Shown: positions 1-64,000 of the stretch, piece after piece
How the letters are laid out: each line of letters begins with the position of its first letter
How positions within the stretch are numbered: the first letter of the stretch is position 1
Source of the DNA: Geobacter sp. AOG1
GTDB lineage: Bacteria; Desulfobacterota; Desulfuromonadia; Geobacterales; Geobacteraceae
Direction of reading: 5' to 3'
Length of the DNA stretch: 64,000 nucleotides
Assembly: GCF_019972315.1 (NCBI RefSeq)
Contig: NZ_BLIZ01000001.1
Coordinates: 558,001 to 622,000, forward strand
Notes under the pieces: model-generated
What the model was told of the DNA's origin: nothing
What the model saw: the letters and a program-made list of their open reading frames with translations, nothing else
Databases searched by the model: none
Translations under genes and position numbers: made by a program

Positions 1-302
1 TATGCCTGGGTGCCCTACCCGTTCTGGTGGAGTGATTTCTGGTTCCCTGGCTTCTTCATTCTGCGGGATTTCCATAGACACGTATTCATCCATAACCACT
101 TCGTGCTTTTTTCCAACCACTTCAACGACATCAGGCGGCACCACGTGTTTCGGATTGACGCTGTGGATAGATTCCGTGGCAGAACTTTCGCAGGGATTGG
201 GGTAAAAAATTCTCGTAACTTCATTTCAACAGGGGTACCGCGTAGCGAACGGACTATTTTCAATCCTCCGCGCGGAATGATAATCCGTTCGGGTCCTGCC
301 AC
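1..302 (-). pseudogene. Frameshifted or slippage-dependent ORF, cut by window edge
   Basis: Two minus-strand frames join into one sensible protein. The first starts at a GTG (300-302) and runs through MKLREFF near 224-204. The second is open from about 225 to the window edge and is acidic and protein-like (it contains SVNPKHVVPPDVVEVV and ends ITPPERVGHPGI at base 1). The first frame continued past 204 gives a low-quality Arg/Trp-rich tail. The switch lies at a run of six T on the coding strand (204-209); one extra T would fuse the frames. This could be a mutation, a sequencing error, or transcriptional slippage. I do not recognise the family. No convincing Shine-Dalgarno precedes either the GTG or the internal ATG at 224, so the true start is uncertain. 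Confidence 0.4.
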
Positions 303-441
303 AAGAGGGCCTATGCCAATGAGCGCGCCTACTATGCGAGGCGGTGGTGGCAGCAGAAGGTAGCAGTCACGGAGACATTACCGGCTACCTGCCTCTCCGC
401 AAAGAGGAAAAATCGAGGTGAAGGTGAATCTCGCAAATATG

Positions 442-471
442 AAAAGGCTGCCAGCGATCTGGCAGCCTTTT
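442..471 (-). terminator. Rho-independent terminator after glmS
   Basis: A 13-bp perfect stem (442-454 with 459-471) closes a four-base loop and has A/T runs on both sides, so it could work in both directions. It lies about 80 bp beyond the glmS stop and separates the glmU-glmS unit from the partial gene at the left edge. Confidence 0.75.
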
Positions 472-551
472 CAGTATTTAACTTTATATCCAGTATCCGA
501 CTTCATTTTTCAGTCTACGACTTTATTATTATTTTTCCTGAGTAGGTGCGA

Positions 552-2381
<1,830 letters not shown>

Positions 2382-2391
2382 AATAAACTCC

Positions 2392-2455
2392 GTTCGAAGT
2401 TCAAGGTTCAAGGTTCGAGGTTCAAGGTTATGCCGTTGAACGTTGAACATTGAAC
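2392..2455. repeat. Degenerate 7-bp tandem repeat between glmU and glmS
   Basis: About nine heptamers are visible, mainly GTTCAAG or GTTCGAG in the left half and GTTGAAC or ATTGAAC in the right half. The right half is close to the inverse complement of the left, so the transcript could fold back on itself. The array fills nearly the whole glmU-glmS spacer, and its left edge touches the glmS ribosome-binding region. Confidence 0.7.
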
Positions 2456-2459
2456 AGAT

Positions 2460-3833
2460 TCATTTTTTCTTCAACTTCCATCCTTCTTTGTTGACCTGGG
2501 GGGTCCGGGCGATGGCCAGGGAGTCAGGAGGAACGTCCCGGGTCACGGTAGTGCCGGCGGCGATGAGGGAATTGCGGCCGATGGTGACCGGCGCCACGAA
2601 CTGGACGTCGCTCCCGACGAAGACGTCGTCCCCGATCACCGTCCGGTGCTTGTTCACCCCGTCGTAGTTGCAGGTGATGGTCCCGCAGCCGACGTTGACG
2701 TTACTCCCGATGGTGGCGTCCCCCAGGTACGTGAGGTGGGAGGCCTTGGACCCCTCCCCCATGACGATTTTCTTGGTCTCCACGAAATTACCGATCTTGA
2801 CGTGCGCCATGAGTTCGGTACCGGGGCGGAGATGAGCCATGGGGCCGACCGCCACCTCGTCGTGGAGGACAGAGTCTGTCATGACGGAACCCGCCTTGAC
2901 GTGGACACCGTTGCCGAGCCGGCACCCCCTGATCACCGCGTTCGACTCGATGGTGCAGCCGCTACCGACCTCCGTCGCACCGCCGATCTGCACGCCGGGA
3001 TGGATGACCGTATCCCGGCCGACCCGCACCCCCGGCTCGATGTAGGTAGCAGCGGGATCGACGATGGTCACCCCTTCCAGCATCAGTGCCTCGTTAATCC
3101 GCATCTGGAGAGTCTTCCCGGCCGCAGCCAGTTGCACCCGGTCGTTCACTCCCATCACCTCCGCCGGATCGTCCACTTGCAGGGAATAGCAATGGAGGCC
3201 GCGGTCGGCGGCCATCCTGATGATATCGGTCAGGTAGTATTCCCCCTGGGCATTGTCGTTGGAAAGGGCGGCAACCGCATCGAAGAGAAAGTCGCCGTTC
3301 ACGCAGTAGATGCCCGAATTTATCTCCCGGATGCTCCGCTCCTCCAAAGAGGCGTCTTTCTCCTCCACGATACGGAGGATTCGCCCCCCCTCCCGCTTGA
3401 CCACCCGGCCGTAGCCGGTCGGTTCGTCGAGGTGGGCGGTCAGGACCGTCACCACTGCCTGCCGCTCTTCGTGCCGGTCAAGAAGCTCGACCAGGGTTTT
3501 CTCCCGGATGAGCGGCACATCGCCGCAAAGGATGAGAACCCTGCCGCTGAACCCCGCCAGAGCCCCTGCTGCACAAGCGACGGCATGACCGGTGCCGAGC
3601 TGCTCCTCCTGCACCACGAAGGCCACATCCGCTGCGCCGGCAAAATGGTCCAGGACCTTGTCCGACTGGTGACCAACCACCAGCACGAGCCGGTCCGCAC
3701 CGGCGGCACATGCCGCCGCCACCGGGTAATCGACCATGGGGCAGCCGGCCAGGGGGTGCATGACCTTGACCAGGTCAGATTTCATCCGTGTTCCCTTGCC
3801 TGCCGCCAGGACCAGTGCCGCGATATCCGCCAT
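2460..3833 (-). CDS. glmU: Bifunctional UDP-GlcNAc pyrophosphorylase / GlcN-1-P acetyltransferase
   Basis: Makes UDP-GlcNAc in two steps: acetylation of glucosamine-1-phosphate, then uridylyl transfer. The N-terminal nucleotidyltransferase carries the LAAGKGTRMKS signature at about residues 9-19. The C-terminal half is a left-handed beta-helix of hexapeptide repeats, ending with family-typical VGSDVQFVAPVTIG and AAGTTVTRDVP stretches. At 457 residues it is full length. A GTG three codons upstream would also open the frame, but it overlaps the AAGGAG; the ATG lies eight bases beyond that site and begins MADIAALVLAAGKG. It is first in the glmU-glmS unit, with glmS 78 bp downstream. Upstream is a divergent 157-bp gap to a plus-strand gene. 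Confidence 0.97.
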   Translation of the reverse strand: MADIAALVLAAGKGTRMKSDLVKVMHPLAGCPMVDYPVAAACAAGADRLVLVVGHQSDKVLDHFAGAADVAFVVQEEQLGTGHAVACAAGALAGFSGRVLILCGDVPLIREKTLVELLDRHEERQAVVTVLTAHLDEPTGYGRVVKREGGRILRIVEEKDASLEERSIREINSGIYCVNGDFLFDAVAALSNDNAQGEYYLTDIIRMAADRGLHCYSLQVDDPAEVMGVNDRVQLAAAGKTLQMRINEALMLEGVTIVDPAATYIEPGVRVGRDTVIHPGVQIGGATEVGSGCTIESNAVIRGCRLGNGVHVKAGSVMTDSVLHDEVAVGPMAHLRPGTELMAHVKIGNFVETKKIVMGEGSKASHLTYLGDATIGSNVNVGCGTITCNYDGVNKHRTVIGDDVFVGSDVQFVAPVTIGRNSLIAAGTTVTRDVPPDSLAIARTPQVNKEGWKLKKK

Positions 3834-3999
3834 GGATAACACTCCTTTTCTTTGCGGAAAATTGGTCTACTTTAAACGAAGGAGCTCTGCCAAGTCAAGG
3901 GAATCCGGGCTTCTTGCACGCTAACTGGCCAAGACAGCGAACCTTTTTACCCTTTACCACGCAGGAACGTTCTGCTATAGTTCCGCCAGGAGAAACTGC

Positions 4000-4548
4000 A
4001 TGGGCATTCCGGAAGATATCGCCCGGTTCGAACAGGACCTTGGGGAGCTGATCATAAAATACGAGCAGTATTTTCTCGGCCTGGAAAAGCGTGAACCGCT
4101 CAAACTCTTGCAGGCGGTGGAAAAGGCCTCCCGGAAGCATACCCCCGCCAATATCGTCAATACGATGCACAAGTTCAAGTACAACACCCTGATTGCCCGG
4201 TTCAACAGCTACCGTCAGCACTGGAACCGGATCGTCCGCCTCATGGAAGAGGGGAAATACTCCCGGGACCAGTTCAAGATGAAACTGCACCAGCAGGGAG
4301 GAGACAACGGCCGGCACCACCCTCACGAAGCCGAGGGTAGCCCGGAAGCTGAGCGTCTCTACCAGCAGTACATCGAGGCCCGCAAGGCCTGCCACCTCCC
4401 GACCGGCACCATTACACTCGACCTCATCTCTTCCACCATCGCGAAACAAAAGCCGCTGCTTACCGAGAAATACCACTGCGAGCAGGTTGAATTCAGGGTC
4501 GTCATCGAAGACGGCAAGCCGAAGATCAAAGCCCGGCCGAAAAAATAA
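4000..4548 (+). CDS. Conserved protein, MXAN_5187 C-terminal-like
   Basis: A 182-residue soluble protein rich in charged helices, with no signal peptide or membrane segment. The C-terminal part (LYQQYIEARKAC... IAKQKPLLTEKYHC... VEFRVVIEDGKPKIKARPKK) resembles, from memory, the domain named after Myxococcus MXAN_5187; its function is unknown to me. An AGGAG sits seven bases before the ATG. The next gene, a radical SAM protein, begins 73 bp downstream on the same strand, so the two may be cotranscribed. The family assignment is from recall and was not searched. Confidence 0.6.
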   Translation: MGIPEDIARFEQDLGELIIKYEQYFLGLEKREPLKLLQAVEKASRKHTPANIVNTMHKFKYNTLIARFNSYRQHWNRIVRLMEEGKYSRDQFKMKLHQQGGDNGRHHPHEAEGSPEAERLYQQYIEARKACHLPTGTITLDLISSTIAKQKPLLTEKYHCEQVEFRVVIEDGKPKIKARPKK

Positions 4549-4621
4549 CCGACCGACCCACTAATTCTTCCATCCGGCAAGAACGCCACGTCAGACTGAA
4601 GCCATTGGCACAAGGCACACC

Positions 4622-6499
4622 GTGAATGTAATTCTCACCGCCATCCATCCCTACTCTTCGCCCCAGGCGATCCCCCTCGCCAACGGCTATCTCAAGGCAA
4701 GCCTGGCGGCTGACGAAGAATTGGCAAACCGTGTCAGAATCACGCTGCACGACTTTTTCGTCGGTGATCAGGCATCCACCTGTGCGGCCAGGATTCTGGC
4801 TGCCAAACCGGACGCCGTAGGATTCTCGATCTACCTCTGGAACCGCCGGGCGTGCCTGGAGGTGGCCCGCCTGTTGAGGGAAGCACGACCCGAATTGACA
4901 CTATTTGCCGGTGGCCCCGAACCGACTGCTGCACCGGAAGGGATGCTGGCAGATTTCCCTTTTGACTTCCTGATCCTGGGTGAAGGAGAGCACACCTTTG
5001 TCGAAGCGATGGGAAAACTTTCCGCCGGCGGCCTGGTCCGGGATATCAAGGGCATTGCCGTTCTCGATGATGGGCGGGTACTGCGGCAACCACGGCCCCC
5101 CATTCCCTTTCTCGACACCCTCCCCTCCCCCTATCTTAATGGTCAGTTCGATATAAAGCCGGGAGGGGGTGCCCTCTGGCAGCTGTCACGGGGATGCAGC
5201 TTCGGCTGCGACTTCTGCTTTGACTACCAGGGAGCGGAGGGGGTGCGGCGCTTCGGCATGGAACGGGTCAGCCAGGAGCTCGACTGGTTCGTACAACACA
5301 GGGTTGCCCAGGTCTTTGTCCTCGATTCCACCTTCAACCGCGACCTCCCCCTCGCCAAGGCGATCCTTCGCCTCATACGAAAGGTAGCGCCCCACATCCA
5401 TTTCCATTTCGAGGTCCGAAGCGAATTTATCGACGCCGAACTGGCGCGACTCTTCAGCACCATTACCTGCTCGCTACAGATAGGACTGCAGAGCGCACAC
5501 CCTTCAGTACTCAAGGGGCTCAGGCGGTCACTGGATCCGGCCGATTTCAGCGCCCGGGCAGACCTCCTGAACCAATCGGGAGCCATATTCGGATTCGATC
5601 TCATGTACGGCCTTCCGGGCGACACCCTTGCGGGCTTCGAACAGAGTCTCGATTTTGCCCTCGGACTTTATCCGAACCATCTGGATATTTTCCCCCTGGC
5701 GGTCCTCCCCGGCACCCCCTTGGCCGGCCGTGCCTCGTCACTGGGCCTCGACTACCTGCCAACACCACCCTACACGGTGCTCGCTTCGCCGAGTTTTCCG
5801 GCGAAGGCCATGGGAGAGGCAGCGACCCTGGCAACAGCCTGCGACATTTTCTACAGCCGGGGTAAAGCGGTGGCCTGGTTCACCGCCATCTGCAAAGGAG
5901 CCAAGCTGACTCCCGCCAAGCTGTTCAGGTCATTCGCCTGCTGGATGAAGACCAATATCGGGGGGGGGGAGAGCGAGGAGCATTTTGCTGATGACACCAT
6001 CTGGCAGATGCAACGTGCCTTCCTTCACCATCTGTATAATGAAAAAAGGCAGGGGCGACTTCTTCCGGCCGCCCTCGACCTGGTCGACTACCACTATCAC
6101 TTCGCAGCCGCCCTCATGGCATCACCCCCCGATATCCCCACGGACAGGAGCCTGGAACGACGGGAACTCCTGGACGAGCCCTTTTGTCTCGCTCCTTCCG
6201 CCCGTCTTGCCACCTTCAGCTATGAAATCTACGACTTTCTGGAAGCTGGTGAAATCGACCTCCGCGAGTTCACCGCCTGCTTCGCGCCGTCAGGGTCATG
6301 GGCAGTCATCTACCCCCGGGGGAACGAGGTCTTCACCGAATCCCTCATTGAGCCATATTTCCGTATACTGGCGAGCCTCGACGGGCGAACGCCGGTTGGA
6401 CAGATAGCCGTAAGGCTCGGCATACCAGCCGCCGAGGCAAGAGAATTCATCGAATTCGCCGCCGCTGAAGGGATAGCAACGAGCAACTGTTCTTGGTAA
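4622..6499 (+). CDS. B12-binding-type radical SAM protein
   Basis: The N-terminal roughly 130 residues resemble a cobalamin-binding Rossmann domain (AKPDAVGFSIYLWNRRACLEVARLLRE, LTLFAGGPEPTA, FLILGEGEHTF). The radical SAM core follows with the 4Fe-4S motif C192-x3-C196-x2-C199 and a typical IGLQSAHPSVL segment. The class includes methylases and tailoring enzymes; the substrate cannot be read from sequence. The remaining C-terminal 225 residues are a less conserved extension. The start is a GTG with only a weak purine stretch upstream; no nearby ATG is in frame. It precedes cbcL by 297 bp, but the AT-rich gap suggests cbcL has its own promoter. 625 residues is normal for this family. Confidence 0.85.
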   Translation: MNVILTAIHPYSSPQAIPLANGYLKASLAADEELANRVRITLHDFFVGDQASTCAARILAAKPDAVGFSIYLWNRRACLEVARLLREARPELTLFAGGPEPTAAPEGMLADFPFDFLILGEGEHTFVEAMGKLSAGGLVRDIKGIAVLDDGRVLRQPRPPIPFLDTLPSPYLNGQFDIKPGGGALWQLSRGCSFGCDFCFDYQGAEGVRRFGMERVSQELDWFVQHRVAQVFVLDSTFNRDLPLAKAILRLIRKVAPHIHFHFEVRSEFIDAELARLFSTITCSLQIGLQSAHPSVLKGLRRSLDPADFSARADLLNQSGAIFGFDLMYGLPGDTLAGFEQSLDFALGLYPNHLDIFPLAVLPGTPLAGRASSLGLDYLPTPPYTVLASPSFPAKAMGEAATLATACDIFYSRGKAVAWFTAICKGAKLTPAKLFRSFACWMKTNIGGGESEEHFADDTIWQMQRAFLHHLYNEKRQGRLLPAALDLVDYHYHFAAALMASPPDIPTDRSLERRELLDEPFCLAPSARLATFSYEIYDFLEAGEIDLREFTACFAPSGSWAVIYPRGNEVFTESLIEPYFRILASLDGRTPVGQIAVRLGIPAAEAREFIEFAAAEGIATSNCSW

Positions 6500-6796
6500 C
6501 CCACCCCCCTCCAACTGCCTAAACCGTATAAAAAAACTATACATTTTTGTTGCTTTTTCGCCCCGCCATGTATTACTATTTCACGGATTGACTTTCGTTC
6601 ATGTGTTATTGTTTACTTTTATACCCATGTTTGAAAATTATCCTGCAATCGCAATGGCATAACCAGCTGCAATTAATAGTTAATTATCCATCAATACAAT
6701 TGCAACAATGGCAATAATTTTTTAACGCAATATTATCAATATATCGTTTTATAATTTCCACAACAGACTAATACACAATAGTTAGGAGGAGTTTGC
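6500..6796 (+). promoter_or_regulatory. AT-rich regulatory region upstream of cbcL
   Basis: No gene is seen here. Base composition drops sharply below that of the flanks. GCAAT recurs at 6645, 6651, 6669, 6711 and 6727, and the octamer CAATGGCA occurs twice (6652-6659 and 6706-6713), 54 bp apart. A TATAAT at 6750-6755 could be a -10 box, with a weak -35. A strong GGAGG-type ribosome-binding site sits just before the cbcL ATG. No plus-strand GG-N10-GC sigma-54 element with a good -24/-12 match was found; the closest, at 6656, has an 11-base spacer. Confidence 0.5.
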
Positions 6797-8653
6797 ATGC
6801 TGCAGAACATTTTTCGTTTTCTTCCTGCCCTGCTGATCGTCATCGGCCTGGTCGGACCCGCAGCGGCAGAACAGGGAATGGCCATCGATCCGGCCACCTG
6901 TCTTGGCTGCCACAGCAACAAAATATCCGCCGCCGCATTCGCCGCGTCGGTGCACGGCAAAAACGCCTGTACCAGTTGCCATGTGGAGATTACCGATCTC
7001 ACCAGACATATGAAGGGCGAGGTCAAGGTCGCCAAGGTCGCCTGCGAACGCTGTCACAAGAAAGAGACCGCCGAGCACTACAACAGCGTCCATGCCCAGA
7101 ACGATATCCGCTGTGCCCAGTGCCATACCGATATCCATACCCATACCTACTGGAAAAAGGACAAGCGCAAGGTCGTCGCAAAATGTATCCAGTGCCATGA
7201 CAAGGAATCTGTCTACCAGCAGTCCATTCACGGCAAGGCGGTAGCAGCAGGCAACCAGGATTCCGCCGCTTGCAACGACTGCCACAACCTCCACGAAATC
7301 AAATCGCTGAAAGACAGGAACTCCCATGAAACCCGGGAGTTCCACACCAAAGTCTGCATGAAGTGCCATGCCGACCATAAGATGATGCAGCGAAACAACG
7401 TCACCACGGTGGCGGTCGAGTCCTACATGGCAAGCTACCACGGCAAGAACTATCGCCTCGGCTTCCCGGAAAAGGTCGCCGGCTGCGCAGACTGCCATAC
7501 CGCTCACAGCGTGCTCCCCGCCAAGGACCCCAACTCCAGCGTCAACTCGAAAAACCTGGTTAAAACCTGTGCCCAGTGCCATACGAGGGCGACCGGACTG
7601 TTTACCAAGTTCTATGCCCACGGTGAGCACAATGACCGTGAGAAATATCCGATCCTCTTCTACACCTTTATTGCCATGACCGGCCTGCTGGTCTCCACCT
7701 TTGCCGTTTTCTGGGTCCACACCCTTCTCTGGATGTTCCGCGGCTTCGTGGAAAATCGCGAAAAGGCCCGCGCTCTCATGGAAGGACATGTGCCCCACCA
7801 TGTTCCCGAGGCCCATGCCCAGTATCGCCGCTTCAACCGCATCCACATCTTCCTGCACCTGCTGGTGATCACCAGTTTCCTCGGTCTCTCCCTGACCGGT
7901 CTGCCGCTGAAGTTCAGCGACCAGCAGTGGGCAAAGATCCTTATGAACATCTACGGCGGTTCGGCCAACGCAGGCCTTATCCACCGCATCTGCGCCGGCA
8001 TCACCTTTGTCTACTTCGGCTCGGCCCTCTACATGAGCGTTCACTTCCTCTTCATCCGCAAGGATATCAAGGGGAACTTCCTCCAGCGGCTGTTCGGGCC
8101 AGATTCCCTCTGCCCCAACTTCCGTGACATCCGGGACGTCACCGGCATGGTCCGCTGGTTCCTCTTCCGAGGGCCGAAGCCGACCTTCGAGCGCTGGACC
8201 TACTGGGAGAAATTCGACTTCATCGCCGTCTTCTGGGGTATGTTCGCCATCGGTGGCTCCGGCCTCATGCTCTGGTTCCCCGAAATATTCGGCGCATTCC
8301 TGCCGGGATGGATGTTCAACGTGGCAACCATCATCCACTCCGACGAAGCGCTCCTTGCTACTGGCTTCATCTTCTCGGTCCACTTCTTCAATACCCATGG
8401 CCGCCCCGAGAAGTTCCCCATGGACTTCGTCATCTTCAATGGCCAGATATCCAAGGAAGAGATGATCGAAGAGCGCGGCGATCAGTGGAAGCGTTATGAA
8501 GAGGCCGGCATCACCGAGAAGTTCCGTGCCAAGCACACCAGCGGGATCATGTACGACTTCTTCGTCAAGGGGTTCGGCTTCCTGGCACTCTTCACCGGCC
8601 TCACCCTGCTGTTCCTCATGATCTACGCCTTCATCGCGGGTGGTTCCCACTAA
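6797..8653 (+). CDS. cbcL: CbcL-type inner-membrane menaquinol:cytochrome c oxidoreductase (cyt c-cyt b fusion)
   Basis: A signal peptide (cleavage near AAAEQ, about residue 26) leads into a periplasmic domain with nine CXXCH haem-c motifs: CLGCH, CTSCH, CERCH, CAQCH, CIQCH, CNDCH, CMKCH, CADCH and CAQCH. From about residue 285 the protein becomes a membrane cytochrome b with six or so helices and conserved His for two b haems. This arrangement matches Geobacter CbcL, an inner-membrane quinol oxidase needed for respiration of low-potential Fe(III) and electrodes (established for G. sulfurreducens). It passes electrons from menaquinol to periplasmic cytochromes. The gene stands alone between an AT-rich leader and a strong terminator. 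At 618 residues it is intact. Confidence 0.93.
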   Translation: MLQNIFRFLPALLIVIGLVGPAAAEQGMAIDPATCLGCHSNKISAAAFAASVHGKNACTSCHVEITDLTRHMKGEVKVAKVACERCHKKETAEHYNSVHAQNDIRCAQCHTDIHTHTYWKKDKRKVVAKCIQCHDKESVYQQSIHGKAVAAGNQDSAACNDCHNLHEIKSLKDRNSHETREFHTKVCMKCHADHKMMQRNNVTTVAVESYMASYHGKNYRLGFPEKVAGCADCHTAHSVLPAKDPNSSVNSKNLVKTCAQCHTRATGLFTKFYAHGEHNDREKYPILFYTFIAMTGLLVSTFAVFWVHTLLWMFRGFVENREKARALMEGHVPHHVPEAHAQYRRFNRIHIFLHLLVITSFLGLSLTGLPLKFSDQQWAKILMNIYGGSANAGLIHRICAGITFVYFGSALYMSVHFLFIRKDIKGNFLQRLFGPDSLCPNFRDIRDVTGMVRWFLFRGPKPTFERWTYWEKFDFIAVFWGMFAIGGSGLMLWFPEIFGAFLPGWMFNVATIIHSDEALLATGFIFSVHFFNTHGRPEKFPMDFVIFNGQISKEEMIEERGDQWKRYEEAGITEKFRAKHTSGIMYDFFVKGFGFLALFTGLTLLFLMIYAFIAGGSH

Positions 8654-8675
8654 CATCCGTTCCTGTTTGAAGAAC

Positions 8676-8709
8676 AAAAAGGGGGTGCCGTCATGGCACC
8701 CCCTTTTTT
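8676..8709 (+). terminator. Rho-independent terminator after cbcL
   Basis: A nine-bp G/C-rich stem (8681-8689 with 8695-8703) with a five-base loop is followed by six T. It starts about 25 bp after the cbcL stop. Confidence 0.9.
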
Positions 8710-8746
8710 CTTGTTCTTAATTTCCCTTCCCCGCACACTGAAATAC

Positions 8747-8776
8747 AAAAGGGGCAACTCATAATTGAGTTGCCCC
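8747..8776 (-). terminator. Terminator downstream of tRNA-Ala
   Basis: An 11-bp perfect stem (8751-8761 with 8766-8776) has a TAAT loop. On the minus strand it is followed by a short T tract (complement of 8747-8750), which suits the end of the tRNA transcript. Confidence 0.75.
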
Positions 8777-8787
8777 TTCTATAAAAT

Positions 8788-8863
8788 TGGTGGAGCTGAA
8801 CGGGGTCGAACCGTCGACCTATGCGTTGCGAACGCATCGCTCTCCCAGCTGAGCTACAGCCCC
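8788..8863 (-). tRNA. tRNA-Ala (anticodon CGC)
   Basis: Read on the minus strand, a complete 76-nt cloverleaf is seen: the acceptor arm begins GGGGCTG, the D-arm is GCTC/GAGC, the anticodon stem ATGCG/CGCAT encloses the loop TTCGCAA, the T-arm contains GGTTCGACC, and CCA is encoded. Loop positions 34-36 are CGC, reading alanine codon GCG. It sits 88 bp after the histidine kinase stop on the same strand and has its own terminator. Confidence 0.95.
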
Positions 8864-8951
8864 TTGAACATCATATGCCACCCGCAGGACCATTCCCCGC
8901 AAGGATTCGTCTTTTATACCTCAAACCGTTCCGCAAGCAAAGCAAAATTTA

Positions 8952-11291
8952 TCAGACATTCAGCGGCAGGAGCACCGAGAAGATGGCACCCTCTCCCGGC
9001 CGGTTCTCAATCTGGATTTTACCCCCATGATTTATGATAAGCCGGTTGGAAATGGGAAGTCCCAAGCCGGTTCCGGTCTCCTTGGTCGTATAAAAAGGGT
9101 TGAAGATGTTGTTGAGCACTTCAAGGGGAATTCCCCCGCCAGTATCGGCAACCTTCACCGCAACGGCACGTTTCCCCGCCAACCTGGCAGGAGAAACCGT
9201 GATAGTCAGTTCGCCCCCTTCTTTCATGGCTTCGTGGGCATTGAAGAAGAGATTCAAAAAGACCTGCTCAATCTGCTTGCAATCGGCCATCAGCGAAATC
9301 TGCTTGCGGGGGTAATGTTTGACGACACGTATATGATTCTCTTCGAACGCCAAAACCACTACCGCCAGAGCATCCTCGATGATGTCGGTAATACCGCAAC
9401 AGCTGTAGCAGATAGTGGTTTTCTTGGTGAACGAAAGGATTTCCGTCAACATCTTTTCCAGTCGCAAGACTTCCCGGACGATGGTGTCAGCATGCTCCCA
9501 CTCGGCGCTCTTTTCTGGCAGCTTCCTCTCCAGACGCCGGGCAAACCCGCCGATCGACACCAATGGCCCTTTCAACTCATGGGCAATACCCGCCGCCATT
9601 TCGCCAATGGTCGCCAGGCGCTCTCCCTGGATCAGCCTCTCCTGTGCTTCTCGCAGGCTGCGATTGGCATCCTCGATCCGGTTGTAGAGGATCGAATTTT
9701 CAATCGCCATTCCCGCCTGATTGGTGAAAAGCTGTAGAAAGCCCAGGTCTTCCTGGCTGATGGGACGATTGCTTATCCCGTTGTCGATCACCATCACACC
9801 GACAACTTCTTCCCTGGCAATAAGGGGGGCAGACGCAAAGGATGTTATACCGAAGCGCCGGACGAAATCGCGGTCCACGCGCTTCTCCATGTCCACATCC
9901 GGCACGAAGACAAGACGTTTATCGAGTACCGCCCGTGTTGATATATTTTTTGTCTTGTTCAATTCAAGGCGGATCGACCGAACCTGACGACTGAAGTCGG
10001 CATCCAGTTGACGGGCGATATCTTCTTCCGTTATATCCCAACGACTGGTCAACAGATCGCCCAGATCCGTCGCCGATTTGTGGAGGCCGGTCGAAGTCTC
10101 GCGGGTAACACCGAGCATCCCTTGCATGACTCCGGAGCGCTTGTTGATGAGAAACAGCATGGCCCGATCGAAAAATGGGTTATCGCCGACAGTGAGGGCC
10201 GTAAGGATAAGATGAATCAGTTTGTTGAGCCGGATCGTGGACAGCATGGTGTTGCTGATCCGGTAGAGTGATGAAAGCTCCTTCAGCTTCTTGTCGTTTT
10301 CAACGCTCAGGGTGAGCATCTGCTGGTAATTGGCCGCGCCGGTAAGCGCATTGGAAATGAGCATGGCCATGCTCTCGAACAGTTCACGATCCTCCTCGTC
10401 CAGATTCTGGCGGGGGCCGCTCGGCTCCTGTTTGCCGAAAAATGTTAGGCTCCCCATGATTCTGGATTCAAAGGCCAGTGGCACACAGATATATGAGAGG
10501 GGGATGTCCTCCTCGCTGACCAGATCCCGTGTCAGAATGGGTACCCCGCTGGCCTGAGCCCTTGCCGAGCAGTCCAGTTCGATATCGAGGAGGGTCCGCA
10601 GTACGGGGCGGAAGCGGGAACGGTACTTTCGGTAGACTCCCCCGGGTATCCCCCCTTTCCCGTTCAGGCGGAGCAGAGTGCAGCAGGCACCTGCATAGGC
10701 ATGGCTTGCACTGAGGATCAGAGGAATAAGGGAACGGGGGGGGGCTGACTTATTGAGCATCTGCCCCAATTCGCTCAGGATGGACAGATTCCTGACACGT
10801 CGGGCAGAGCCGGCTGCCATCCTGAACCCCTGCATGACACCGGCCACCACCACCGGAACATCCTCCATCATTGTCATGATTTCAGAGGGGGAGATGGCGC
10901 AGTCACGCATTCCGAGAGTCATCACACCGTACAGCCGGCCCGAGGAGAGTATCGGCAGAGCTATATGATGATCGTTGTTCTGCAAGGTTCCGGCGGGATG
11001 GAATGAAGTGTCGAGGTCGTGCACGACGGATTTCAGGGAAGCACAACGCCCGACAACCCCTTCGCCAAGAGGAACGGATTCAGTGGTAGGCCGGCCGGCA
11101 CCGCCGCTTGCGGCCAACAGGAACAGGGCATGCTGATCGTCGTCAAGACTGTAAATGGCACACGAGGAAATGGGGAGAGTTTGTTCTACCGTTTGGGCAA
11201 GGGATTTCAGTCTTGCCGGATAGGAAAGACTGGCGGAGTTGGCTATCCGTACCGCACGGCTCAGCAGGTTATATCGGTCCAGATTGACCAT
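8952..11291 (-). CDS. Cytoplasmic sensor histidine kinase with three GAF-like domains
   Basis: No membrane segment or signal peptide is seen, so the kinase should sense a cytoplasmic signal. GAF-like regions occupy roughly residues 20-150, 165-310 and 330-530. They are followed by a coiled-coil linker, a HisKA domain with the phospho-acceptor in GIAHELKGPL (about residue 565), and an HATPase domain with N box (NLFFNAHEAM), DTGGGIP and GTGLGLP. The layout resembles NtrB-like kinases that feed sigma-54 regulators. No response regulator is adjacent, so it is an orphan here. dksA is 54 bp upstream on the same strand. An HATPase this complete should be active. Confidence 0.9.
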   Translation of the reverse strand: MVNLDRYNLLSRAVRIANSASLSYPARLKSLAQTVEQTLPISSCAIYSLDDDQHALFLLAASGGAGRPTTESVPLGEGVVGRCASLKSVVHDLDTSFHPAGTLQNNDHHIALPILSSGRLYGVMTLGMRDCAISPSEIMTMMEDVPVVVAGVMQGFRMAAGSARRVRNLSILSELGQMLNKSAPPRSLIPLILSASHAYAGACCTLLRLNGKGGIPGGVYRKYRSRFRPVLRTLLDIELDCSARAQASGVPILTRDLVSEEDIPLSYICVPLAFESRIMGSLTFFGKQEPSGPRQNLDEEDRELFESMAMLISNALTGAANYQQMLTLSVENDKKLKELSSLYRISNTMLSTIRLNKLIHLILTALTVGDNPFFDRAMLFLINKRSGVMQGMLGVTRETSTGLHKSATDLGDLLTSRWDITEEDIARQLDADFSRQVRSIRLELNKTKNISTRAVLDKRLVFVPDVDMEKRVDRDFVRRFGITSFASAPLIAREEVVGVMVIDNGISNRPISQEDLGFLQLFTNQAGMAIENSILYNRIEDANRSLREAQERLIQGERLATIGEMAAGIAHELKGPLVSIGGFARRLERKLPEKSAEWEHADTIVREVLRLEKMLTEILSFTKKTTICYSCCGITDIIEDALAVVVLAFEENHIRVVKHYPRKQISLMADCKQIEQVFLNLFFNAHEAMKEGGELTITVSPARLAGKRAVAVKVADTGGGIPLEVLNNIFNPFYTTKETGTGLGLPISNRLIINHGGKIQIENRPGEGAIFSVLLPLNV

Positions 11292-11345
11292 GAGTGCTCC
11301 GGGAGCGCCCCGCTGTGAGGGTAAGGCGAACAGGGAGGAGACGTT

Positions 11346-11702
11346 TCAGGGCACTTTTTCGCGCTTTTCTTCTTCGATCTTGCAATCGATGCAGAGCGTC
11401 GTCACCGGTCGGGCCTTGAGCCTTCCCTCGCTGATATCCTCGCCACACATATCGCAGGTGCCAAAAGTACCTTCATCGATACGCTCCAGGGCCTCCCTGA
11501 TCTTGTTGATCAGTTTGCGTTCCCGGTCCCTGATACGCAGCTCGAAATTGCGGTCCGATTCCTGGGTGGCCCGGTCATTCGGATCGGGGAAGTTGGTGTT
11601 ATCCGCCGTCATTTCCGATACTGTCTTACCGGCTTCACCAAGAAGGGTGCGCATCTCTTCCAACAATATGCCCCGGAAATATTCCAGTTTTTCTGCGTCC
11701 AT
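11346..11702 (-). CDS. dksA: DksA/TraR-family RNA polymerase-binding factor
   Basis: A 118-residue protein with an N-terminal coiled coil and a C-terminal four-Cys zinc finger (CDMC-x17-CIDC). The coiled coil inserts into the RNA polymerase secondary channel and, with ppGpp, adjusts rRNA and amino-acid promoters. The length is shorter than E. coli DksA (151) but typical of the delta-proteobacterial form. The acidic stretch DPNDRATQESDRNFELRIRDRE is family-typical and would form the coiled-coil turn. It has its own candidate promoter upstream and is followed by the GAF kinase 54 bp on. Other members of the TraR family look alike, so the exact paralogue is less certain than the family. Confidence 0.9.
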   Translation of the reverse strand: MDAEKLEYFRGILLEEMRTLLGEAGKTVSEMTADNTNFPDPNDRATQESDRNFELRIRDRERKLINKIREALERIDEGTFGTCDMCGEDISEGRLKARPVTTLCIDCKIEEEKREKVP

Positions 11703-11733
11703 AGATCTCTCCGTCGGTATATAAATCCTTTTA

Positions 11734-11775
11734 ATACTAAGAAAATTTCCTTGCTAAGTAAAGGAAAATTTTCCT
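11734..11775 (-). promoter_or_regulatory. Candidate dksA promoter overlapping an AT-rich hairpin
   Basis: On the minus strand TTTACT (11762-11757) and TAGTAT (11739-11734) are 17 bp apart, a fair sigma-70 match. A 14-bp perfect palindrome (11762-11775) abuts the -35 box, and its arm also pairs with 11741-11752 with a single bulge. The structure may serve as the radA terminator, an operator, or both. Confidence 0.45.
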
Positions 11776-11796
11776 GCCGGGAGGAGAGACATCAAA

Positions 11797-13146
11797 TCAG
11801 AAGAGCTTTTCCAACGTCTCCTCGACCGATTTCACCCCAACCAGTTCCAAACCCTTTACCCCCTTCACCTGCTTTACGTTTCCCGCAGGCATGAGGCAGC
11901 GACTGAACCCGAGCTTGGCGGCTTCCCTGGCCCGCACCTCCGGTTGGATAATCCCCCGGACCTCCCCCGCAAGCCCCACCTCGCCAAGCAGGATAGTATG
12001 GGGGTCCACAGTCTTGTCCAGATGACTTGAGGCAACCGCCGCCACCATTCCCAGGTCGGCAGCCGGTTCGTTCAACCGTGCTCCGCCGGCAACGTTGAGA
12101 AAGATATCCTGTCCGGCCAAGCTCAGCCCCACCTTCTTCTCCAGCACCGCAACGAGAAGTGCCAGCCGGTTGTGGTCAACGCCGATGGTGGTTCGACGGG
12201 GGACACCGAAGGATGATGTGGTTACCAAGGCCTGCAGTTCGACGAGCAGGGGACGGCTTCCCTCCAGCGTCGCGACCACGACCGATCCGGAAACCGCCAG
12301 GGGGCGCTCGGCGAGAAACAGTTCGGACGGGTTCTTCACCTCGCACAGCCCCCCCTCCTTCATCTCGAACACTCCGATCTCGTTGGTTGACCCAAAGCGG
12401 TTCTTTACCGCCCGCAGAATCCGGAAGGGATGGCCAGCATCTCCCTCGAAATAGAGAACGGTGTCCACCATATGCTCCAGCACCCGGGGACCCGCAATGG
12501 AACCATCCTTGGTTACATGGCCGACGATGAAAACCGGAATACCGCTCCCCTTGGCCAGCATCATCAAGCGGCCGGCCACTTCGCGAACCTGGCTCACGCT
12601 CCCCGGCGCCGATTCCAGGGCAGACGTGAATACCGTCTGGATCGAATCGACCACCAGTACCGCCGGTTTCACACGGTGCACCTGGGTCAGGATTTTTTCC
12701 AGCATGGTTTCCGCAAGAATAAGCAGTTCAGGCGCCTGCACCTTCATGCGGGCACCGCGCATGCGTATCTGCTGGGGGGATTCCTCGCCGGAGACATAGA
12801 GGACACTGCCGAGTGACCTTGCAAGGTGGTCGGTTGCCTGGAGAAGAAGGGTTGACTTCCCGATTCCCGGATCCCCCCCCACAAGGACCAGTGAACCTTC
12901 CACCAGCCCGCCGCCAAGGACTCGGTCGAATTCAGCAATACCACAGGTATGGCGGCGCTCGGGTTCGCCACCCACCCGGCTGATGGAAACGGGGGTGGCC
13001 GAACCGCCCGCGGCCGTTTCAGTTCCGCCCCGGCCGACGATCTCTTCCGCCAGGCTGTTCCATGAACCGCAGTCCGGGCACTTGCCAAGCCATTTGGCCG
13101 ACTGATAGCCGCATTTTTGGCAGGTATACAGGGTTTTCGTCTTCAA
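11797..13146 (-). CDS. radA: DNA repair protein RadA
   Basis: A RecA-like ATPase/lonase-domain protein that processes recombination intermediates and drives branch migration. It starts with a four-Cys zinc finger (CQKC...CPDC, residues 9-26), then Walker A GGDPGIGKSTLL, the RadA-specific KNRFG motif, and a C-terminal Lon-protease-like domain. At 449 residues it is full length (E. coli 460). The start is a TTG, since the first zinc-finger Cys lies close to it and no in-frame ATG is found upstream; GAGG sits five bases before it. dksA lies 94 bp downstream on the same strand. Confidence 0.96.
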   Translation of the reverse strand: MKTKTLYTCQKCGYQSAKWLGKCPDCGSWNSLAEEIVGRGGTETAAGGSATPVSISRVGGEPERRHTCGIAEFDRVLGGGLVEGSLVLVGGDPGIGKSTLLLQATDHLARSLGSVLYVSGEESPQQIRMRGARMKVQAPELLILAETMLEKILTQVHRVKPAVLVVDSIQTVFTSALESAPGSVSQVREVAGRLMMLAKGSGIPVFIVGHVTKDGSIAGPRVLEHMVDTVLYFEGDAGHPFRILRAVKNRFGSTNEIGVFEMKEGGLCEVKNPSELFLAERPLAVSGSVVVATLEGSRPLLVELQALVTTSSFGVPRRTTIGVDHNRLALLVAVLEKKVGLSLAGQDIFLNVAGGARLNEPAADLGMVAAVASSHLDKTVDPHTILLGEVGLAGEVRGIIQPEVRAREAAKLGFSRCLMPAGNVKQVKGVKGLELVGVKSVEETLEKLF

Positions 13147-13246
13147 TGGCGCCTCGTTACCGTGATTTACCGGATAGTATCCCCTTTGCCACCCCCTGTC
13201 AACAACCGGCAGACGACAATAAAATCCCGGAAATGAAGCATAAAGT

Positions 13247-13277
13247 TTGACAAAGTTTTCGCCACTACGATAAAATT
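13247..13277 (+). promoter_or_regulatory. Candidate sigma-70 promoter for the HEAT / HD-GYP pair
   Basis: A perfect TTGACA (13247-13252) is followed after 17 bp by ATAAAA. The -10 match is modest. It lies about 50 bp before the HEAT-repeat gene in a 182-bp divergent gap with radA. A similar TTGACAAA...GATAAAA arrangement occurs before fabH. Confidence 0.35.
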
Positions 13278-13328
13278 CGTTCTATTACCCTGAAACACCT
13301 GCCGGCCGAAAAAGCCAAGGAATCAGCT

Positions 13329-14927
13329 ATGCCCACGAACAAAGATGCATCTCTCAGACTGGTAAAGCCGAAGGACGATGCCACACACCTGCTGGGATCA
13401 GCGCTCACTGACCTTCACAAGGCCCTCAAGGCCCTTAGCTTCTATCCGACAGGGCACCCTCTCCGCGGGGAAAACCTGGGCAATGCCTATGGTTCGCTGG
13501 TGCGCCTGCTGGCGGGCCAGGAATTGACGCTGCATGTCTCCCGGAAAGGTTTCGTGAACAATGCCGGCGACGTCCTCCCCGACATCAGTCCCATGGCCCA
13601 ATCACTGGCACGGGAATTCTTCATCCGGCGCATCCAGCATATCACGTTCATGGCCGACCTGACCGATACCGACCTGCAAGCCTTTCTCCTCCTGCTTTCC
13701 CTTGACCATCAGCAGGTCCATGCCGCCGGCGGTATGGAAAAGCTCATGTCACAGCGTGGCATCACAACCATTTGGCCCAACGAGATCGACCTCTCCTTGA
13801 TCTGGCAGAAGCGGCAGGAACTGGAAGCAGCGCAGGAAGAGGCGGAAGAAGAAGGCGACGCCAGCTCTCTGGGAGAAGACCTCACTCCTCCCGAGGCCCA
13901 GGAAGAAGCCAGGGAATACTCCCTCAACGAATTGTTGTCTATGATGAAAACTGAATCGGATGACAACCGTTATCTTCAACTGGCCCGGGCTCTTGTCGGC
14001 AAGGCAGAAAACTATAAGGGGAATGGAGATTTCGCTCCTCTTCTGCCAGCAATGCAGGGGCTCCTGGAACAGATCGACGATCAGTCCCGAAACACCATCC
14101 AGCGCGAATATGCCAGTTTCTCCCTGGAGCAGGTTGCGGCAGGAACGGCTACCGACTTTCTTTTGCAACAACTGGAACAGCGTGATCCATCCGGTAGCGA
14201 GATGATTTACCGGGTCTTGCGACAATTGGGGACAAAGGTTGTGTACGTCCTCGTCCAGCGCCTCTGTATCGCCGACAGCCTCCTTGCCAGAAAGGCTCTG
14301 GCAACCGCCATCGTCAAGATCGGACCTGCAGCGATCCCACCGCTGGTGGCAGCACTGCAGGATGAGCGCTGGTATGTGGTGAGAAACATGGTAGCCATCT
14401 TGGGTGAAATATGCAGTCAAGAATGCGTCGGAGAACTGCAGCATGCCGTCAATCACGCCGATCCCCGGGTACGGAAGGAAACTATCCGTTCACTCCTGAA
14501 CATCGGCGGTAAAGAGGCGGAATCTACCATCATCGGTATGCTGGATGACCGTGATACCACCATTGTCAAACAGGCAATCCTGTCCCTCGGCATCATGAAA
14601 AGCCAGCTTGCGATCCAGCCCCTCATCGGAATTGTCACCCAACGTGACCTGTTCATGAAGTCGTTGCCCCTGAAAAAGGAGGCCCTCCAGGCCCTCGGCC
14701 GAATCGGTGACCGACGGGCCACCCCCCACCTCACAGGACTTCTGCAGAGTTGGCACTGGTTCGCCTGGAGCAGATGGCAAGAGCTCAAAACTGCTGCAGC
14801 CGCAGCACTGGGCCAACTTGGCGACGAAGCCGCTATCCCCACTCTGAAAGCACGGATGTCCGCCGGCGGGGGCCTGGGCAGGGCCTGCGGCGAAGCCGTC
14901 GACAACATTGAACGGCTGGCAGGTTAG
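13329..14927 (+). CDS. HEAT-repeat protein with YPxGHP N-terminal region
   Basis: No signal peptide or membrane segment. The first ~150 residues contain SFYPTGHPLRGENL and a pattern of helices ending around LTDTDLQAFLLLLS; this region resembles the N-terminus of the next gene's HD-GYP protein. An acidic linker (about residues 165-200) leads to a C-terminal half of HEAT/PBS-lyase-like helical repeats (such as LLARKALATAIVKIGPAAIP and VRKETIRSLLNIGGKEAEST). HEAT repeats are usually protein-binding scaffolds, so a signalling or adaptor role with the neighbour is an inference. The two genes are five bases apart and almost certainly cotranscribed. No catalytic motif is visible. Confidence 0.8.
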   Translation: MPTNKDASLRLVKPKDDATHLLGSALTDLHKALKALSFYPTGHPLRGENLGNAYGSLVRLLAGQELTLHVSRKGFVNNAGDVLPDISPMAQSLAREFFIRRIQHITFMADLTDTDLQAFLLLLSLDHQQVHAAGGMEKLMSQRGITTIWPNEIDLSLIWQKRQELEAAQEEAEEEGDASSLGEDLTPPEAQEEAREYSLNELLSMMKTESDDNRYLQLARALVGKAENYKGNGDFAPLLPAMQGLLEQIDDQSRNTIQREYASFSLEQVAAGTATDFLLQQLEQRDPSGSEMIYRVLRQLGTKVVYVLVQRLCIADSLLARKALATAIVKIGPAAIPPLVAALQDERWYVVRNMVAILGEICSQECVGELQHAVNHADPRVRKETIRSLLNIGGKEAESTIIGMLDDRDTTIVKQAILSLGIMKSQLAIQPLIGIVTQRDLFMKSLPLKKEALQALGRIGDRRATPHLTGLLQSWHWFAWSRWQELKTAAAAALGQLGDEAAIPTLKARMSAGGGLGRACGEAVDNIERLAG

Positions 14928-14932
14928 AGCAA

Positions 14933-16270
14933 ATGGGAACCATTACCCTCCAGAACGCGCAGCGGCTAACCACGCTCATTTCCGGTGCAACCAAGGGGAT
15001 GCATCTCTATCCGGCGGGGCATCCTGCAATTATGCAGCCATTGCAGGAGATTTACGCCGGCTGTCAGGGGATTCTTTCGACCAGCCCCGAAATTCACATG
15101 GGGATCATCGATGGCATCCTGTTCGTGGAGGAGCACCTTTTCGTCACCCCCTCACCGGCAATGACGGAACTGGCGGACCGCTTCCTGGAAAAGGAGATCA
15201 GCGGCCTCACCATCTGCAGAGGGGTTTCGCGGGAAGACCTGAGTATCTTCATATCACTTCTGGCCCAGAAAGGCACGTGTGGCGCCGAAATTGCGAGAAA
15301 GCTCGAAGAGCGACAGATTGCGAGCATCCGGCTGAAAGTCGCTGAAGAAGAGGCCAACGGGGCTCTCGAAACCTACGGGCAGGCCCTCGACGTAATCCGC
15401 GACGTCATAAAGGACATAGAAATGGGGAGGATCCCCAGCGGCGGCAAGGTAATCGGCGTGGTGAAGAAGCTCGTCACCCTTACCATGCAGGACCCGACCA
15501 CACTTCTCGGCCTTTCCATGATCAAGGACTACGACAACTATACCTTCAACCACAGTGTCAACGTGGGGGTTCTCGCCATGTCCCTTACCGCCTCACTCGG
15601 GTTCGACCAGGCGGGCATCGAGGAAGCAGGTGTCGCCGGCTTTCTCCATGACGTCGGCAAGACACAGGTGGACAAGCAGATACTCAACAAACCGGGAAAG
15701 CTCTCCGCCGCCGAATTCGATGAAATGAAAAAACACCCTGAAACCGGGGCGAAAATCATCAGCGAAATGGAAGGGGTAAGCCCCCAGATCGCCCAGGCCG
15801 TTCTGGGTCATCATATACGGTACAACAGGCTCGGCTATCCGGAATGGGCTCGAAAGCTTCCCTTCGACACGTTGAGCGAGATCATTGCGGTGGCCGACTG
15901 CTATGACGCCATCACCACCCTCAGGGTCTACCAGAACCCTCTCAACCCGAAGGCCGCCCTGGACCAGATGCGAACCCTCGCCGGCAGCTATCTTGACAGC
16001 AACATGGTGCAACGGTTCGTGGAAATGATGGGGAAATATCCGGTGGGCACCCTGGTCCGGCTCGACAACAACGAAATTGCCCTTGTCGTGAGGCCGAATC
16101 CGGCCAATCATGAAGCCCCTATCATAAAGGTTGTGATCAATGCAGGGGGGGAAATGGTGGCCGAACCACCCATGCTGCGACTGGTCAACGACGCGGGCAA
16201 CCGGTACGCCAGCATCGTGACGGTGGTTGACCCGCTCCTGAAGAACATCGACGTGGGACGGTATCTTTAG
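14933..16270 (+). CDS. HD-GYP domain protein with YPxGHP N-terminal region
   Basis: The C-terminal domain belongs to the HD-GYP class that typically hydrolyses cyclic di-GMP. HDVGK is present at about residues 239-243 and DCYDAITT further on. The signature usually written HHExxDGxGYP reads HHIRYNRLGYP here (residues 293-303), losing the Glu and Asp but keeping GYP, so activity is uncertain. The N-terminal ~170 residues carry MHLYPAGHPAIM and match in pattern the preceding HEAT protein. No receiver domain is present, so regulation is probably through that N-terminal region. The stop overlaps the convergent stop of the next gene by four bases. The ATG lies only five bases after the previous stop. 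Confidence 0.87.
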   Translation: MGTITLQNAQRLTTLISGATKGMHLYPAGHPAIMQPLQEIYAGCQGILSTSPEIHMGIIDGILFVEEHLFVTPSPAMTELADRFLEKEISGLTICRGVSREDLSIFISLLAQKGTCGAEIARKLEERQIASIRLKVAEEEANGALETYGQALDVIRDVIKDIEMGRIPSGGKVIGVVKKLVTLTMQDPTTLLGLSMIKDYDNYTFNHSVNVGVLAMSLTASLGFDQAGIEEAGVAGFLHDVGKTQVDKQILNKPGKLSAAEFDEMKKHPETGAKIISEMEGVSPQIAQAVLGHHIRYNRLGYPEWARKLPFDTLSEIIAVADCYDAITTLRVYQNPLNPKAALDQMRTLAGSYLDSNMVQRFVEMMGKYPVGTLVRLDNNEIALVVRPNPANHEAPIIKVVINAGGEMVAEPPMLRLVNDAGNRYASIVTVVDPLLKNIDVGRYL

Positions 16271-16890
16271 CTGACCGGGAGTTCTCCCAGAGCGAGGGCA
16301 GCCGCCTGCCGGGTGGCAGCATGGGGAGACTGGAGCAGTGAGATGATTTTTTCTTCGCAGCCAGCGGCGCCGATTTTGCCGAGAGCGCGCGCCGCCTCGG
16401 CATCCAGCAGACCGTCGCCGGCATCGAGAAAGGGAACCAGCAGCGGGATGAGCGAAGAATCCCGGAAGTTGCCGAGAGCGGCAATGGCTTGGGACTGAAG
16501 GGCGGGGCTCGGGTCCTTTAGTTTTTCCGACAATGGCCCTTTGGCCCCGGGATGGCCGAGTCGGCCGAGCACTTCTATGGCAGCCGCCCGGATATCCTCT
16601 TCGGGCCGGGCAATACAGTAGAGGAGTGCTGGCAGCGCCCCCTCCCCGCCGATCTGCCCCAGTGCATAGATGGCCTTTATCCTGGTGGCATGATCTCCTT
16701 TTTTCAGAAGATCGAGCACTTCCTCCAGGCTGCCGATTCCTTCCAACCGCTCCAGAGCATGTGCAGCCGCCAGACGAACCTCTTCCTCGGGGTCCTTCAA
16801 CAGAGTTGTCAGGGCTGTTCGCCGTTTTGCCGTAGTCGCCGTTTCCATAGCAAGGGCATTATTACAAAAAAATAGCGCCAACGACAACAT
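16267..16890 (-). CDS. Small HEAT-repeat protein
   Basis: About five consecutive HEAT/PBS-lyase-type repeats (pattern ...AAAxALGxLG) fill the protein, e.g. TRIKAIYALGQIGGEGALPAL and IRAAAIEVLGRLGHPGAKGP. The first 14 residues are hydrophobic and could be a short signal; alternatively translation starts at the internal Met 15 (base 16848). Neither start has a strong ribosome-binding site. It converges on the HD-GYP gene, overlapping stops by four bases, so the two messages are antisense at their ends. It is the second HEAT protein in this block, suggesting a related role, but no function can be assigned. Confidence 0.75.
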   Translation of the reverse strand: MLSLALFFCNNALAMETATTAKRRTALTTLLKDPEEEVRLAAAHALERLEGIGSLEEVLDLLKKGDHATRIKAIYALGQIGGEGALPALLYCIARPEEDIRAAAIEVLGRLGHPGAKGPLSEKLKDPSPALQSQAIAALGNFRDSSLIPLLVPFLDAGDGLLDAEAARALGKIGAAGCEEKIISLLQSPHAATRQAAALALGELPVS

Positions 16891-16992
16891 TTATATTTCC
16901 AAATGGCACACAGCCCCTCGTCACACCGTTTAACTCCGTACTTGGGCATTGCATACATAAGGGCTGCTGTGGAAAGAAAAGAGCGTGTATTC

Positions 16993-17325
16993 ATGCAGTT
17001 CAACATCAAGGCAGCACTCCTGTCCGCCCTTGTTCTACCGGGACTGGGCCAGGTATATAAAGGCGACCGCCGGAAAGGGATTATTCTTGTCATCCTGGTG
17101 AATTTTTTCCTGCTCGCCGCACTCTGGCTTGTTCTGCAAGGTGTTGGTCAACTGGTACTTGCAACAGGCAGCCGAAGTGGAATAGATGCGGGCCGCGTGA
17201 TGGAGCAACTGCGACAACATTCGCCAATGGCGCGACTGCTGTTGGCAAGCTTTTTCGGCCTCTGGCTCTACTCCGTCGTCGATGCAGCACTGGCACGGTG
17301 CAACGGCAACGGCGAGACGCGATGA
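16993..17325 (+). CDS. Small integral membrane protein (PGLGQxYKG motif)
   Basis: 110 residues with two predicted membrane helices (about 15-55 including a reentrant PGLGQVYKGDRRKG turn, and 85-103). The PGLGQ-x-YKG-x2-xKG motif recurs in many uncharacterised small membrane proteins, some annotated TM2-like. The frame is open upstream to 16903, but that extension (30 residues) is polar and of poor quality, so the ATG followed by QFNIKAALLSALVLPGLGQ was chosen. Upstream lies a short divergent gap with the small HEAT gene. Confidence 0.65.
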   Translation: MQFNIKAALLSALVLPGLGQVYKGDRRKGIILVILVNFFLLAALWLVLQGVGQLVLATGSRSGIDAGRVMEQLRQHSPMARLLLASFFGLWLYSVVDAALARCNGNGETR

Positions 17326-17348
17326 ATTCTACACTGCGGAATATTATT

Positions 17349-17377
17349 TTGACAAATCAGCTACAGGTGTGCGATAA
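17349..17377 (+). promoter_or_regulatory. Candidate promoter upstream of fabH-like gene
   Basis: TTGACA (17349-17354) is followed by 17 bp and CGATAA, a weak -10. It lies about 200 bp before the ketoacyl synthase start, in a 248-bp gap that holds no gene. A small inverted repeat (AAAGCCTT / AGGCTTC) sits near 17421-17443. Confidence 0.25.
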
Positions 17378-17573
17378 AAGTCCATTCCGATGTCACTGAA
17401 ACGACGTATCGCAGCGGGCCGCAAAGCCTTCTGAGAGAGGCTTCCACCAGCAAGCTGCACTGGTTTGACCAAAGCAAACAATATTCTGCAAAACAATATT
17501 TGTTAAAACTACCTGAAATCAGATCCACGAAAAGATTGCACATTGGAGCATTCGCGGGGAATCGAGGCATTAC

Positions 17574-18554
17574 ATGGTATATTCTCACATTCTATCGACC
17601 GGCGGGGCCGTCCCCGAAAGGGTTGTGCCAAACAGTCACTTCAATTACCTGGTGGAGGATGCCGACAACTGGATACTCTCCCGTACGGGAATTCGGGAAC
17701 GCCGCTTTGCCGCCGAACATGAGGCAACGTCGGATCTCGCCACCGCCGCGGCACGACAGGCCCTGCAGCGTGCCTCTATCTCTGCGGAAGATCTCGACTG
17801 CATCATCGTTGGTACCTCAACCGCCGATATGATTCTCCCCGCTACCGCCTGCATGGTGCAGAAAAACATCGGTGCAAAGAACGCCTTCGCCTTCGACATG
17901 AACGCCGTCTGCAGCAGCTTCGTTTTCGCCGTAGAGACTGCAGACAATTTCGTACGTTCGGGTAAATATAAGAAAATCCTCGTCATCGGTGCCGATACCT
18001 ACTCCAAGATTCTCGATTTCCAGGACAAGACCACCTGCCCCCTCTTTGGTGACGGAGCCGGCGCCATGATCCTGGGTGCCTCGCCGGAGAAGAAAGGGAT
18101 TCTGCAGAGCCTCATCAAAAGCGACGGCAACGGCTGGGAATTGATCCAGGTCCCCTCCTCAGGCTCCCGCAAACCGATCACCGCCGAGACCATCTCCGCG
18201 GGGGAAAATACGTTCAAGATGGCTGGGAAAAGCGTGTTCGTGTTCGCAACCGACATAATCCCCCAGATTATCGCGGAACTCACCCGCCGGGCCGACATTA
18301 CTCCCGACCAGCTCGACCACATCATCCCCCACCAGGCCAACCTCCGTATCATCGACTTTATCTCCAAAAAGATGGGAATCCCCAAGGAGCGCTTTCTCCT
18401 CAACCTGGACCGCTACGGAAACACCGCCGCCGCATCCGTTGGACTCGCCCTCGATGAAAACCTGCAGAACGGCACTATTAAACCGGGCCAGCGAGTTCTT
18501 ATGATGGGGTTCGGGGGTGGGCTTTCCTGGGGTGGGATGCTGCTCCAGTTCTGA
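17574..18554 (+). CDS. fabH: Beta-ketoacyl-ACP synthase III family protein
   Basis: Condenses acetyl-CoA (or a branched starter) with malonyl-ACP to begin fatty acid synthesis. The catalytic triad is visible: Cys113 in NAVCSSF, His in IIPHQAN (about 248) and Asn in GNTAAAS (about 278). FGDGAGAMIL and the GFGGGLSWG C-terminus are family signatures. At 326 residues it is normal length. It stands alone, not in a fab operon, so it may be a paralogue with a special starter or a lipid/polyketide role. Gene-level naming is therefore less certain than the family. An efficient terminator follows. Confidence 0.9.
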   Translation: MVYSHILSTGGAVPERVVPNSHFNYLVEDADNWILSRTGIRERRFAAEHEATSDLATAAARQALQRASISAEDLDCIIVGTSTADMILPATACMVQKNIGAKNAFAFDMNAVCSSFVFAVETADNFVRSGKYKKILVIGADTYSKILDFQDKTTCPLFGDGAGAMILGASPEKKGILQSLIKSDGNGWELIQVPSSGSRKPITAETISAGENTFKMAGKSVFVFATDIIPQIIAELTRRADITPDQLDHIIPHQANLRIIDFISKKMGIPKERFLLNLDRYGNTAAASVGLALDENLQNGTIKPGQRVLMMGFGGGLSWGGMLLQF

Positions 18555-18582
18555 CTTCCGACACCAGACGCATTTCCACAAT

Positions 18583-18618
18583 AAAAAGCGCAACCGGCAA
18601 CGCCCGGCTGCGCTTTTT
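18583..18618. terminator. Bidirectional terminator between fabH and methyltransferase
   Basis: AAAAAGCGC pairs with GCGCTTTTT and encloses an inner CCGG/CCGG pairing. A/T tracts flank both ends, suiting the two convergent genes. The right gene's stop codon is five bases away. Confidence 0.85.
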
Positions 18619-18622
18619 CGTT

Positions 18623-19696
18623 TCACGCCAAGGATCTGATCCCGGCAACTCCGTCCTCTACGGCAAGGGGTTGCAGACCGCCGCCCACCAGAAGATCCCG
18701 AAGATTGTCACGGGGAACCCGCTTCTTCCATCCGCCATGGAACCGGTCGGCAGCCAGCAGTACGCCGCCCGGTTCGAGCAGTGTCACGAGGTTGGCCACC
18801 GCCGCCACAAGTTGGCGTTCCTCGTGGAGGAGCGGTCCCCCCAGCAGGCCATTGCAGACGATGATCCTGTAACCGGGTCCGGCTGCGGAAGCGGGGCCAG
18901 TCAGGTCTCCCTGCCGGAAAGAAACGCGCTTCGCAGGGACCGCAGCCAGAAGAGGTGCCACCCGGGAACGGAATGCCATCTGCCGGCCGAGGTCATGGGG
19001 AAAGTAGCCATGGGTGGCGGAAAAGAGCTCCAACGGCTCCAGTGTCACGCCATCGACCAGCCAGGCCCCCCAGCCGGTCACCGCCTCATGGATAATCCGC
19101 GCAAGTTCATACGTCCCTTCACCGGTGCCGCAGGCCGCATCCAGACACCGCACTACGCTGCCGGCCGAGAGCCGATTCCTGGACAGCCAGTTCCGAAGAA
19201 ATGCCCCCTGCTCCGGATAACGGTCGAAGTCGCACCCGTAGCGGGGAGGAAGGAATATCCGCCAGAGGAAACGGCGGCGCGACCCGTCATCTGCCATGAG
19301 TTCCCGCAGGAGCCGGCCCGGGTCGGGGTGACGGACAAGCGGCTGAAGCTGGTCGAGAAGATCGAGCCAGGTGGCCGCATTGCGGATGGCGGACCCCGCC
19401 AGCTCCGGTGCGACCCGCAAAGACCGTACGATCATCCGTTCAAGGGAGCACAATATCTCCGCCAGGGGGAGATACTGCTCGGCGAGGCTCCGCATTTCGT
19501 GGGTCAAAATAAGCCCCGGCGCCCATAATCCGTAGGGAGAAAAGGTGGCATACAGACTGAACATTTCGCTCAAACGGGCACTGCGTCGTTCCAGGACATC
19601 GTCATGGAGCGGGCCGGTAACCAGCAACTGCTGCAATTCGGACTGGACCGCATCGTCATCGAACGACGGAGTGTACTGGAGCGGAGAGTGACTCAT
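18623..19696 (-). CDS. Predicted SAM-dependent methyltransferase (CheR-like fold)
   Basis: 357 residues. The C-terminal half has a class I methyltransferase core with motif I CLDAACGTGEGTYELARI, an acidic strand (QGDLTG), and GYRIIVCNGLLGGPLLHE, LEPGGVLLAADRF. The spacing and the GEGTYELA wording recall CheR-type domains. The N-terminal 160 residues are helical and unassigned (MSHSPLQYTPSFDDDAV...). The frame is open upstream for another 139 codons, but that part is Arg/Pro-rich and looks non-coding, so the ATG at 19696 was chosen. No chemotaxis genes are adjacent, so the substrate is unknown. Confidence 0.75.
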   Translation of the reverse strand: MSHSPLQYTPSFDDDAVQSELQQLLVTGPLHDDVLERRSARLSEMFSLYATFSPYGLWAPGLILTHEMRSLAEQYLPLAEILCSLERMIVRSLRVAPELAGSAIRNAATWLDLLDQLQPLVRHPDPGRLLRELMADDGSRRRFLWRIFLPPRYGCDFDRYPEQGAFLRNWLSRNRLSAGSVVRCLDAACGTGEGTYELARIIHEAVTGWGAWLVDGVTLEPLELFSATHGYFPHDLGRQMAFRSRVAPLLAAVPAKRVSFRQGDLTGPASAAGPGYRIIVCNGLLGGPLLHEERQLVAAVANLVTLLEPGGVLLAADRFHGGWKKRVPRDNLRDLLVGGGLQPLAVEDGVAGIRSLA

Positions 19697-19796
19697 GGCG
19701 GGGATTGTAGCCACAATCGGCGCCCGAGGAAAGGGGAAAAAGTGCTCATCAGCTGACGGCTTGAGCCTTTTGGCCCAACATGTTAGAGTACGGACC

Positions 19797-20120
19797 ATGT
19801 CATTTTTTGCCAGGCTCCATTTTTCGTTGCTCATTGTCCGCCATGCCCTGGTTCCCGGGCGACGTCTCCCCGACACGCATACACCCGTCCCACCGGGCAA
19901 TCGGCCTCCGTCCACCCGGCCGGTGTCGGCAGAGGAACTGTCCTGGCTACTTGCCAACCTCCACGGCGCCCTGGATGACGCCGGCAACCTTTCCCTCCTT
20001 TTTCCCGGTGCGCTTCCCCTGGCAGCCCCCTTTCTCCTCTTCCGTCTGAAGCGGCAGGGTTTCTCCGCCTGCCGTGTCACCGCCAACAGGAACGGACTCA
20101 TCCTGACTGCCACGCGTTAG
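19797..20120 (+). CDS. Hypothetical protein, uncertain
   Basis: A 107-residue frame with hydrophobic and Arg/Pro stretches and no recognisable domain. In favour: it ends just before a strong bidirectional terminator that would otherwise have no plus-strand user. Against: no clear Shine-Dalgarno at this ATG. An alternative in-frame ATG at 19695 has GGAG eight bases upstream but overlaps the start codon of the divergent methyltransferase. Expression data would decide. Confidence 0.35.
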   Translation: MSFFARLHFSLLIVRHALVPGRRLPDTHTPVPPGNRPPSTRPVSAEELSWLLANLHGALDDAGNLSLLFPGALPLAAPFLLFRLKRQGFSACRVTANRNGLILTATR

Positions 20121-20134
20121 GGAATGTACTAACG

Positions 20135-20176
20135 AAAAGGGGCGGCCGGGAAATTCCCGACCGCCCCTCAAATTTT
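20135..20176. terminator. Bidirectional terminator
   Basis: A 14-bp GC-rich stem (20139-20152 with 20154-20167, allowing one mismatch) with AAAA on the left and ATTTT on the right. It ends the minus-strand ferritin-like/cytochrome unit and possibly the small plus-strand ORF. Confidence 0.8.
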
Positions 20177-20195
20177 CTGCCGATAGCCACGACGA

Positions 20196-20519
20196 CTACT
20201 TGACGACGGGTTTGTCCCCGCCGGCAGGGGGCCTGAACACCTGCTGCCCCTTGAAATGGCCCATCACCTGTCGCTCCTGCTCGGTAAGAACAACCCCCTT
20301 CTGCTCCATCCGGCGCAGAATCCTGTCCATGTCCCGCTTTTCGGCGGCAGCCGCATCTATCCGCTGCCTGTTATGACAGACGAGACATTTCTCCTCGATC
20401 ACCTTCAACTCCTGCTGGCGTAGCTTCACTCCCCGCACGTCCTCTTCGGCAGCTACCGTTCCGGCGAGTACCGCAAGCACCATCACTGCAGGACCCAGTA
20501 TATGACTGACGTGACCCAT
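20196..20519 (-). CDS. Small monohaem cytochrome c, exported
   Basis: 107 residues: a signal peptide (cleavage around TVAAEED, residue 24) and a single CXXCH haem site (CLVCH). The rest is charged helix with no other Cys. A likely axial Met is in MDRILRRMEQKG. Its ATG overlaps the stop of the ferritin-like gene upstream (TAATG), which implies translational coupling. It probably acts in the periplasm as a small electron carrier or a partner of the ferritin-like protein, but the partner's own location is cytoplasmic, so a direct complex is unlikely. Function unproven. Confidence 0.8.
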   Translation of the reverse strand: MGHVSHILGPAVMVLAVLAGTVAAEEDVRGVKLRQQELKVIEEKCLVCHNRQRIDAAAAEKRDMDRILRRMEQKGVVLTEQERQVMGHFKGQQVFRPPAGGDKPVVK

Positions 20520-21016
20520 TATTCCCTCACATAGATGTCTTGATCGGACTTGTCCACCATCTTCATTACATGCATGTACTCGTCTTCGATCATGTCGTAG
20601 TGATTCTGGGTCTCCTTGATCACCTGCTCAAACACCTTGCGGACCAGTGGGTCGACGAGATCCTTGACCAGGATTGTGTACTGGTCGATGCACGCCTTCT
20701 CTTCCTTGAGGGCAATCTCCAGCGCCTTCTGCTCGTGAACATTCTCGTCGATCGCCTTCTCCAGTGCCAAGTAAGTGGCCGACTTCTTGTCGGGGGGGGA
20801 CTCCATGTAGCTCTTCAGGTCACCGAACTCGCTCCCCTTGTAATGATCGAAGAACGCCTTCAGATGGCCGACCTCTTCGTTGGCCAGAAGGTCGAAGACC
20901 TTCTTCGCCCGCTCATTCCTGGTGGCCGCCCCCGCCCGGCGGTAAAAGTCCATGCTGTCCTTCTCCCCCTGGATAGCGAGCTTCAGCGCTTCCTGCATCG
21001 TGTATTCTTTTCCCAT
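20519..21016 (-). CDS. Rubrerythrin/ferritin-like diiron protein
   Basis: 165 residues forming a four-helix bundle with ferritin-like iron ligands: EKDSMDFY and EEVGHLKAF in the first pair, EEKACIDQY and ETQNHYDMIEDEY in the second. These Glu and ExxH residues would bind a diiron site, as in rubrerythrins that reduce peroxide in anaerobes. No rubredoxin Cys motif is present, so electrons must come from elsewhere. No signal peptide. A strong ribosome-binding site (GGAGGAA) precedes the ATG. It is first in a two-gene unit with the small cytochrome c. Confidence 0.85.
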   Translation of the reverse strand: MGKEYTMQEALKLAIQGEKDSMDFYRRAGAATRNERAKKVFDLLANEEVGHLKAFFDHYKGSEFGDLKSYMESPPDKKSATYLALEKAIDENVHEQKALEIALKEEKACIDQYTILVKDLVDPLVRKVFEQVIKETQNHYDMIEDEYMHVMKMVDKSDQDIYVRE

Positions 21017-21096
21017 GACCCGTTCCTCCCCGCTTAATTAATAACAATCCGATTTTGTAAAAAGTGTATCGGAAAATAAAACGGGGTCAACGGCGA

Positions 21097-21876
21097 TTAT
21101 ATATTTTTGTCCTCCCTCAAAAGGTCGTTTACCGCCACTCCAGCCATGGTAAGCCCGAAGATGGAAGGGATAAAGGAGATGCTTCCGAGAATGACCCGCC
21201 GATGCTCACAGGAAAAGCGCTGGTCGTCCTTGTTGGGACAGATGCAATTCCCCTTGCAGCCGGCATCCTGCATTATTGGCTCCCGAAATTCCTCCAAAGA
21301 GTAGACCACCTTCACTCCCCGTTCGACCCCCTCTTTGCGCAGCAGCTTCCGCACCGACCGGGCCATCCGACACTTGCTTGTGTCAGCGATATCCCCCACC
21401 CGCACCAGAGTGGGATCCAACTTCATGGCTGCCCCCATACTGGAGATGATGGGTATCCCCCGTTGCCGGCAGCTCGTGATGAGATGGATCTTGCTGGTGA
21501 AGTGGTCGATGGCGTCGAGCACGTAATCGTAATGGTCTGCCAAGAGGAAATCGCTGCTCTCCGCGCTGTAGAACTCCCGGTGGGGGATTATGTCGGCAGC
21601 CGGATTGATGCGTTGTAACCGCTCCGCCATAACTTGCACCTTGGGGTGTCCGACGGTACCGTCCATGGCGTGCAGTTGGCGGTTTACGTTGGTGAGACAG
21701 ATGTCGTCGAAATCGACCAGAACGAGCCGGCCGATCCCCGCCCGGCAGAGGGCCTCGGCGGCATAACTCCCCACCCCTCCCAGTCCGAACAGGGCAACTG
21801 TTGATTGTTTGAGTTTTTCCAGACCGGCCGGGCCGACCAGGAGTTCGGTACGGGAAAAACGGTGCAGATTGGACAT
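21097..21876 (-). CDS. tcdA: tRNA threonylcarbamoyladenosine dehydratase (ThiF/MoeB fold)
   Basis: An E1-like enzyme that uses ATP to convert t6A37 of tRNA to the cyclic form ct6A. It opens with RFSRTELLVGPAGLEKL, then the nucleotide-binding GLGGVGSYAAEALCRAG, the acidic VDFDDICLTNVNRQ, and a YVLDAIDHFTSK segment. The C-terminal GCKGNCICPNKDDQRFSCEHRRVILGS region is typical of TcdA rather than MoeB. At 259 residues it is full length. It is cytoplasmic and stands alone, 93 bp before the end of tatD on the same strand. Confidence 0.92.
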   Translation of the reverse strand: MSNLHRFSRTELLVGPAGLEKLKQSTVALFGLGGVGSYAAEALCRAGIGRLVLVDFDDICLTNVNRQLHAMDGTVGHPKVQVMAERLQRINPAADIIPHREFYSAESSDFLLADHYDYVLDAIDHFTSKIHLITSCRQRGIPIISSMGAAMKLDPTLVRVGDIADTSKCRMARSVRKLLRKEGVERGVKVVYSLEEFREPIMQDAGCKGNCICPNKDDQRFSCEHRRVILGSISFIPSIFGLTMAGVAVNDLLREDKNI

Positions 21877-21969
21877 GATTTGAGCCTTGCTTTAGGGACG
21901 CTGCTTGCCGCCCGTTTGGACGATGCGAACACCTCCCCTACCTTGTGATGTGTGCGTATCGTGGAAATA

Positions 21970-22728
21970 CTACAGTTTAAACACCCTCTCTGCATTCGCC
22001 GTCGTCACCGCCGCCACTGCCTCAAGAGAGACCCCTTTGATTGCCGCCACTTTCTTGGCGGTCTCGACGAGAAAGGCCGGTTCGTTGGGTCGCCCCCGGT
22101 ACGGTTCCGGCGTCATGTCCGGGGCATCGGTCTCCAAAACGAGATGATCTAGGGGTATCCGGCGCACCAGCTCCAGCGGACGAACGGCATTGTCGTAAGT
22201 GACCGTGCCGGCAATGGAGATGAAGAATCCGAGTTTGATACACTCTTCGGCAATTTCCACGCTGCCGGAGAAGGCGTGCATCACCCCGCCGACCCGCTCG
22301 GCACCCTCTTCCCTGAGAATAAGAAGCAGGTCCTGAAAGGCCCTGCGGCAATGGATCAGCACCGGCAGACCTTTGGTTACCGCCAACCGGAGTTGGGCAC
22401 GAAGTGTCTTCTGTTGGACTTCCCGGGGCACATCCTCGCAGGTGTAATCAAGACCGATCTCGCCGATGGCGACGGCTTCTCTGCACAGCGTTTCCAGCCG
22501 GCATAACGCCTCGTCATTGCAGCGATCCGCCCACAGAGGGTGGACACCGGGGGCCGCGAGGATGCGGGGATCTCCGGCGGCAAGCGCCATGACATCGTCC
22601 CACCCCTTGGGCTCCACTCCAGGAACGATAAAACGTCCCACTCCCGCCACTGTGGCTGCAGCAAGGACATCCGGGAGCCGGTCGCGGAGGGAGGAGTCGT
22701 CGAGATGGCAGTGGGTGTCGATGAACAT
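21970..22728 (-). CDS. tatD: TatD-family metal-dependent hydrolase
   Basis: A TIM-barrel metal hydrolase, members of which are 3'-5' DNA exonucleases or D-aminoacyl-tRNA deacylases. Metal ligands are visible: DTHCHLDD near the N-terminus, GEIGLDY, IHCRRA, HAFSG and ETDAPD. 252 residues, normal length. The start [10 protein letters not shown] is the family norm. It is divergent from prfC across a 345-bp gap. Several TatD paralogues exist per genome, so the symbol is for the family. Confidence 0.9.
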
Positions 22729-22777
22729 GACAGAAAATGTATCATTTCACGGTTAAAAAATGAAAGGGGTTTCTCCG

Positions 22778-23073
22778 TTGACGATGCTGGACAGTTTTCT
22801 ATTGCGCTTTCGACCCCTCCGTGTCATTATTTCCCTCACGGCGAAGACATTCTCTTCGCCGTTCTTGTGTTTTGCGCAGCATATTCACCGTGGGGGGTGG
22901 GCGTCCCATGGAGCGAATGTGCCCGAGTGCCAGTCGATGTAGGCGAAATTGAGCAGAGTCGGCCGAACGGCCGGCGCGAAATGAGCCGTACAGCGGCGGG
23001 CGAGGGGACGTTGAGCGGAACGGGACGCTCACCTCTCACGGAAGCACGTAAACGAAAACAATGGAGCACAGCA
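22778..23073 (+). promoter_or_regulatory. prfC leader with candidate promoter and attenuator-like hairpin
   Basis: A candidate sigma-70 promoter (TTGACG 22778-22783, 16 bp, TATTGC 22800-22805) would yield a leader of about 260 nt before the prfC start. Within it a perfect nine-bp stem (22839-22847 with 22853-22861, five-base loop) is followed by a T-rich stretch, like an intrinsic terminator. The rest of the leader is G/C-rich and has a complex set of short repeats but no known riboswitch that I recognise. The prfC frame stays open through it without evidence that it is translated. Confidence 0.35.
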
Positions 23074-24657
<1,584 letters not shown>

Positions 24658-24680
24658 CTAACGCTCCTTTCATAAGCCAC

Positions 24681-24713
24681 AAAAAAAGCCCTCCATCCCG
24701 GAGGGCTTTTTTT
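24681..24713. terminator. Bidirectional terminator between prfC and AEC transporter
   Basis: AAAAAAAGCCCTCC pairs with GGAGGGCTTTTTTT around a five-base loop. The A and T runs serve both convergent genes. Confidence 0.93.
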
Positions 24714-24722
24714 GTGTTCCCG

Positions 24723-25628
24723 TCACACTCCCCGCAACAGCCACCACCAAGCCGGCAGGGTGAGGAAGGAGAGGGGTATGCCGATCCCGAGCATGAGGGT
24801 AACGAGGGGGGGATTGAGATCGTGGTCCACGGCGATGATCCCTGCGGTGATCATGGGGGCCATGGCCGCCTCGAAGAGAGTGACCTGCATCACCTTGCCG
24901 CTTCCTCCCAAAAGGCCAACGAACAGGAGGGTAAGGAGCGCCGGTCCGATGATGAGCTTGTAGAGGAGACCAATGGAGAGGGGTTTGATCTCTCCCCGCA
25001 TATGACTCAGACGAAGCTGGAATCCGACGGAGGCGAGAGCCAGGGGAGTGAGGGTATCCCCCAGTTTCTGCAGGATGATGGGCAACCAATCGGGAAAGGA
25101 TACGGGAATGAGGAGAAAAGCGAGCACCAGAGCCTGGAACGGAGGAAAGAGAAGGACCTTCCGTGCCATCTGGCGGGACGACACATCGCCGGAGGAGTAG
25201 ACCGTCGCCACCACGATCCCCAAGGTAGAAAGGACAAGGAACGAGCCGAGCTGGTCGGCTATGAGCCCAATCCCCAGAAACTCCTTGCCGTAATAGGCCT
25301 CGATCATGGGAAGCCCGACAAAGGAAGTGTTCCCCAATCCCCCCACGAGAATGAGAGCACCGGTAGTGCCAGTGGAAAGTCCCGCCAACCGGCCGGCTCC
25401 CCAGAAAAAGAGGAATCCGGCACCGAACAGGCACCAGGCCATGATAGCGGTATAGAGGAGGGAGGTGTCCAGATGGAGCCGGTGGATATGGAGAAGCGCC
25501 AGGGCGGGGAGGGAGATATGAATAATGAAGCCGTTCAGGACCGCGGGGGTGGAGGCCGGGAAGCGGCCGGTCTTCTGGAGGAAGATGCCGGCAACAAAAC
25601 AGACGACGAGCAGTATGACATTGGTCAT
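24723..25628 (-). CDS. AEC-family membrane transporter
   Basis: About ten membrane helices in the AEC (auxin efflux carrier) pattern: an N-terminal VVCFVAGIFLQKTGRFP start, LVGGLGNTSFVGLPMIEAYYG (the conserved NxxFxGxP-like region), and a symmetric C-terminal half with APMITAGIIAVDHDLNP. Bacterial members move small organic acids or other solutes; the substrate is unknown. Its start overlaps the stop of the upstream oxidoreductase by one base, so the two are translated together. The 301-residue length is normal. Confidence 0.88.
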   Translation of the reverse strand: MTNVILLVVCFVAGIFLQKTGRFPASTPAVLNGFIIHISLPALALLHIHRLHLDTSLLYTAIMAWCLFGAGFLFFWGAGRLAGLSTGTTGALILVGGLGNTSFVGLPMIEAYYGKEFLGIGLIADQLGSFLVLSTLGIVVATVYSSGDVSSRQMARKVLLFPPFQALVLAFLLIPVSFPDWLPIILQKLGDTLTPLALASVGFQLRLSHMRGEIKPLSIGLLYKLIIGPALLTLLFVGLLGGSGKVMQVTLFEAAMAPMITAGIIAVDHDLNPPLVTLMLGIGIPLSFLTLPAWWWLLRGV

Positions 25629-26749
25629 TAAAGCGACGTCCCCTTGTTCTCCCGCTCGATCTTGTCCACCACGCAGTAAATCCCCCCCTTCATGCCCGGT
25701 TTGAAGCAGCCGTTGCAGGAGATGCAGCGAGCATGGGTCTCATTGCCCCCCAGCCAGCGCCGGGCAAGGTTCGGTTCGCGAATGAAGGGACGTGCCATGG
25801 AAATATAGTCCGCCTCTTCACGGCGGACGACCCCCTCGACGACTTCGAAAGAGCGAAGCCCCCCCACCACCATCACCGGACAAGAAACCGCCTGCTTGAT
25901 GCGGTAGGCACAGGGAAGATTGTAGGCCTCCTGTTCGCGGGTCTCGATCCCCTGCCGGACTGGGGTTTTATCGCCGGAGGCGGGGGTGCCGCCGCTCACC
26001 TCGATGGCATCGACTCCTTCTTCGTCCAGGAGACGGGCCGCCACCAGTGCGTCGTCCAGCGTAAGCCCCCCCGGGAGGTTGTCGTCGCCATTGAGCTTCA
26101 CGAGCACCGGGAACTCCTTCCCTACAGCCCGCCGGACGCGCTGGTAGACCTCCATGAGGAAGCGGCAACGGTTCTCCACGCTCCCGCCGTAGCCATCGGT
26201 TCGCCGGTTGGTGAGCGGGGAAAGGAACTGGTTGATGAGATAGCCGTGGGAGGCGTGAAGCTGGACCGCGTCGAAACCGTACTCTTTGGCGCGGCAAGCC
26301 CCTTCGCCAAAAAGAGACACCAGTTCCGCGATGTCGTCAGGAGAGAGCTCGGACGGCTCCTCCGGATACTGGTCCACCTTGAGTGCCGATGGCGCCACCG
26401 GCCGGGTTCCGATGGCTTTGGAGCTCGTCTGTCCCCCCGTGTGGACCAGCTGGAGACAAAGCTTCCCCCCTTCCCGGTGGACCGCGTCGGTCAGGGCGAG
26501 CATGTCGGTGGCAAACGCGTCGGAATGGATGCCGAGCTGGCCGGGAAGCTGTTTGCCGTCGGGGCGGATGAAGGCATAGCCGGTGATGATGAGGCCGATC
26601 CCCCCCCGTGCCAGCAAGCCGTAGTAGGCGCCAAGCTTCGCCGTCGGCCTGCCATCATCGTCGCACATCCCCTCCCAGGTTGCGGAGCGGACCAGCCGGT
26701 TCTGCAGCAGCATGCCGTTGATCCTTGTTTCGTCGAATACGCTTCTCAT
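25628..26749 (-). CDS. Old-yellow-enzyme family NADH:flavin oxidoreductase
   Basis: An FMN-dependent TIM-barrel ene-reductase. Typical stretches are RLVRSATWEGM, LQLVHTGGQ, FDAVQLHASHGYLINQFLSPLTNRRTDGYGGSVENRCRF, and VVGGLRSFEVVE. The C-terminal CISCNGCFKPGMKGGIYC resembles an iron-sulfur ligand set seen in the longer 2,4-dienoyl-CoA reductase-type members, but the second flavin domain is absent (373 residues). A FeS cluster is therefore possible but not certain. It precedes the AEC carrier with a one-base overlap; together they may import and reduce an unsaturated metabolite, which is inference. Confidence 0.88.
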   Translation of the reverse strand: MRSVFDETRINGMLLQNRLVRSATWEGMCDDDGRPTAKLGAYYGLLARGGIGLIITGYAFIRPDGKQLPGQLGIHSDAFATDMLALTDAVHREGGKLCLQLVHTGGQTSSKAIGTRPVAPSALKVDQYPEEPSELSPDDIAELVSLFGEGACRAKEYGFDAVQLHASHGYLINQFLSPLTNRRTDGYGGSVENRCRFLMEVYQRVRRAVGKEFPVLVKLNGDDNLPGGLTLDDALVAARLLDEEGVDAIEVSGGTPASGDKTPVRQGIETREQEAYNLPCAYRIKQAVSCPVMVVGGLRSFEVVEGVVRREEADYISMARPFIREPNLARRWLGGNETHARCISCNGCFKPGMKGGIYCVVDKIERENKGTSL

Positions 26750-26791
26750 ACGTTCATCTCCCGAACGCCCATCAGCAGCCTGAAGCTACCT

Positions 26792-28225
26792 TCAAATAAA
26801 AGAACCCGCTCCCAGCTTGTGCACCTTGATCAGGTTGGTCGATCCCCGCAGTTCGATCGGCACCCCCATGGTGATGACCACCACGTCCCCCTTCTTGAAG
26901 CCGGAAGACAGAAGGGTTTCTTCGACCGCCGCGATCTGCTGGTCCGTTCCCGACATGCTCCCGACGTGGAAGGTCTGGACCCCCCAGTGGAGCGCCAGGC
27001 GCCGCTCGATCTCCAGAAAGGGGGTGAAGGCGAAGATCGGAAGCTGGGGCCGGAACTTGGCGATAAGGGCGGCGGTGCTGCCGGACTGGGTAAAAACCAC
27101 GAGAGCCCGCGCTCTGAGCGACGCAGCGGCATGGCAAGCCGCTTCCGCCACCGCCTCGGCGATGTTGTTCCGGTGCACCCCCGGACGGGTCGATGTGGGC
27201 ACCAGACCGGTACTCTCCACGTCCCGTGCCACCTTGACCATGGTCCGGACCGCTTCCACCGGGAACTGACCCGATGCGGTCTCGCCGGAGAGCATGACCG
27301 CATCGGTGCCATCCAGAATGGCGTTGGCCACGTCCGAGGTCTCGGCCCGGGTCGGCCGGGGATGGTTGATCATCGATTCCAGCATCTGGGTGGCGGTGAT
27401 GACCGGCTTGCCGGCCGCGTTACAGGCCTGGATGATCTTCTTCTGGATGAGGGGAACCCGTTCCGCCTCGATCTCCACCCCAAGATCCCCCCGGGCCACC
27501 ATTACCCCGTCGGTCACCTTCAGGATGGCCTTGAAGTTACGAAGCGCCTCGGGTTTCTCGATTTTCGCCACCACCGGAATGGCCAGGCCACGGTCGGCAA
27601 TGATCTGCTTCAGCTCCTCCACGTCGGAACTCTTCCGCACAAAGGAGAGGGCGAGGTAGTCAACGCCATGCGCCAGGCAGAATTCCAGGTCGATCCGGTC
27701 CTTGGGAGTGAGGGAAGGACTGGAAACGTTGACACCGGGGAGGTTAATCCCCTTCAGGTCCTTGAGTATCCCCCCCTCCACCACGATGCAGTGGACCGTG
27801 TTGCCGGTCACCGACTGCACCTTCAGCTCGATGAGCCCGTCGTCCATGAGGATGCGCGACCCCTGCTTCACGTCATGGGGAAGGGGCTTGTAGATGGTAG
27901 AGATGAGCCCGGGGCGTCCGATTACTTCATCGGTGGTTATGTCGAGCCGTTCCCCTTTGAGCAACTGGATAGCCCCGTTCTCCATCCGGCCGGTCCTGAT
28001 CTTCGGTCCCTGGAGGTCGGCCAGAATCGCCACCGCCTTGCCGATGCGCTGGGAAATACTCCTTACCGAGGCGATGATCTCAGCCTTGTCCTTGTTGGCA
28101 CCGTGGGAAAAATTGAGGCGGAAGACGTCGACGCCCGATACGATCAACTTCTCGATCATGGCCGGGGCGGCGCTGGAGGGACCGAGCGTCGCAATGATCT
28201 TGGTTCTGCGGGTATTTTTTTGCAT
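26792..28225 (-). CDS. pyk: Pyruvate kinase
   Basis: Converts phosphoenolpyruvate and ADP to pyruvate and ATP. It begins RRTKIIATLGPSS, with GVDVFRLNFSHG, ADLQGPKIRTG, the K/D/E metal-binding KIEKPEALRN and MVARGDLGVE, and ITATQMLESMI. The C-terminal allosteric domain is present. At 477 residues it is full length. The frame is open 42 codons upstream, through a Pro-rich stretch; the ATG beginning MQKNTRRTKI was preferred. A diheme lipoprotein gene ends 59 bp upstream on the same strand, across a GC-rich hairpin. Confidence 0.96.
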   Translation of the reverse strand: MQKNTRRTKIIATLGPSSAAPAMIEKLIVSGVDVFRLNFSHGANKDKAEIIASVRSISQRIGKAVAILADLQGPKIRTGRMENGAIQLLKGERLDITTDEVIGRPGLISTIYKPLPHDVKQGSRILMDDGLIELKVQSVTGNTVHCIVVEGGILKDLKGINLPGVNVSSPSLTPKDRIDLEFCLAHGVDYLALSFVRKSSDVEELKQIIADRGLAIPVVAKIEKPEALRNFKAILKVTDGVMVARGDLGVEIEAERVPLIQKKIIQACNAAGKPVITATQMLESMINHPRPTRAETSDVANAILDGTDAVMLSGETASGQFPVEAVRTMVKVARDVESTGLVPTSTRPGVHRNNIAEAVAEAACHAAASLRARALVVFTQSGSTAALIAKFRPQLPIFAFTPFLEIERRLALHWGVQTFHVGSMSGTDQQIAAVEETLLSSGFKKGDVVVITMGVPIELRGSTNLIKVHKLGAGSFI

Positions 28226-28257
28226 GGAATGAAACCGTCCTGGGATGGGAATGATCT

Positions 28258-28280
28258 GCGGGGGGGCCGATGGCCCCCGC
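28258..28280 (-). other. GC-rich hairpin between cytochrome lipoprotein and pyk
   Basis: A nine-bp GC stem with a very short loop (around GGGGGGCC / GGCCCCC). It lacks a T tract, so it is more likely a message-stabilising or partial terminator structure than a strong terminator. Confidence 0.5.
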
Positions 28281-28284
28281 CGAG

Positions 28285-28617
28285 TTAATGGTGGAACTTT
28301 CCCTTTCGCTCCCGGTGGGCAGGAGTGGGGGACTTGTGGCATTCGAAGCAAGCCAACTCTTCAACCTTGCGCAGTTCGAGGGCGGAAGCGGGCCGCGGTG
28401 GCTGGGGCAAGGTCTGCTGGGCAGTCTGAAAATACTCCCCGCCCCGTTCGTCGGAAAGCATCGGCGCCTTGTAGGCTACCTGCCAGTTCGCACTGATGGG
28501 AACCGTATGGCATTGGTCACACCCCCCCGGCGGAGGGATGGTTTTCCATGCTGTGAACATGGCACAGCCGGAGACAAGGGCAGCGACCCCGAGCAGTAGA
28601 AGGGAACATGTTTTCAT
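28285..28617 (-). CDS. Dihaem c-type cytochrome lipoprotein
   Basis: 110 residues with a lipoprotein signal peptide (LVSGC, acylated Cys18) and two CXXCH haem sites, CDQCH (about residue 33) and CFECH (about 90). The KSPTPAHRERKGKFHH tail is His-rich and may supply axial ligands. Lipid anchoring would hold it on the outer or inner membrane facing the periplasm. It precedes pyk by 59 bp; metabolic linkage is unclear, and cotranscription may be incidental. A GGAG-like site lies before the ATG. Confidence 0.85.
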   Translation of the reverse strand: MKTCSLLLLGVAALVSGCAMFTAWKTIPPPGGCDQCHTVPISANWQVAYKAPMLSDERGGEYFQTAQQTLPQPPRPASALELRKVEELACFECHKSPTPAHRERKGKFHH

Positions 28618-28713
28618 GACGGGTACTCCTTGGCGGAAAGTGGTGCAGAAAGGCTTCAGGGGAACATCGGTGGAGAAATCATATCACAACGGCTGGGCAA
28701 AACAACCTGATAA

Positions 28714-30285
28714 TCACCGCAGACTGTTGAACGACACCTGCTTTCCGTTAGCCACCCCCATCAACTCGGCCATCCGGGCCGTGGGGGACTCGTTGACCCG
28801 CTTTCCGTCATGGTAGAAAGTGACCAGTTGGAGCGATCCTTCCCGGGCCGCCTTCATCGCCACGTCATCGGGGGTAAAGGTGGTGCGGCCGAGGGATTTC
28901 TTGGTGGGCCAGTCGATGCCGCTGTAGCAGAGGTAGACCAGCTTGGAGCAGTAGACCCGCTCCTTCGATTCAACATCGAAGTTGAAGTCGTACGGTTTTC
29001 CCACCTGCCGCAGGGCCTGGATGATGGTCCGCGCCCGCTCCTCCCTGCCGCTGGCCGGCTTACGCAAAATACCGATGCTGTCGATATTGAGGAAGTGTTC
29101 CAGGCTGTTCATCTCCACACCGGAGCGGAGCGCCTCCACCACCAGCCTTCCTGCGCGGATCTCTTCGTGGTGACTTGCCACTAGCGGATTACCCCATATC
29201 CCCAGCTCCTTCAACTCTGCCTCCGTCCCGATCCAGACCGCCGCATGCCCCCAGTAGCCGGGGATGAGCTTGTCCGTCAACCGGAACGGCGTCTTTTCCA
29301 GCAGGATGTCACCCGCCCGGAGTGAACCCTTCACCTCCCCCAGGACGTCCTTCCGGCCGTAGAGCTTCCCCTTACGGGTCTCCACCAGGCCGACCGCGTT
29401 GCCGAAGACCATGCTGAAGAGACTCACCCCGTCCCGCTCGAAACCGGTCACGGTATCGCTGGTCACGGCGCCGAGGAAGCCGAGCTTGCGGCCCACGACG
29501 TAGAAAGGAGACCACTCCTTGACCATGGTGTAGGAAGGGCTCTGGGTTATGAGAACGTTCACGTAGGCCATCTCGGGGCTCTCGGTGACGATTCCCTGCT
29601 GTTTGCCCGCTTCCCGCTCGTAGAACTTGATCGCCTTGCGCACCCTGTTCCGGTTGAGGATGGAGTTGTAGTTGAGGGTCACCTTGGCAAGGGCCGCACT
29701 GTTCACCGCATACCCGGGGTCCCGTTCGTTGAGCAGCCGTCGCAGTTTGCCGTCCCCTTCGAAGAGGGAAACCGCCAGCAGGTAGTTGTCGTAGAGGACG
29801 AGGGCGGCGGAGAGGGAAAGCATCACCCCTTTGAAACGCGTCTCCGGGGTTATGCCGAGAGCGTCAAGATCCTTGTTCGAGGCGTCGAGCCAGCATTCAT
29901 GAGATTCTGCCACGGCAATGAGCTCCTCGCGGAGCGCCAGGTGCTGGACGATACCCTGGTTGAGGAGATCCAGGTCGTCTCCCGACAGCGGCTTCCCCTG
30001 CTCCATCTTTTCCTTCACCCGCTTCCCCACCTTGATGGTCTCTGCCCGCAGGGCCAGGGCCTGTTCCGCCAGGTTCCGGAAGTCGATAATCTCCTTGCGC
30101 AGCGAGGCTTCGATGGCCGCCCGTTCAGTACCATGGGCGGTGACGAGGTGGCCGGGGCAACCTTCCGGCACCCCTTTCTTCGTCCCGGCCCGGACCAGTT
30201 CCCTGAGGGAACCGGATACGGCAACACTGGGCAGCGAGAGGGTGATGACGAGCAGGCAGGAGATGGAAGGGGCAAGAAATTTCAT
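28714..30285 (-). CDS. YaeF/YiiX-type permuted papain-like amidase, exported
   Basis: A signal peptide (SLPSVAVSG) precedes ~250 helical residues of unknown role. The C-terminal ~190 residues show the permuted NlpC/P60-like fold: GDILLEKTPFRLTDKLIPGYWGHAAVWIG holds the catalytic His (about 345), VVEALRSGV the central strand, and YCSKLVYLCY the catalytic Cys (about 449). Such enzymes cleave amide or peptide bonds of lipids or cell wall; the substrate is unknown. A phosphatase gene begins 64 bp upstream on the same strand, and that one is exported too. Confidence 0.83.
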   Translation of the reverse strand: MKFLAPSISCLLVITLSLPSVAVSGSLRELVRAGTKKGVPEGCPGHLVTAHGTERAAIEASLRKEIIDFRNLAEQALALRAETIKVGKRVKEKMEQGKPLSGDDLDLLNQGIVQHLALREELIAVAESHECWLDASNKDLDALGITPETRFKGVMLSLSAALVLYDNYLLAVSLFEGDGKLRRLLNERDPGYAVNSAALAKVTLNYNSILNRNRVRKAIKFYEREAGKQQGIVTESPEMAYVNVLITQSPSYTMVKEWSPFYVVGRKLGFLGAVTSDTVTGFERDGVSLFSMVFGNAVGLVETRKGKLYGRKDVLGEVKGSLRAGDILLEKTPFRLTDKLIPGYWGHAAVWIGTEAELKELGIWGNPLVASHHEEIRAGRLVVEALRSGVEMNSLEHFLNIDSIGILRKPASGREERARTIIQALRQVGKPYDFNFDVESKERVYCSKLVYLCYSGIDWPTKKSLGRTTFTPDDVAMKAAREGSLQLVTFYHDGKRVNESPTARMAELMGVANGKQVSFNSLR

Positions 30286-30349
30286 AATTGTCTCCGCAAG
30301 GAAATATCTACGAGGGACGGCCCCTGTGGCCGCCCTGGGTGGCCCCTCC

Positions 30350-30946
30350 CTACCTCTTCGTGATGCCTTGGGCGTAATCCCTGATGAACTTCTTGAAATT
30401 CACCCAGATGTCATTGAATCCGAAGGACTGCATCTCCGTTTCCGCGTCCTGCAACGACCACCCCTCAACCTTCATCCGGTAAGCGGCGGCGACGATACCG
30501 GTCCGGTCCTGGCCGTGGCGACAGTGGATAAAGACCGGCTGGTTGGCCGGGTCGGCCATGAGCGCCACGACCCGATCCACCTTCTCCCTGAGACCATTAC
30601 GGGACATTTCGATCGGCACGGAGATGGCCTTCATCCCCGCATCCTCCACCTGCCGTCGGTCGTTCTCGGTGGTGCGGAAGTCGATGACGGTCCTTATCCC
30701 CATCTTTTTCAGGGTCGCGTACCCCTCCGCCGCTGGCTGCGCTCCTCGGTAGATACCCGGCGCAACCCGCCCCACGTTAGAAAGCCCCGGCAAATTATAG
30801 ATCCGTTCCGAGGTGTGAGCGTCCGTGGGGAGATGAACAACGGGTAATGACGTTGCAATGCCGTTTGTTGCAGGTCCAGCGTGGCTGATGGCTGCCGAAA
30901 TTACGGCCAGGGTGATGCAGAGCATCCCGATAATGACCTTTGTCAT
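30350..30946 (-). CDS. Exported dual-specificity/tyrosine-type phosphatase
   Basis: 198 residues with a signal peptide (cleavage near ISHAG). The catalytic P-loop HCRHGQDRTG is complete, with Cys142 and Arg148. The general acid is probably in RTTENDRRQVEDAG. Bacterial members of this branch often act on phosphoinositides or phospholipid heads or on exopolysaccharide kinases; the substrate is not readable. The neighbouring hydrolase gene upstream ends one base before this start, and the papain-like gene follows 64 bp on, so the three may form an envelope operon. Confidence 0.85.
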   Translation of the reverse strand: MTKVIIGMLCITLAVISAAISHAGPATNGIATSLPVVHLPTDAHTSERIYNLPGLSNVGRVAPGIYRGAQPAAEGYATLKKMGIRTVIDFRTTENDRRQVEDAGMKAISVPIEMSRNGLREKVDRVVALMADPANQPVFIHCRHGQDRTGIVAAAYRMKVEGWSLQDAETEMQSFGFNDIWVNFKKFIRDYAQGITKR

Positions 30947-30947
30947 G

Positions 30948-31667
30948 TCAATCCTCTACCCTACAGATTTCGATGAAATTCTGAATGGCCCGTGCTGTTT
31001 CGACCGGTGCATATTGCAGGATCAGATGCGGTCCCTCTATGGTGGCGACGGTAACATCGGGGCGAACTCGCTGTATCAGCGCAAGGCTTCGTCGTGTAAC
31101 CAGCGCATCATCAGTTGCTGTGATGTAGAGCAGCGGAACCGGACATTTTCGCAGCTCATCGGTGCAGTCGAGCTCCAGGATGTACTTTGCACGGGCAGCC
31201 ATGACTTCCGGGGAGACGGAACCGCGGATGGAGGCGAACAGCTCCTTGATATCGTCGGCACCATAAGCGCCAAACAGCACCTTCAGCTTAAGAGTCCACG
31301 GGACAAGCCGCACGGTAAGCGGACCTACCAGAAAACTCAACCACGATGCCATCCGCACCAGCGGGCTTTTCACGAAGGATGCACAGAGGATAACCCCTCT
31401 GATATCTCCGGGACAATCTGCGGCAGCCATCAATGCCAGGGGACCGGAAAACGATTCGCCCAGGATTACATAAGGCTCGCCCCGTGGAAGAGAGGCTCGT
31501 ACCGCCGCAAGGAGTTCATCATATGCCATTACACGGTCTGGCGGGTAGCTGACAACGATGGGATGTACCCAATCCGGTAAACGCCTCAGCAATGGGCCAA
31601 AAAGTTTGCCGGTTCCATCCATGCCCGGAAGGAGGACCAGATAGGTTGCTTGAATAGAATTCCGCAT
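30948..31667 (-). CDS. Alpha/beta hydrolase
   Basis: 239 residues of serine hydrolase fold: LLPGMDGTG oxyanion region, nucleophile Ser in GESFSGPLAL, acid in TATDDALV, and His in EGPHLILQYAP. Length and pattern recall carboxylesterases or thioesterases of the YqiA/RsbQ type. The frame is open 45 codons further upstream, but the ATG beginning MRNSIQATYLVLLPG was chosen because it sits just before the first strand. It ends one base from the phosphatase start. No signal peptide, so it is cytoplasmic. Confidence 0.85.
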   Translation of the reverse strand: MRNSIQATYLVLLPGMDGTGKLFGPLLRRLPDWVHPIVVSYPPDRVMAYDELLAAVRASLPRGEPYVILGESFSGPLALMAAADCPGDIRGVILCASFVKSPLVRMASWLSFLVGPLTVRLVPWTLKLKVLFGAYGADDIKELFASIRGSVSPEVMAARAKYILELDCTDELRKCPVPLLYITATDDALVTRRSLALIQRVRPDVTVATIEGPHLILQYAPVETARAIQNFIEICRVED

Positions 31668-31835
31668 CGTAGTTGCCGAATCCTGCCCTCTTTTAACGGT
31701 CGAGCGAGGGCTGATCAAATGCTGAGCTCCTTCGTCCGCGAATCTGTGCAAAGATACTGTGCTTTCCGCGCAAAAACAATTGCTTTTCCAACAATTGTTC
31801 ATAAAACCCTCTTAATCCCCGTATCTCCCGCATTA

Positions 31836-33212
31836 TCACGGGCGTGCGTTGCCGCTCATCTCCCGTTGCAGCCGCCACGCCATCCCGGCCAGCAGCGCCA
31901 CACCGAGGGCAAGAATGCCCCAAAGAAGGAGCTTCTTCCAGGTGGTCGAGGGGATACGGATGCGGAAGGCCCCTTTCCCGCCAAGTTCCTGCCGGGGAGC
32001 GGCACGTGCCGGAGCCGGCCGCAGCTGGTCACGCTGGTCGGCCCGAAATCCCGCCAGGAGAGTATCGTCCCGCAGGGGAGAAAGGTCGTCCCGGCTGCTG
32101 CCGTAGGCGAGGAGATAGGGGGCGGAACCGCGGGCAACAAAAACGAGCCGGTGGGGAAGCCAACCGATCTCCACCTGGGGAAGTCCCGTACCGATACCGC
32201 CGCCGTCCTGCTCGATCCGCATGACCCAGTAGCGGTCGGTGGTGACGGGAAGGGTCGCGGCGGGACTGACCAGCTCTGTGCCCCCCTGGTGCAGCTGATA
32301 AAGGGGTGTACTGTGACGCAGGACCCAGGAAGATTTGTCGTTCGGGCGTGAATAGAAGCGAGCCCGCACCATGGTGTTCGCCTCCGGGAAATGGACCCGG
32401 ATCCGGTCCACCGGCAGCTGTCCGCCGGTGTCGAAGTGGTAGTCGCCGGCCCGGTCCTTGCCCGGAACGGTGGCCAGGGAGCGCCACTGCCGGTTCGGCT
32501 CGACGTTGGAGGTGGCCAGTCGGGCAGTCACTCCGGTGATGCGGGGAGTATCTTGTTCCGGCGCCAGGGTGAGCCGGAAATACTTTGACCGGATAGAGGG
32601 AAACTCCACCGTACGCTGCTCCAGGATTTCACTCCCCTGCCGAAGACTCGCCACGGTACCGGCGGCAAGGGGTTTCCAGTTCTGGAGGTCGTCACTGGTG
32701 CAAATCGTCACCGTACCGAGGTAATTGCGGGGCGGGGTTTCCCAGCTCAGCTCCATCCCCACCACCTGCTGTTCAAGCGAAGTGGCATCGACGATGTAGA
32801 CGGCCGGCAGTTTGCCCCCCGTTGTTGACTGGTTGGTGTTCAGATTGATGATAGTACCGTTCCGGTCGGTCCTTGCCTGGAGCGCCATACCGCCTGCGGT
32901 GACGGCCTGCACCGCCGTCACCGGGAATAGCCGCAACTGGTAGGCAACAACCGGCAGTGGTGGCGGGACAGTAGCCGGGAGCAGGATGGCGGGAACCAGC
33001 TCCCCGTCGTTGTTGAAGACGCGAAGATCGGCCAGATTCGGTTGCCGCGACCAGAGATAGGCATCGGCCGGTACCGGCAACTCATGGAGGGGCTCTTTGT
33101 CGGCGACGGCCAGGGTCTGCCCATAGGCAAAATCCCGTGGGGCAGGTGAATCGGCCAGAACGGCCGTTGCCGTGGCGAGAAAGAGGATTGATCCGAGGAC
33201 CAGGCATTTCAT
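31836..33212 (-). CDS. DUF3999 family exported membrane-anchored protein
   Basis: A signal peptide (cleavage near VLADSP) and a single C-terminal membrane helix (about 430-448), leaving a large extracytoplasmic beta-rich domain. Its start overlaps the end of the DUF2339 gene by four bases (ATGA), a pairing known from many Gram-negatives, where the DUF2339/DUF3999 pair is of unknown function. The domain contains discoidin-like stretches (TSDDLQNWKPLAAGTVASL, YFRLTL) that could bind sugars. A role in envelope assembly is inference only. Confidence 0.82.
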   Translation of the reverse strand: MKCLVLGSILFLATATAVLADSPAPRDFAYGQTLAVADKEPLHELPVPADAYLWSRQPNLADLRVFNNDGELVPAILLPATVPPPLPVVAYQLRLFPVTAVQAVTAGGMALQARTDRNGTIINLNTNQSTTGGKLPAVYIVDATSLEQQVVGMELSWETPPRNYLGTVTICTSDDLQNWKPLAAGTVASLRQGSEILEQRTVEFPSIRSKYFRLTLAPEQDTPRITGVTARLATSNVEPNRQWRSLATVPGKDRAGDYHFDTGGQLPVDRIRVHFPEANTMVRARFYSRPNDKSSWVLRHSTPLYQLHQGGTELVSPAATLPVTTDRYWVMRIEQDGGGIGTGLPQVEIGWLPHRLVFVARGSAPYLLAYGSSRDDLSPLRDDTLLAGFRADQRDQLRPAPARAAPRQELGGKGAFRIRIPSTTWKKLLLWGILALGVALLAGMAWRLQREMSGNARP

Positions 33213-35944
33213 GCCGCACCCCCTTCATCGGTGCGCGGAGGGACCGGAGAGAACCAGCCGATGACCAGAAGAAGGATACCGACCACCACGAAGGAGACAA
33301 TCCTCTCCACGGTGCCGCTGTTGGCCAGATCGACGAGGAAGAGTTTCCCCACCACCACGGCGAGAAGACCTGCTCCCGTGAGCCAGAGGCCGCGGAGGCT
33401 GCGACGGGTGGCCATTGTCATGACCACCAGCGCCAGGAGACACCAGAAGATGGAAAGGGCCGCTTGGACGAGCATTGAGTCGAAGAGTGCATGAGAAGTA
33501 AACGGTATCCCTCCCCAGTGATGGATGGTGCGGAGCAGGATGGCATTGAGCCAGATAAAGCCCGTGACGGCAAAGACTGCCCGCAATGGGCCATGAGGGA
33601 GTTCGGCAACGTCCAGTGTGCCGGCCTTCCGGTACCAGGCCGCCAATGTGATCATCACCAGGGCGGTGGCACAGTCAAGGGGGTTGAGGAGTGGCAGATA
33701 GGGGAGCGGCCAGGGATTCCCCGGATTGGTGAGGTTCACGCCGAGGCACCAGAGCCAGGCAAAGAGCACGAGAGGACCGGTGCCGAGGCCGAAATAGACA
33801 CCATAATGCCGGGCCACCGGCCAGGCGATGGCTTCTCCCCGGCGAACGACCGTGAGCGCCAGCAGGGAAGGTATTACCCCCCAGACGATCAACGCCCAGG
33901 TCGTCATTCCCGGCAGCCGGAGGTCGATCTGCCAATGGAGTTCCCACGCGCCAAGACCAGCCAGAAGCCAGAGGGCGGCAGCATGGAAGCTGCCGAGGAG
34001 AGGATAACGCTCCTCCTGATCCCACAGGATGGAGTAGAGGACGACGAAGGCGAGGGGCCAGGCATAATATCCCCCCTCTCCTGCCGGATGCCCCATGCCG
34101 GTCAGCAGTTGCATCGCGGCAAAGATGACCATGGCCGGAAGGAGTCCCAGAGACGGGATGTCCAGAAGCTGCCAGGCAAGGCGGGGGCGGAGAAGCTGGC
34201 AGACACCGCAGGAAAGCGCAACAAAGGTGAGGAAACAGCCAAAGCGGACGCCGGCAAGCAGATGCCGGTCGATCTCGTGGAGACCGCTGCCGAACCACCA
34301 GACCATCCCCCAGGCAAACAGGAGCGTGCCGATACCGGCTTCCCACGGTTCGAGCCGGTAGCTCTGGCGGTACAGCAGGTATGCGGAAAAAAGGGAAGCA
34401 CCGCTCACCATCAGGCAGCCTACGTAGAAACCGTTGAGCACCGGCCAGCTGCCGGTCGGGTTCCCTGCCTCGGCAACGAACGCAACGCCGGAGCCGATCA
34501 GAAGCAGATAACCGAAGCCACGTGCCAGCTGCCGATCCTGGCGTAACCCAGCCCAGACCAGTGCCGCCCCTTCCACCCCCCAGGCCGCGGCCGTCCATCT
34601 CCCGTCGAAAGCCAGGGGGATTGCCAGGGTGGCGAAGACGATGCCGAAGGCGAGGAAGGCGTCGCAGAAGGGGCGCATGGCATCGGGGTCCACGCGGAAT
34701 AGGACGAGGGCAAGGCCCAAATAGAAGAGGCCGAGGGCGAAGGAGCTCCAGGCCAGGCCGAATTCATGGTTGTGCACCAGTCCGGCCTGGAGGGCGAAGG
34801 CGGCGATTGGGGTGCCGAACACCAGCGTGCCGTCCAGGTAGCCTTTGAATTCCGGTTGTTGATGCCGGGCGAAAAGGATCGCCACACCGGTGTAGATGAG
34901 GAAGAAGAGGATAAGGAACGGCTCTACCGTGGCAAAGTATTCCGGCCGGTAAAACCGTCCGCCCCACGCTGCGCTGACGATGAAAGTAAAGACGAAACCT
35001 AGCAGGTTGAGGCTGCGCCAGGCACGGTACCGGGCGATACCGATGATGCCGGCATTGAGTACCAGGTAGTAGCTGAAGAGCATGGCGGGGCTGCCGCTGC
35101 CGATGGAGGCCAGTTCGGGGGCGAGAAAACCGCCGGCGGTGCCGAGGATCGCCAGGGAGTGGGAATCCTGAAGAACCGCAAGCAGTGCTGCGAGGGAGCA
35201 GACCGTCACCAGGAAGGCGAAACCCGCCATGGTGGTGATGAGGTGGTAGAGGCGCATGGCGGCAAAGATAGTCAGGTAGAGGATGCCTATCCCGCCCCCC
35301 TGGATGACCTGGGCATAGCCGGCACGCCGGTCGCGCAGGCGCCAGCCGGTTCCGATGAGAGCACAGCCACCCAAGGCGGCACTTGCCAGCCGCAGCTCCA
35401 AAGGGAACATCCCGTGCTGCGCAGCGTATTTGACGAGGAACGAGACGCCAAAGAAGAGTATGACCACACCGGCCTTGACGAGCAGGTTCTCGCCGCTGAA
35501 AAAGCGGCCCAGGAGGTCGCCGGCAGGCGCCGACCTTGTTTCAGACCGAGGCGGAGGGGGCTCATCCACCGTCAGAAAAACGAAATCAGCCGGGGCCCCT
35601 TTCAGTTCGGTAGCCGAACCCTTCGAGGAAATGGTTTCACGGAAAGAAGGCTGCTGCACGCTTGTCGACGCATCCTGGTTCACGTCGGGGGCTGTTTCTC
35701 CAAGGGCCGTGCAGGATTGCACGTGTTCTGCCCCTTGCGGTGACGCTGCAGGGGAGAAGTCACTGGCTCCGGACTTTACGAGCTTTCGCAGCCGGGCTAT
35801 ATCCTTCTCAAGTTCTGCCAGTCGCTCCCCCATCTCACCCAACGCACCCAGCAGATAGCCAATCAAGGCGCCGCCGACCATACCTCCCCATTTTCCCAGA
35901 AACCCGCCGATAAGGGCACCGATGATTATATAAACCGGGTTCAT
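33209..35944 (-). CDS. DUF2339 polytopic membrane protein
   Basis: 911 residues with roughly 25 membrane helices. The N-terminus has a helix-turn (MNPVYIIIGALIGGFLGKWGG), then a coiled-coil stretch (MGERLAELEKDIARLRKLV) and a ~100-residue Ser/Pro-rich linker; the rest is dense membrane helix. A GGAGG is placed four bases before the ATG chosen, and the frame open 28 codons further has a poor Cys-rich tail. It overlaps DUF3999 by four bases. Function unknown to me; no transport or enzymatic motif is visible. It is likely cotranscribed from a sigma-54-like promoter upstream. Confidence 0.85.
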   Translation of the reverse strand: MNPVYIIIGALIGGFLGKWGGMVGGALIGYLLGALGEMGERLAELEKDIARLRKLVKSGASDFSPAASPQGAEHVQSCTALGETAPDVNQDASTSVQQPSFRETISSKGSATELKGAPADFVFLTVDEPPPPRSETRSAPAGDLLGRFFSGENLLVKAGVVILFFGVSFLVKYAAQHGMFPLELRLASAALGGCALIGTGWRLRDRRAGYAQVIQGGGIGILYLTIFAAMRLYHLITTMAGFAFLVTVCSLAALLAVLQDSHSLAILGTAGGFLAPELASIGSGSPAMLFSYYLVLNAGIIGIARYRAWRSLNLLGFVFTFIVSAAWGGRFYRPEYFATVEPFLILFFLIYTGVAILFARHQQPEFKGYLDGTLVFGTPIAAFALQAGLVHNHEFGLAWSSFALGLFYLGLALVLFRVDPDAMRPFCDAFLAFGIVFATLAIPLAFDGRWTAAAWGVEGAALVWAGLRQDRQLARGFGYLLLIGSGVAFVAEAGNPTGSWPVLNGFYVGCLMVSGASLFSAYLLYRQSYRLEPWEAGIGTLLFAWGMVWWFGSGLHEIDRHLLAGVRFGCFLTFVALSCGVCQLLRPRLAWQLLDIPSLGLLPAMVIFAAMQLLTGMGHPAGEGGYYAWPLAFVVLYSILWDQEERYPLLGSFHAAALWLLAGLGAWELHWQIDLRLPGMTTWALIVWGVIPSLLALTVVRRGEAIAWPVARHYGVYFGLGTGPLVLFAWLWCLGVNLTNPGNPWPLPYLPLLNPLDCATALVMITLAAWYRKAGTLDVAELPHGPLRAVFAVTGFIWLNAILLRTIHHWGGIPFTSHALFDSMLVQAALSIFWCLLALVVMTMATRRSLRGLWLTGAGLLAVVVGKLFLVDLANSGTVERIVSFVVVGILLLVIGWFSPVPPRTDEGGAA

Positions 35945-35973
35945 ACGTCCTCCATCTGTTGAGAGATTGTCTA

Positions 35974-36153
35974 TTAGAACCAGCGCAGCGTGGCAGCCAC
36001 GGCAAAGGAACGCAGGATCGGGTGACACCGGCTTTTCCTCAAGCAGAGGAGGGCAAAACTTTTCCGGGTTCGGCTGTCCAGAATGATGACCAGCGTGACG
36101 AGGAGCACCAACGGGACAACGGCAACGGCCAGTCTGAGAAAAAAGGTTTCCAT
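35974..36153 (-). CDS. Small membrane protein upstream of DUF2339
   Basis: 59 residues with one strong membrane helix (METFFLRLAVAVVPLVLLVTLVIIL) and a basic tail. A near-perfect GGAGGAA lies six bases before the ATG, better than for most genes here, which supports translation. It ends 29 bp before the DUF2339 start. The C-terminal half is basic (CLRKSRCHPILRSF). A short function-unknown partner or leader gene is plausible. Confidence 0.55.
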   Translation of the reverse strand: METFFLRLAVAVVPLVLLVTLVIILDSRTRKSFALLCLRKSRCHPILRSFAVAATLRWF

Positions 36154-36196
36154 GACTTCCTCCCTGCTGCGGTGTTGTACTTTTGGTAAACCACTA

Positions 36197-36212
36197 GGCA
36201 GGGAGTGTGCCA
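36197..36212 (-). promoter_or_regulatory. Sigma-54-like promoter for small protein / DUF2339 / DUF3999
   Basis: Read on the minus strand, TGGCACA at 36212-36206 and CTGCC at 36202-36198 place GG and GC exactly ten bases apart, matching TGGCACG-N4-TTGC in spacing with small differences at the -12. The predicted start is about 30 bp before the small protein's ATG. No activator gene is adjacent. Confidence 0.5.
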
Positions 36213-36397
36213 AGGCAAATATATCCGGATACTACGCCGATATTATGGGGTATTTTCTTGGTGAGAGTATCGTATCGCAGAATGCATCGCAGGGTTCATA
36301 TGCATTTAATGTACAGTAAATGGACGTGGGGTGTCTATACTGCGGCAGGATAAGCATGTTGCAGGGGAGCGATCTTTTCCCTCGTCGGCCTTCCGTT

Positions 36398-36964
36398 CTA
36401 CCAGAGTTTCGGCAGCAGAGAACCGGCTTCCTGGAAGGGACCAAGGGGATTTTTCGTATCCCTCTCCGCCTCGATCATCGGTTCGCCGCTCCAGAGTTTT
36501 TCGACGACGATGTCGTCAACGACGACAAACAGCACTCTGAATCTCCATCCTGTCTCCTTCGACTTTCTTCTGAAATTCAGGATATCGAGGAACAGATTCC
36601 CGTACCGCTTGCTCCTGATGTCCTTCGGCTCCAGCACATACCCCCGGCATCCGTTTTTTGCCTGCAGGCACTTTCGGAACCCTTCGGCCAGCTCTTCCTT
36701 CCCGATGGTCTGGGTAGCCTGTGCGATATCCACGTAGTTGAGGATCCGCACGTTTGGGGTCGAATAGATGTTGAACCCGATGTCCCGGAGCTGGATCACA
36801 TTCGTACTGTTGGGAACGACCCGGTCGTAAGCGGCCTTGGCATCGTCGAAACTTTTCCAGGGGGACCGGGTCTCTTCCTTTCCGGAGGGGAGTAGCGATG
36901 CGCACCCGGAAACGATGCCGATGGCAACCAGGAAGGCACCGACTATCAGGACGTTCGATTTCAT
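36398..36964 (-). CDS. Putative lipoprotein
   Basis: 188 residues with a lipoprotein signal (GIVSGC, Cys21). The mature part (WKSFDDAKAAYDRVVPN, RKSKETGWRFRVLFVVVDDIVVEKLWSGEP) has no Cys pattern beyond two and no domain I recognise. An AAGGA lies nine bases before the second Met, which was chosen; a Met three codons earlier overlaps the site. Located between a 961-residue exported protein and the DUF2339 block; independent of both by strand order and gaps. Some bacterial homologues of this type carry stress or envelope roles, but that is not evidence here. Confidence 0.7.
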   Translation of the reverse strand: MKSNVLIVGAFLVAIGIVSGCASLLPSGKEETRSPWKSFDDAKAAYDRVVPNSTNVIQLRDIGFNIYSTPNVRILNYVDIAQATQTIGKEELAEGFRKCLQAKNGCRGYVLEPKDIRSKRYGNLFLDILNFRRKSKETGWRFRVLFVVVDDIVVEKLWSGEPMIEAERDTKNPLGPFQEAGSLLPKLW

Positions 36965-37092
36965 CCACTGCATCCTTTGTATGGGGGTTCAGGGGGGGCT
37001 CCTCCCTGCCTGCTACTGCATAACCAAGTCTAAATCCTTTAGCCATCAAGTCAAACAATCCCCGGACGAGTTCTCTATCCAGGTAGCACGCC

Positions 37093-37128
37093 GACCTGCC
37101 CCTTCCCCTGGCCAGATAGGGGCAGGTC
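37093..37128 (-). terminator. Hairpin after the 961-residue exported protein
   Basis: A ten-bp perfect inverted repeat (37093-37102 with 37119-37128) with a 16-base loop that can itself pair. No T tract, so termination strength is doubtful. It lies 14 bp beyond the gene's stop. Confidence 0.5.
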
Positions 37129-37141
37129 AGCTGTTATATGC

Positions 37142-40027
37142 CTAGCGTTTCCTACGGATTTCCAGGGTGGTCATGAGCCCCTCGGGAGTAAAGGCAAGGC
37201 GGGCATCCACCTTCTCCAAGCTGTTGACCAACTGCAGGGTAGGCGAACGATCATCGCCGACGGCTGGCTGCCTGGGCCTGCCTAGGCTGCCATGGACGCT
37301 ACAACTGGTGATGCCGGTGGAGGGGTCGACCAGGTAGCGGCCACCGGCAGGGCAATAGGGAGTGTAGCCACGTAGAGCACTAATTGAAGATTCCAACTGT
37401 TCCGGCGCCACTCCCAGATTCTTGAGCATGATTGCCTCCAGGGGAAGGTTCTTCCGGCAGGCATGGCGCAGTTCCTCCTGGTAACCGAGGGAAACCGGTT
37501 CCCCCAGTTCTTTGAATGCGGAGCGGTAGACGGAAAGCTGCATGCTCCCCTGCTGGGCAGAAGATTTACCCTTTATTGCCAACCCATCCATCAGGTCGGT
37601 TATGATGTCACGCCGGGAGGCAATCACCAGACGGTCATCCACCACAGCGGCATACAGGCGAAGCTTCACCACGAACAGGCTAAAGTTGGTCACGTAGAAC
37701 GGTTTTCCTCGGTGGTTTTCCAGGGTGTAGGTCTCCACACCGAATTCGTCGTCATGGGACGACGGACCCAGGGCGCGGAAGAGCGAGGGAATCGACGCCT
37801 CCGCTTTGACCGGGTCCGTCACCTTTACGGTCAGGTAGGTGGGGAGATTGAGGGCCGACGCAAGGTAGCCAATGACCAGGGGTTCCAAAGAAGAGGTGCG
37901 ACCCGCATCATGGCCGAGCATGCCGAACCCCTGTCCCCCCAGGGTGAAGAGCACCTGGCCGTCGCAGAGGTTGAGGGCCACGTCATCCCCCAGCCACCCG
38001 AGATCGAGGCCGTTGCGATCCCTCAGTGCGCGCACCAGTTCGGTTTTTCGGAGCCAATCGGGGGAGATGTGCCCCCGCAACGACATGACAGTGCGGGGCA
38101 GGAGGGCTGCTTCCGTGAGAGTCCCCTGGGTGCAGCCCGACAGGGCAACCAGCCCGTCGTACCAGGAATTTTCAATAAGCGGCAGAATGCAGGTCTGGAT
38201 GCGGATGGTCTCCCCCAGTTTCACCCGGATGCCGATGGGATCGAAAAATTGGGTCCAGTAGCGGTTGTAGTTTTCAACGAACGCCTTGTATTCAGCGGCT
38301 TCCCGGGGGGTAATCCGCTCCAGGGGAATTTCCCCGACCGGCGTGAGATGGCCGGAACGGTTGTGGACCGAACAGCAAGGCTCCCCCTTCTTGTCGATAG
38401 CGTATTCACCGTGATCGGGGCAGTGTGGTGGATTCGGCCCCAGATAGCCGCCGGCGACAAGCTCCGCCATGGTCGGCTCGCGGCGCTGCTCGGCGCGAAA
38501 CCAGAGGCGAGCGTTGGCCAGAAGGGTCATGTTACCGGCGCAGCGCATCCTGCGCGCCTCGCCTATCTTCCATCGGGGGGAGACCAGGGCGCGGATGTGG
38601 GGATCGGAGAGGTAGATGAAAATATCCTCTTCTCCTGCGTTCTGGGGGAAGATGGTCCGCATGTAACGGAAATCTTCGGCTTGGGCCAAGGGAGGAAGCC
38701 GCTTGTCTGCCACGGCGACGATCCGCGCCAGGGCTTCCTTGCTGGTGGCAACCGCCGCAACATTTCCCAGGAGCAGGGTGTAGGAGGATATGCGCCGGTC
38801 GGCGGAGACAACGGCAATTCCCCGGTGCCCATCGATGGTGAATTCGCTGCGCACAGCCCCCTGCCGGGCAGCCTCGCGGTAATTTTTCTCTATCTGTTTG
38901 CGGAAGCGATCCCTGTCTTTAAGGGAGAAGATCACGGTGAAGGCGGTCCCTTCCTTGAGAAACGGGTCGTTACCGGTAAAAGCCATGTCGCCGATCACCC
39001 GATCGCCGAACATGCGGGTCAACAGGCTGTTTTCCAGGCAGAGCTGGCGGGAGAGCTTCTCCCTGACCTTGAAGTCCCGGGCGCTCGTTTCCACCTGGCG
39101 CAACAGGTTCCCCCCCCACTCGTCCATCAGGTCAGCCAGCTCCAGCTGCTTGGTGATATCGGTGAAAAAGACCGCGTACTGATCGGCCGGAACATAGGCG
39201 GACAGGAGGGGCACGGTGGGGTTCTTCCCTTTCAGCATCTCCGGAAAAGGATGGGACTTCACTGACGGGCCGGCAAGGGTTGCAAGAGGGATATCCGCCG
39301 GCACTCCGGCGGTTGCCTTCTTAATGGCGTCCCGCTGGCTGGGGCTCTGGGGAGAATCGCCGAGAAGTTCCAACTGGAGGGATTCCTGGATGGCCGCCGC
39401 GCCGGTGAAGACGCTGTACAGGTCGGGGGGATCGCGACGGAAGCGTGTCGTGTCGCCGCCAGCAGCCGGGGAAAGGCCGTAACGGGGGGCAATCACGCGG
39501 TTCCAGTAGTGACTGAACGGATCGGTGTCCCCGGGGTCTGCCATCTGGAATCCGGCCTGCTGCTGTCGTGCCCAGGATTGCCGTACGTCGGGGCGGGATA
39601 CGTCGCCCGTCGGAAGCTTGAACCTGAGAGAGGCAAGCGGTTTGAGCACCCCGCCGGCCGGCCGGGCAAGGATGGTCAGCCGGGCCGGGCCGGGCTTGCC
39701 AAAGCGGCCGGTGATGGTCATGGTCCGTCCGTGAGGAACGGCTGCCACCTCGCCTTCATCTTGATCTTCCCGGGCTTGGCCTGACGCTATTGCGTGTACC
39801 AGATACACATCCCCTTCTTCCACCCGCGGCACCAAGGAAAGAGGCCCGCTAGGTGCATTGTCTGGCAAGGGGAGCACCAGACGGAAATATCCCTCATTAC
39901 CGGCCCGATGAATCTCCGGAGTTATTGCAGCAGTTGAGACACCGCCGGTGCCGACGGCGGCTACTGCTGCAAAGCAACCGATTAAAAGGGTGGCAACGGC
40001 AAAGGCTATGATCGTTCGGCGTGACAT
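37142..40027 (-). CDS. Large exported protein with duplicated CPxxG/CSVH motif
   Basis: 961 residues with an N-terminal signal or anchor helix (MSRRTIIAFAVATLLIGCFA). The family is unknown to me; parts resemble the loosely defined DUF3352-like group of exported bacterial proteins. The most distinct feature is a duplicated motif: CPDHGEYAIDKKG followed by CCSVHN at about residues 536-556, and CPAGGRYLVDPSTG followed by CSVHG at about 892-913. Each offers Cys and His for metal or haem-independent binding, and similar CPxGGxY...CSVHG motifs occur in some pilin-like proteins (recalled, not searched). No enzymatic motif is visible. An upstream gap of 96 bp separates it from the Aas gene; AAGGAG precedes the ATG. 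Confidence 0.75.
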   Translation of the reverse strand: MSRRTIIAFAVATLLIGCFAAVAAVGTGGVSTAAITPEIHRAGNEGYFRLVLPLPDNAPSGPLSLVPRVEEGDVYLVHAIASGQAREDQDEGEVAAVPHGRTMTITGRFGKPGPARLTILARPAGGVLKPLASLRFKLPTGDVSRPDVRQSWARQQQAGFQMADPGDTDPFSHYWNRVIAPRYGLSPAAGGDTTRFRRDPPDLYSVFTGAAAIQESLQLELLGDSPQSPSQRDAIKKATAGVPADIPLATLAGPSVKSHPFPEMLKGKNPTVPLLSAYVPADQYAVFFTDITKQLELADLMDEWGGNLLRQVETSARDFKVREKLSRQLCLENSLLTRMFGDRVIGDMAFTGNDPFLKEGTAFTVIFSLKDRDRFRKQIEKNYREAARQGAVRSEFTIDGHRGIAVVSADRRISSYTLLLGNVAAVATSKEALARIVAVADKRLPPLAQAEDFRYMRTIFPQNAGEEDIFIYLSDPHIRALVSPRWKIGEARRMRCAGNMTLLANARLWFRAEQRREPTMAELVAGGYLGPNPPHCPDHGEYAIDKKGEPCCSVHNRSGHLTPVGEIPLERITPREAAEYKAFVENYNRYWTQFFDPIGIRVKLGETIRIQTCILPLIENSWYDGLVALSGCTQGTLTEAALLPRTVMSLRGHISPDWLRKTELVRALRDRNGLDLGWLGDDVALNLCDGQVLFTLGGQGFGMLGHDAGRTSSLEPLVIGYLASALNLPTYLTVKVTDPVKAEASIPSLFRALGPSSHDDEFGVETYTLENHRGKPFYVTNFSLFVVKLRLYAAVVDDRLVIASRRDIITDLMDGLAIKGKSSAQQGSMQLSVYRSAFKELGEPVSLGYQEELRHACRKNLPLEAIMLKNLGVAPEQLESSISALRGYTPYCPAGGRYLVDPSTGITSCSVHGSLGRPRQPAVGDDRSPTLQLVNSLEKVDARLAFTPEGLMTTLEIRRKR

Positions 40028-40123
40028 GGGAACTCCTTTCGTTCCGGCATAGTGTTACCCCTCGCCGGCCAAGGCGGTACGGCATGGGGAACGTCCTGTT
40101 TCGGACATGCGTGTCGTTGGGAT

Positions 40124-43100
40124 TTAGCTCCCTCCCAGCGCCACCAGGGCGATCTCCCTGATCCCCATCAGGTCGAGCTTGCCGGTCCCGAGGATCGGCA
40201 GCTCTTCCACCTCCAGATAGCACTCCTTCCCCGGCTTCCAGAGATTGGGAAGCGGACTTTCCCCCATCAACTTGTGCAGGCGCTCGCTGTCCGTAACCCC
40301 TTTCGTGTAGAGCACCACCAGTCGTTCCCCCCTCTTCTCGTCCGGGATGGAGGTAACCGCAACCACTTGCTGCTGCCCCAGGCGGGCGTGCAGTTCGTCC
40401 TCCACCGCCCCGTGGGGGACCATCTCCCCGCCGATCTTGCTGAAGCGGGACAGCCGGTCGGTGATCCGGAGAAAGCCGTCCTGGTCCATGATGCCTATGT
40501 CGCCGGTGACGTACCAACCGTCCCGGACCACTTCGGCGGTCTTGTCTGGACGGTTCAGGTAGCCGAGCATGACGTTCGGCCCCTTGACGAGCACCAGCCC
40601 GGCCTCTCCCGAGGGGAGTGGCGCGCCGCTTTCCGGATCGACCATCTTGAGCGCCACCCCCGGGATCGGGTGCCCCACGCTCCCCTCCTTCACCCCCTTC
40701 TGCCGCACCCCGTCGATCTCCACGTCCGGCAGACTCAGGGTGATGACCGGCGACAACTCAGTGGCACCGTACCCTTCCATGGGGCGGATGCCGAACTTTT
40801 CCTGGAATGAGTCGGCCACCCTTGCCTTTAGCTTCTCGGCGCCGGTTATAACCAGGCGCAGGGTAGCGAAGTCCTCTTTCTTCGCCCGGCGGAGATAGGC
40901 GAGGAGGAAGGTGGGGGTGGCGATGAGGAGGGTAGAGCCATGTTCACGCACCACCCGCGCGATGGTCTCGCCGTCAAGGGGATTGGGGTGGTAAGCGGCG
41001 GAAAACCCGGAGACCAGCGGCAACCAGAGGGTGCCGGTAAACCCGAGGGAGTGGAAGAAGGGGAGCGCCGAGCAGATGTTGTCGCGAGGGGAGACCCGGA
41101 ACACCATCCGGAGCGCTTCCAGGTTGGACTGGATGTTGTGGTGGGAGAGCATCACTCCCTTGGGATCACCGGTGCTGCCTGAGGAAAAGATGATGGTGGC
41201 GACGCTGTCGGCGGTAAAGGCTTCCGTGCTGACCAGGGCTTTGCACGGCAGGAAGCGGGCCTTGAGCCAGGCTACCCGCTTCTGACCAGGAGTAATATCT
41301 CTAATGATATCTTCCAGGAATACCATCCCCTCCAGCACAGGGAGGGAACCGAGCTTTTCCAGGAAGGCCCGGGAGGTGACGATAGTCCGGATGCCGCACT
41401 GTTCCACTGCCGAACGGATACCCTCGGGAGATGCGGTGTAGTTGAGATTGACCGGCACCCTCCCCCCCATGGTGATGGCAATGTTCGCCAGCGCTCCCCC
41501 CGCCGAGGGGGGAAGGAGGAGGCCGACCTTCTCCTGGCCGGCGATGAGATCGTCCAGCTTCCCGGCCATGAGGACCGCACCGGTCAGCGCCTCGCCATAG
41601 CTGAGAACCTTCCCCCCCGTATCGGAGACGGCGTGCCGGCTCCAGTTCCCCCGTGCCGATTCCACGAACAGTTCTGCGAGGGAGCGGCGCCGCGACTTGC
41701 GCGACTCGAACCAGGCACAGGAAAGCTCCATGACCGCTTGCCGGACGTCCGTCGCCATGCTCTCCGTCGGCAGCGGCTTGCCGAAGATGATGGTCATCCG
41801 GTAGGGAAAGAGGGTTGGCCAGCGAGAAAGGAGCCGGCCATGGGCGTAGGAGAGGATGCTCCCCCAAGCACCGCCGATATAGACCGGGATGATCGGATAG
41901 TCGCTCCCCTTGACGATTCGCTCGAAGCCCCCCTTGAACTCGCCGAGCATGCCGCTCCGGGTGATCGCCCCCTCGGCGAAGATGCAGACCAGATACCCTT
42001 CGTCCAGTGCCGCGCGGGCGGTGGCGATGAATTCCACCAGCCCTTTGCGGCCGTCTTTCGACGAAACCGGGATGACCCGCATCAGCCGGAAGAGCTGTTT
42101 CAACACCGGCGTCTCGTAGATGTGCCGGTCCATGACGAACCTGATACGCCGCTGCTGGGTGGCGATGAGAAGGAGAGCATCCAGCCAGGAGACGTGGTTG
42201 GCAACCAGCAGTGCTGCCCCTTCACTTGGCACGAAGCGGTCGTCCATGACCTTGATCCGGTAACAGACCCGCATCACCATGAGGGCGACGAAGCGAAGGA
42301 GGAAATCGGGGAGCACCCGGAGGGTGATAAGGGAGAGGACCAGGGTGATGCAGGCAAGCACCGTGAAGCAGCCTCCGGCGGAGACGCCGAGAGGACCGGA
42401 GAGACACCAGAGGAGCCCCGAAGCGAGGAGCACCCCGACCCAGCTGAGGAAGCTGGAGGCGGCCAGGATTTCGCCTCGCCGGTCCGCGGGGCTGCGGAGC
42501 TGAATGAAGGCCTGGAGCGGAACGATGAAAAGCCCGGCGGACACACCGAACAGGAAGACCAGAACGAGCACGGCCGGAAGGTTGGCAGGGGCAGCGTGGA
42601 GGGCGAACGCGCTGAGGGTGAGGCCAACCGCGCCGATGGGGACCACGCCGAATTCGACGGTCCGTCCCGACAGGCGGCCGGCGAGGAGCGATCCGAGGCC
42701 GATGCCGAATGCGGCGGCGAGAAACAGGTAGCCGCTCTCCTCCTGACTGAGGCCGAGGCGGGCGATGCCGTAGGGGAGAAGATTCAACTGGCAGAAGGCG
42801 CCGACAAAGAGGAAGTAGGCCGCCCCCAGCACCGTGAGGAGAAGATAACCGTCACCGCGCAGGTCCCGGAGTGTACGAAAATAGCTGGTCGGCATGACCG
42901 TCAGCCGCCGACCGGGAGCGGCTGTGGCGGTGGTAGGCAGGGAAAGGGCGAGCAGCAAACCGGCTACCCCAACCACAATCCCGGCCAGGGAGGCCAGGCC
43001 GTGCCGGCCGCCGCACGCCTGAACGAGGAAGGGAGCCAGAGCGGTACCGCCGATGATTGCCATGAAGGAGAACATCTCCAGACGACTGTTGGCCCGGGAG

Positions 43101-43522
43101 AGCTCCTCCCGCTCCACGAGCTCGGGAACGATGCCGTACTTGGCCGGCGCCAGCAGGGCGCTGTGGGTGCCGAGGAGAAAGACCGCAAGGTAGAGCAGAG
43201 CGGGAACAGCGAGAAACAGTCCGACTCCAGCCAGCAGGGCGATGCCGACCTCAAGCAGCTTGACGCCGACGATGACCCGCTGTTTCGGGTAGCGGTCGGC
43301 CAAGGAGCCGGCCAGGGCGGAGAAGACGAGAAAGGGAGCGACGAAGGCGGCACTGCCGATGGCAGCGATGGTACCGGCTGCCGCCGGCCCCTGCCGACCG
43401 ACCAGGAAAAAGACGATGATCAGCTTGATCAGGTTGTCATTCATAGCCCCCAGGGCCTGGGTAAGGTTCAGGCGGTTGAAGATGCCGGGAGAAATGGTGG
43501 TGGTCGGGACGGATGTGTTCAT
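40124..43522 (-). CDS. aas: LplT-Aas-type fusion: lysophospholipid transporter + acyltransferase/acyl-ACP ligase
   Basis: Three domains in one chain. Residues ~1-410 are an MFS transporter like LplT (lysophospholipid flippase). Residues ~420-610 are a PlsC acyltransferase with NHVSWLD (His about 443) and FAEGAITRSG. The rest is an AMP-forming acyl ligase with SSGSTGDPKG at about residues 780-789 and YGATELSPV, ending TGDIG...GKLDL. In E. coli LplT and Aas are separate proteins that import lysophospholipids and re-acylate them. 1132 residues with no frame break. It is transcribed alone. Confidence 0.93.
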   Translation of the reverse strand: MNTSVPTTTISPGIFNRLNLTQALGAMNDNLIKLIIVFFLVGRQGPAAAGTIAAIGSAAFVAPFLVFSALAGSLADRYPKQRVIVGVKLLEVGIALLAGVGLFLAVPALLYLAVFLLGTHSALLAPAKYGIVPELVEREELSRANSRLEMFSFMAIIGGTALAPFLVQACGGRHGLASLAGIVVGVAGLLLALSLPTTATAAPGRRLTVMPTSYFRTLRDLRGDGYLLLTVLGAAYFLFVGAFCQLNLLPYGIARLGLSQEESGYLFLAAAFGIGLGSLLAGRLSGRTVEFGVVPIGAVGLTLSAFALHAAPANLPAVLVLVFLFGVSAGLFIVPLQAFIQLRSPADRRGEILAASSFLSWVGVLLASGLLWCLSGPLGVSAGGCFTVLACITLVLSLITLRVLPDFLLRFVALMVMRVCYRIKVMDDRFVPSEGAALLVANHVSWLDALLLIATQQRRIRFVMDRHIYETPVLKQLFRLMRVIPVSSKDGRKGLVEFIATARAALDEGYLVCIFAEGAITRSGMLGEFKGGFERIVKGSDYPIIPVYIGGAWGSILSYAHGRLLSRWPTLFPYRMTIIFGKPLPTESMATDVRQAVMELSCAWFESRKSRRRSLAELFVESARGNWSRHAVSDTGGKVLSYGEALTGAVLMAGKLDDLIAGQEKVGLLLPPSAGGALANIAITMGGRVPVNLNYTASPEGIRSAVEQCGIRTIVTSRAFLEKLGSLPVLEGMVFLEDIIRDITPGQKRVAWLKARFLPCKALVSTEAFTADSVATIIFSSGSTGDPKGVMLSHHNIQSNLEALRMVFRVSPRDNICSALPFFHSLGFTGTLWLPLVSGFSAAYHPNPLDGETIARVVREHGSTLLIATPTFLLAYLRRAKKEDFATLRLVITGAEKLKARVADSFQEKFGIRPMEGYGATELSPVITLSLPDVEIDGVRQKGVKEGSVGHPIPGVALKMVDPESGAPLPSGEAGLVLVKGPNVMLGYLNRPDKTAEVVRDGWYVTGDIGIMDQDGFLRITDRLSRFSKIGGEMVPHGAVEDELHARLGQQQVVAVTSIPDEKRGERLVVLYTKGVTDSERLHKLMGESPLPNLWKPGKECYLEVEELPILGTGKLDLMGIREIALVALGGS

Positions 43523-43621
43523 GGATTCACTCCTGTCGAAAGGCTATCGGACACAGAAACGGCGGATAACACCAATCAGAGCAAAGGACTCCTGGTTTCA
43601 AAATCCGCAGTGCTCCGCAAT

Positions 43622-44656
43622 TTAAGATCCGATCCGTGCTTCATTCTGTTTTGTTTGTGCCTCTCCCTGGAGGAGTGGCCTCAATAGTCTCGCCGTATTG
43701 CCGAATATATCCGCCGGCACCCCTAACGCCTCTTTGAGAAGCACGTCCCGGTCCCAAGGGTTTTTCTCCGCAAGAATTCTGGCCAGGGTGCGGGGCGGCA
43801 GGCAACAGGCATGGAACCAGGGGGAGGTTATACCGGTGGTGAGGAGTGGCATATCGGTACCGTAGAGGAGCCGCCCGTGCAGTTCCCGGTGCTTCAGCAG
43901 CCGGGAGAGATGCCCGAGCCGGTTCACCTGGGTCAGGGCGGAGATGTCGGCGTAAAGGGTGGGAAACTGTGCGCAGAGGCGAAGAAAGCGCTCGTGGTTC
44001 GGCTCCCCCCCGTTCCTGCCGTTGCTCGCAGCATGGGCGGCTATGACCGTCACCCCTTCCTGGAGTGGACAACGGAGGCGTTCCGGGTCTCCCAGCTCGT
44101 CCCGTGAACGGGTAAAGGAGCTCTCTTCTCCGGTGTGGGTCAGGAGCGGCAGCCCCAGCTCCCGAAGCCGGCGATAGAACGGGATGATCCGCCGGTCGGC
44201 CGGGTCGATGTGCTGGATGGAGGGAAGCCACTTGACGAGCACCGCACCGTCGGCATGGGCCCGTTCCAAGCGCTCCAGGGCATCACCCCGGTGGGGGTTG
44301 ATGCTCGCCCCGAAGAGGAGGTTGGGATAGCGGCGCACCTCGGCGGCGATGAACTCATTGGGGATGTAGATCTCGGTCTGCGCCCGGTCCAGCTCTCCCC
44401 GTTCATCCGTCACGCCGTCCATGGCCAGGACCACGGCGGCTCTGACGCGACGCGACGCGGCCAGGGTCCGGGATAGGCGGTGCAGTATCAGGCCATCCCC
44501 CTCGCGGAGCAGTTCCGCCTCGGTTACGCCGAAGGCCCTGAGGTAGATGCGGTATTTCCAACTCCGCTGCAGGGGGGGAGAGACGAAACAGCCGCTGTCG
44601 CCGGCGCCGATGCCGGCGGTGTGGCAATGCAAGTCGATGATGGGGACGTCGGTCAT
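43622..44656 (-). CDS. Metal-dependent hydrolase, amidohydrolase superfamily
   Basis: 344 residues of TIM-barrel amidohydrolase. Metal ligands DLHCHTAG (HxH) at residues 8-15, LLTHTGEE, VIAAHAAS and LLYGTDMPLL are in place. The sequence fits the group of YcfH/ACMSD-like metal hydrolases with unknown substrate. It lies under a sigma-54-like promoter and is divergent from a sigma-54 activator, so that activator probably controls it (inference). The Aas gene follows downstream after a ~100-bp gap with no terminator seen. Confidence 0.83.
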   Translation of the reverse strand: MTDVPIIDLHCHTAGIGAGDSGCFVSPPLQRSWKYRIYLRAFGVTEAELLREGDGLILHRLSRTLAASRRVRAAVVLAMDGVTDERGELDRAQTEIYIPNEFIAAEVRRYPNLLFGASINPHRGDALERLERAHADGAVLVKWLPSIQHIDPADRRIIPFYRRLRELGLPLLTHTGEESSFTRSRDELGDPERLRCPLQEGVTVIAAHAASNGRNGGEPNHERFLRLCAQFPTLYADISALTQVNRLGHLSRLLKHRELHGRLLYGTDMPLLTTGITSPWFHACCLPPRTLARILAEKNPWDRDVLLKEALGVPADIFGNTARLLRPLLQGEAQTKQNEARIGS

Positions 44657-44712
44657 GGGTTCCAGCTCCTCGAATGCTCCCCCGTCGGGGAGGGAGTTTC
44701 CATGGCGATCGT

Positions 44713-44730
44713 AATACAGGGATCGTGCCA
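44713..44730 (-). promoter_or_regulatory. Sigma-54-like promoter for the amidohydrolase
   Basis: Read on the minus strand, TGGCACG (44730-44724) is a perfect -24 and CTGTATT (44719-44713) stands ten bases from the GG, at exact spacing, with T replacing C in the -12 GC. The gene starts 57 bp downstream. The divergent gene encodes a sigma-54 activator, which fits. Activity is untested. Confidence 0.55.
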
Positions 44731-44732
44731 GG

Positions 44733-44795
44733 AGCGCTGAGTCTGCCTATCATACCGATAGCGCTGGATAAATACAGCAGTAAATGGATATCCAT
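44733..44795. promoter_or_regulatory. Candidate activator binding sites upstream of the sigma-54 promoter
   Basis: Two copies of the palindrome AGCGCT (44733-44738, 44760-44765) are 27 bp apart, and a 12-bp perfect palindrome ATGGATATCCAT lies at 44784-44795. All are in the gap between the amidohydrolase promoter and the divergent activator. They may be enhancer sites or autoregulatory operators for that activator. Confidence 0.35.
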
Positions 44796-44853
44796 GAAAA
44801 ATTTCTTCGGGGATGTCTTGACACTGGATGAAAGGGTCATGTACATTTTGTGC

Positions 44854-46347
44854 ATGAAAACGACATTGAAACTTTCTGCTGCGGATCGTGAGTTTTTCGC
44901 CACGGTGGCCCGGGCCGCCTTCACCAACCCCTTCAGCCAGGAACGGGTGGAGTTCGACCGGCAGATCGCCGGGGCGGCCCAGGCCGTTTCCCGGGACGAG
45001 CTGGTTATCAGAACCATCTCCCGGGTCGAGGAACGGGTGCGCAGCCTCATGACGGCAGGGAAAACCGACCTGCGCCGCTACAGGGGGGAGGACCGGGAGA
45101 TCGTCCGGACGGTGGTTCTGTTCGACGTCTACCACCGCTTCCGCTTCGAATTCGACGCCTTCATCCTGCGCCAGATCGAGGCGGGGGACACTCCCTGCCA
45201 GGTCCCCTTTGCCCGGGACATCTTCGCCAGCCTTGTCGCCCAAGGGATCGACAACGACGAAGCCCGGCGCTACTTCGCCATCTTCTACCAGATCCGCCGC
45301 GCCTTCTATTTCATCGAAAACAGTCTCACTGGCCTCGCCCCCTCCATGGACACTCTCCGGCTGCACCTCTGGAACAATGTCTTCACCTCCGACATCAACT
45401 GGTACGAGAACCATCTCTGGAACCGGATGGAGGATTTCTCCACCCTGCTGCTCGGCGAGACCGGGACCGGCAAGGGAGCGGCAGCGGCAGCCATCGGCCG
45501 TTCGGGCTTCATCCCCTTCGACGAGCGGAAGGGGTGCTTCAGTGAGAGTTTCACCCGCAACTTCATCTCCCTTAACCTCTCCCAGTATCCGGAATCGCTC
45601 CTGGAATCGGAACTCTTCGGCCACAGGAAAGGGGCCTTTACCGGCGCCATTGAAAACCACGAAGGGATATTCGCCCGCTGTACCCCCCATGGCTCCATAT
45701 TTCTCGATGAGATCGGCGACGTCTCCATCCAGGTACAGATCAAGCTTCTCCAAATTCTCCAGGAACGGACCTTCTCGCCGGTCGGCGGTCACGACCGGCT
45801 CCGCTTCCATGGCCGGGTCATTGCCGCCACCAACAGGCCCCTGGACGAAATGCGGCAACAGGGGCAGTTCCGCGATGATTTCTACTACCGGCTCTGCTCC
45901 GATATCATCACCGTGCCAGCGCTGCGCCAGCGGCTCCAGGAGGAGCCACGGGAGTTGGAGGTCCTGGTGACCGGCATTTTAACGCGTATGATTGGTCCGG
46001 AAGGGAAGTCCATGGTGGGATTGGTCTGCGAGAGCATACAGAGGGATCTGGGGCCTCGTTACCCCTGGGGGGGGAATGTCCGGGAACTGGAGCAGGCGAT
46101 CCGACGCATCATCCTCACCCGCCACTACGCCGGGGACAGCCGAGCCATATCTGGTGGACTGCACGAACAGCTGGTTGCCGGCATCGAAGCGGGAACCACG
46201 GATGCCCAGACATTATTGGCAGGATACTGCTCTCTCCTTTACCGCCGACACGGCACCTACGAAGAGGTCGCACGCCGGACCGGCCTCGACAGGCGAACGG
46301 TGAAGAAGTATATCCAGTGGAATGAAGCGACCTGCGACGGCCCGTAA
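44854..46347 (+). CDS. Sigma-54-dependent transcriptional activator with unknown N-terminal domain
   Basis: 497 residues. A ~185-residue helical N-terminal region has no receiver, PAS or GAF I recognise. The AAA+ domain has Walker A GETGTGKG (about 200-207), the sigma-54 contact loop GAFTGA (about 260-265), Walker B IFLDEIGD, and sensor FYYRL. The C-terminal HTH (YEEVARRTGLDRRTVKKYI) is Fis-like. The loop GAFTGA is intact, so it should activate sigma-54. It is divergent from the amidohydrolase. Alternative in-frame starts are Met at 44839 and 44794; the ribosome-binding site does not decide between them, and 44854 is the most conservative. Confidence 0.88.
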   Translation: MKTTLKLSAADREFFATVARAAFTNPFSQERVEFDRQIAGAAQAVSRDELVIRTISRVEERVRSLMTAGKTDLRRYRGEDREIVRTVVLFDVYHRFRFEFDAFILRQIEAGDTPCQVPFARDIFASLVAQGIDNDEARRYFAIFYQIRRAFYFIENSLTGLAPSMDTLRLHLWNNVFTSDINWYENHLWNRMEDFSTLLLGETGTGKGAAAAAIGRSGFIPFDERKGCFSESFTRNFISLNLSQYPESLLESELFGHRKGAFTGAIENHEGIFARCTPHGSIFLDEIGDVSIQVQIKLLQILQERTFSPVGGHDRLRFHGRVIAATNRPLDEMRQQGQFRDDFYYRLCSDIITVPALRQRLQEEPRELEVLVTGILTRMIGPEGKSMVGLVCESIQRDLGPRYPWGGNVRELEQAIRRIILTRHYAGDSRAISGGLHEQLVAGIEAGTTDAQTLLAGYCSLLYRRHGTYEEVARRTGLDRRTVKKYIQWNEATCDGP

Positions 46348-46360
46348 CAAGGAGCGTTTT

Positions 46361-49117
46361 CTATCCGGCATGCTCCGTTCGCACCTGCTCACCCTCACGT
46401 GCGGCCGGCAACGAGACGAAAAAGGTACTCCCCTCCCCAAGGGTGCTTTCCACCCAGACCCTTCCGCCGCACCCGCTCACGATCTCCTTCACCAGCGCAA
46501 GACCCAGGCCGGTCCCGCTGAAAACCCGCCGGTCGCTGCTGTCCACCTGGTAAAAGCGGTCGAATATCTTATCCAGGACTTCCGGTGGCATTCCGACACC
46601 CTCATCCCGTACCCAAATGGTAACGCTTTCAGCTCCGTTCCGCTGCGCACCAAGAATGACGTCCCCACCCTTGGGAGAATATTTGACGGCATTGGAGAGG
46701 AGATTGACCAGCACCCGGTGCATGTACCCCGCACTTATGGGGACTGGGGACAGATCGGGAGAAATCTGTTTAAGTATCCGATGCCGGCTGTCCCGTTTCG
46801 CGAAGAGGGCAGCCGCCTCCTCCAGTAGCGGTCCCAGTGCCAAGGGCGTCATCCCGTCAAGGGGCACGATGGCCTTCAGATTCTTGAGGTCGAGCAGGTT
46901 GGTGAGCAGTTCATCCAGGCGCATGTTCTCGCTCTGGATGATTCCGAGATACTGGCGCAGTTCGGCTTCGTCCACGCTGTTTTCCAGGAGAAACTCCGTG
47001 TATCCGCGCATGGCGGTGAGTGGCGACCGTATCTCGTGGCTGACGATGGAGAGCAGCTCGTCCTTCATGCGCACCATCTCTTTCAGGTCGGTTATATCGG
47101 ACGTGACCGCGATATGGACCCGCCTGCCATCGACCCAGGCAATCTCTTTCCGCACACACTGATACCATCTGCCGGTGAGGGTGTTCTTATAGGCAAACGT
47201 CTGCTGGGTACCCGGTTCTTCCCCCGCCGGGAACACGCAGGGGGAGGGTGCACCGCAATGAATCACGTCATGACACGGTTTTCCCTGCCAGCCGGCCCCG
47301 AAGATGGCGGTCCCATATTTGTTGAGGGCGATGAGTTTACCTGTCGCCGCGTCGACGACATAGACAATGACGCTCAGTTCGTCAAATATGGTGGAAATCT
47401 GGACGAACTGGGCATGGAAGGCATCCTCCGCCCGTTTGCGTTCGGTGATGTCCTCCACGAACCCCTCAAGGAAGGCGACGTCGCCTTTGTAGCCGCGCAC
47501 GACGCGGATGTGCAGGTTGGCAATGAAGAGTGAACCGTCACTGCGGCGATAGTCGACCTCGCCCCGGACGAAGCCGTCCGACGCCAGCGCCCTGCCGATG
47601 AGGTCGCTGCGTTGCTCGGGTCTGACAAATATCTGTCCTGGGATATCCTTAACGGCCGCAATTATTTCTTCCGGTGAGTCATAGGCGTATAACTGTGCAA
47701 GGGTAGAATTCACGTACAGGAACCGCCCCTCCACCGTGGACTGGAAAATACCGATGGGAGCATACTCGAAGATGTTCCGGTATTTTTCCTCCGACGCGCG
47801 CAACGCCTCCTCTGCCCGCCGACGGCCGGAAATGTCGCGGGCCGTCACCAGGATCCGATCCTGCCCGCCTATACGTGCTCTCCGCATGTTCACTTCAATC
47901 CAGAAAAGGCGTCCATTACGGTCCTTGCTATGCCACTCAAACTGTTGCGGATCACCCTGGGCGGCTTTTCTCATCCACTCTATCGCTTCTTTCCGGGTAT
48001 AGGGAGGCACACCGGAACTCAAGGCTTCGACACCAATGCTGCAGGCCTCCTGCCTCGAATAGCCGGACATTTCACACATGCGCCGGTTCACGTCGAGAAT
48101 GTCGCCGGTCTCCAGGTCGTGGATGAAAATGGCATCGTTGACCGAATCGAAGATCGCCTGGAAACGCTCTTCGCTAAGCTGCAACTCTTCAGCCCGCCGG
48201 TTGCTCAGGGCGATTTCCCTGACCAGCTCGGCAGTCTTGCCGGCAACGACCCTGCGCAAGGTAAAGGTCCAGATCGCCAACAGCACGACGAGTCCCACCG
48301 CGGCGGCTGCCGCTGCAACCAGGTACTTCGGGTATGTCGTCCCGAACGGCGGGGTCCCGTACCACTTTTGTTCAATGGACTTCAGCTCTGTCGGCGAAAT
48401 GCGGGCAAATCCCTGTTCAACCATCTTCAGCAGGGCTGTGTTCCCCTTTTTCACGGCCCGGTGGAACTTGCCGGAATAAAGGGGAGGAGATTGTCTGAAC
48501 TGGTCGTAGATGCCTTTTTTGTAGAGATAATAGAGCGCTGGCGGCCTGTCGACGGCAAACACCACCACCTTCTGATCTCGGGCCGCGTCAATAATGGCTT
48601 CGTAACTATTGAACTCGACAAGCTGGCTGACGCCCTGCTGCTTCAGGACGTCGATGACGGCATCGCCCGTCTTGACGGCGACCGCAAATCCCCTGAGCGA
48701 TGTGGCGTTGTTGATGCCGGAGATATTTCTGTGAAAAAAGACCGGGACGTCGATGGTGTAGTATGGCGGGGAAAAATCGTAGATTCTGGACCGGCGTTCC
48801 GTGAAGAAGATGGTATCGATGACGTCGAACTCACCCGCCTCCATCCGGCGCCGGGCCTCATCCCAGTCATAGCCGTGGATCTCGGCCCTGATGCCGGTTT
48901 TCTGTTCCCAGAGTCTCCATTGATCGATCAGGATCCCCTGGAGATGTCCCTCGCTGTCCTTGAACGCGAACGGAGGGTAATTGTTGTCCATCACCACCTT
49001 GATGACGGGGGGAGGAGTCAGCGGCGGCGGAGGTCCGGCAAGACAGACCGAGCCCACAGCCAGCATCAGCCAGACAAGAACGGACAAACCTGGCAGTCTT
49101 GCATTTCCTGCACGCAT
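46361..49117 (-). CDS. Sensor histidine kinase with periplasmic SBP_bac_3 and PAS domains
   Basis: 918 residues. A signal peptide (VGSVCLAG) leads to an extracytoplasmic solute-binding domain (~45-265) of the amino-acid/arginine type (VIKVVMDNNYPPFAFKD, FDVIDTIFFTERRS). A membrane helix (~275-297) is followed by three PAS domains with PAC motifs (VTARDISGRRRAE, EDITERKRAED, TSDITDLKE), a HisKA with SIVSHEIRSPL (His694), and an HATPase (LVNLLSNAVKYSP, DEGVGMPPE, SGTGLGLALVKE). It likely binds a small molecule in the periplasm. It converges on the sigma-54 activator (13 bp), and a terminator-like leader lies upstream. Confidence 0.92.
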   Translation of the reverse strand: MRAGNARLPGLSVLVWLMLAVGSVCLAGPPPPLTPPPVIKVVMDNNYPPFAFKDSEGHLQGILIDQWRLWEQKTGIRAEIHGYDWDEARRRMEAGEFDVIDTIFFTERRSRIYDFSPPYYTIDVPVFFHRNISGINNATSLRGFAVAVKTGDAVIDVLKQQGVSQLVEFNSYEAIIDAARDQKVVVFAVDRPPALYYLYKKGIYDQFRQSPPLYSGKFHRAVKKGNTALLKMVEQGFARISPTELKSIEQKWYGTPPFGTTYPKYLVAAAAAAVGLVVLLAIWTFTLRRVVAGKTAELVREIALSNRRAEELQLSEERFQAIFDSVNDAIFIHDLETGDILDVNRRMCEMSGYSRQEACSIGVEALSSGVPPYTRKEAIEWMRKAAQGDPQQFEWHSKDRNGRLFWIEVNMRRARIGGQDRILVTARDISGRRRAEEALRASEEKYRNIFEYAPIGIFQSTVEGRFLYVNSTLAQLYAYDSPEEIIAAVKDIPGQIFVRPEQRSDLIGRALASDGFVRGEVDYRRSDGSLFIANLHIRVVRGYKGDVAFLEGFVEDITERKRAEDAFHAQFVQISTIFDELSVIVYVVDAATGKLIALNKYGTAIFGAGWQGKPCHDVIHCGAPSPCVFPAGEEPGTQQTFAYKNTLTGRWYQCVRKEIAWVDGRRVHIAVTSDITDLKEMVRMKDELLSIVSHEIRSPLTAMRGYTEFLLENSVDEAELRQYLGIIQSENMRLDELLTNLLDLKNLKAIVPLDGMTPLALGPLLEEAAALFAKRDSRHRILKQISPDLSPVPISAGYMHRVLVNLLSNAVKYSPKGGDVILGAQRNGAESVTIWVRDEGVGMPPEVLDKIFDRFYQVDSSDRRVFSGTGLGLALVKEIVSGCGGRVWVESTLGEGSTFFVSLPAAREGEQVRTEHAG

Positions 49118-49134
49118 CACCGGGCTCCGGGACG

Positions 49135-49174
49135 AAAAAAAGCCGCACAATCATCATCTGCTGACAGGTGCGGC
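49135..49174 (-). promoter_or_regulatory. Attenuator-like terminator in the sensor kinase leader
   Basis: On the minus strand GCCGCAC (49174-49168) pairs with GTGCGGC (49148-49142) around a 19-base loop, followed by seven T (49141-49135). It ends only 17 bases before the kinase ATG and leaves no room for a promoter between. The upstream gene ends about 160 bp earlier. Confidence 0.6.
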
Positions 49175-49202
49175 CTTATTCTCCTTTGATGGTTCTGATT
49201 CG

Positions 49203-49223
49203 CAATGTAGCCGCGCTACATTG
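49203..49223. promoter_or_regulatory. Perfect 9-bp inverted repeat near candidate promoter
   Basis: CAATGTAGC and GCTACATTG are separated by CGC. A TTGACA (minus, 49244-49239) is 15-16 bp away, so the palindrome would overlap the -10 of any promoter there. It may be an operator or, in RNA, a hairpin that competes with the attenuator. Confidence 0.55.
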
Positions 49224-49332
49224 TCGTAGCAATAGTACTGTCAAATCAGGCTTCGTCAAGTACGCCCGCCGGTCACATTGCCCTTGTCCCGGTGTTGTAA
49301 ACGGCACCAGCTCCCTGAGCAAAACGCGGCGG

Positions 49333-51009
49333 TTATCCCCGCTTCAGTTCGTAAGGCCACATCATGATGCCGCCATCCAGGAAGCGTGTCTTGTCGAAGC
49401 CTGCTCCATCCAGTATTTTCTGTGCTTCATAGCCGCGAAGACTGATTTTGCAGAAGGTAACGATCTCCTTGTCCCGGGGGAGGGAGTCCAGTTTTTCACG
49501 CAGCATCCCCAGCGGAATGAGTTTCGCTCCCTCGATCCCCACCTCGGCATGTTCAGCGGGAGAACGGACATCAAGGAGGATAAAGTCGTCCCCCTCATCG
49601 AGTTTGCGCTTGACCTCCCGGGCAGAGATGCCCCGGGCATGGCCGGCAAGCTTGTTCTTGAGAATATCGGCGGCGACGAGAAGATTGTCCATGGCCGCCG
49701 AATAGGGGGGGGCATAAGCGAGATCGAGCTGGGAGAGCTGGTCGGCCGTCGCCTTGAAGGTTATGGCAGCTGCCGCCGCATCGAGGCGCTTGTCCACTGC
49801 CCCCTCGCCGACCGCCTGGAGGCCGAGGATCCTGCCGGTCTTCCGGTCCGCAACAATCTTCAGCGCAATCGGTTTGGCCCCGGGGAAAAAGTGGGCTTTG
49901 TCGGGGGCCGGAGAAAGGACGGTCTCCACCTCATATCCGCAGGCCCTGGCCTCGGTTTCGGTCATGCCGGTCTTCCCGGCGTTGACGGCAAAGACCTTGA
50001 GGATAGAGGTCCCCAGAATTCCCGGAAAGGACGCTTCGCCACCTGCCGCATTGATGCCGGCCACCCTCCCCTGCTTGTTTGCCGTGCTTCCGAGGGGGAC
50101 GAAAACCTTGGCGCCGGTGACCAGGTTAAGCGACTCGCAGCAATCGCCGCAGGCGAAGATGTAAGGATCGCTGGTCCGCATGCGGGAATCGACGGCAATT
50201 GCCCCGGTGGCACCTATCTCAAGCCCCGTCTCCCGCGCCAGGGTGGTATTCGGCCGCACACCGGGGGCAACCACGACGAGCTGCGCGGCGACCTCACCCT
50301 TATCGGCAACAACCCCCGCTACCCGCCCGGAGCCGACAAACCGGGTAACCCGGCAGGAGGTCATGACCTTGACCCCGTTCATCCGGAGATGCTTCTCCAC
50401 CAGTGCGGCCATCTCGGCGTCCAGCACCCCCGGCAGCACCTGGTCACGCATCTCCATCACCGTCACCTCAAGCCCCTGCTGTCTGAGCGCCTCCGCCGTC
50501 TCCAGACCGATGAGCCCGGCCCCCACGATGCAGGCCTGCTTACCCGCAACGGCACTGGCCTTGAGCAATTCCGCATCCTCAATGGATTTCACCGTCAGGA
50601 TCCCTTCAAGGTCGCTGTTGTCAAGGGGAGGAAAGAACGGAGTACTGCCGGTCGCAAGCACCAGCCGGTCGTAGCCGAGGGTGTATCTTCTCGCCGAGGC
50701 CGTCTCCAGAAGCTCCACCGTCCCGGCTTCGCGGTTGATGGCAACAGCCTCCGTGCCCGTAATGACCTTCACCCCCTTTACCTTGCCGAAAAAGGCCGCA
50801 TCACGCACAACACCGACCGGCGTGGTCATCAACTCCTTCACGTCGGCCACGGTGTCGGACACGTAGTACGGGATGCCGCATGCCCCGTAGGAGATGAAGT
50901 TTCCCCGGTCTACGAGCGTAACTTCAGCGTGGGGATTGATCCGCTTCGCCTTGGAAGCGGCCTTCGCCCCCGCGGCGTTGGCACCGATAACAACAATGTG
51001 CATCTTCAT
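49333..51009 (-). CDS. CoA-disulfide reductase / rhodanese fusion (CoADR-RHD)
   Basis: 558 residues. N-terminal FAD/NAD(P)H disulfide reductase: GANAAGAKAASK Rossmann start, active-site Cys44 in SYGACGIPYYV, IVGAGLIGLETAEALR (NAD), IFACGDC (FAD). From about residue 460 a rhodanese domain with DVRSPAEHAEVG and the catalytic Cys520 in VTFCKISLRGYEA. Such fusions reduce CoA disulfide or persulfide, and act on polysulfide (e.g. Shewanella Npsr). It starts at an ATG with GGAGG six bases upstream; the frame is open further but without support. It is likely the downstream end of a transcription unit with the adjacent rhodanese gene. Confidence 0.93.
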   Translation of the reverse strand: MKMHIVVIGANAAGAKAASKAKRINPHAEVTLVDRGNFISYGACGIPYYVSDTVADVKELMTTPVGVVRDAAFFGKVKGVKVITGTEAVAINREAGTVELLETASARRYTLGYDRLVLATGSTPFFPPLDNSDLEGILTVKSIEDAELLKASAVAGKQACIVGAGLIGLETAEALRQQGLEVTVMEMRDQVLPGVLDAEMAALVEKHLRMNGVKVMTSCRVTRFVGSGRVAGVVADKGEVAAQLVVVAPGVRPNTTLARETGLEIGATGAIAVDSRMRTSDPYIFACGDCCESLNLVTGAKVFVPLGSTANKQGRVAGINAAGGEASFPGILGTSILKVFAVNAGKTGMTETEARACGYEVETVLSPAPDKAHFFPGAKPIALKIVADRKTGRILGLQAVGEGAVDKRLDAAAAAITFKATADQLSQLDLAYAPPYSAAMDNLLVAADILKNKLAGHARGISAREVKRKLDEGDDFILLDVRSPAEHAEVGIEGAKLIPLGMLREKLDSLPRDKEIVTFCKISLRGYEAQKILDGAGFDKTRFLDGGIMMWPYELKRG

Positions 51010-51055
51010 GAATGGCCTCCTTGACTCTGAAATCCCTTGGGCAATGGTGATTCTA

Positions 51056-51364
51056 TTACGTTTCCTGGGGTCGCCCGGCCCGACGCCAGCCTGCCATATG
51101 TCCGTCAAGAAGCACGACATTCCGGTAACCGCGGGAGTTGAGAAGCGCTTGGGCAATCTGAGCACGGGGACCATGTTCACAGGTCACCACCAGTTCCGCC
51201 TCCTTATCGGAGGGAAGCGGCGCCATCCGAAACAGTATCTTCCAGGCAGGCGCATGGACTGCACCGGGTATGTGCCCCCGCCGGAACTCGATGCCGCTCC
51301 TGACATCGACTACGGTTGGAGCCTTTTTTGCTGCAATTTTTTTTGCCAGGTCCTGGGGCTGCAT
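51056..51364 (-). CDS. Single-domain rhodanese
   Basis: 102 residues. DVRSGIEFRRGHIPGAVHAPAWKI and the six-residue active-site loop CEHGPR are complete, so sulfur transfer or persulfide formation is plausible. No signal peptide, so it is cytoplasmic. AAGGAG lies five bases before the ATG MQPQDLAKK; the frame open further upstream is weaker. It sits 46 bp upstream of the CoADR-rhodanese start, on the same strand, so the two probably cooperate. It overlaps the small membrane gene that lies upstream only at the extended start. Confidence 0.86.
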   Translation of the reverse strand: MQPQDLAKKIAAKKAPTVVDVRSGIEFRRGHIPGAVHAPAWKILFRMAPLPSDKEAELVVTCEHGPRAQIAQALLNSRGYRNVVLLDGHMAGWRRAGRPQET

Positions 51365-51393
51365 TTCTTCTCCTTCTTCCGGAAGTGCTGCAA

Positions 51394-51612
51394 TCACTTA
51401 GCACGAAGCCTGATGTCCCGGGATATGCGGTACGCCAGCAACACAAACGGCCAGGCGTGCCAGACGAGATCAAATATATCGATCGGCCTTTTCAGCGTAC
51501 CCGCCTGCAGCATCCTGAGTTTTTCCACGATGTGGGGCTGGGGATAGAATGGCGCAAAGCCGAGGAGCAGCACCAGCGGGATGAGAAACCGGTAGTCGAG
51601 CAGGCTTTTCAT
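51394..51612 (-). CDS. Small membrane protein (often labelled RND transporter)
   Basis: 72 residues with two helices (FLIPLVLLLGFAPF and HAWPFVLLAYRIS) and a conserved middle (PHIVEKLRMLQAGTLKRPIDIFDL). This type is frequently annotated RND transporter in databases (from recall) although it is far too short for one. It overlaps the preceding methyltransferase gene by four bases. It accompanies rhodanese in this cluster. Confidence 0.6.
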   Translation of the reverse strand: MKSLLDYRFLIPLVLLLGFAPFYPQPHIVEKLRMLQAGTLKRPIDIFDLVWHAWPFVLLAYRISRDIRLRAK

Positions 51613-52307
51613 GGTTGTTCTCGTTGTGCAGACAGCCGCAGCACGTTCAGCCGCCGGTCGGCATCGAGGATAATTCCATCGCCGGTCCGGTGCCGGTCGA
51701 GAAACGCCCTGACATCACGCAAAAAAGACTCCGGCTGCTGCCGGTAGCCGGGGAGCATGCTGACGAAGAAATCTTCGTCATCGTCAAACCGGAACAGGGT
51801 CCGGAATGGTACCGTCTCCCCCACTGTCCAGCCATCCAGTAAATGCATGGCGCAAACTGCCGCCTCCCTTGCAGGACGCTCGTCGCCGCTCCCCGCACCG
51901 AAACGCTCCTTTGCCTCAGTAAGGGAGCCGCCATCCCCCGGCTCGACAACCGCAATGGACCCGTCTTTGCGCAGAAGGCCGGCTGCCATCCGCAGGCTGT
52001 CGGGCATTTCCTCGACAGAGACATGGTGAAGAGAAAGGGTGTAGATGACCAGGTCAAAGGTGCCGGCGGGGAAATCGGGCATCCCGGTCGGCGCATGCAC
52101 GAACTGCACGTTATCCGCACAAACAACGGCCCGTGCAGTTTCGAGGGCCTCAGCATCGGGGTCGCTGGCCACCACACGCCGCGCATGCTTCGCCAGGTCA
52201 CGGGTGATCCTCCCCTTGCCGCACCCTATTTCGAGGAGGTCCTTGCCGAGAATGTCACACCGCGCCAGAATCGTTGTTATGTACTGATCCGTAGGGTCCT
52301 GAATCAT
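51609..52307 (-). CDS. Class I SAM-dependent methyltransferase
   Basis: 232 residues. Motif I LLEIGCGKGRITRDLAKHARRVVASDP, FDLVIYTLSLHHVSVEEMPDSL and GSIAVVEPGDG are the standard UbiE/Methyltransf_11 layout. The substrate is unknown. Its stop overlaps the start of the small membrane gene by four bases. In this context a thiol or metalloid methylation is possible but unproven. Confidence 0.85.
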   Translation of the reverse strand: MIQDPTDQYITTILARCDILGKDLLEIGCGKGRITRDLAKHARRVVASDPDAEALETARAVVCADNVQFVHAPTGMPDFPAGTFDLVIYTLSLHHVSVEEMPDSLRMAAGLLRKDGSIAVVEPGDGGSLTEAKERFGAGSGDERPAREAAVCAMHLLDGWTVGETVPFRTLFRFDDDEDFFVSMLPGYRQQPESFLRDVRAFLDRHRTGDGIILDADRRLNVLRLSAQREQP

Positions 52308-52353
52308 GTGGAATTCCGTACTGTCTGCTCTTCTGCGACAAGCTGCCGTAGAA

Positions 52354-52590
52354 TCAATCTCCGGACCGCCGTTTTTTCTTCATGCACCGTATGACCTTTT
52401 TCACCGCTTCCTCATCGTTGGGATCGATGTCCAGGGGGGCGTTTCCGCCATCATACCCCTTGAATATCCTGAACCTGCTGCAGGATTCATAATCACCGAG
52501 ACACAGTTTCTCCCGTATGTACTCCGCCGTCCGGGGAAAATTCTCCAGGTTTTTAAAGAGCTGGCAGCAGTCCAGTAATTGACAGGCCAT
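52354..52590 (-). CDS. Small Cys-rich protein
   Basis: 78 residues with five Cys in an N-terminal CQLLDCC pattern and two more at CLGDYESC, plus a basic tail. The pattern resembles small Fe-S or zinc-binding proteins found in Geobacter, from memory; no domain is assigned. It is located between two methyltransferases on the same strand. Confidence 0.6.
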   Translation of the reverse strand: MACQLLDCCQLFKNLENFPRTAEYIREKLCLGDYESCSRFRIFKGYDGGNAPLDIDPNDEEAVKKVIRCMKKKRRSGD

Positions 52591-52658
52591 TCCTACCTCT
52601 CATTTTGCAGTGCACTAACAAATTTACCATATTCTCCGACGGACGATACGCCCTCGCG

Positions 52659-53258
52659 TTACGGCTCAAGCGGCTTGACACCCAGGATTTGCACCACCGA
52701 TGCCAGGCCGGTATGCCTGCTTCCCTCACGCACATCACGTTCCACCTGGACAGCATGGATGAACTCCAGACCGGCAAGCTCCCGTTTCAGCTCATCCAAC
52801 GACATGAGCATGTCAAGGGATTGGGGGCCACCGGTGCCATAGGCGAGTTGCTCCTTGCTGAATGCCTCCAGCACGAAGACTCCCCCCGGCTTCAGCCCCC
52901 TGACGGCGGCCTGGTGAAGCGGAATGCGAATCGCCGATGGCAGATGGCAATAGCAGGCAGTGATGCCGTCCCACTGTGCCGGTTCTATTTCGAACGCGCC
53001 CAGATCGGCATGTACCGTGGTGATGACGACACCCCGTTCCGCTGCCAGTTCCACGGCTTTACGCAGCCCGACTTCCGACCCGTCAACACCCGTCACCTCA
53101 TACCCGAGCGATGCCAGGTAGACGGCATTTCTCCCCTCCCCCTCGGCCAGAGAAAGGATCTTTCCTTTCGGAATCCGGTCCACCACGGATACGAGAAACT
53201 CGTTTGGTGCCGTGCCGTAGGCAAAGCCCGGTTCGCTGTAGCGTTCATCCCAGTCCAT
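52659..53258 (-). CDS. TehB-like SAM-dependent methyltransferase
   Basis: 199 residues. It starts MDWDERYSEPGFAYGTAPNEFLV, then motif I KILSLAEGEGRNAVYLASLGYEVTGVD. This is the TehB/thiopurine methyltransferase-like group, some of which methylate tellurite or selenite to volatile forms (established for TehB). The motif DxGxG reads LAEGEG. The start is well supported by the tyrosine-rich N-terminus. Adjacent to a CDF-like transporter. Confidence 0.85.
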   Translation of the reverse strand: MDWDERYSEPGFAYGTAPNEFLVSVVDRIPKGKILSLAEGEGRNAVYLASLGYEVTGVDGSEVGLRKAVELAAERGVVITTVHADLGAFEIEPAQWDGITACYCHLPSAIRIPLHQAAVRGLKPGGVFVLEAFSKEQLAYGTGGPQSLDMLMSLDELKRELAGLEFIHAVQVERDVREGSRHTGLASVVQILGVKPLEP

Positions 53259-53310
53259 GCAACGATCCTTTCGATATGTGTCCTTATCTGTCGTTCAACA
53301 GCTTGGCCGG

Positions 53311-53979
53311 CTAGGGGGCAGTGCCGCAACTCCCGGAGCAGGAACAGGAGCAGGCAAGCCCCCGGGCCTTCTGCAACGCCTCCCTCCCTTCGCGGAAGGA
53401 GAGACCGGCGATGAGCAGTGAACCGATGGCATCGAGGGAACCGATGCCGGTCAACGTATAGCCAACGCTGGCCAGAAGCAGAACCACCGAAAGATGCAGG
53501 CAGGTGCGGGTACAGGCGGCATCCGCCAGGATGGCGGGGGAATTGAGGGCGGTTCCGACCTTCACCTTGTAGTGGATCAAGGCCTGCATGGCTACGATGG
53601 AGATAAGGGAGACGACGATCCCCCACTTGGTAGTCACCGGCCGGTGGTGCTCAAAAAAGGAGACGAGAGCGGTCGCCACCAGTCCGCCGGCAAGGAGATA
53701 GAAGCCCCCTCCCGTTATCTGCAGGGCACGCCGCTCGAAGGGGTCCCGGTCTGCCGTCTCTCCATGACCGAGTCGTCTGACCATGTGCCAGATGCCGATG
53801 CCGGAAATCACCTCAACAAACGAGTCGAGCCCGAAACCGAAAAGTGACAATGTCTCGTCGGCAGCGCCGAACCAGACCGAGATCACCCCCTCGGCTATGT
53901 TGTAATAAATGGTGATGAGCGCCAGAAGCGCCGCGGTGCGGTAGAGCTCCCGCAGCTTGAGCATGGTGGGGCAAAACAT
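53311..53979 (-). CDS. CDF-like membrane protein with Cys-rich tail
   Basis: 222 residues with five or six helices. It resembles the cation diffusion facilitator fold, but the segment usually holding HxxxD reads GFGLDSFVEVISG, so the transmembrane metal site is incomplete. The C-terminus ends with a Cys-rich ACSCSCSGSCG tail that could bind a soft metal. Transport is therefore uncertain; a metal-sensing or metalloid role is possible. Its gene starts 332 bp after the TehB-like start on the same strand. Confidence 0.65.
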   Translation of the reverse strand: MFCPTMLKLRELYRTAALLALITIYYNIAEGVISVWFGAADETLSLFGFGLDSFVEVISGIGIWHMVRRLGHGETADRDPFERRALQITGGGFYLLAGGLVATALVSFFEHHRPVTTKWGIVVSLISIVAMQALIHYKVKVGTALNSPAILADAACTRTCLHLSVVLLLASVGYTLTGIGSLDAIGSLLIAGLSFREGREALQKARGLACSCSCSGSCGTAP

Positions 53980-54030
53980 TATTGTTGTACTCCGTCATAG
54001 CCGTAAAACGGCATTGTTCACAATTTGGCC

Positions 54031-54360
54031 TCAGTGGGTCCAGTCAATGATTTTCGTCCCGGGGCCGAGCATTTTCTCCACCGCTCCCTTGATGGCTGCG
54101 AAATGGGGACAGGGATAGCCGATGGGGTTGCCGTTCTTCATGCAGGAAGCAAAGACAATTGCTTCCGCCCCACGGTCAACCATCATTTTGGCCCTGGTGA
54201 CGGCCTTCTTGCCGGAGCAGCCGCCGCAGGACAAAAACCCGATGATCTCCACCGGACCGGTCTCCTCGAAGGCCAGAGTCCCTTCCCGGGCCACCTTGAA
54301 ATCGGTGCTGCCGGGACACATGTCCTCGGTCAACTGACAACGGATAATGCCTACCTTCAT
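54031..54360 (-). CDS. CGGC domain protein
   Basis: 109 residues. IRCQLTEDMCPGSTDF, the signature FLSCGGCSGKKAV and SCMKNGNPIGYPCPHF give seven Cys in CGGC-family spacing; members are proposed metal-binding. The chosen ATG MKVGIIRC is the family start; the frame is open 13 codons further upstream. No signal peptide. It lies 46 bp behind the nine-haem cytochrome gene on the same strand. Confidence 0.85.
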   Translation of the reverse strand: MKVGIIRCQLTEDMCPGSTDFKVAREGTLAFEETGPVEIIGFLSCGGCSGKKAVTRAKMMVDRGAEAIVFASCMKNGNPIGYPCPHFAAIKGAVEKMLGPGTKIIDWTH

Positions 54361-54405
54361 AGTGGTGTCCTTTCCAATCGTTTCGGTACTGGTCCACATT
54401 CCACG

Positions 54406-56151
54406 TCAGCGATGGATAATGCCGGATTTTCGCGCGTCATCGGGACTGGTCCTGAACGGCTCGTACTGATTCCGGTCTTTGATAACCGGCAGGGAAAAGT
54501 TCCCCCTGATCTGCCATGCGTCCTTCAGGTAGACCCACGGCGCGAAGGCCGAGAGAGAATATCCCGGTTCCGGCTCGATTTTCTCCGACTGCATCCCCTT
54601 GATGAACAGGCCGTTACGATCGGCCAGCACCTCGTGGCTGCCGCTGAACGGCAGTGCGCCGGGGTCGCTGTACTCCCAGGTGACCTTCTGCCGTTGGGCG
54701 CCGTCCGTGGAGCCATGGCACGAATCGCAGGAGCGGCTTTTCCCCAGCTTGTGCGACATCTTGTCCATCTGGATCCAGAGGAGGGCATTGTTGTTGTCCG
54801 GCAGACCGCTGACCAGCCCCACATAGCCCCAGGCGTCGTCCGTCCGTTTCAGGTCCGGGAGGTCGAGCGGGTAGCGCCAATGCAGGCCGGGCTTGAAGGG
54901 GGACGCTTTCTGATTCATGACCGCCATGGGGAAGGGTTTGACCGGTATCCAGCGCCCCTTCTGGTCTTTTATCAGGATAGGCTCCGGCATATAGCCGTAA
55001 TAGGCCTTGTACTTGAAATAGGGGGTAGCCGCTCCAGCAATCTTCCCCGGTCCCCAGTAGGTTCCCTGGTAGCCGGCCACCTTTTGAATGTGGCACGCTT
55101 CGCAGGAGAGATTCCTGTGCCGTGAGGCAGCATGGGTTGCAACCGCATCGGGATGGCAGCGCTTGCACGAGTCCTGGGCCTGCCGTCTGACCATGCCGTG
55201 ACCGATGGCGGGGTTGCTTCTCGTACTCTCATGGCAGTCGAGACAGCCGACCCGGGCTTTCAGGTGGACATCGGGTTCGTTACCTTCGGGGAATGAGAAC
55301 GAACCGCCAAAATACCCCGCTCCCCGGCGTCGGTCCTCGGGACCCGCATGACAGATGGAGGCCCTACCGTTGCCGTAGCAGCTCTCGGACGGCGGAGTCT
55401 TCGCGAAGGTATGGGGCCCGCGGGAGGGATCGACGGGATGCTTCTCCTGGGGGTTGAAATGGCAGTCCAGACAGCCAACATGACAGGTATTGCAGGCCTT
55501 CTGGTTGATGCGCTGGCTCTCTGGCGACAGGGGGACGAGGGTGTTTGCCTGCATCGCCGCAAGGTTACCTTCGAACCAGGGACCGCAGTTGTGGGGGCCA
55601 CGCTCTGGCGTAATCCACCCCTTGTACTGGCTCTGCTTGCCGTTGGTCCCCATGGTGCTGCGGGAGAACTCGTCGAACTCCTTCCGGTGGCATGCCCCGC
55701 AGGTCTTCTTCATGACGTCGAAGTCCTGGCTCAGGGTGTCGGTCTTCTTGTCGTGCCACGAAAGGGTAACTACCGACACATCCTTCACCGGCTTGCCATT
55801 CTTCTCGACAACGGTATAGAGGCGGTTCATGGGATTGGTATCGTAGGCAAGGGGATAGGAGCGGACCGACGTCATGACCGCAAACCCCTTCTTCCCCACG
55901 ACGAGGAGGCGGGCCATTCCCCTATGTGACTCCTCCTTCTCCTTTGCATCCGGGTTGCCGAGGTGGCATTCGCTGCAGGTGGCCGGCATACGCGTCTGCG
56001 CCCCGACCTCCTGGCTGGTTACGGTGAAATGGCCATAACCCAAAGACTCCATCCGCTGACGATTGCCATGGCACTCGCTGCAGTGGTCCGAAGCTTCGAT
56101 GGTGATCGCGGTGCCCGCAATCAGTACCCCGACGAGAATTGCCCGTATCAT
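54406..56151 (-). CDS. Nine-haem exported cytochrome c with an extra CX8CH
   Basis: 581 residues with a signal peptide (cleavage near IEASD). Nine canonical CXXCH haem sites: CSECH, CSECH, CGACH, CNTCH, CLDCH, CLDCH, CKRCH, CEACH, CDSCH. A tenth potential site, CYGNGRASICH, has eight residues between the Cys (C258-x8-C267-H268), an unusual spacing. Two-thirds of the chain is haem-rich; the C-terminal ~200 residues include WGYVGLVSGLPDNNNALLWIQMD. No family assigned: it may be an oxidoreductase such as those for oxyanions, or an electron conduit. It is followed by the CGGC protein. Confidence 0.86.
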   Translation of the reverse strand: MIRAILVGVLIAGTAITIEASDHCSECHGNRQRMESLGYGHFTVTSQEVGAQTRMPATCSECHLGNPDAKEKEESHRGMARLLVVGKKGFAVMTSVRSYPLAYDTNPMNRLYTVVEKNGKPVKDVSVVTLSWHDKKTDTLSQDFDVMKKTCGACHRKEFDEFSRSTMGTNGKQSQYKGWITPERGPHNCGPWFEGNLAAMQANTLVPLSPESQRINQKACNTCHVGCLDCHFNPQEKHPVDPSRGPHTFAKTPPSESCYGNGRASICHAGPEDRRRGAGYFGGSFSFPEGNEPDVHLKARVGCLDCHESTRSNPAIGHGMVRRQAQDSCKRCHPDAVATHAASRHRNLSCEACHIQKVAGYQGTYWGPGKIAGAATPYFKYKAYYGYMPEPILIKDQKGRWIPVKPFPMAVMNQKASPFKPGLHWRYPLDLPDLKRTDDAWGYVGLVSGLPDNNNALLWIQMDKMSHKLGKSRSCDSCHGSTDGAQRQKVTWEYSDPGALPFSGSHEVLADRNGLFIKGMQSEKIEPEPGYSLSAFAPWVYLKDAWQIRGNFSLPVIKDRNQYEPFRTSPDDARKSGIIHR

Positions 56152-56299
56152 GGCGACACCCCCTCTTCCCGCTGCGGTGGATAAGCCACGGCATGCTATA
56201 GCGGCACGCGAACCGCCATGGTCATCCGTTCACTTGATGGTGAGCTTTTTCGGTCTTACTGACGGTACCCCGGCCCCCGAGGTCGCGAAGATCGGACCT

Positions 56300-56407
56300 T
56301 CAGGTGGGGACTCTGAACCGTGGCACCATGGCTATGAGTGCAAACCAGCAAGCTAAAAATGCTATTACCAGCAAAAAAGTTCTCAAGACGACCTCCACCG
56401 GTTCCAT
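56300..56407 (-). CDS. Possible 35-residue membrane protein
   Basis: MEPVEVVLRTFLLVIAFLACWFALIAM has one convincing helix, and the ORF starts 44 bp after the FmdB-type stop on the same strand. No Shine-Dalgarno is seen, and short hydrophobic frames are common, so it is a weak call. Confidence 0.3.
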   Translation of the reverse strand: MEPVEVVLRTFLLVIAFLACWFALIAMVPRFRVPT

Positions 56408-56451
56408 TTCTGCTTTATCACTATAACGCCAGACCGGCGTTATCAGATCCG

Positions 56452-56634
56452 TCAGCCACCGCTGGAACACCCGCCTCCCGCCGGGGAACTTCCCGTCGCC
56501 GCAAAGGTCGACATTTCCTTCCTGACCTCGGCGGAACCGCACGCGGGACATTCGGTCCGGTACTCCGCGCCGGCCTTGTGCAGTTTTTCAAAGCGGCATC
56601 CGCATGCCATGCACGTATATTCGAACAGCGGCAT
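56452..56634 (-). CDS. FmdB/PhnA-type zinc ribbon protein
   Basis: 60 residues: MPLFEYTCMACGCRFEKLHKAG and ECPACGSAEVRKEM give a four-Cys zinc ribbon, the FmdB family pattern; the tail is Gly/Ser-rich with Cys. Such proteins are often regulatory or scaffold proteins. A consensus-like sigma-70 promoter lies just upstream. It is cytoplasmic. Confidence 0.85.
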   Translation of the reverse strand: MPLFEYTCMACGCRFEKLHKAGAEYRTECPACGSAEVRKEMSTFAATGSSPAGGGCSSGG

Positions 56635-56671
56635 AGCCTACACCTCCCCTGCTATATTCATATTTCTGCAT

Positions 56672-56700
56672 ATAATAGTCGGACGTATCGATTCTGTCAA
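56672..56700 (-). promoter_or_regulatory. Strong sigma-70 promoter for FmdB-type gene
   Basis: On the minus strand TTGACA (56700-56695), 17 bp, TATTAT (56677-56672). It is one of the best -10/-35 pairs in the window. The gene starts 38 bp downstream of the -10. Confidence 0.7.
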
Positions 56701-57311
56701 CGCTTAACCCCACCCTGGGTTGTTCTCCTCAATGGGTAAACGTGACTCATAGTCTATCAGCTATCCCGCAACCTGCAGAAAAATCATGCCGGGGCACGGT
56801 TGCTTTTTTACCAAAAACAGGCTATTTTTTGAAACCCTGCATCATTTTGTATCACCAAAAACATAACAGATGACTAATAATTATTTTCTGCATAACAAGA
56901 GCATTCCCCTGCTCACAGCGTTCGTTATCGCAGCGGCTCTCCTCTTGGCGGGAATGCGCGTGCCTGACCTTGCGCGACCCCACCGCCCCAAGCCGAGCCA
57001 GCGGGCCGTCGTCGAAAACCAGGTAAAGAACTCCTCGCATGCCATCAAGAAATCCCTTGAAATCGTTGCTGTCGTGGCAAAACCTGTCGAACTCCGCGCT
57101 TTTGAACTTTATCGTACCGAATTCCCCATAGCGTTGCTACCCACGGGGCGACCCTCGCTGTTTCCCAATTCATCCCGTGCACCTCCTCCCTTTTCAGCCT
57201 GACCTCCAATCCCATTTCAAAATCGGCCTGACCCTCCGGCGCTGGCAGTATGGTGGCTCGCGCCGCGTGGGGTGCATTGTATTGATCAATCAACCAAGAG
57301 GAGTGAATGCC
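56701..57311. other. 611-bp gap before pal: no confident gene
   Basis: Frames here are short. A plus-strand one (56870-57202, 110 residues) begins with a hydrophobic stretch but lacks a Shine-Dalgarno and has a Pro-rich tail. Two opposite-strand frames (56852-57040, 57045-57293) are equally unsupported. The left part is AT-rich with runs of T. The last 70 bp hold the pal promoter candidate. Confidence 0.5.
57243..57258 (+). promoter_or_regulatory. Weak sigma-54-like element before pal
   Basis: TGGCAGT and TGGCT place GG and GC ten bases apart. The -24 half matches well and the -12 partly. It is 54 bp upstream of the ATG. Chance occurrence is possible in GC-rich DNA. Confidence 0.25.
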
Positions 57312-57875
57312 ATGAAGAGGACCATGAACCGGTTTCTGCCGGTAGTGTTTGCAGGGATGTTCTTGTATGCCGGTTGCGCCAAACAGGAGATAGTGAAAAA
57401 AGACGAGCCCATCTCCCCTGCAGCAGCGAAACCTGCGGCAACCGCACCGCAGAAGCCGACCACATCAAATACAATGACACAGCCTCTCAGTCAGCAGAAG
57501 CCACAACAGGCCACTGTACCGGCGACGACTGCCGATATGCGGAAAGCCCTTGAGAAGATATATTTTGATTTCGATTCTTCGACGCTGAATACTACCGCGC
57601 GTCAGACACTGACCAAAAACTTCGAAGCCCTGAAGCAGAACCCGCAGGCCAAGATCCGTGTCGAAGGCAACTGTGACGAGCGAGGCTCGGACGAATACAA
57701 CCTTGCCCTTGGCGAGCAGCGTGCCAAGGAGGCGGTCAGGTATCTGACAACACTGGGGGTTCCCGCGGAACGGCTGACTTTTATCAGCTACGGCAAGGAA
57801 AAACCGGTTGACTCCGGACACAACGAAGCCGCATGGGCGAAAAACCGGCGGGACGAGTTCGTCGTATCCCAATAA
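57312..57875 (+). CDS. pal: Peptidoglycan-associated lipoprotein
   Basis: 187 residues. A lipoprotein signal (FLYAGC, Cys22) leads to a Pro/Ala/Gln-rich linker and an OmpA-like domain with the peptidoglycan-binding FDFDSSTLN, EGNCDERGSDEYNLALGEQRA and SYGKEKPVDSG. Pal links the outer membrane to peptidoglycan and works with TolABQR. The tol genes are not adjacent, so this may be a stand-alone paralogue. AGGAG lies eight bases before the chosen ATG; the open frame 45 codons upstream has no support. Confidence 0.92.
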   Translation: MKRTMNRFLPVVFAGMFLYAGCAKQEIVKKDEPISPAAAKPAATAPQKPTTSNTMTQPLSQQKPQQATVPATTADMRKALEKIYFDFDSSTLNTTARQTLTKNFEALKQNPQAKIRVEGNCDERGSDEYNLALGEQRAKEAVRYLTTLGVPAERLTFISYGKEKPVDSGHNEAAWAKNRRDEFVVSQ

Positions 57876-57908
57876 CCACCCTTGATTGCGTCAAAGTGGA
57901 ACGCCATG

Positions 57909-57951
57909 AAAAAACCGAGGGGTCGGGCATATGCCTGACCCCTCGGTTTTT
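57909..57951 (+). terminator. Rho-independent terminator after pal
   Basis: A long inverted repeat (AAAAAACCGAGGGGTC with GACCCCTCGGTTTTT) plus a central AT palindrome; T tract on the right. It starts 33 bp beyond the pal stop and may also serve the opposite strand. Confidence 0.93.
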
Positions 57952-58063
57952 GTGGATCCATCCGGGCGTGCGAAATTCGCAACCTATGTGGTCTGAAAGA
58001 CAGGGATTTCTCATGGCGGATGAGGTGTAGAAAATCTGCTGGTGAACGGCCATCGGCCGCCGG

Positions 58064-58753
58064 TCATGAAACGCCTAGGCCTATATCTTTTTCAATTTCC
58101 ACAACCGTCGCCATGATAGCTTCGGCGTTGCATTGCTTACCCAGGATCTTTCGCAAACGCGAATCGCGCAGGCAATAAGCCAGCTTTGAAAGCAGGTGCA
58201 GATGCATTCTGATCGTGGGTGATATGATCGTAAAGAGTATCTGCACCGGCTTGCCGTCCAGCGCGCCAAAGTCGACCGGCTCCGCAAGATAACTGAGTGA
58301 TACCTTTGGCACAGGCAGTTGCACCAGGATGGGGTTGCGTACATGGGGAATAGCGATGCCGTCACCGACCGCGGTTGTACCCATGGCTTCACGAGCCAAA
58401 AGCACCTGAAGGATGAAGTCCGGATCAAGCTCGGGGGGCAACTCCAACTGTGCCACAACGGTACGCAGCACCGTCTCCTTGTCGCTTCCGGCGACGGCAC
58501 AGTGAATGCCCCCCGCTTCCAGGGCCTGACTCAGGGCCGGCAAGGGACCGCTATCCGCATCGTGCATCTTGTACAGCGACGGATGCACCTTGATGCCCCG
58601 CTCCGTAGCCCACTCCAAAAGGTCAACCGGGTTTATCCGGTAATCTCCCCCTCGGATCTGTTCGGCCGGCAGCTTGTCCTTTTTTATCCAGCGTACGACG
58701 GTCTTTTCATCAACATTCAATGCCTGTGCAGCTTCAGACGGCTCTAACAGCAT
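58064..58753 (-). CDS. HTH-EIIA(Ntr) fusion regulator
   Basis: 229 residues. The N-terminal ~55 residues form an excisionase/MerR-like HTH (LEPSEAAQALNVDEKTVVRWIKKDKLPA). The C-terminal domain is EIIA of the PtsN type, with the phosphorylatable His137 in GIAIPHVRNP and the LLSKLAYCLRDSRLRKIL end. A PTS-like phospho-relay may modulate its DNA binding. Similar fusions occur in delta-proteobacteria by recall. No PTS sugar genes are in view. It lies next to, but on the opposite side of, a toxin-antitoxin pair. Confidence 0.88.
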   Translation of the reverse strand: MLLEPSEAAQALNVDEKTVVRWIKKDKLPAEQIRGGDYRINPVDLLEWATERGIKVHPSLYKMHDADSGPLPALSQALEAGGIHCAVAGSDKETVLRTVVAQLELPPELDPDFILQVLLAREAMGTTAVGDGIAIPHVRNPILVQLPVPKVSLSYLAEPVDFGALDGKPVQILFTIISPTIRMHLHLLSKLAYCLRDSRLRKILGKQCNAEAIMATVVEIEKDIGLGVS

Positions 58754-58757
58754 GGAT

Positions 58758-59123
58758 TCATCCTTTTATGAGTCCCGGCGTCTCCTCGATGCCGAGTTGT
58801 AAACAGAGTGCTTTTTCAACCTGGCTCATCAGCGTTTTGGTGAGAAAGCCGAGGCGATCTCCCACCACGTTGGCCTTGTCAATGGTAATGAGGATGTGGG
58901 AACTGATCTTTGCATCGCGACCCAAGCCGGTACCGGCTGCCGGCAGAAATGTCTCGAAATCGTAGATCTTCTCCAGTTTGGTGAAGCTCAGGGGAATAAT
59001 GGTCACGACCGGTGAATACTCGTTGCTGATATTGTTGCTCACCACCAAGCAGGGGCAAACTTCCGGCTCCTGTACACCGACATGGGGTAGATTGACCGCA
59101 TAGACGCCACCACGTTTAAACAT
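58758..59123 (-). CDS. MazF/PemK-family toxin-like protein
   Basis: 121 residues with the MazF beginning KRGGVYAVNLP and the conserved VVTIIPLSF region; endoribonuclease toxins have this fold. The Arg/Thr usually in the active site (R..W or similar) is partly preserved (PCLVVSNN). It overlaps the upstream antitoxin-like gene by eight bases. The GC is lower than the flanks. Confidence 0.8.
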   Translation of the reverse strand: MFKRGGVYAVNLPHVGVQEPEVCPCLVVSNNISNEYSPVVTIIPLSFTKLEKIYDFETFLPAAGTGLGRDAKISSHILITIDKANVVGDRLGFLTKTLMSQVEKALCLQLGIEETPGLIKG

Positions 59124-59352
59124 CGCGCTTCTCCGTCACCGCAGCTTCGAATTTTTTCAGCACTTCTTTCGTATCCTCGGCAGTGGACTGGTACCCTTCA
59201 ATCAGCCCTTTGTACGCCTTCTTTTTTACTTCCTCAAGCTTTTCCCGGGCCGCTTCCTCCAGAAACTGGCTCAAACCCCGCTGCCCGTAAAGGGCCTTGA
59301 TATCATCCACGATCGGGGTTGGCAGCGTGATATTCAGTCGCGTGTTCGGCAT
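59116..59352 (-). CDS. RHH-type antitoxin-like protein
   Basis: 78 residues. A ribbon-helix-helix start (RLNITLPTPIVDDIKALYGQRGLSQFLEEAAREKLEEV) suits a MazE-like or RHH antitoxin that binds DNA; the C-terminal part would bind the toxin. Order antitoxin-toxin and eight-base overlap are typical of TA pairs. Confidence 0.8.
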   Translation of the reverse strand: MPNTRLNITLPTPIVDDIKALYGQRGLSQFLEEAAREKLEEVKKKAYKGLIEGYQSTAEDTKEVLKKFEAAVTEKRDV

Positions 59353-59407
59353 GACGGCACTCCCTTACATATGTGTCGTATTTAATTTATAGTGGTGCAC
59401 AATTTTA

Positions 59408-59436
59408 TTGACGTGTGGCTATTTATACCATATATT
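59408..59436 (+). promoter_or_regulatory. Sigma-70-like promoter for the Ehr-type operon
   Basis: TTGACG (59408-59413), 17 bp, TATATT (59431-59436) is a good match in an AT-rich gap; the first Ehr gene starts 100 bp downstream. Confidence 0.55.
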
Positions 59437-59442
59437 TTTGTC

Positions 59443-59468
59443 ATGTGTTATATTTTTTTACAACACAT
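59443..59468. promoter_or_regulatory. Inverted repeat in the TA/Ehr intergenic region
   Basis: ATGTGTT (59443-59449) and AACACAT (59462-59468) have a 12-bp spacer. A palindrome ACATATGT lies at 59367-59374 near the antitoxin start. They could be operators for the antitoxin or an Ehr regulator. Confidence 0.35.
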
Positions 59469-59536
59469 AGTATTTTCATGCCACCCAATATCATGTTCGA
59501 CCTTGACATGAACGAGAGGGTAGTTGTGAGGCATCC

Positions 59537-61522
59537 TTGTTTTTCTTCCTTGAACCGACTGCGTACCTTCTGACCGCTGCAACAATTCTAGCAGCATCCG
59601 GAGTACCGGGACTACTCCTGCGCGCCCCCCTTTTTGGCCAACGGATAGCCGCATTCGCCGTCGTCATCGCCTCTCTTCTGGGCGAAATCGCCGTCATCCA
59701 GCTCCTGGGCGGTTCCCCGGCGGCATTCTACCAGGTTGACTGGCCATTGCCCTTCGGACCTGCGCTCTTCTCCACCGACCATCTTTCTACAATCTTTCTG
59801 TTCCCACTCTTCCTGGTTACCGGTTGCGTTTCAGTGTACTCCCTTGCCTACTGGCCGGCCAGTGAGCAGTCAAGTGCGGGAAAGCTGACCTTCTTTCTTG
59901 GTCTCTTTGCCGCAGCGATGGTCCTGGTAGTCGTGGCACGTAATGGCGTGCTGTTTCTCATGGCATGGGAGGTCATGGCCCTGTCCGCCTATTTTCTGCT
60001 GACGACCGAACAGCAGAGTTCTGCTGTGCAGCGTGTCGGCACCGTCTATCTCCTTGCCACCCATACCGGCACCATGGCGTTGTTTGTCATGTTCTCCCTG
60101 TTACGGAGCACGACCGGTACCTTCGCCTTTCCGGCATCCCATGCTCTCGCCCAGACGTTGCCGTATGCGACGCTCATCATCGTAACCGCCCTGGTCGGTT
60201 TCGGCGGCAAGGCCGGTCTCATGCCCTTGCACTTCTGGCTTCCCGGAGCCCACGCAAATGCCCCCAGCCATGTTTCAGCCATGATGTCCGGCTTGATGCT
60301 CAAGATGGGAGTCTACGGCATCCTCAGGACTCTTTCGTTCTTTGTTGCGCTCCCCGTCTGGGTTGGCTGGGTTATCCTCCTGCTGGGGGCGTGGTCGGCA
60401 GTCAACGGCATCGCCCTGGCGACCGGCCAGCGTGACCTGAAACGTCTTCTCGCCTGCAGCAGCATCGAGAATATCGGGATTATTTTTATCGGCATAGGAC
60501 TGGCGCTGGTCGGCATCCAGGCCCACGCCCCCTATCTCGTGGTATGCGGCCTTTCCGGCGCCTTCATCCATATTGTCAACCACGGGCTTTTCAAGTCCCT
60601 CCTCTTCCTGGGGAGCGGGGCGCTGATCCATGGCGCCGGCACCCGCGAAATTGACCGGATGGGTGGGCTTGCCCGGCGAATGCCGATTACGTCCACCCTC
60701 TTCCTGGTCGGCTCCCTTGCCATTTGCGGTCTGCCGCCTCTCAACGGTTTTGTCGGCGAACTGTTTCTCTATGTGGGGTCCATTACGGATGGCATCACCG
60801 CCCCGTTGCCCCTGGCGGCTCTCGTTGCGCCGGTGCTGGCGCTGGTCGGCGGATTGGCGGTCATAACCTTCGTCAAACTCTACGGCATCATCTTTCTCGG
60901 CACTCCCCGTTCAGCTGCTGCAGCCCACAGCCATGAAGCCAGCGGCTTCATGAACGGTCCGATGATCCTGTTGGCCATCTGTTGCCTGGCTGCCGGCATG
61001 TCTCCCCAGCTCCTGGTCCGACTGGTAACGCCCGTGGTCGGCTTTTATGGCGACGTGGCGGGCGATCTGTTCACACAGGCGAGCAGCCAGGTGCCTCTCC
61101 TGCCACTCACCTTTGTCAATATCCTGCTCGTTATCCTCACGCTGATAATCGGAGCCGTCTACCTGGTGCGGTTACGCGGGTCATCCCAACCCCGGAGCAC
61201 CACCTGGGGATGCGGCTATCTCGAGCCAACCCCCAGAATGCAGTATACCGGCACGTCTTTCAGTGAGCTGGTGGTGAATCTGCTCGGCACCATCGTTGCC
61301 CCGCGACGCGAACGACCCGTCATGACCGGCGTGATTCTTCCCCGCAAGGCCGCGTTTCACTATGCAGTCACCGAAACGGTGCTCGACCGGGTGCTGTCGC
61401 CGATTTTTCACTGGATCGGCCTCGGCTTTTCCTATCTGAGGAAGCTCCAGCATGGCCAGCTGCATATCTACATGCTGTACATTTTTGCTACCCTGTTCGT
61501 CCTGATGATCTGGACACACTGA
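59537..61522 (+). CDS. Hydrogenase-4/NuoL-like membrane subunit (HyfB/EhrA type)
   Basis: 661 residues, 14 or more helices, with the ion-channel antiporter domain (AWEVMALSAYFLLTTEQ, VGFGGKAGLMPLHFWLPGAHANAPSHVSAMMSG, HIVNHGLFKSLLFLGSGA). It forms an antiporter-like ion-translocating arm. The start is TTG with GAGG five bases upstream. It is first in a run of Ech-related genes named Ehr in Geobacter, as I recall. Complete. Confidence 0.9.
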   Translation: MFFFLEPTAYLLTAATILAASGVPGLLLRAPLFGQRIAAFAVVIASLLGEIAVIQLLGGSPAAFYQVDWPLPFGPALFSTDHLSTIFLFPLFLVTGCVSVYSLAYWPASEQSSAGKLTFFLGLFAAAMVLVVVARNGVLFLMAWEVMALSAYFLLTTEQQSSAVQRVGTVYLLATHTGTMALFVMFSLLRSTTGTFAFPASHALAQTLPYATLIIVTALVGFGGKAGLMPLHFWLPGAHANAPSHVSAMMSGLMLKMGVYGILRTLSFFVALPVWVGWVILLLGAWSAVNGIALATGQRDLKRLLACSSIENIGIIFIGIGLALVGIQAHAPYLVVCGLSGAFIHIVNHGLFKSLLFLGSGALIHGAGTREIDRMGGLARRMPITSTLFLVGSLAICGLPPLNGFVGELFLYVGSITDGITAPLPLAALVAPVLALVGGLAVITFVKLYGIIFLGTPRSAAAAHSHEASGFMNGPMILLAICCLAAGMSPQLLVRLVTPVVGFYGDVAGDLFTQASSQVPLLPLTFVNILLVILTLIIGAVYLVRLRGSSQPRSTTWGCGYLEPTPRMQYTGTSFSELVVNLLGTIVAPRRERPVMTGVILPRKAAFHYAVTETVLDRVLSPIFHWIGLGFSYLRKLQHGQLHIYMLYIFATLFVLMIWTH

Positions 61523-61562
61523 TGGGCTGTCGACGTTTCATGTTCACCGAGGTTGGCACCAA

Positions 61563-62471
61563 ATGACCGACATCATCATCCATTGTGCGGTGGCGCTGCT
61601 GTTTCCGCCCCTTCTGCTCGGAATCATCGGCAAGACCAAGGCGGCCTTTGCCGGACGGGTCGGCGCGCCCTATTTGCAGCCATATTACGACCTGATAAAG
61701 CTCTTCCGCAAGGGATCCGTCTTCAGCGAGACCACCACGTGGGTTTTTCGCGCCGGGCCGGTGGTGACACTGTCGGCAACGCTCATCGCCGTCCTGCTGA
61801 TTCCGCTGGGGCGCCATGCCGCCCCGCTTTCATTCAGCGGAGACATGATTCTTTTCGCCTATCTCTTCGGGCTGTCACGCTTCTTCACCACCATCGCAGC
61901 CCTTGATACCGGCTCGAGCTTCGAAGGAATGGGAGCGGCCCGCGAGGTAACCTTCTCCTGTCTCGTGGAGCCGACACTCTTTTTTACCCTGATCACCCTG
62001 GCGAGGATGAGCAAGTCCCTCACCCTCTCGACCATCCTGATCTACCCCACCCCCGCGATATGGCTCGCCGCGGGGGCCAGCATGCTGCTGCTGGTGGGGG
62101 CGCTCTTCATCACGTTGTTGGCGGAGAACTGCCGGATCCCGTTTGATGACCCCAACACTCACCTGGAGCTGACCATGATCCATGAAGTCATGGTGCTGGA
62201 CCACAGCGGCCCCGCCTTTGGCATCATTCTCTACGGTGCGGCATTGAAACTGTTCATTCTCGGGGCGGTCTTCGTCAACGTCGCCCTCCCCCTTGCCACG
62301 GGAAATCCGCTGGTGGACTGGGCAATCTTCGTCGTCGCCATGATGGCACTGGCGGTTGCCATCGGCGTGGTCGAATCGGTCATGGCCCGGTTGAGGCTGG
62401 TGCGTATCCCCCAACTCCTGGTCGGCGCCACCATCTTGTCCGCCTTTGCCCTGCTGCTGGTATTGAGGTAA
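61563..62471 (+). CDS. HyfC/NuoH-like membrane anchor subunit
   Basis: 302 residues with about eight helices: GKTKAAFAGRVGAPYLQPYYDLIKLFRKG and the conserved ENCRIPFDDPNTHLELTMIHEVMVLDHSGP segment match the NuoH/HyfC family, which links the electron-transfer arm to the antiporter subunits. It follows 40 bp after the previous gene. The 302 residues are typical. Confidence 0.92.
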   Translation: MTDIIIHCAVALLFPPLLLGIIGKTKAAFAGRVGAPYLQPYYDLIKLFRKGSVFSETTTWVFRAGPVVTLSATLIAVLLIPLGRHAAPLSFSGDMILFAYLFGLSRFFTTIAALDTGSSFEGMGAAREVTFSCLVEPTLFFTLITLARMSKSLTLSTILIYPTPAIWLAAGASMLLLVGALFITLLAENCRIPFDDPNTHLELTMIHEVMVLDHSGPAFGIILYGAALKLFILGAVFVNVALPLATGNPLVDWAIFVVAMMALAVAIGVVESVMARLRLVRIPQLLVGATILSAFALLLVLR

Positions 62472-62474
62472 CCC

Positions 62475-63116
62475 ATGAGTGCATTCGCCGATCAACTGTT
62501 GGTGCTGGTGATGCTGATCAATCTGGTCATGCTCGGGACGAGCCGACTGGTTTTTTCCATCCGTGCCGTAGCTGTCCAAGGGGTCATCCTCGGCATTTTG
62601 CCGGGGTTGATCAACCCTTTTTCCGGCCACCTGGCCGGCATCACCGCTGGCATCATCCTGGCCAAGGGGATTGTCATCCCGTATCTGATCGGCAATGCCG
62701 TGCACAAGGCCCAGATCAGACGCGAAGTGGAGCCATTCATCGGCTATGTGTCGACCCTGCTCCTCGGCGCCGTCTTTACGGCTCTTTCCTTCGCTTTTGC
62801 AGAAAAACTGCCGCTCGCCCCGGAACACAAAGATCTGCTCTTCGTCCCGGCATCCATTGCCACGTTACTTACCGGTTTCTTGATCCTGACGACCCGTCGC
62901 AAGGCTATTTCCCAAGTCATCGGTTATCTGGTCATGGAGAACGGGATATTCGTATTCGGCCTGCTCCTGACCGAGGCGATGCCGGTCATGGTGGAGGCCG
63001 GTGCGCTGCTCGACCTTCTGGTGGGTATCTTCGTCATGGGAATTGTCATCAACCACATCAGCCGGGAATTTTCGTCCATCGATACCTCCCGCCTGCGGGC
63101 CCTTAAGGAGGAGTAG
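62475..63116 (+). CDS. HyfE-like small membrane subunit
   Basis: 213 residues with six helices; resembles HyfE/NuoK (ILAKGIVIPYLI, GYLVMENGIFVFGLLLTE). It starts three bases after the previous stop. Probably part of the ion-translocating arm. Confidence 0.88.
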   Translation: MSAFADQLLVLVMLINLVMLGTSRLVFSIRAVAVQGVILGILPGLINPFSGHLAGITAGIILAKGIVIPYLIGNAVHKAQIRREVEPFIGYVSTLLLGAVFTALSFAFAEKLPLAPEHKDLLFVPASIATLLTGFLILTTRRKAISQVIGYLVMENGIFVFGLLLTEAMPVMVEAGALLDLLVGIFVMGIVINHISREFSSIDTSRLRALKEE

Positions 63117-63120
63117 TCGC

Positions 63121-64000
63121 ATGTTGTTCGCCCTTGTTCTGCTCCCCCTGATCGGAGCGTTATTCGCCTGGGTCGTACCGGACAACCGGTTGCGTCCCCT
63201 GACCCTGCCGGTTGTCGCCACGATCCACCTCGTGCTGACCGCGCTCCTTGTGGGGAATGCCCCGCCGCCATCCCCTGGAGGATGGATCTGGCTCGACCCG
63301 CTGGGAAAGGTGGTGCTCCTGTGCATCAGCCTGCTGTTTGCCGTCTGCGCCTTTTATGCGGTCGGCTACCTGGCATACCGCCAGAAGCGCTCCAACCGGA
63401 TCCTCTGCATGGGGCTTCTGGTCTGCCTGTCCGCCATGGGACTGGTAACCATCACCCAGCACCTGGGGCTCCTCTGGGTGGCTTTGGAAACCACGACCGT
63501 CTCCATGGCGCCACTCATCTATTTCAACCAAAATGCCCGTTCTATCGAAGCAACCTGGAAATATCTCCTGATCTGCTCCGTCGGGATTGCCCTGGCTCTG
63601 TTGGGGCTGCTTTTCCTCGCCTATTCGACCTATGTGGCACATCGCGACGCAACCCTGCTGCTGGGGCCACTCATGGCATCGGCCCGCGAACTTAATGCCG
63701 GCTGGTTTCACGCAGCGGCCATTTTTCTACTCGTCGGCTACGGTTCAAAAATGGGGTTGGCACCCTTGCATACCTGGAAACCGGATGCCTACGGCGAAGC
63801 ACCGGGGTTGGTGGGAGCGCTGTTGGCCGGGGGGTTGGTAAACTGCGCCTTTCTGTCGATCCTGCGGGTCTACCAGATATGCCTGGCGTCCGGGACTGAA
63901 ATCCACTTTTTCCAGCAGACCCTGGTCGGCATGGGGCTGGTATCCATGGCCTTTGCCGCCGTGTTCATGGCGCATCAGTCAGATTTCAAGCGGATGCTGG
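63121..64000 (+). CDS. HyfF/NuoM-like subunit, 3' end outside window
   Basis: The frame from ATG MLFALVLLPLIGALFAWVVPD runs open for 293 codons to the edge. Antiporter-like segments ITQHLGLLWVALETTTVSMAPLIYF and GYGSKMGLAPLHTWKPDAYGEAPG, holding the conserved Lys/Glu, identify it as a HyfF-type subunit. The start follows GGAG and is four bases from the previous stop. The rest is cut off, and catalytic subunits must lie beyond. Confidence 0.88.
   Translation, partial: MLFALVLLPLIGALFAWVVPDNRLRPLTLPVVATIHLVLTALLVGNAPPPSPGGWIWLDPLGKVVLLCISLLFAVCAFYAVGYLAYRQKRSNRILCMGLLVCLSAMGLVTITQHLGLLWVALETTTVSMAPLIYFNQNARSIEATWKYLLICSVGIALALLGLLFLAYSTYVAHRDATLLLGPLMASARELNAGWFHAAAIFLLVGYGSKMGLAPLHTWKPDAYGEAPGLVGALLAGGLVNCAFLSILRVYQICLASGTEIHFFQQTLVGMGLVSMAFAAVFMAHQSDFKRML

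Follow-up and report, generated by a model that had tools for sequence, protein, structure and literature searches.

The region in front of a sensor histidine kinase gene in a 64,000-nt stretch of Geobacter sp. AOG1 DNA (the whole stretch analyzed, termed the window herein) has, in our estimate, about an even chance of being a leader that works as a promoter-proximal attenuator of transcription. RNA polymerase would start at a predicted sigma70 promoter near 49225 and make an RNA of ~90 nt, in which the palindrome forms a 5' hairpin and a short, purine-rich single strand separates it from an intrinsic terminator. Most transcription would halt at this terminator, and the kinase would be made only upon read-through. 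The latter could be basal leakage or could be boosted by a trans-acting factor, i.e., an RNA-binding or antitermination protein or the ribosome; we propose leakage or a trans factor because the terminator stem is too stable for the palindrome to oppose. A regulatory leader is likelier than a stray terminator because the arrangement of a promoter, ~80-120 nt, this terminator type, and a gene recurs across the Geobacterales. Against an attenuator stands the fact that the leader sequence has no homologue, and hence none of its elements is known as conserved.

Leader anatomy and folding energetics

Read 5' to 3' on the minus strand, the region runs TTGACG-N16-TACTAT ... CAATGTAGC GCG GCTACATTG ... 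AAAGGAGAATAAG GCCGCAC-N19-GTGCGGC TTTTTTT CGTCCCGGAGCCCGGTG ATG, and this reading, together with RNAfold predictions, established the anatomy and folding energetics of the leader (Table 1). An earlier note on this DNA had reported a terminator-like hairpin before the kinase, and its G-C-rich 7-bp stem, T7 tract, and 17-nt gap between the terminator end and the kinase ATG (49117) are read directly on this strand. The gap indeed offers too little space for a sigma70 promoter; the same note had seen no room for a promoter there. In the fold, flanking A-U and G-U pairs extended the terminator stem to 10 bp and a 4-bp inner stem was added, giving the terminator hairpin alone -19.3 kcal/mol; the fold of the 118-nt leader was better than those of 196 of 200 shuffles (z -2.7). 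The terminator is absent from the list of a consensus scanner because its 19-nt loop exceeds the scanner's limit of 8. On the opposite strand, the hairpin is weaker (-14.3 kcal/mol) and has no U tract, and a bidirectional terminator was rejected.

Table 1 Features of the kinase leader and its neighbors in the window, and further promoter-terminator leaders of the same genome (G000)
Feature	Positions	Strand	Details and basis
Sensor histidine kinase gene (SBP_bac_3, PAS domains, HisKA, HATPase_c)	46361-49117	minus	ATG 49117; Pfam, ORF
SD-like GGAG of kinase	49125-49128	minus	Between terminator and ATG; sequence
Intrinsic terminator	49174-49135	minus	GCCGCAC 49174-49168, GTGCGGC 49148-49142, T7 49141-49135; sequence and folding
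SD-like AAAGGAG, then AATA (no start codon)	49181-49187	minus	Single-stranded stretch between two hairpins
Perfect 9-bp inverted repeat, CAATGTAGC-GCG-GCTACATTG	49203-49223	minus	Leader 5' hairpin, or operator at ~+3 to +23
Predicted sigma70 promoter, TTGACG-16-TACTAT	49232-49259	minus	Score 9; predicted transcription start near 49225
Pyridine nucleotide-disulphide oxidoreductase gene with rhodanese domain (CoA-disulphide-reductase type)	49333-51027	minus	Upstream, co-directional; Pfam
Promoter-terminator leader L287	G000 169819-169916	plus	
Promoter-terminator leader L292	G000 162396-162488	plus	
Promoter-terminator leader L288	G000 3521923-3522020	minus	
Promoter-terminator leader L289	G000 3515493-3515590	minus	
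Promoter-terminator leader L290	G000 3625388-3625482	minus	

The promoter-like site lies 82 nt upstream of the terminator and matches 9 of the 12 consensus positions, and random 95-nt stretches contain a comparable site in ~1.6% of cases. This predicted sigma70-like promoter precedes the repeat, and the leader RNA predicted from it is ~90 nt long.

The 9-bp inverted repeat that had been noticed upstream of the terminator proved to be a perfect palindrome, with a hairpin of -9.8 kcal/mol. Such repeats (arm 9, loop ≤8) are in excess in the window, which holds 16 of them versus 0-6 in five mononucleotide shuffles, and the palindrome is not singular in this respect. Its sequence is unique in the 141 genomes of the order that were searched, even when one mismatch is allowed; a role as the operator of a regulon was rejected for want of a second copy.

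Two further candidates were set aside. A leader peptide in the window would use the frame AGGAGA-ATA, which crosses the terminator and meets the kinase start codon in an overlapping TGATG, and ATA is an unusual start. A CsrA sponge had been considered from GGA motifs, and the window's leader contains a single GGA.

Genomic setting of the kinase

The sensor kinase is 918 residues long, and both the SD and an N terminus resembling a signal peptide (MRAGNARLPGLSVLVWLMLAVGSVCLA) speak for the chosen ATG. A gene encoding a sigma54-interaction ATPase regulator (44674-46347, plus strand) is convergent with it, with 14 nt between its end and the stop codon of the kinase. On the other side, the oxidoreductase has orthologues that are 91-96% identical in three congeners. 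There, similarity ends at the oxidoreductase stop codon, after which a convergent cytochrome cluster follows, and no kinase was found next to the oxidoreductase in the three congeners compared. Because of this break and the missing kinase, the kinase and its leader are, judging from sequence comparison, an insertion or rearrangement peculiar to the window's genome among those compared. Likewise, the terminator seems to have arrived together with the kinase and not the oxidoreductase, because the block shared with the congeners ends at the oxidoreductase stop codon.

The hairpin could simply end the oxidoreductase gene, because the terminator, 158 nt behind the stop codon of this gene, is the first U-tailed hairpin encountered; the newly placed kinase would then be expressed by leakage or be nearly silent. 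The congeners agree with such a history insofar as the cytochrome cluster, and no kinase, directly follows their oxidoreductase. However, a promoter-like site stands between the oxidoreductase gene and the terminator, terminator and kinase, as reasoned above, seem to have arrived together, and this terminator type is associated with leaders elsewhere. We regard a simple terminator of the upstream gene as a rather unlikely explanation.

The nearest homologue of the kinase sensor domain (58% identity) is encoded in genome G010, where it is preceded by a full-length member of the leader family described below. Among the best 30 sensor-domain homologues fetched (G140 left out), a comparable leader terminator precedes the window's kinase and that of G010 only, and the homologue in G078 has a weak candidate. 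Because of this restriction to two homologues, the leader is, as far as these relatives indicate, not a property of the kinase family, and a kinase-specific leader was rejected. There is nonetheless a hint of joint inheritance, the sensor domains in G010 and the window being nearest homologues.

A promoter-terminator leader family in the Geobacterales

No match to the leader DNA was found in 57 related genomes, except for a terminator-only match in G052, or in the plasmids or phages searched. The G052 match and the G010 leader have a terminator type in common, GCCGCnC..TCAGC..GCTGA..GCGGC-Tn; when 58 genomes were searched for this pattern, 17 sites were found, versus none for the reversed pattern. 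Many of these sites are built alike, from a TTGACA, a 17-nt spacer, a -10 element often in the context GGTGTATGTA, ~30 nt, GGGAGGG-N-ATGG, a further 30-45 nt, and the terminator, behind which a gene follows.

A covariance model built from 14 leaders (R1), of which the promoter is not part, had matches at E ≤ 0.01 in 89 of the 141 genomes of the order, with up to 17 per genome. Weak R1 matches can be ordinary terminators, and only stronger, full-length matches should count as family, because 30.6 bits was also reached by five R1 matches within 29 control loci, whose terminators have the same stem sequence. About 48 leaders were examined (among them L237, L238, L241, L243, L245, L246, L247, L252, L269, L221, L152, L147, L267, and L284). 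A promoter score of at least 9 in the expected place was observed for 32 of 48 leaders versus 7 of 52 control terminators of identical stem sequence (Fisher p 4e-8), and a co-directional gene within 130 nt for 23 of 46 versus 7 of 34 (p 0.006), both p values being optimistic because the leaders are partly related by descent. The terminator type is associated with promoter-proximal leaders across the order. Rfam gave no match in nine loci holding family members, and no description of Geobacterales promoter-SD/AUG-terminator leaders was found in the literature searched; this order-wide set (TTGACA promoter, SD plus AUG, terminator) is apparently undescribed.

In a subgroup of the leaders (L245, L246, L247, L252, L269, and others), the AUG is the start of a hairpin with the sequence AUGGUUUCAC-GCGA-GUGGGGCCAU. 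Across 12 sequences, 92% of its cells pair, and sliding the partner lowers this to 39-55%; in seven pairs the variation is one-sided, no pair has changed on both sides, and a shuffle control was uninformative owing to the near-invariant 5' arm. The mini-ORFs of related leaders differ in frame and length, paralogous leaders in G007 being mutually frame-shifted, and a conserved leader peptide was rejected. In four genomes of one genus (g24), glgC carries a near-identical leader (L237, L238, L241, and L160) with the mini-ORF MVSRDEAL or MDSRDKAP. L220, which is in the same place as L243, has a mini-ORF that continues across the terminator as far as the next gene, where stop and start codon overlap as ATGA; in this instance, this points to coupled translation.

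Genes downstream of the family leaders have a breadth of putative functions. Sensor-type genes comprise two PocR sensors, SBP sensors (including an SBP-GAF sensor), and a receiver-PAS-kinase, while those of defence type and others encode a cas9-like protein, HsdM (hsdM), Abi-alpha, a caspase-domain protein, Bro-N, and Imm11. Additionally, we identified an addiction-module component, DUF4258, glgC, and many secreted proteins or lipoproteins. The cas9-like gene lies ~200 nt downstream of its family leader (L284, G002:C7:15326-15423). The window's own genome has five further promoter-terminator leaders (Table 1), and the genes behind them encode a trypsin-like protease, a zinc-ribbon-like protein, two lipoproteins, and a secreted protein.

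The window's terminator scored 30.6 bits against R1 (positions 66-109), a score also reached by the five matches in the 29 control loci. It ranks fifth in its own genome, behind four leaders with the promoter-terminator layout, one of which (at 3625388) likewise has no clear SD-AUG block and lies 31 nt before its gene. For family members, a sigma70 promoter is expected ~80-125 nt upstream of the terminator, and the window's promoter, at 82 nt with a score of 9, falls within this range. An SD plus AUG 30-45 nt before the terminator is absent from the window's leader, which has just AAAGGAGAATA 6 nt before the stem, and R1 positions 1-65 have no match in it. Tentatively, and with more doubt than confidence, the window's leader may be a divergent member of an undescribed order-wide Geobacterales family that would put sensor, secreted, and defence genes under common antitermination control.

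A free-standing small RNA gene acting in trans, placed before the kinase incidentally, would also account for parts of this picture. Its predicted product, an RNA of ~90 nt with two hairpins, a single-stranded purine-rich middle (AACCAUCAAAGGAGAAUAA), and a U tail, is built like a typical bacterial sRNA, and some family members have no gene close behind them. However, 17 nt separate the terminator end from the kinase ATG, and the kinase would then be without a promoter of its own; in the wider family close downstream genes are commoner than after control terminators. We consider a small RNA gene improbable.

Stem compatibility, known systems, and implications

In the earlier note, the palindrome and the terminator had been read as mutually exclusive stems of a riboswitch or two-stem attenuator, the GCGGC of the palindrome being complementary to the GCCGC of the terminator arm. 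This pairing amounts to 5 bp, a match equaled in 22% of terminator-arm shuffles. Forcing it raised the energy 18.7 kcal/mol above that of the minimum-energy structure, the best terminator-free fold of the leader was 18.6 kcal/mol worse, and the pairing had a probability of ~1e-4 in nascent RNA stopped before the descending arm of the terminator. It follows that the palindrome and terminator hairpins are compatible with each other rather than alternative structures. The covariance-model search of the leader that had been suggested as a check left the window's leader below the gathering threshold for every family in Rfam 15, and a known riboswitch or leader family was rejected on these empty searches. 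With no Rfam match and no homologous leaders able to show conserved alternatives, a switch between the two stems is highly improbable. Of the attenuator or riboswitch layout claimed previously, the attenuator part is retained, given the upstream promoter-like site and the recurrence of the terminator type in promoter-proximal leaders of related genomes, whereas the riboswitch part finds no support, given the lack of both Rfam matches and relatives.

Leaders with a terminator to be passed are found in several known systems. The phage lambda pR'/Q-type leader consists of a promoter, a short RNA, a terminator, and then a gene, and the window's leader resembles it in having a promoter-proximal terminator for polymerase to pass. 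Leader terminators regulated by ANTAR proteins (EutV, NasR, and AmiR; PMC3369931) are similar in that the terminator lies just before the gene with a hairpin upstream, and in control by antitermination, which is one of the possibilities for the window's leader. In ANTAR targets, a pair of small hairpins carries hexanucleotide loops (AnnGnn, with A1 and G4), and the second hairpin of the pair overlaps the terminator (PMC3369931), whereas the window's leader has a single upstream hairpin with a 3-nt GCG loop and no second small hairpin; an ANTAR target was accordingly rejected. Attenuators based on uORFs (uORF candidates, PMC11109978) share with the window the SD-like AAAGGAG before the terminator, and with the related Geobacterales leaders the SD plus AUG ~30-45 nt before terminators. 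However, the window has ATA and no start codon after the SD, and the encoded peptide is not conserved in the related Geobacterales leaders.

If the kinase is indeed controlled by read-through of its leader terminator, as the attenuator that we favor would have it, the level of the kinase would be set after transcription initiation. More broadly, recurring promoter-SD/AUG-terminator leaders before unrelated accessory and defence genes would imply shared post-initiation control in the Geobacterales.
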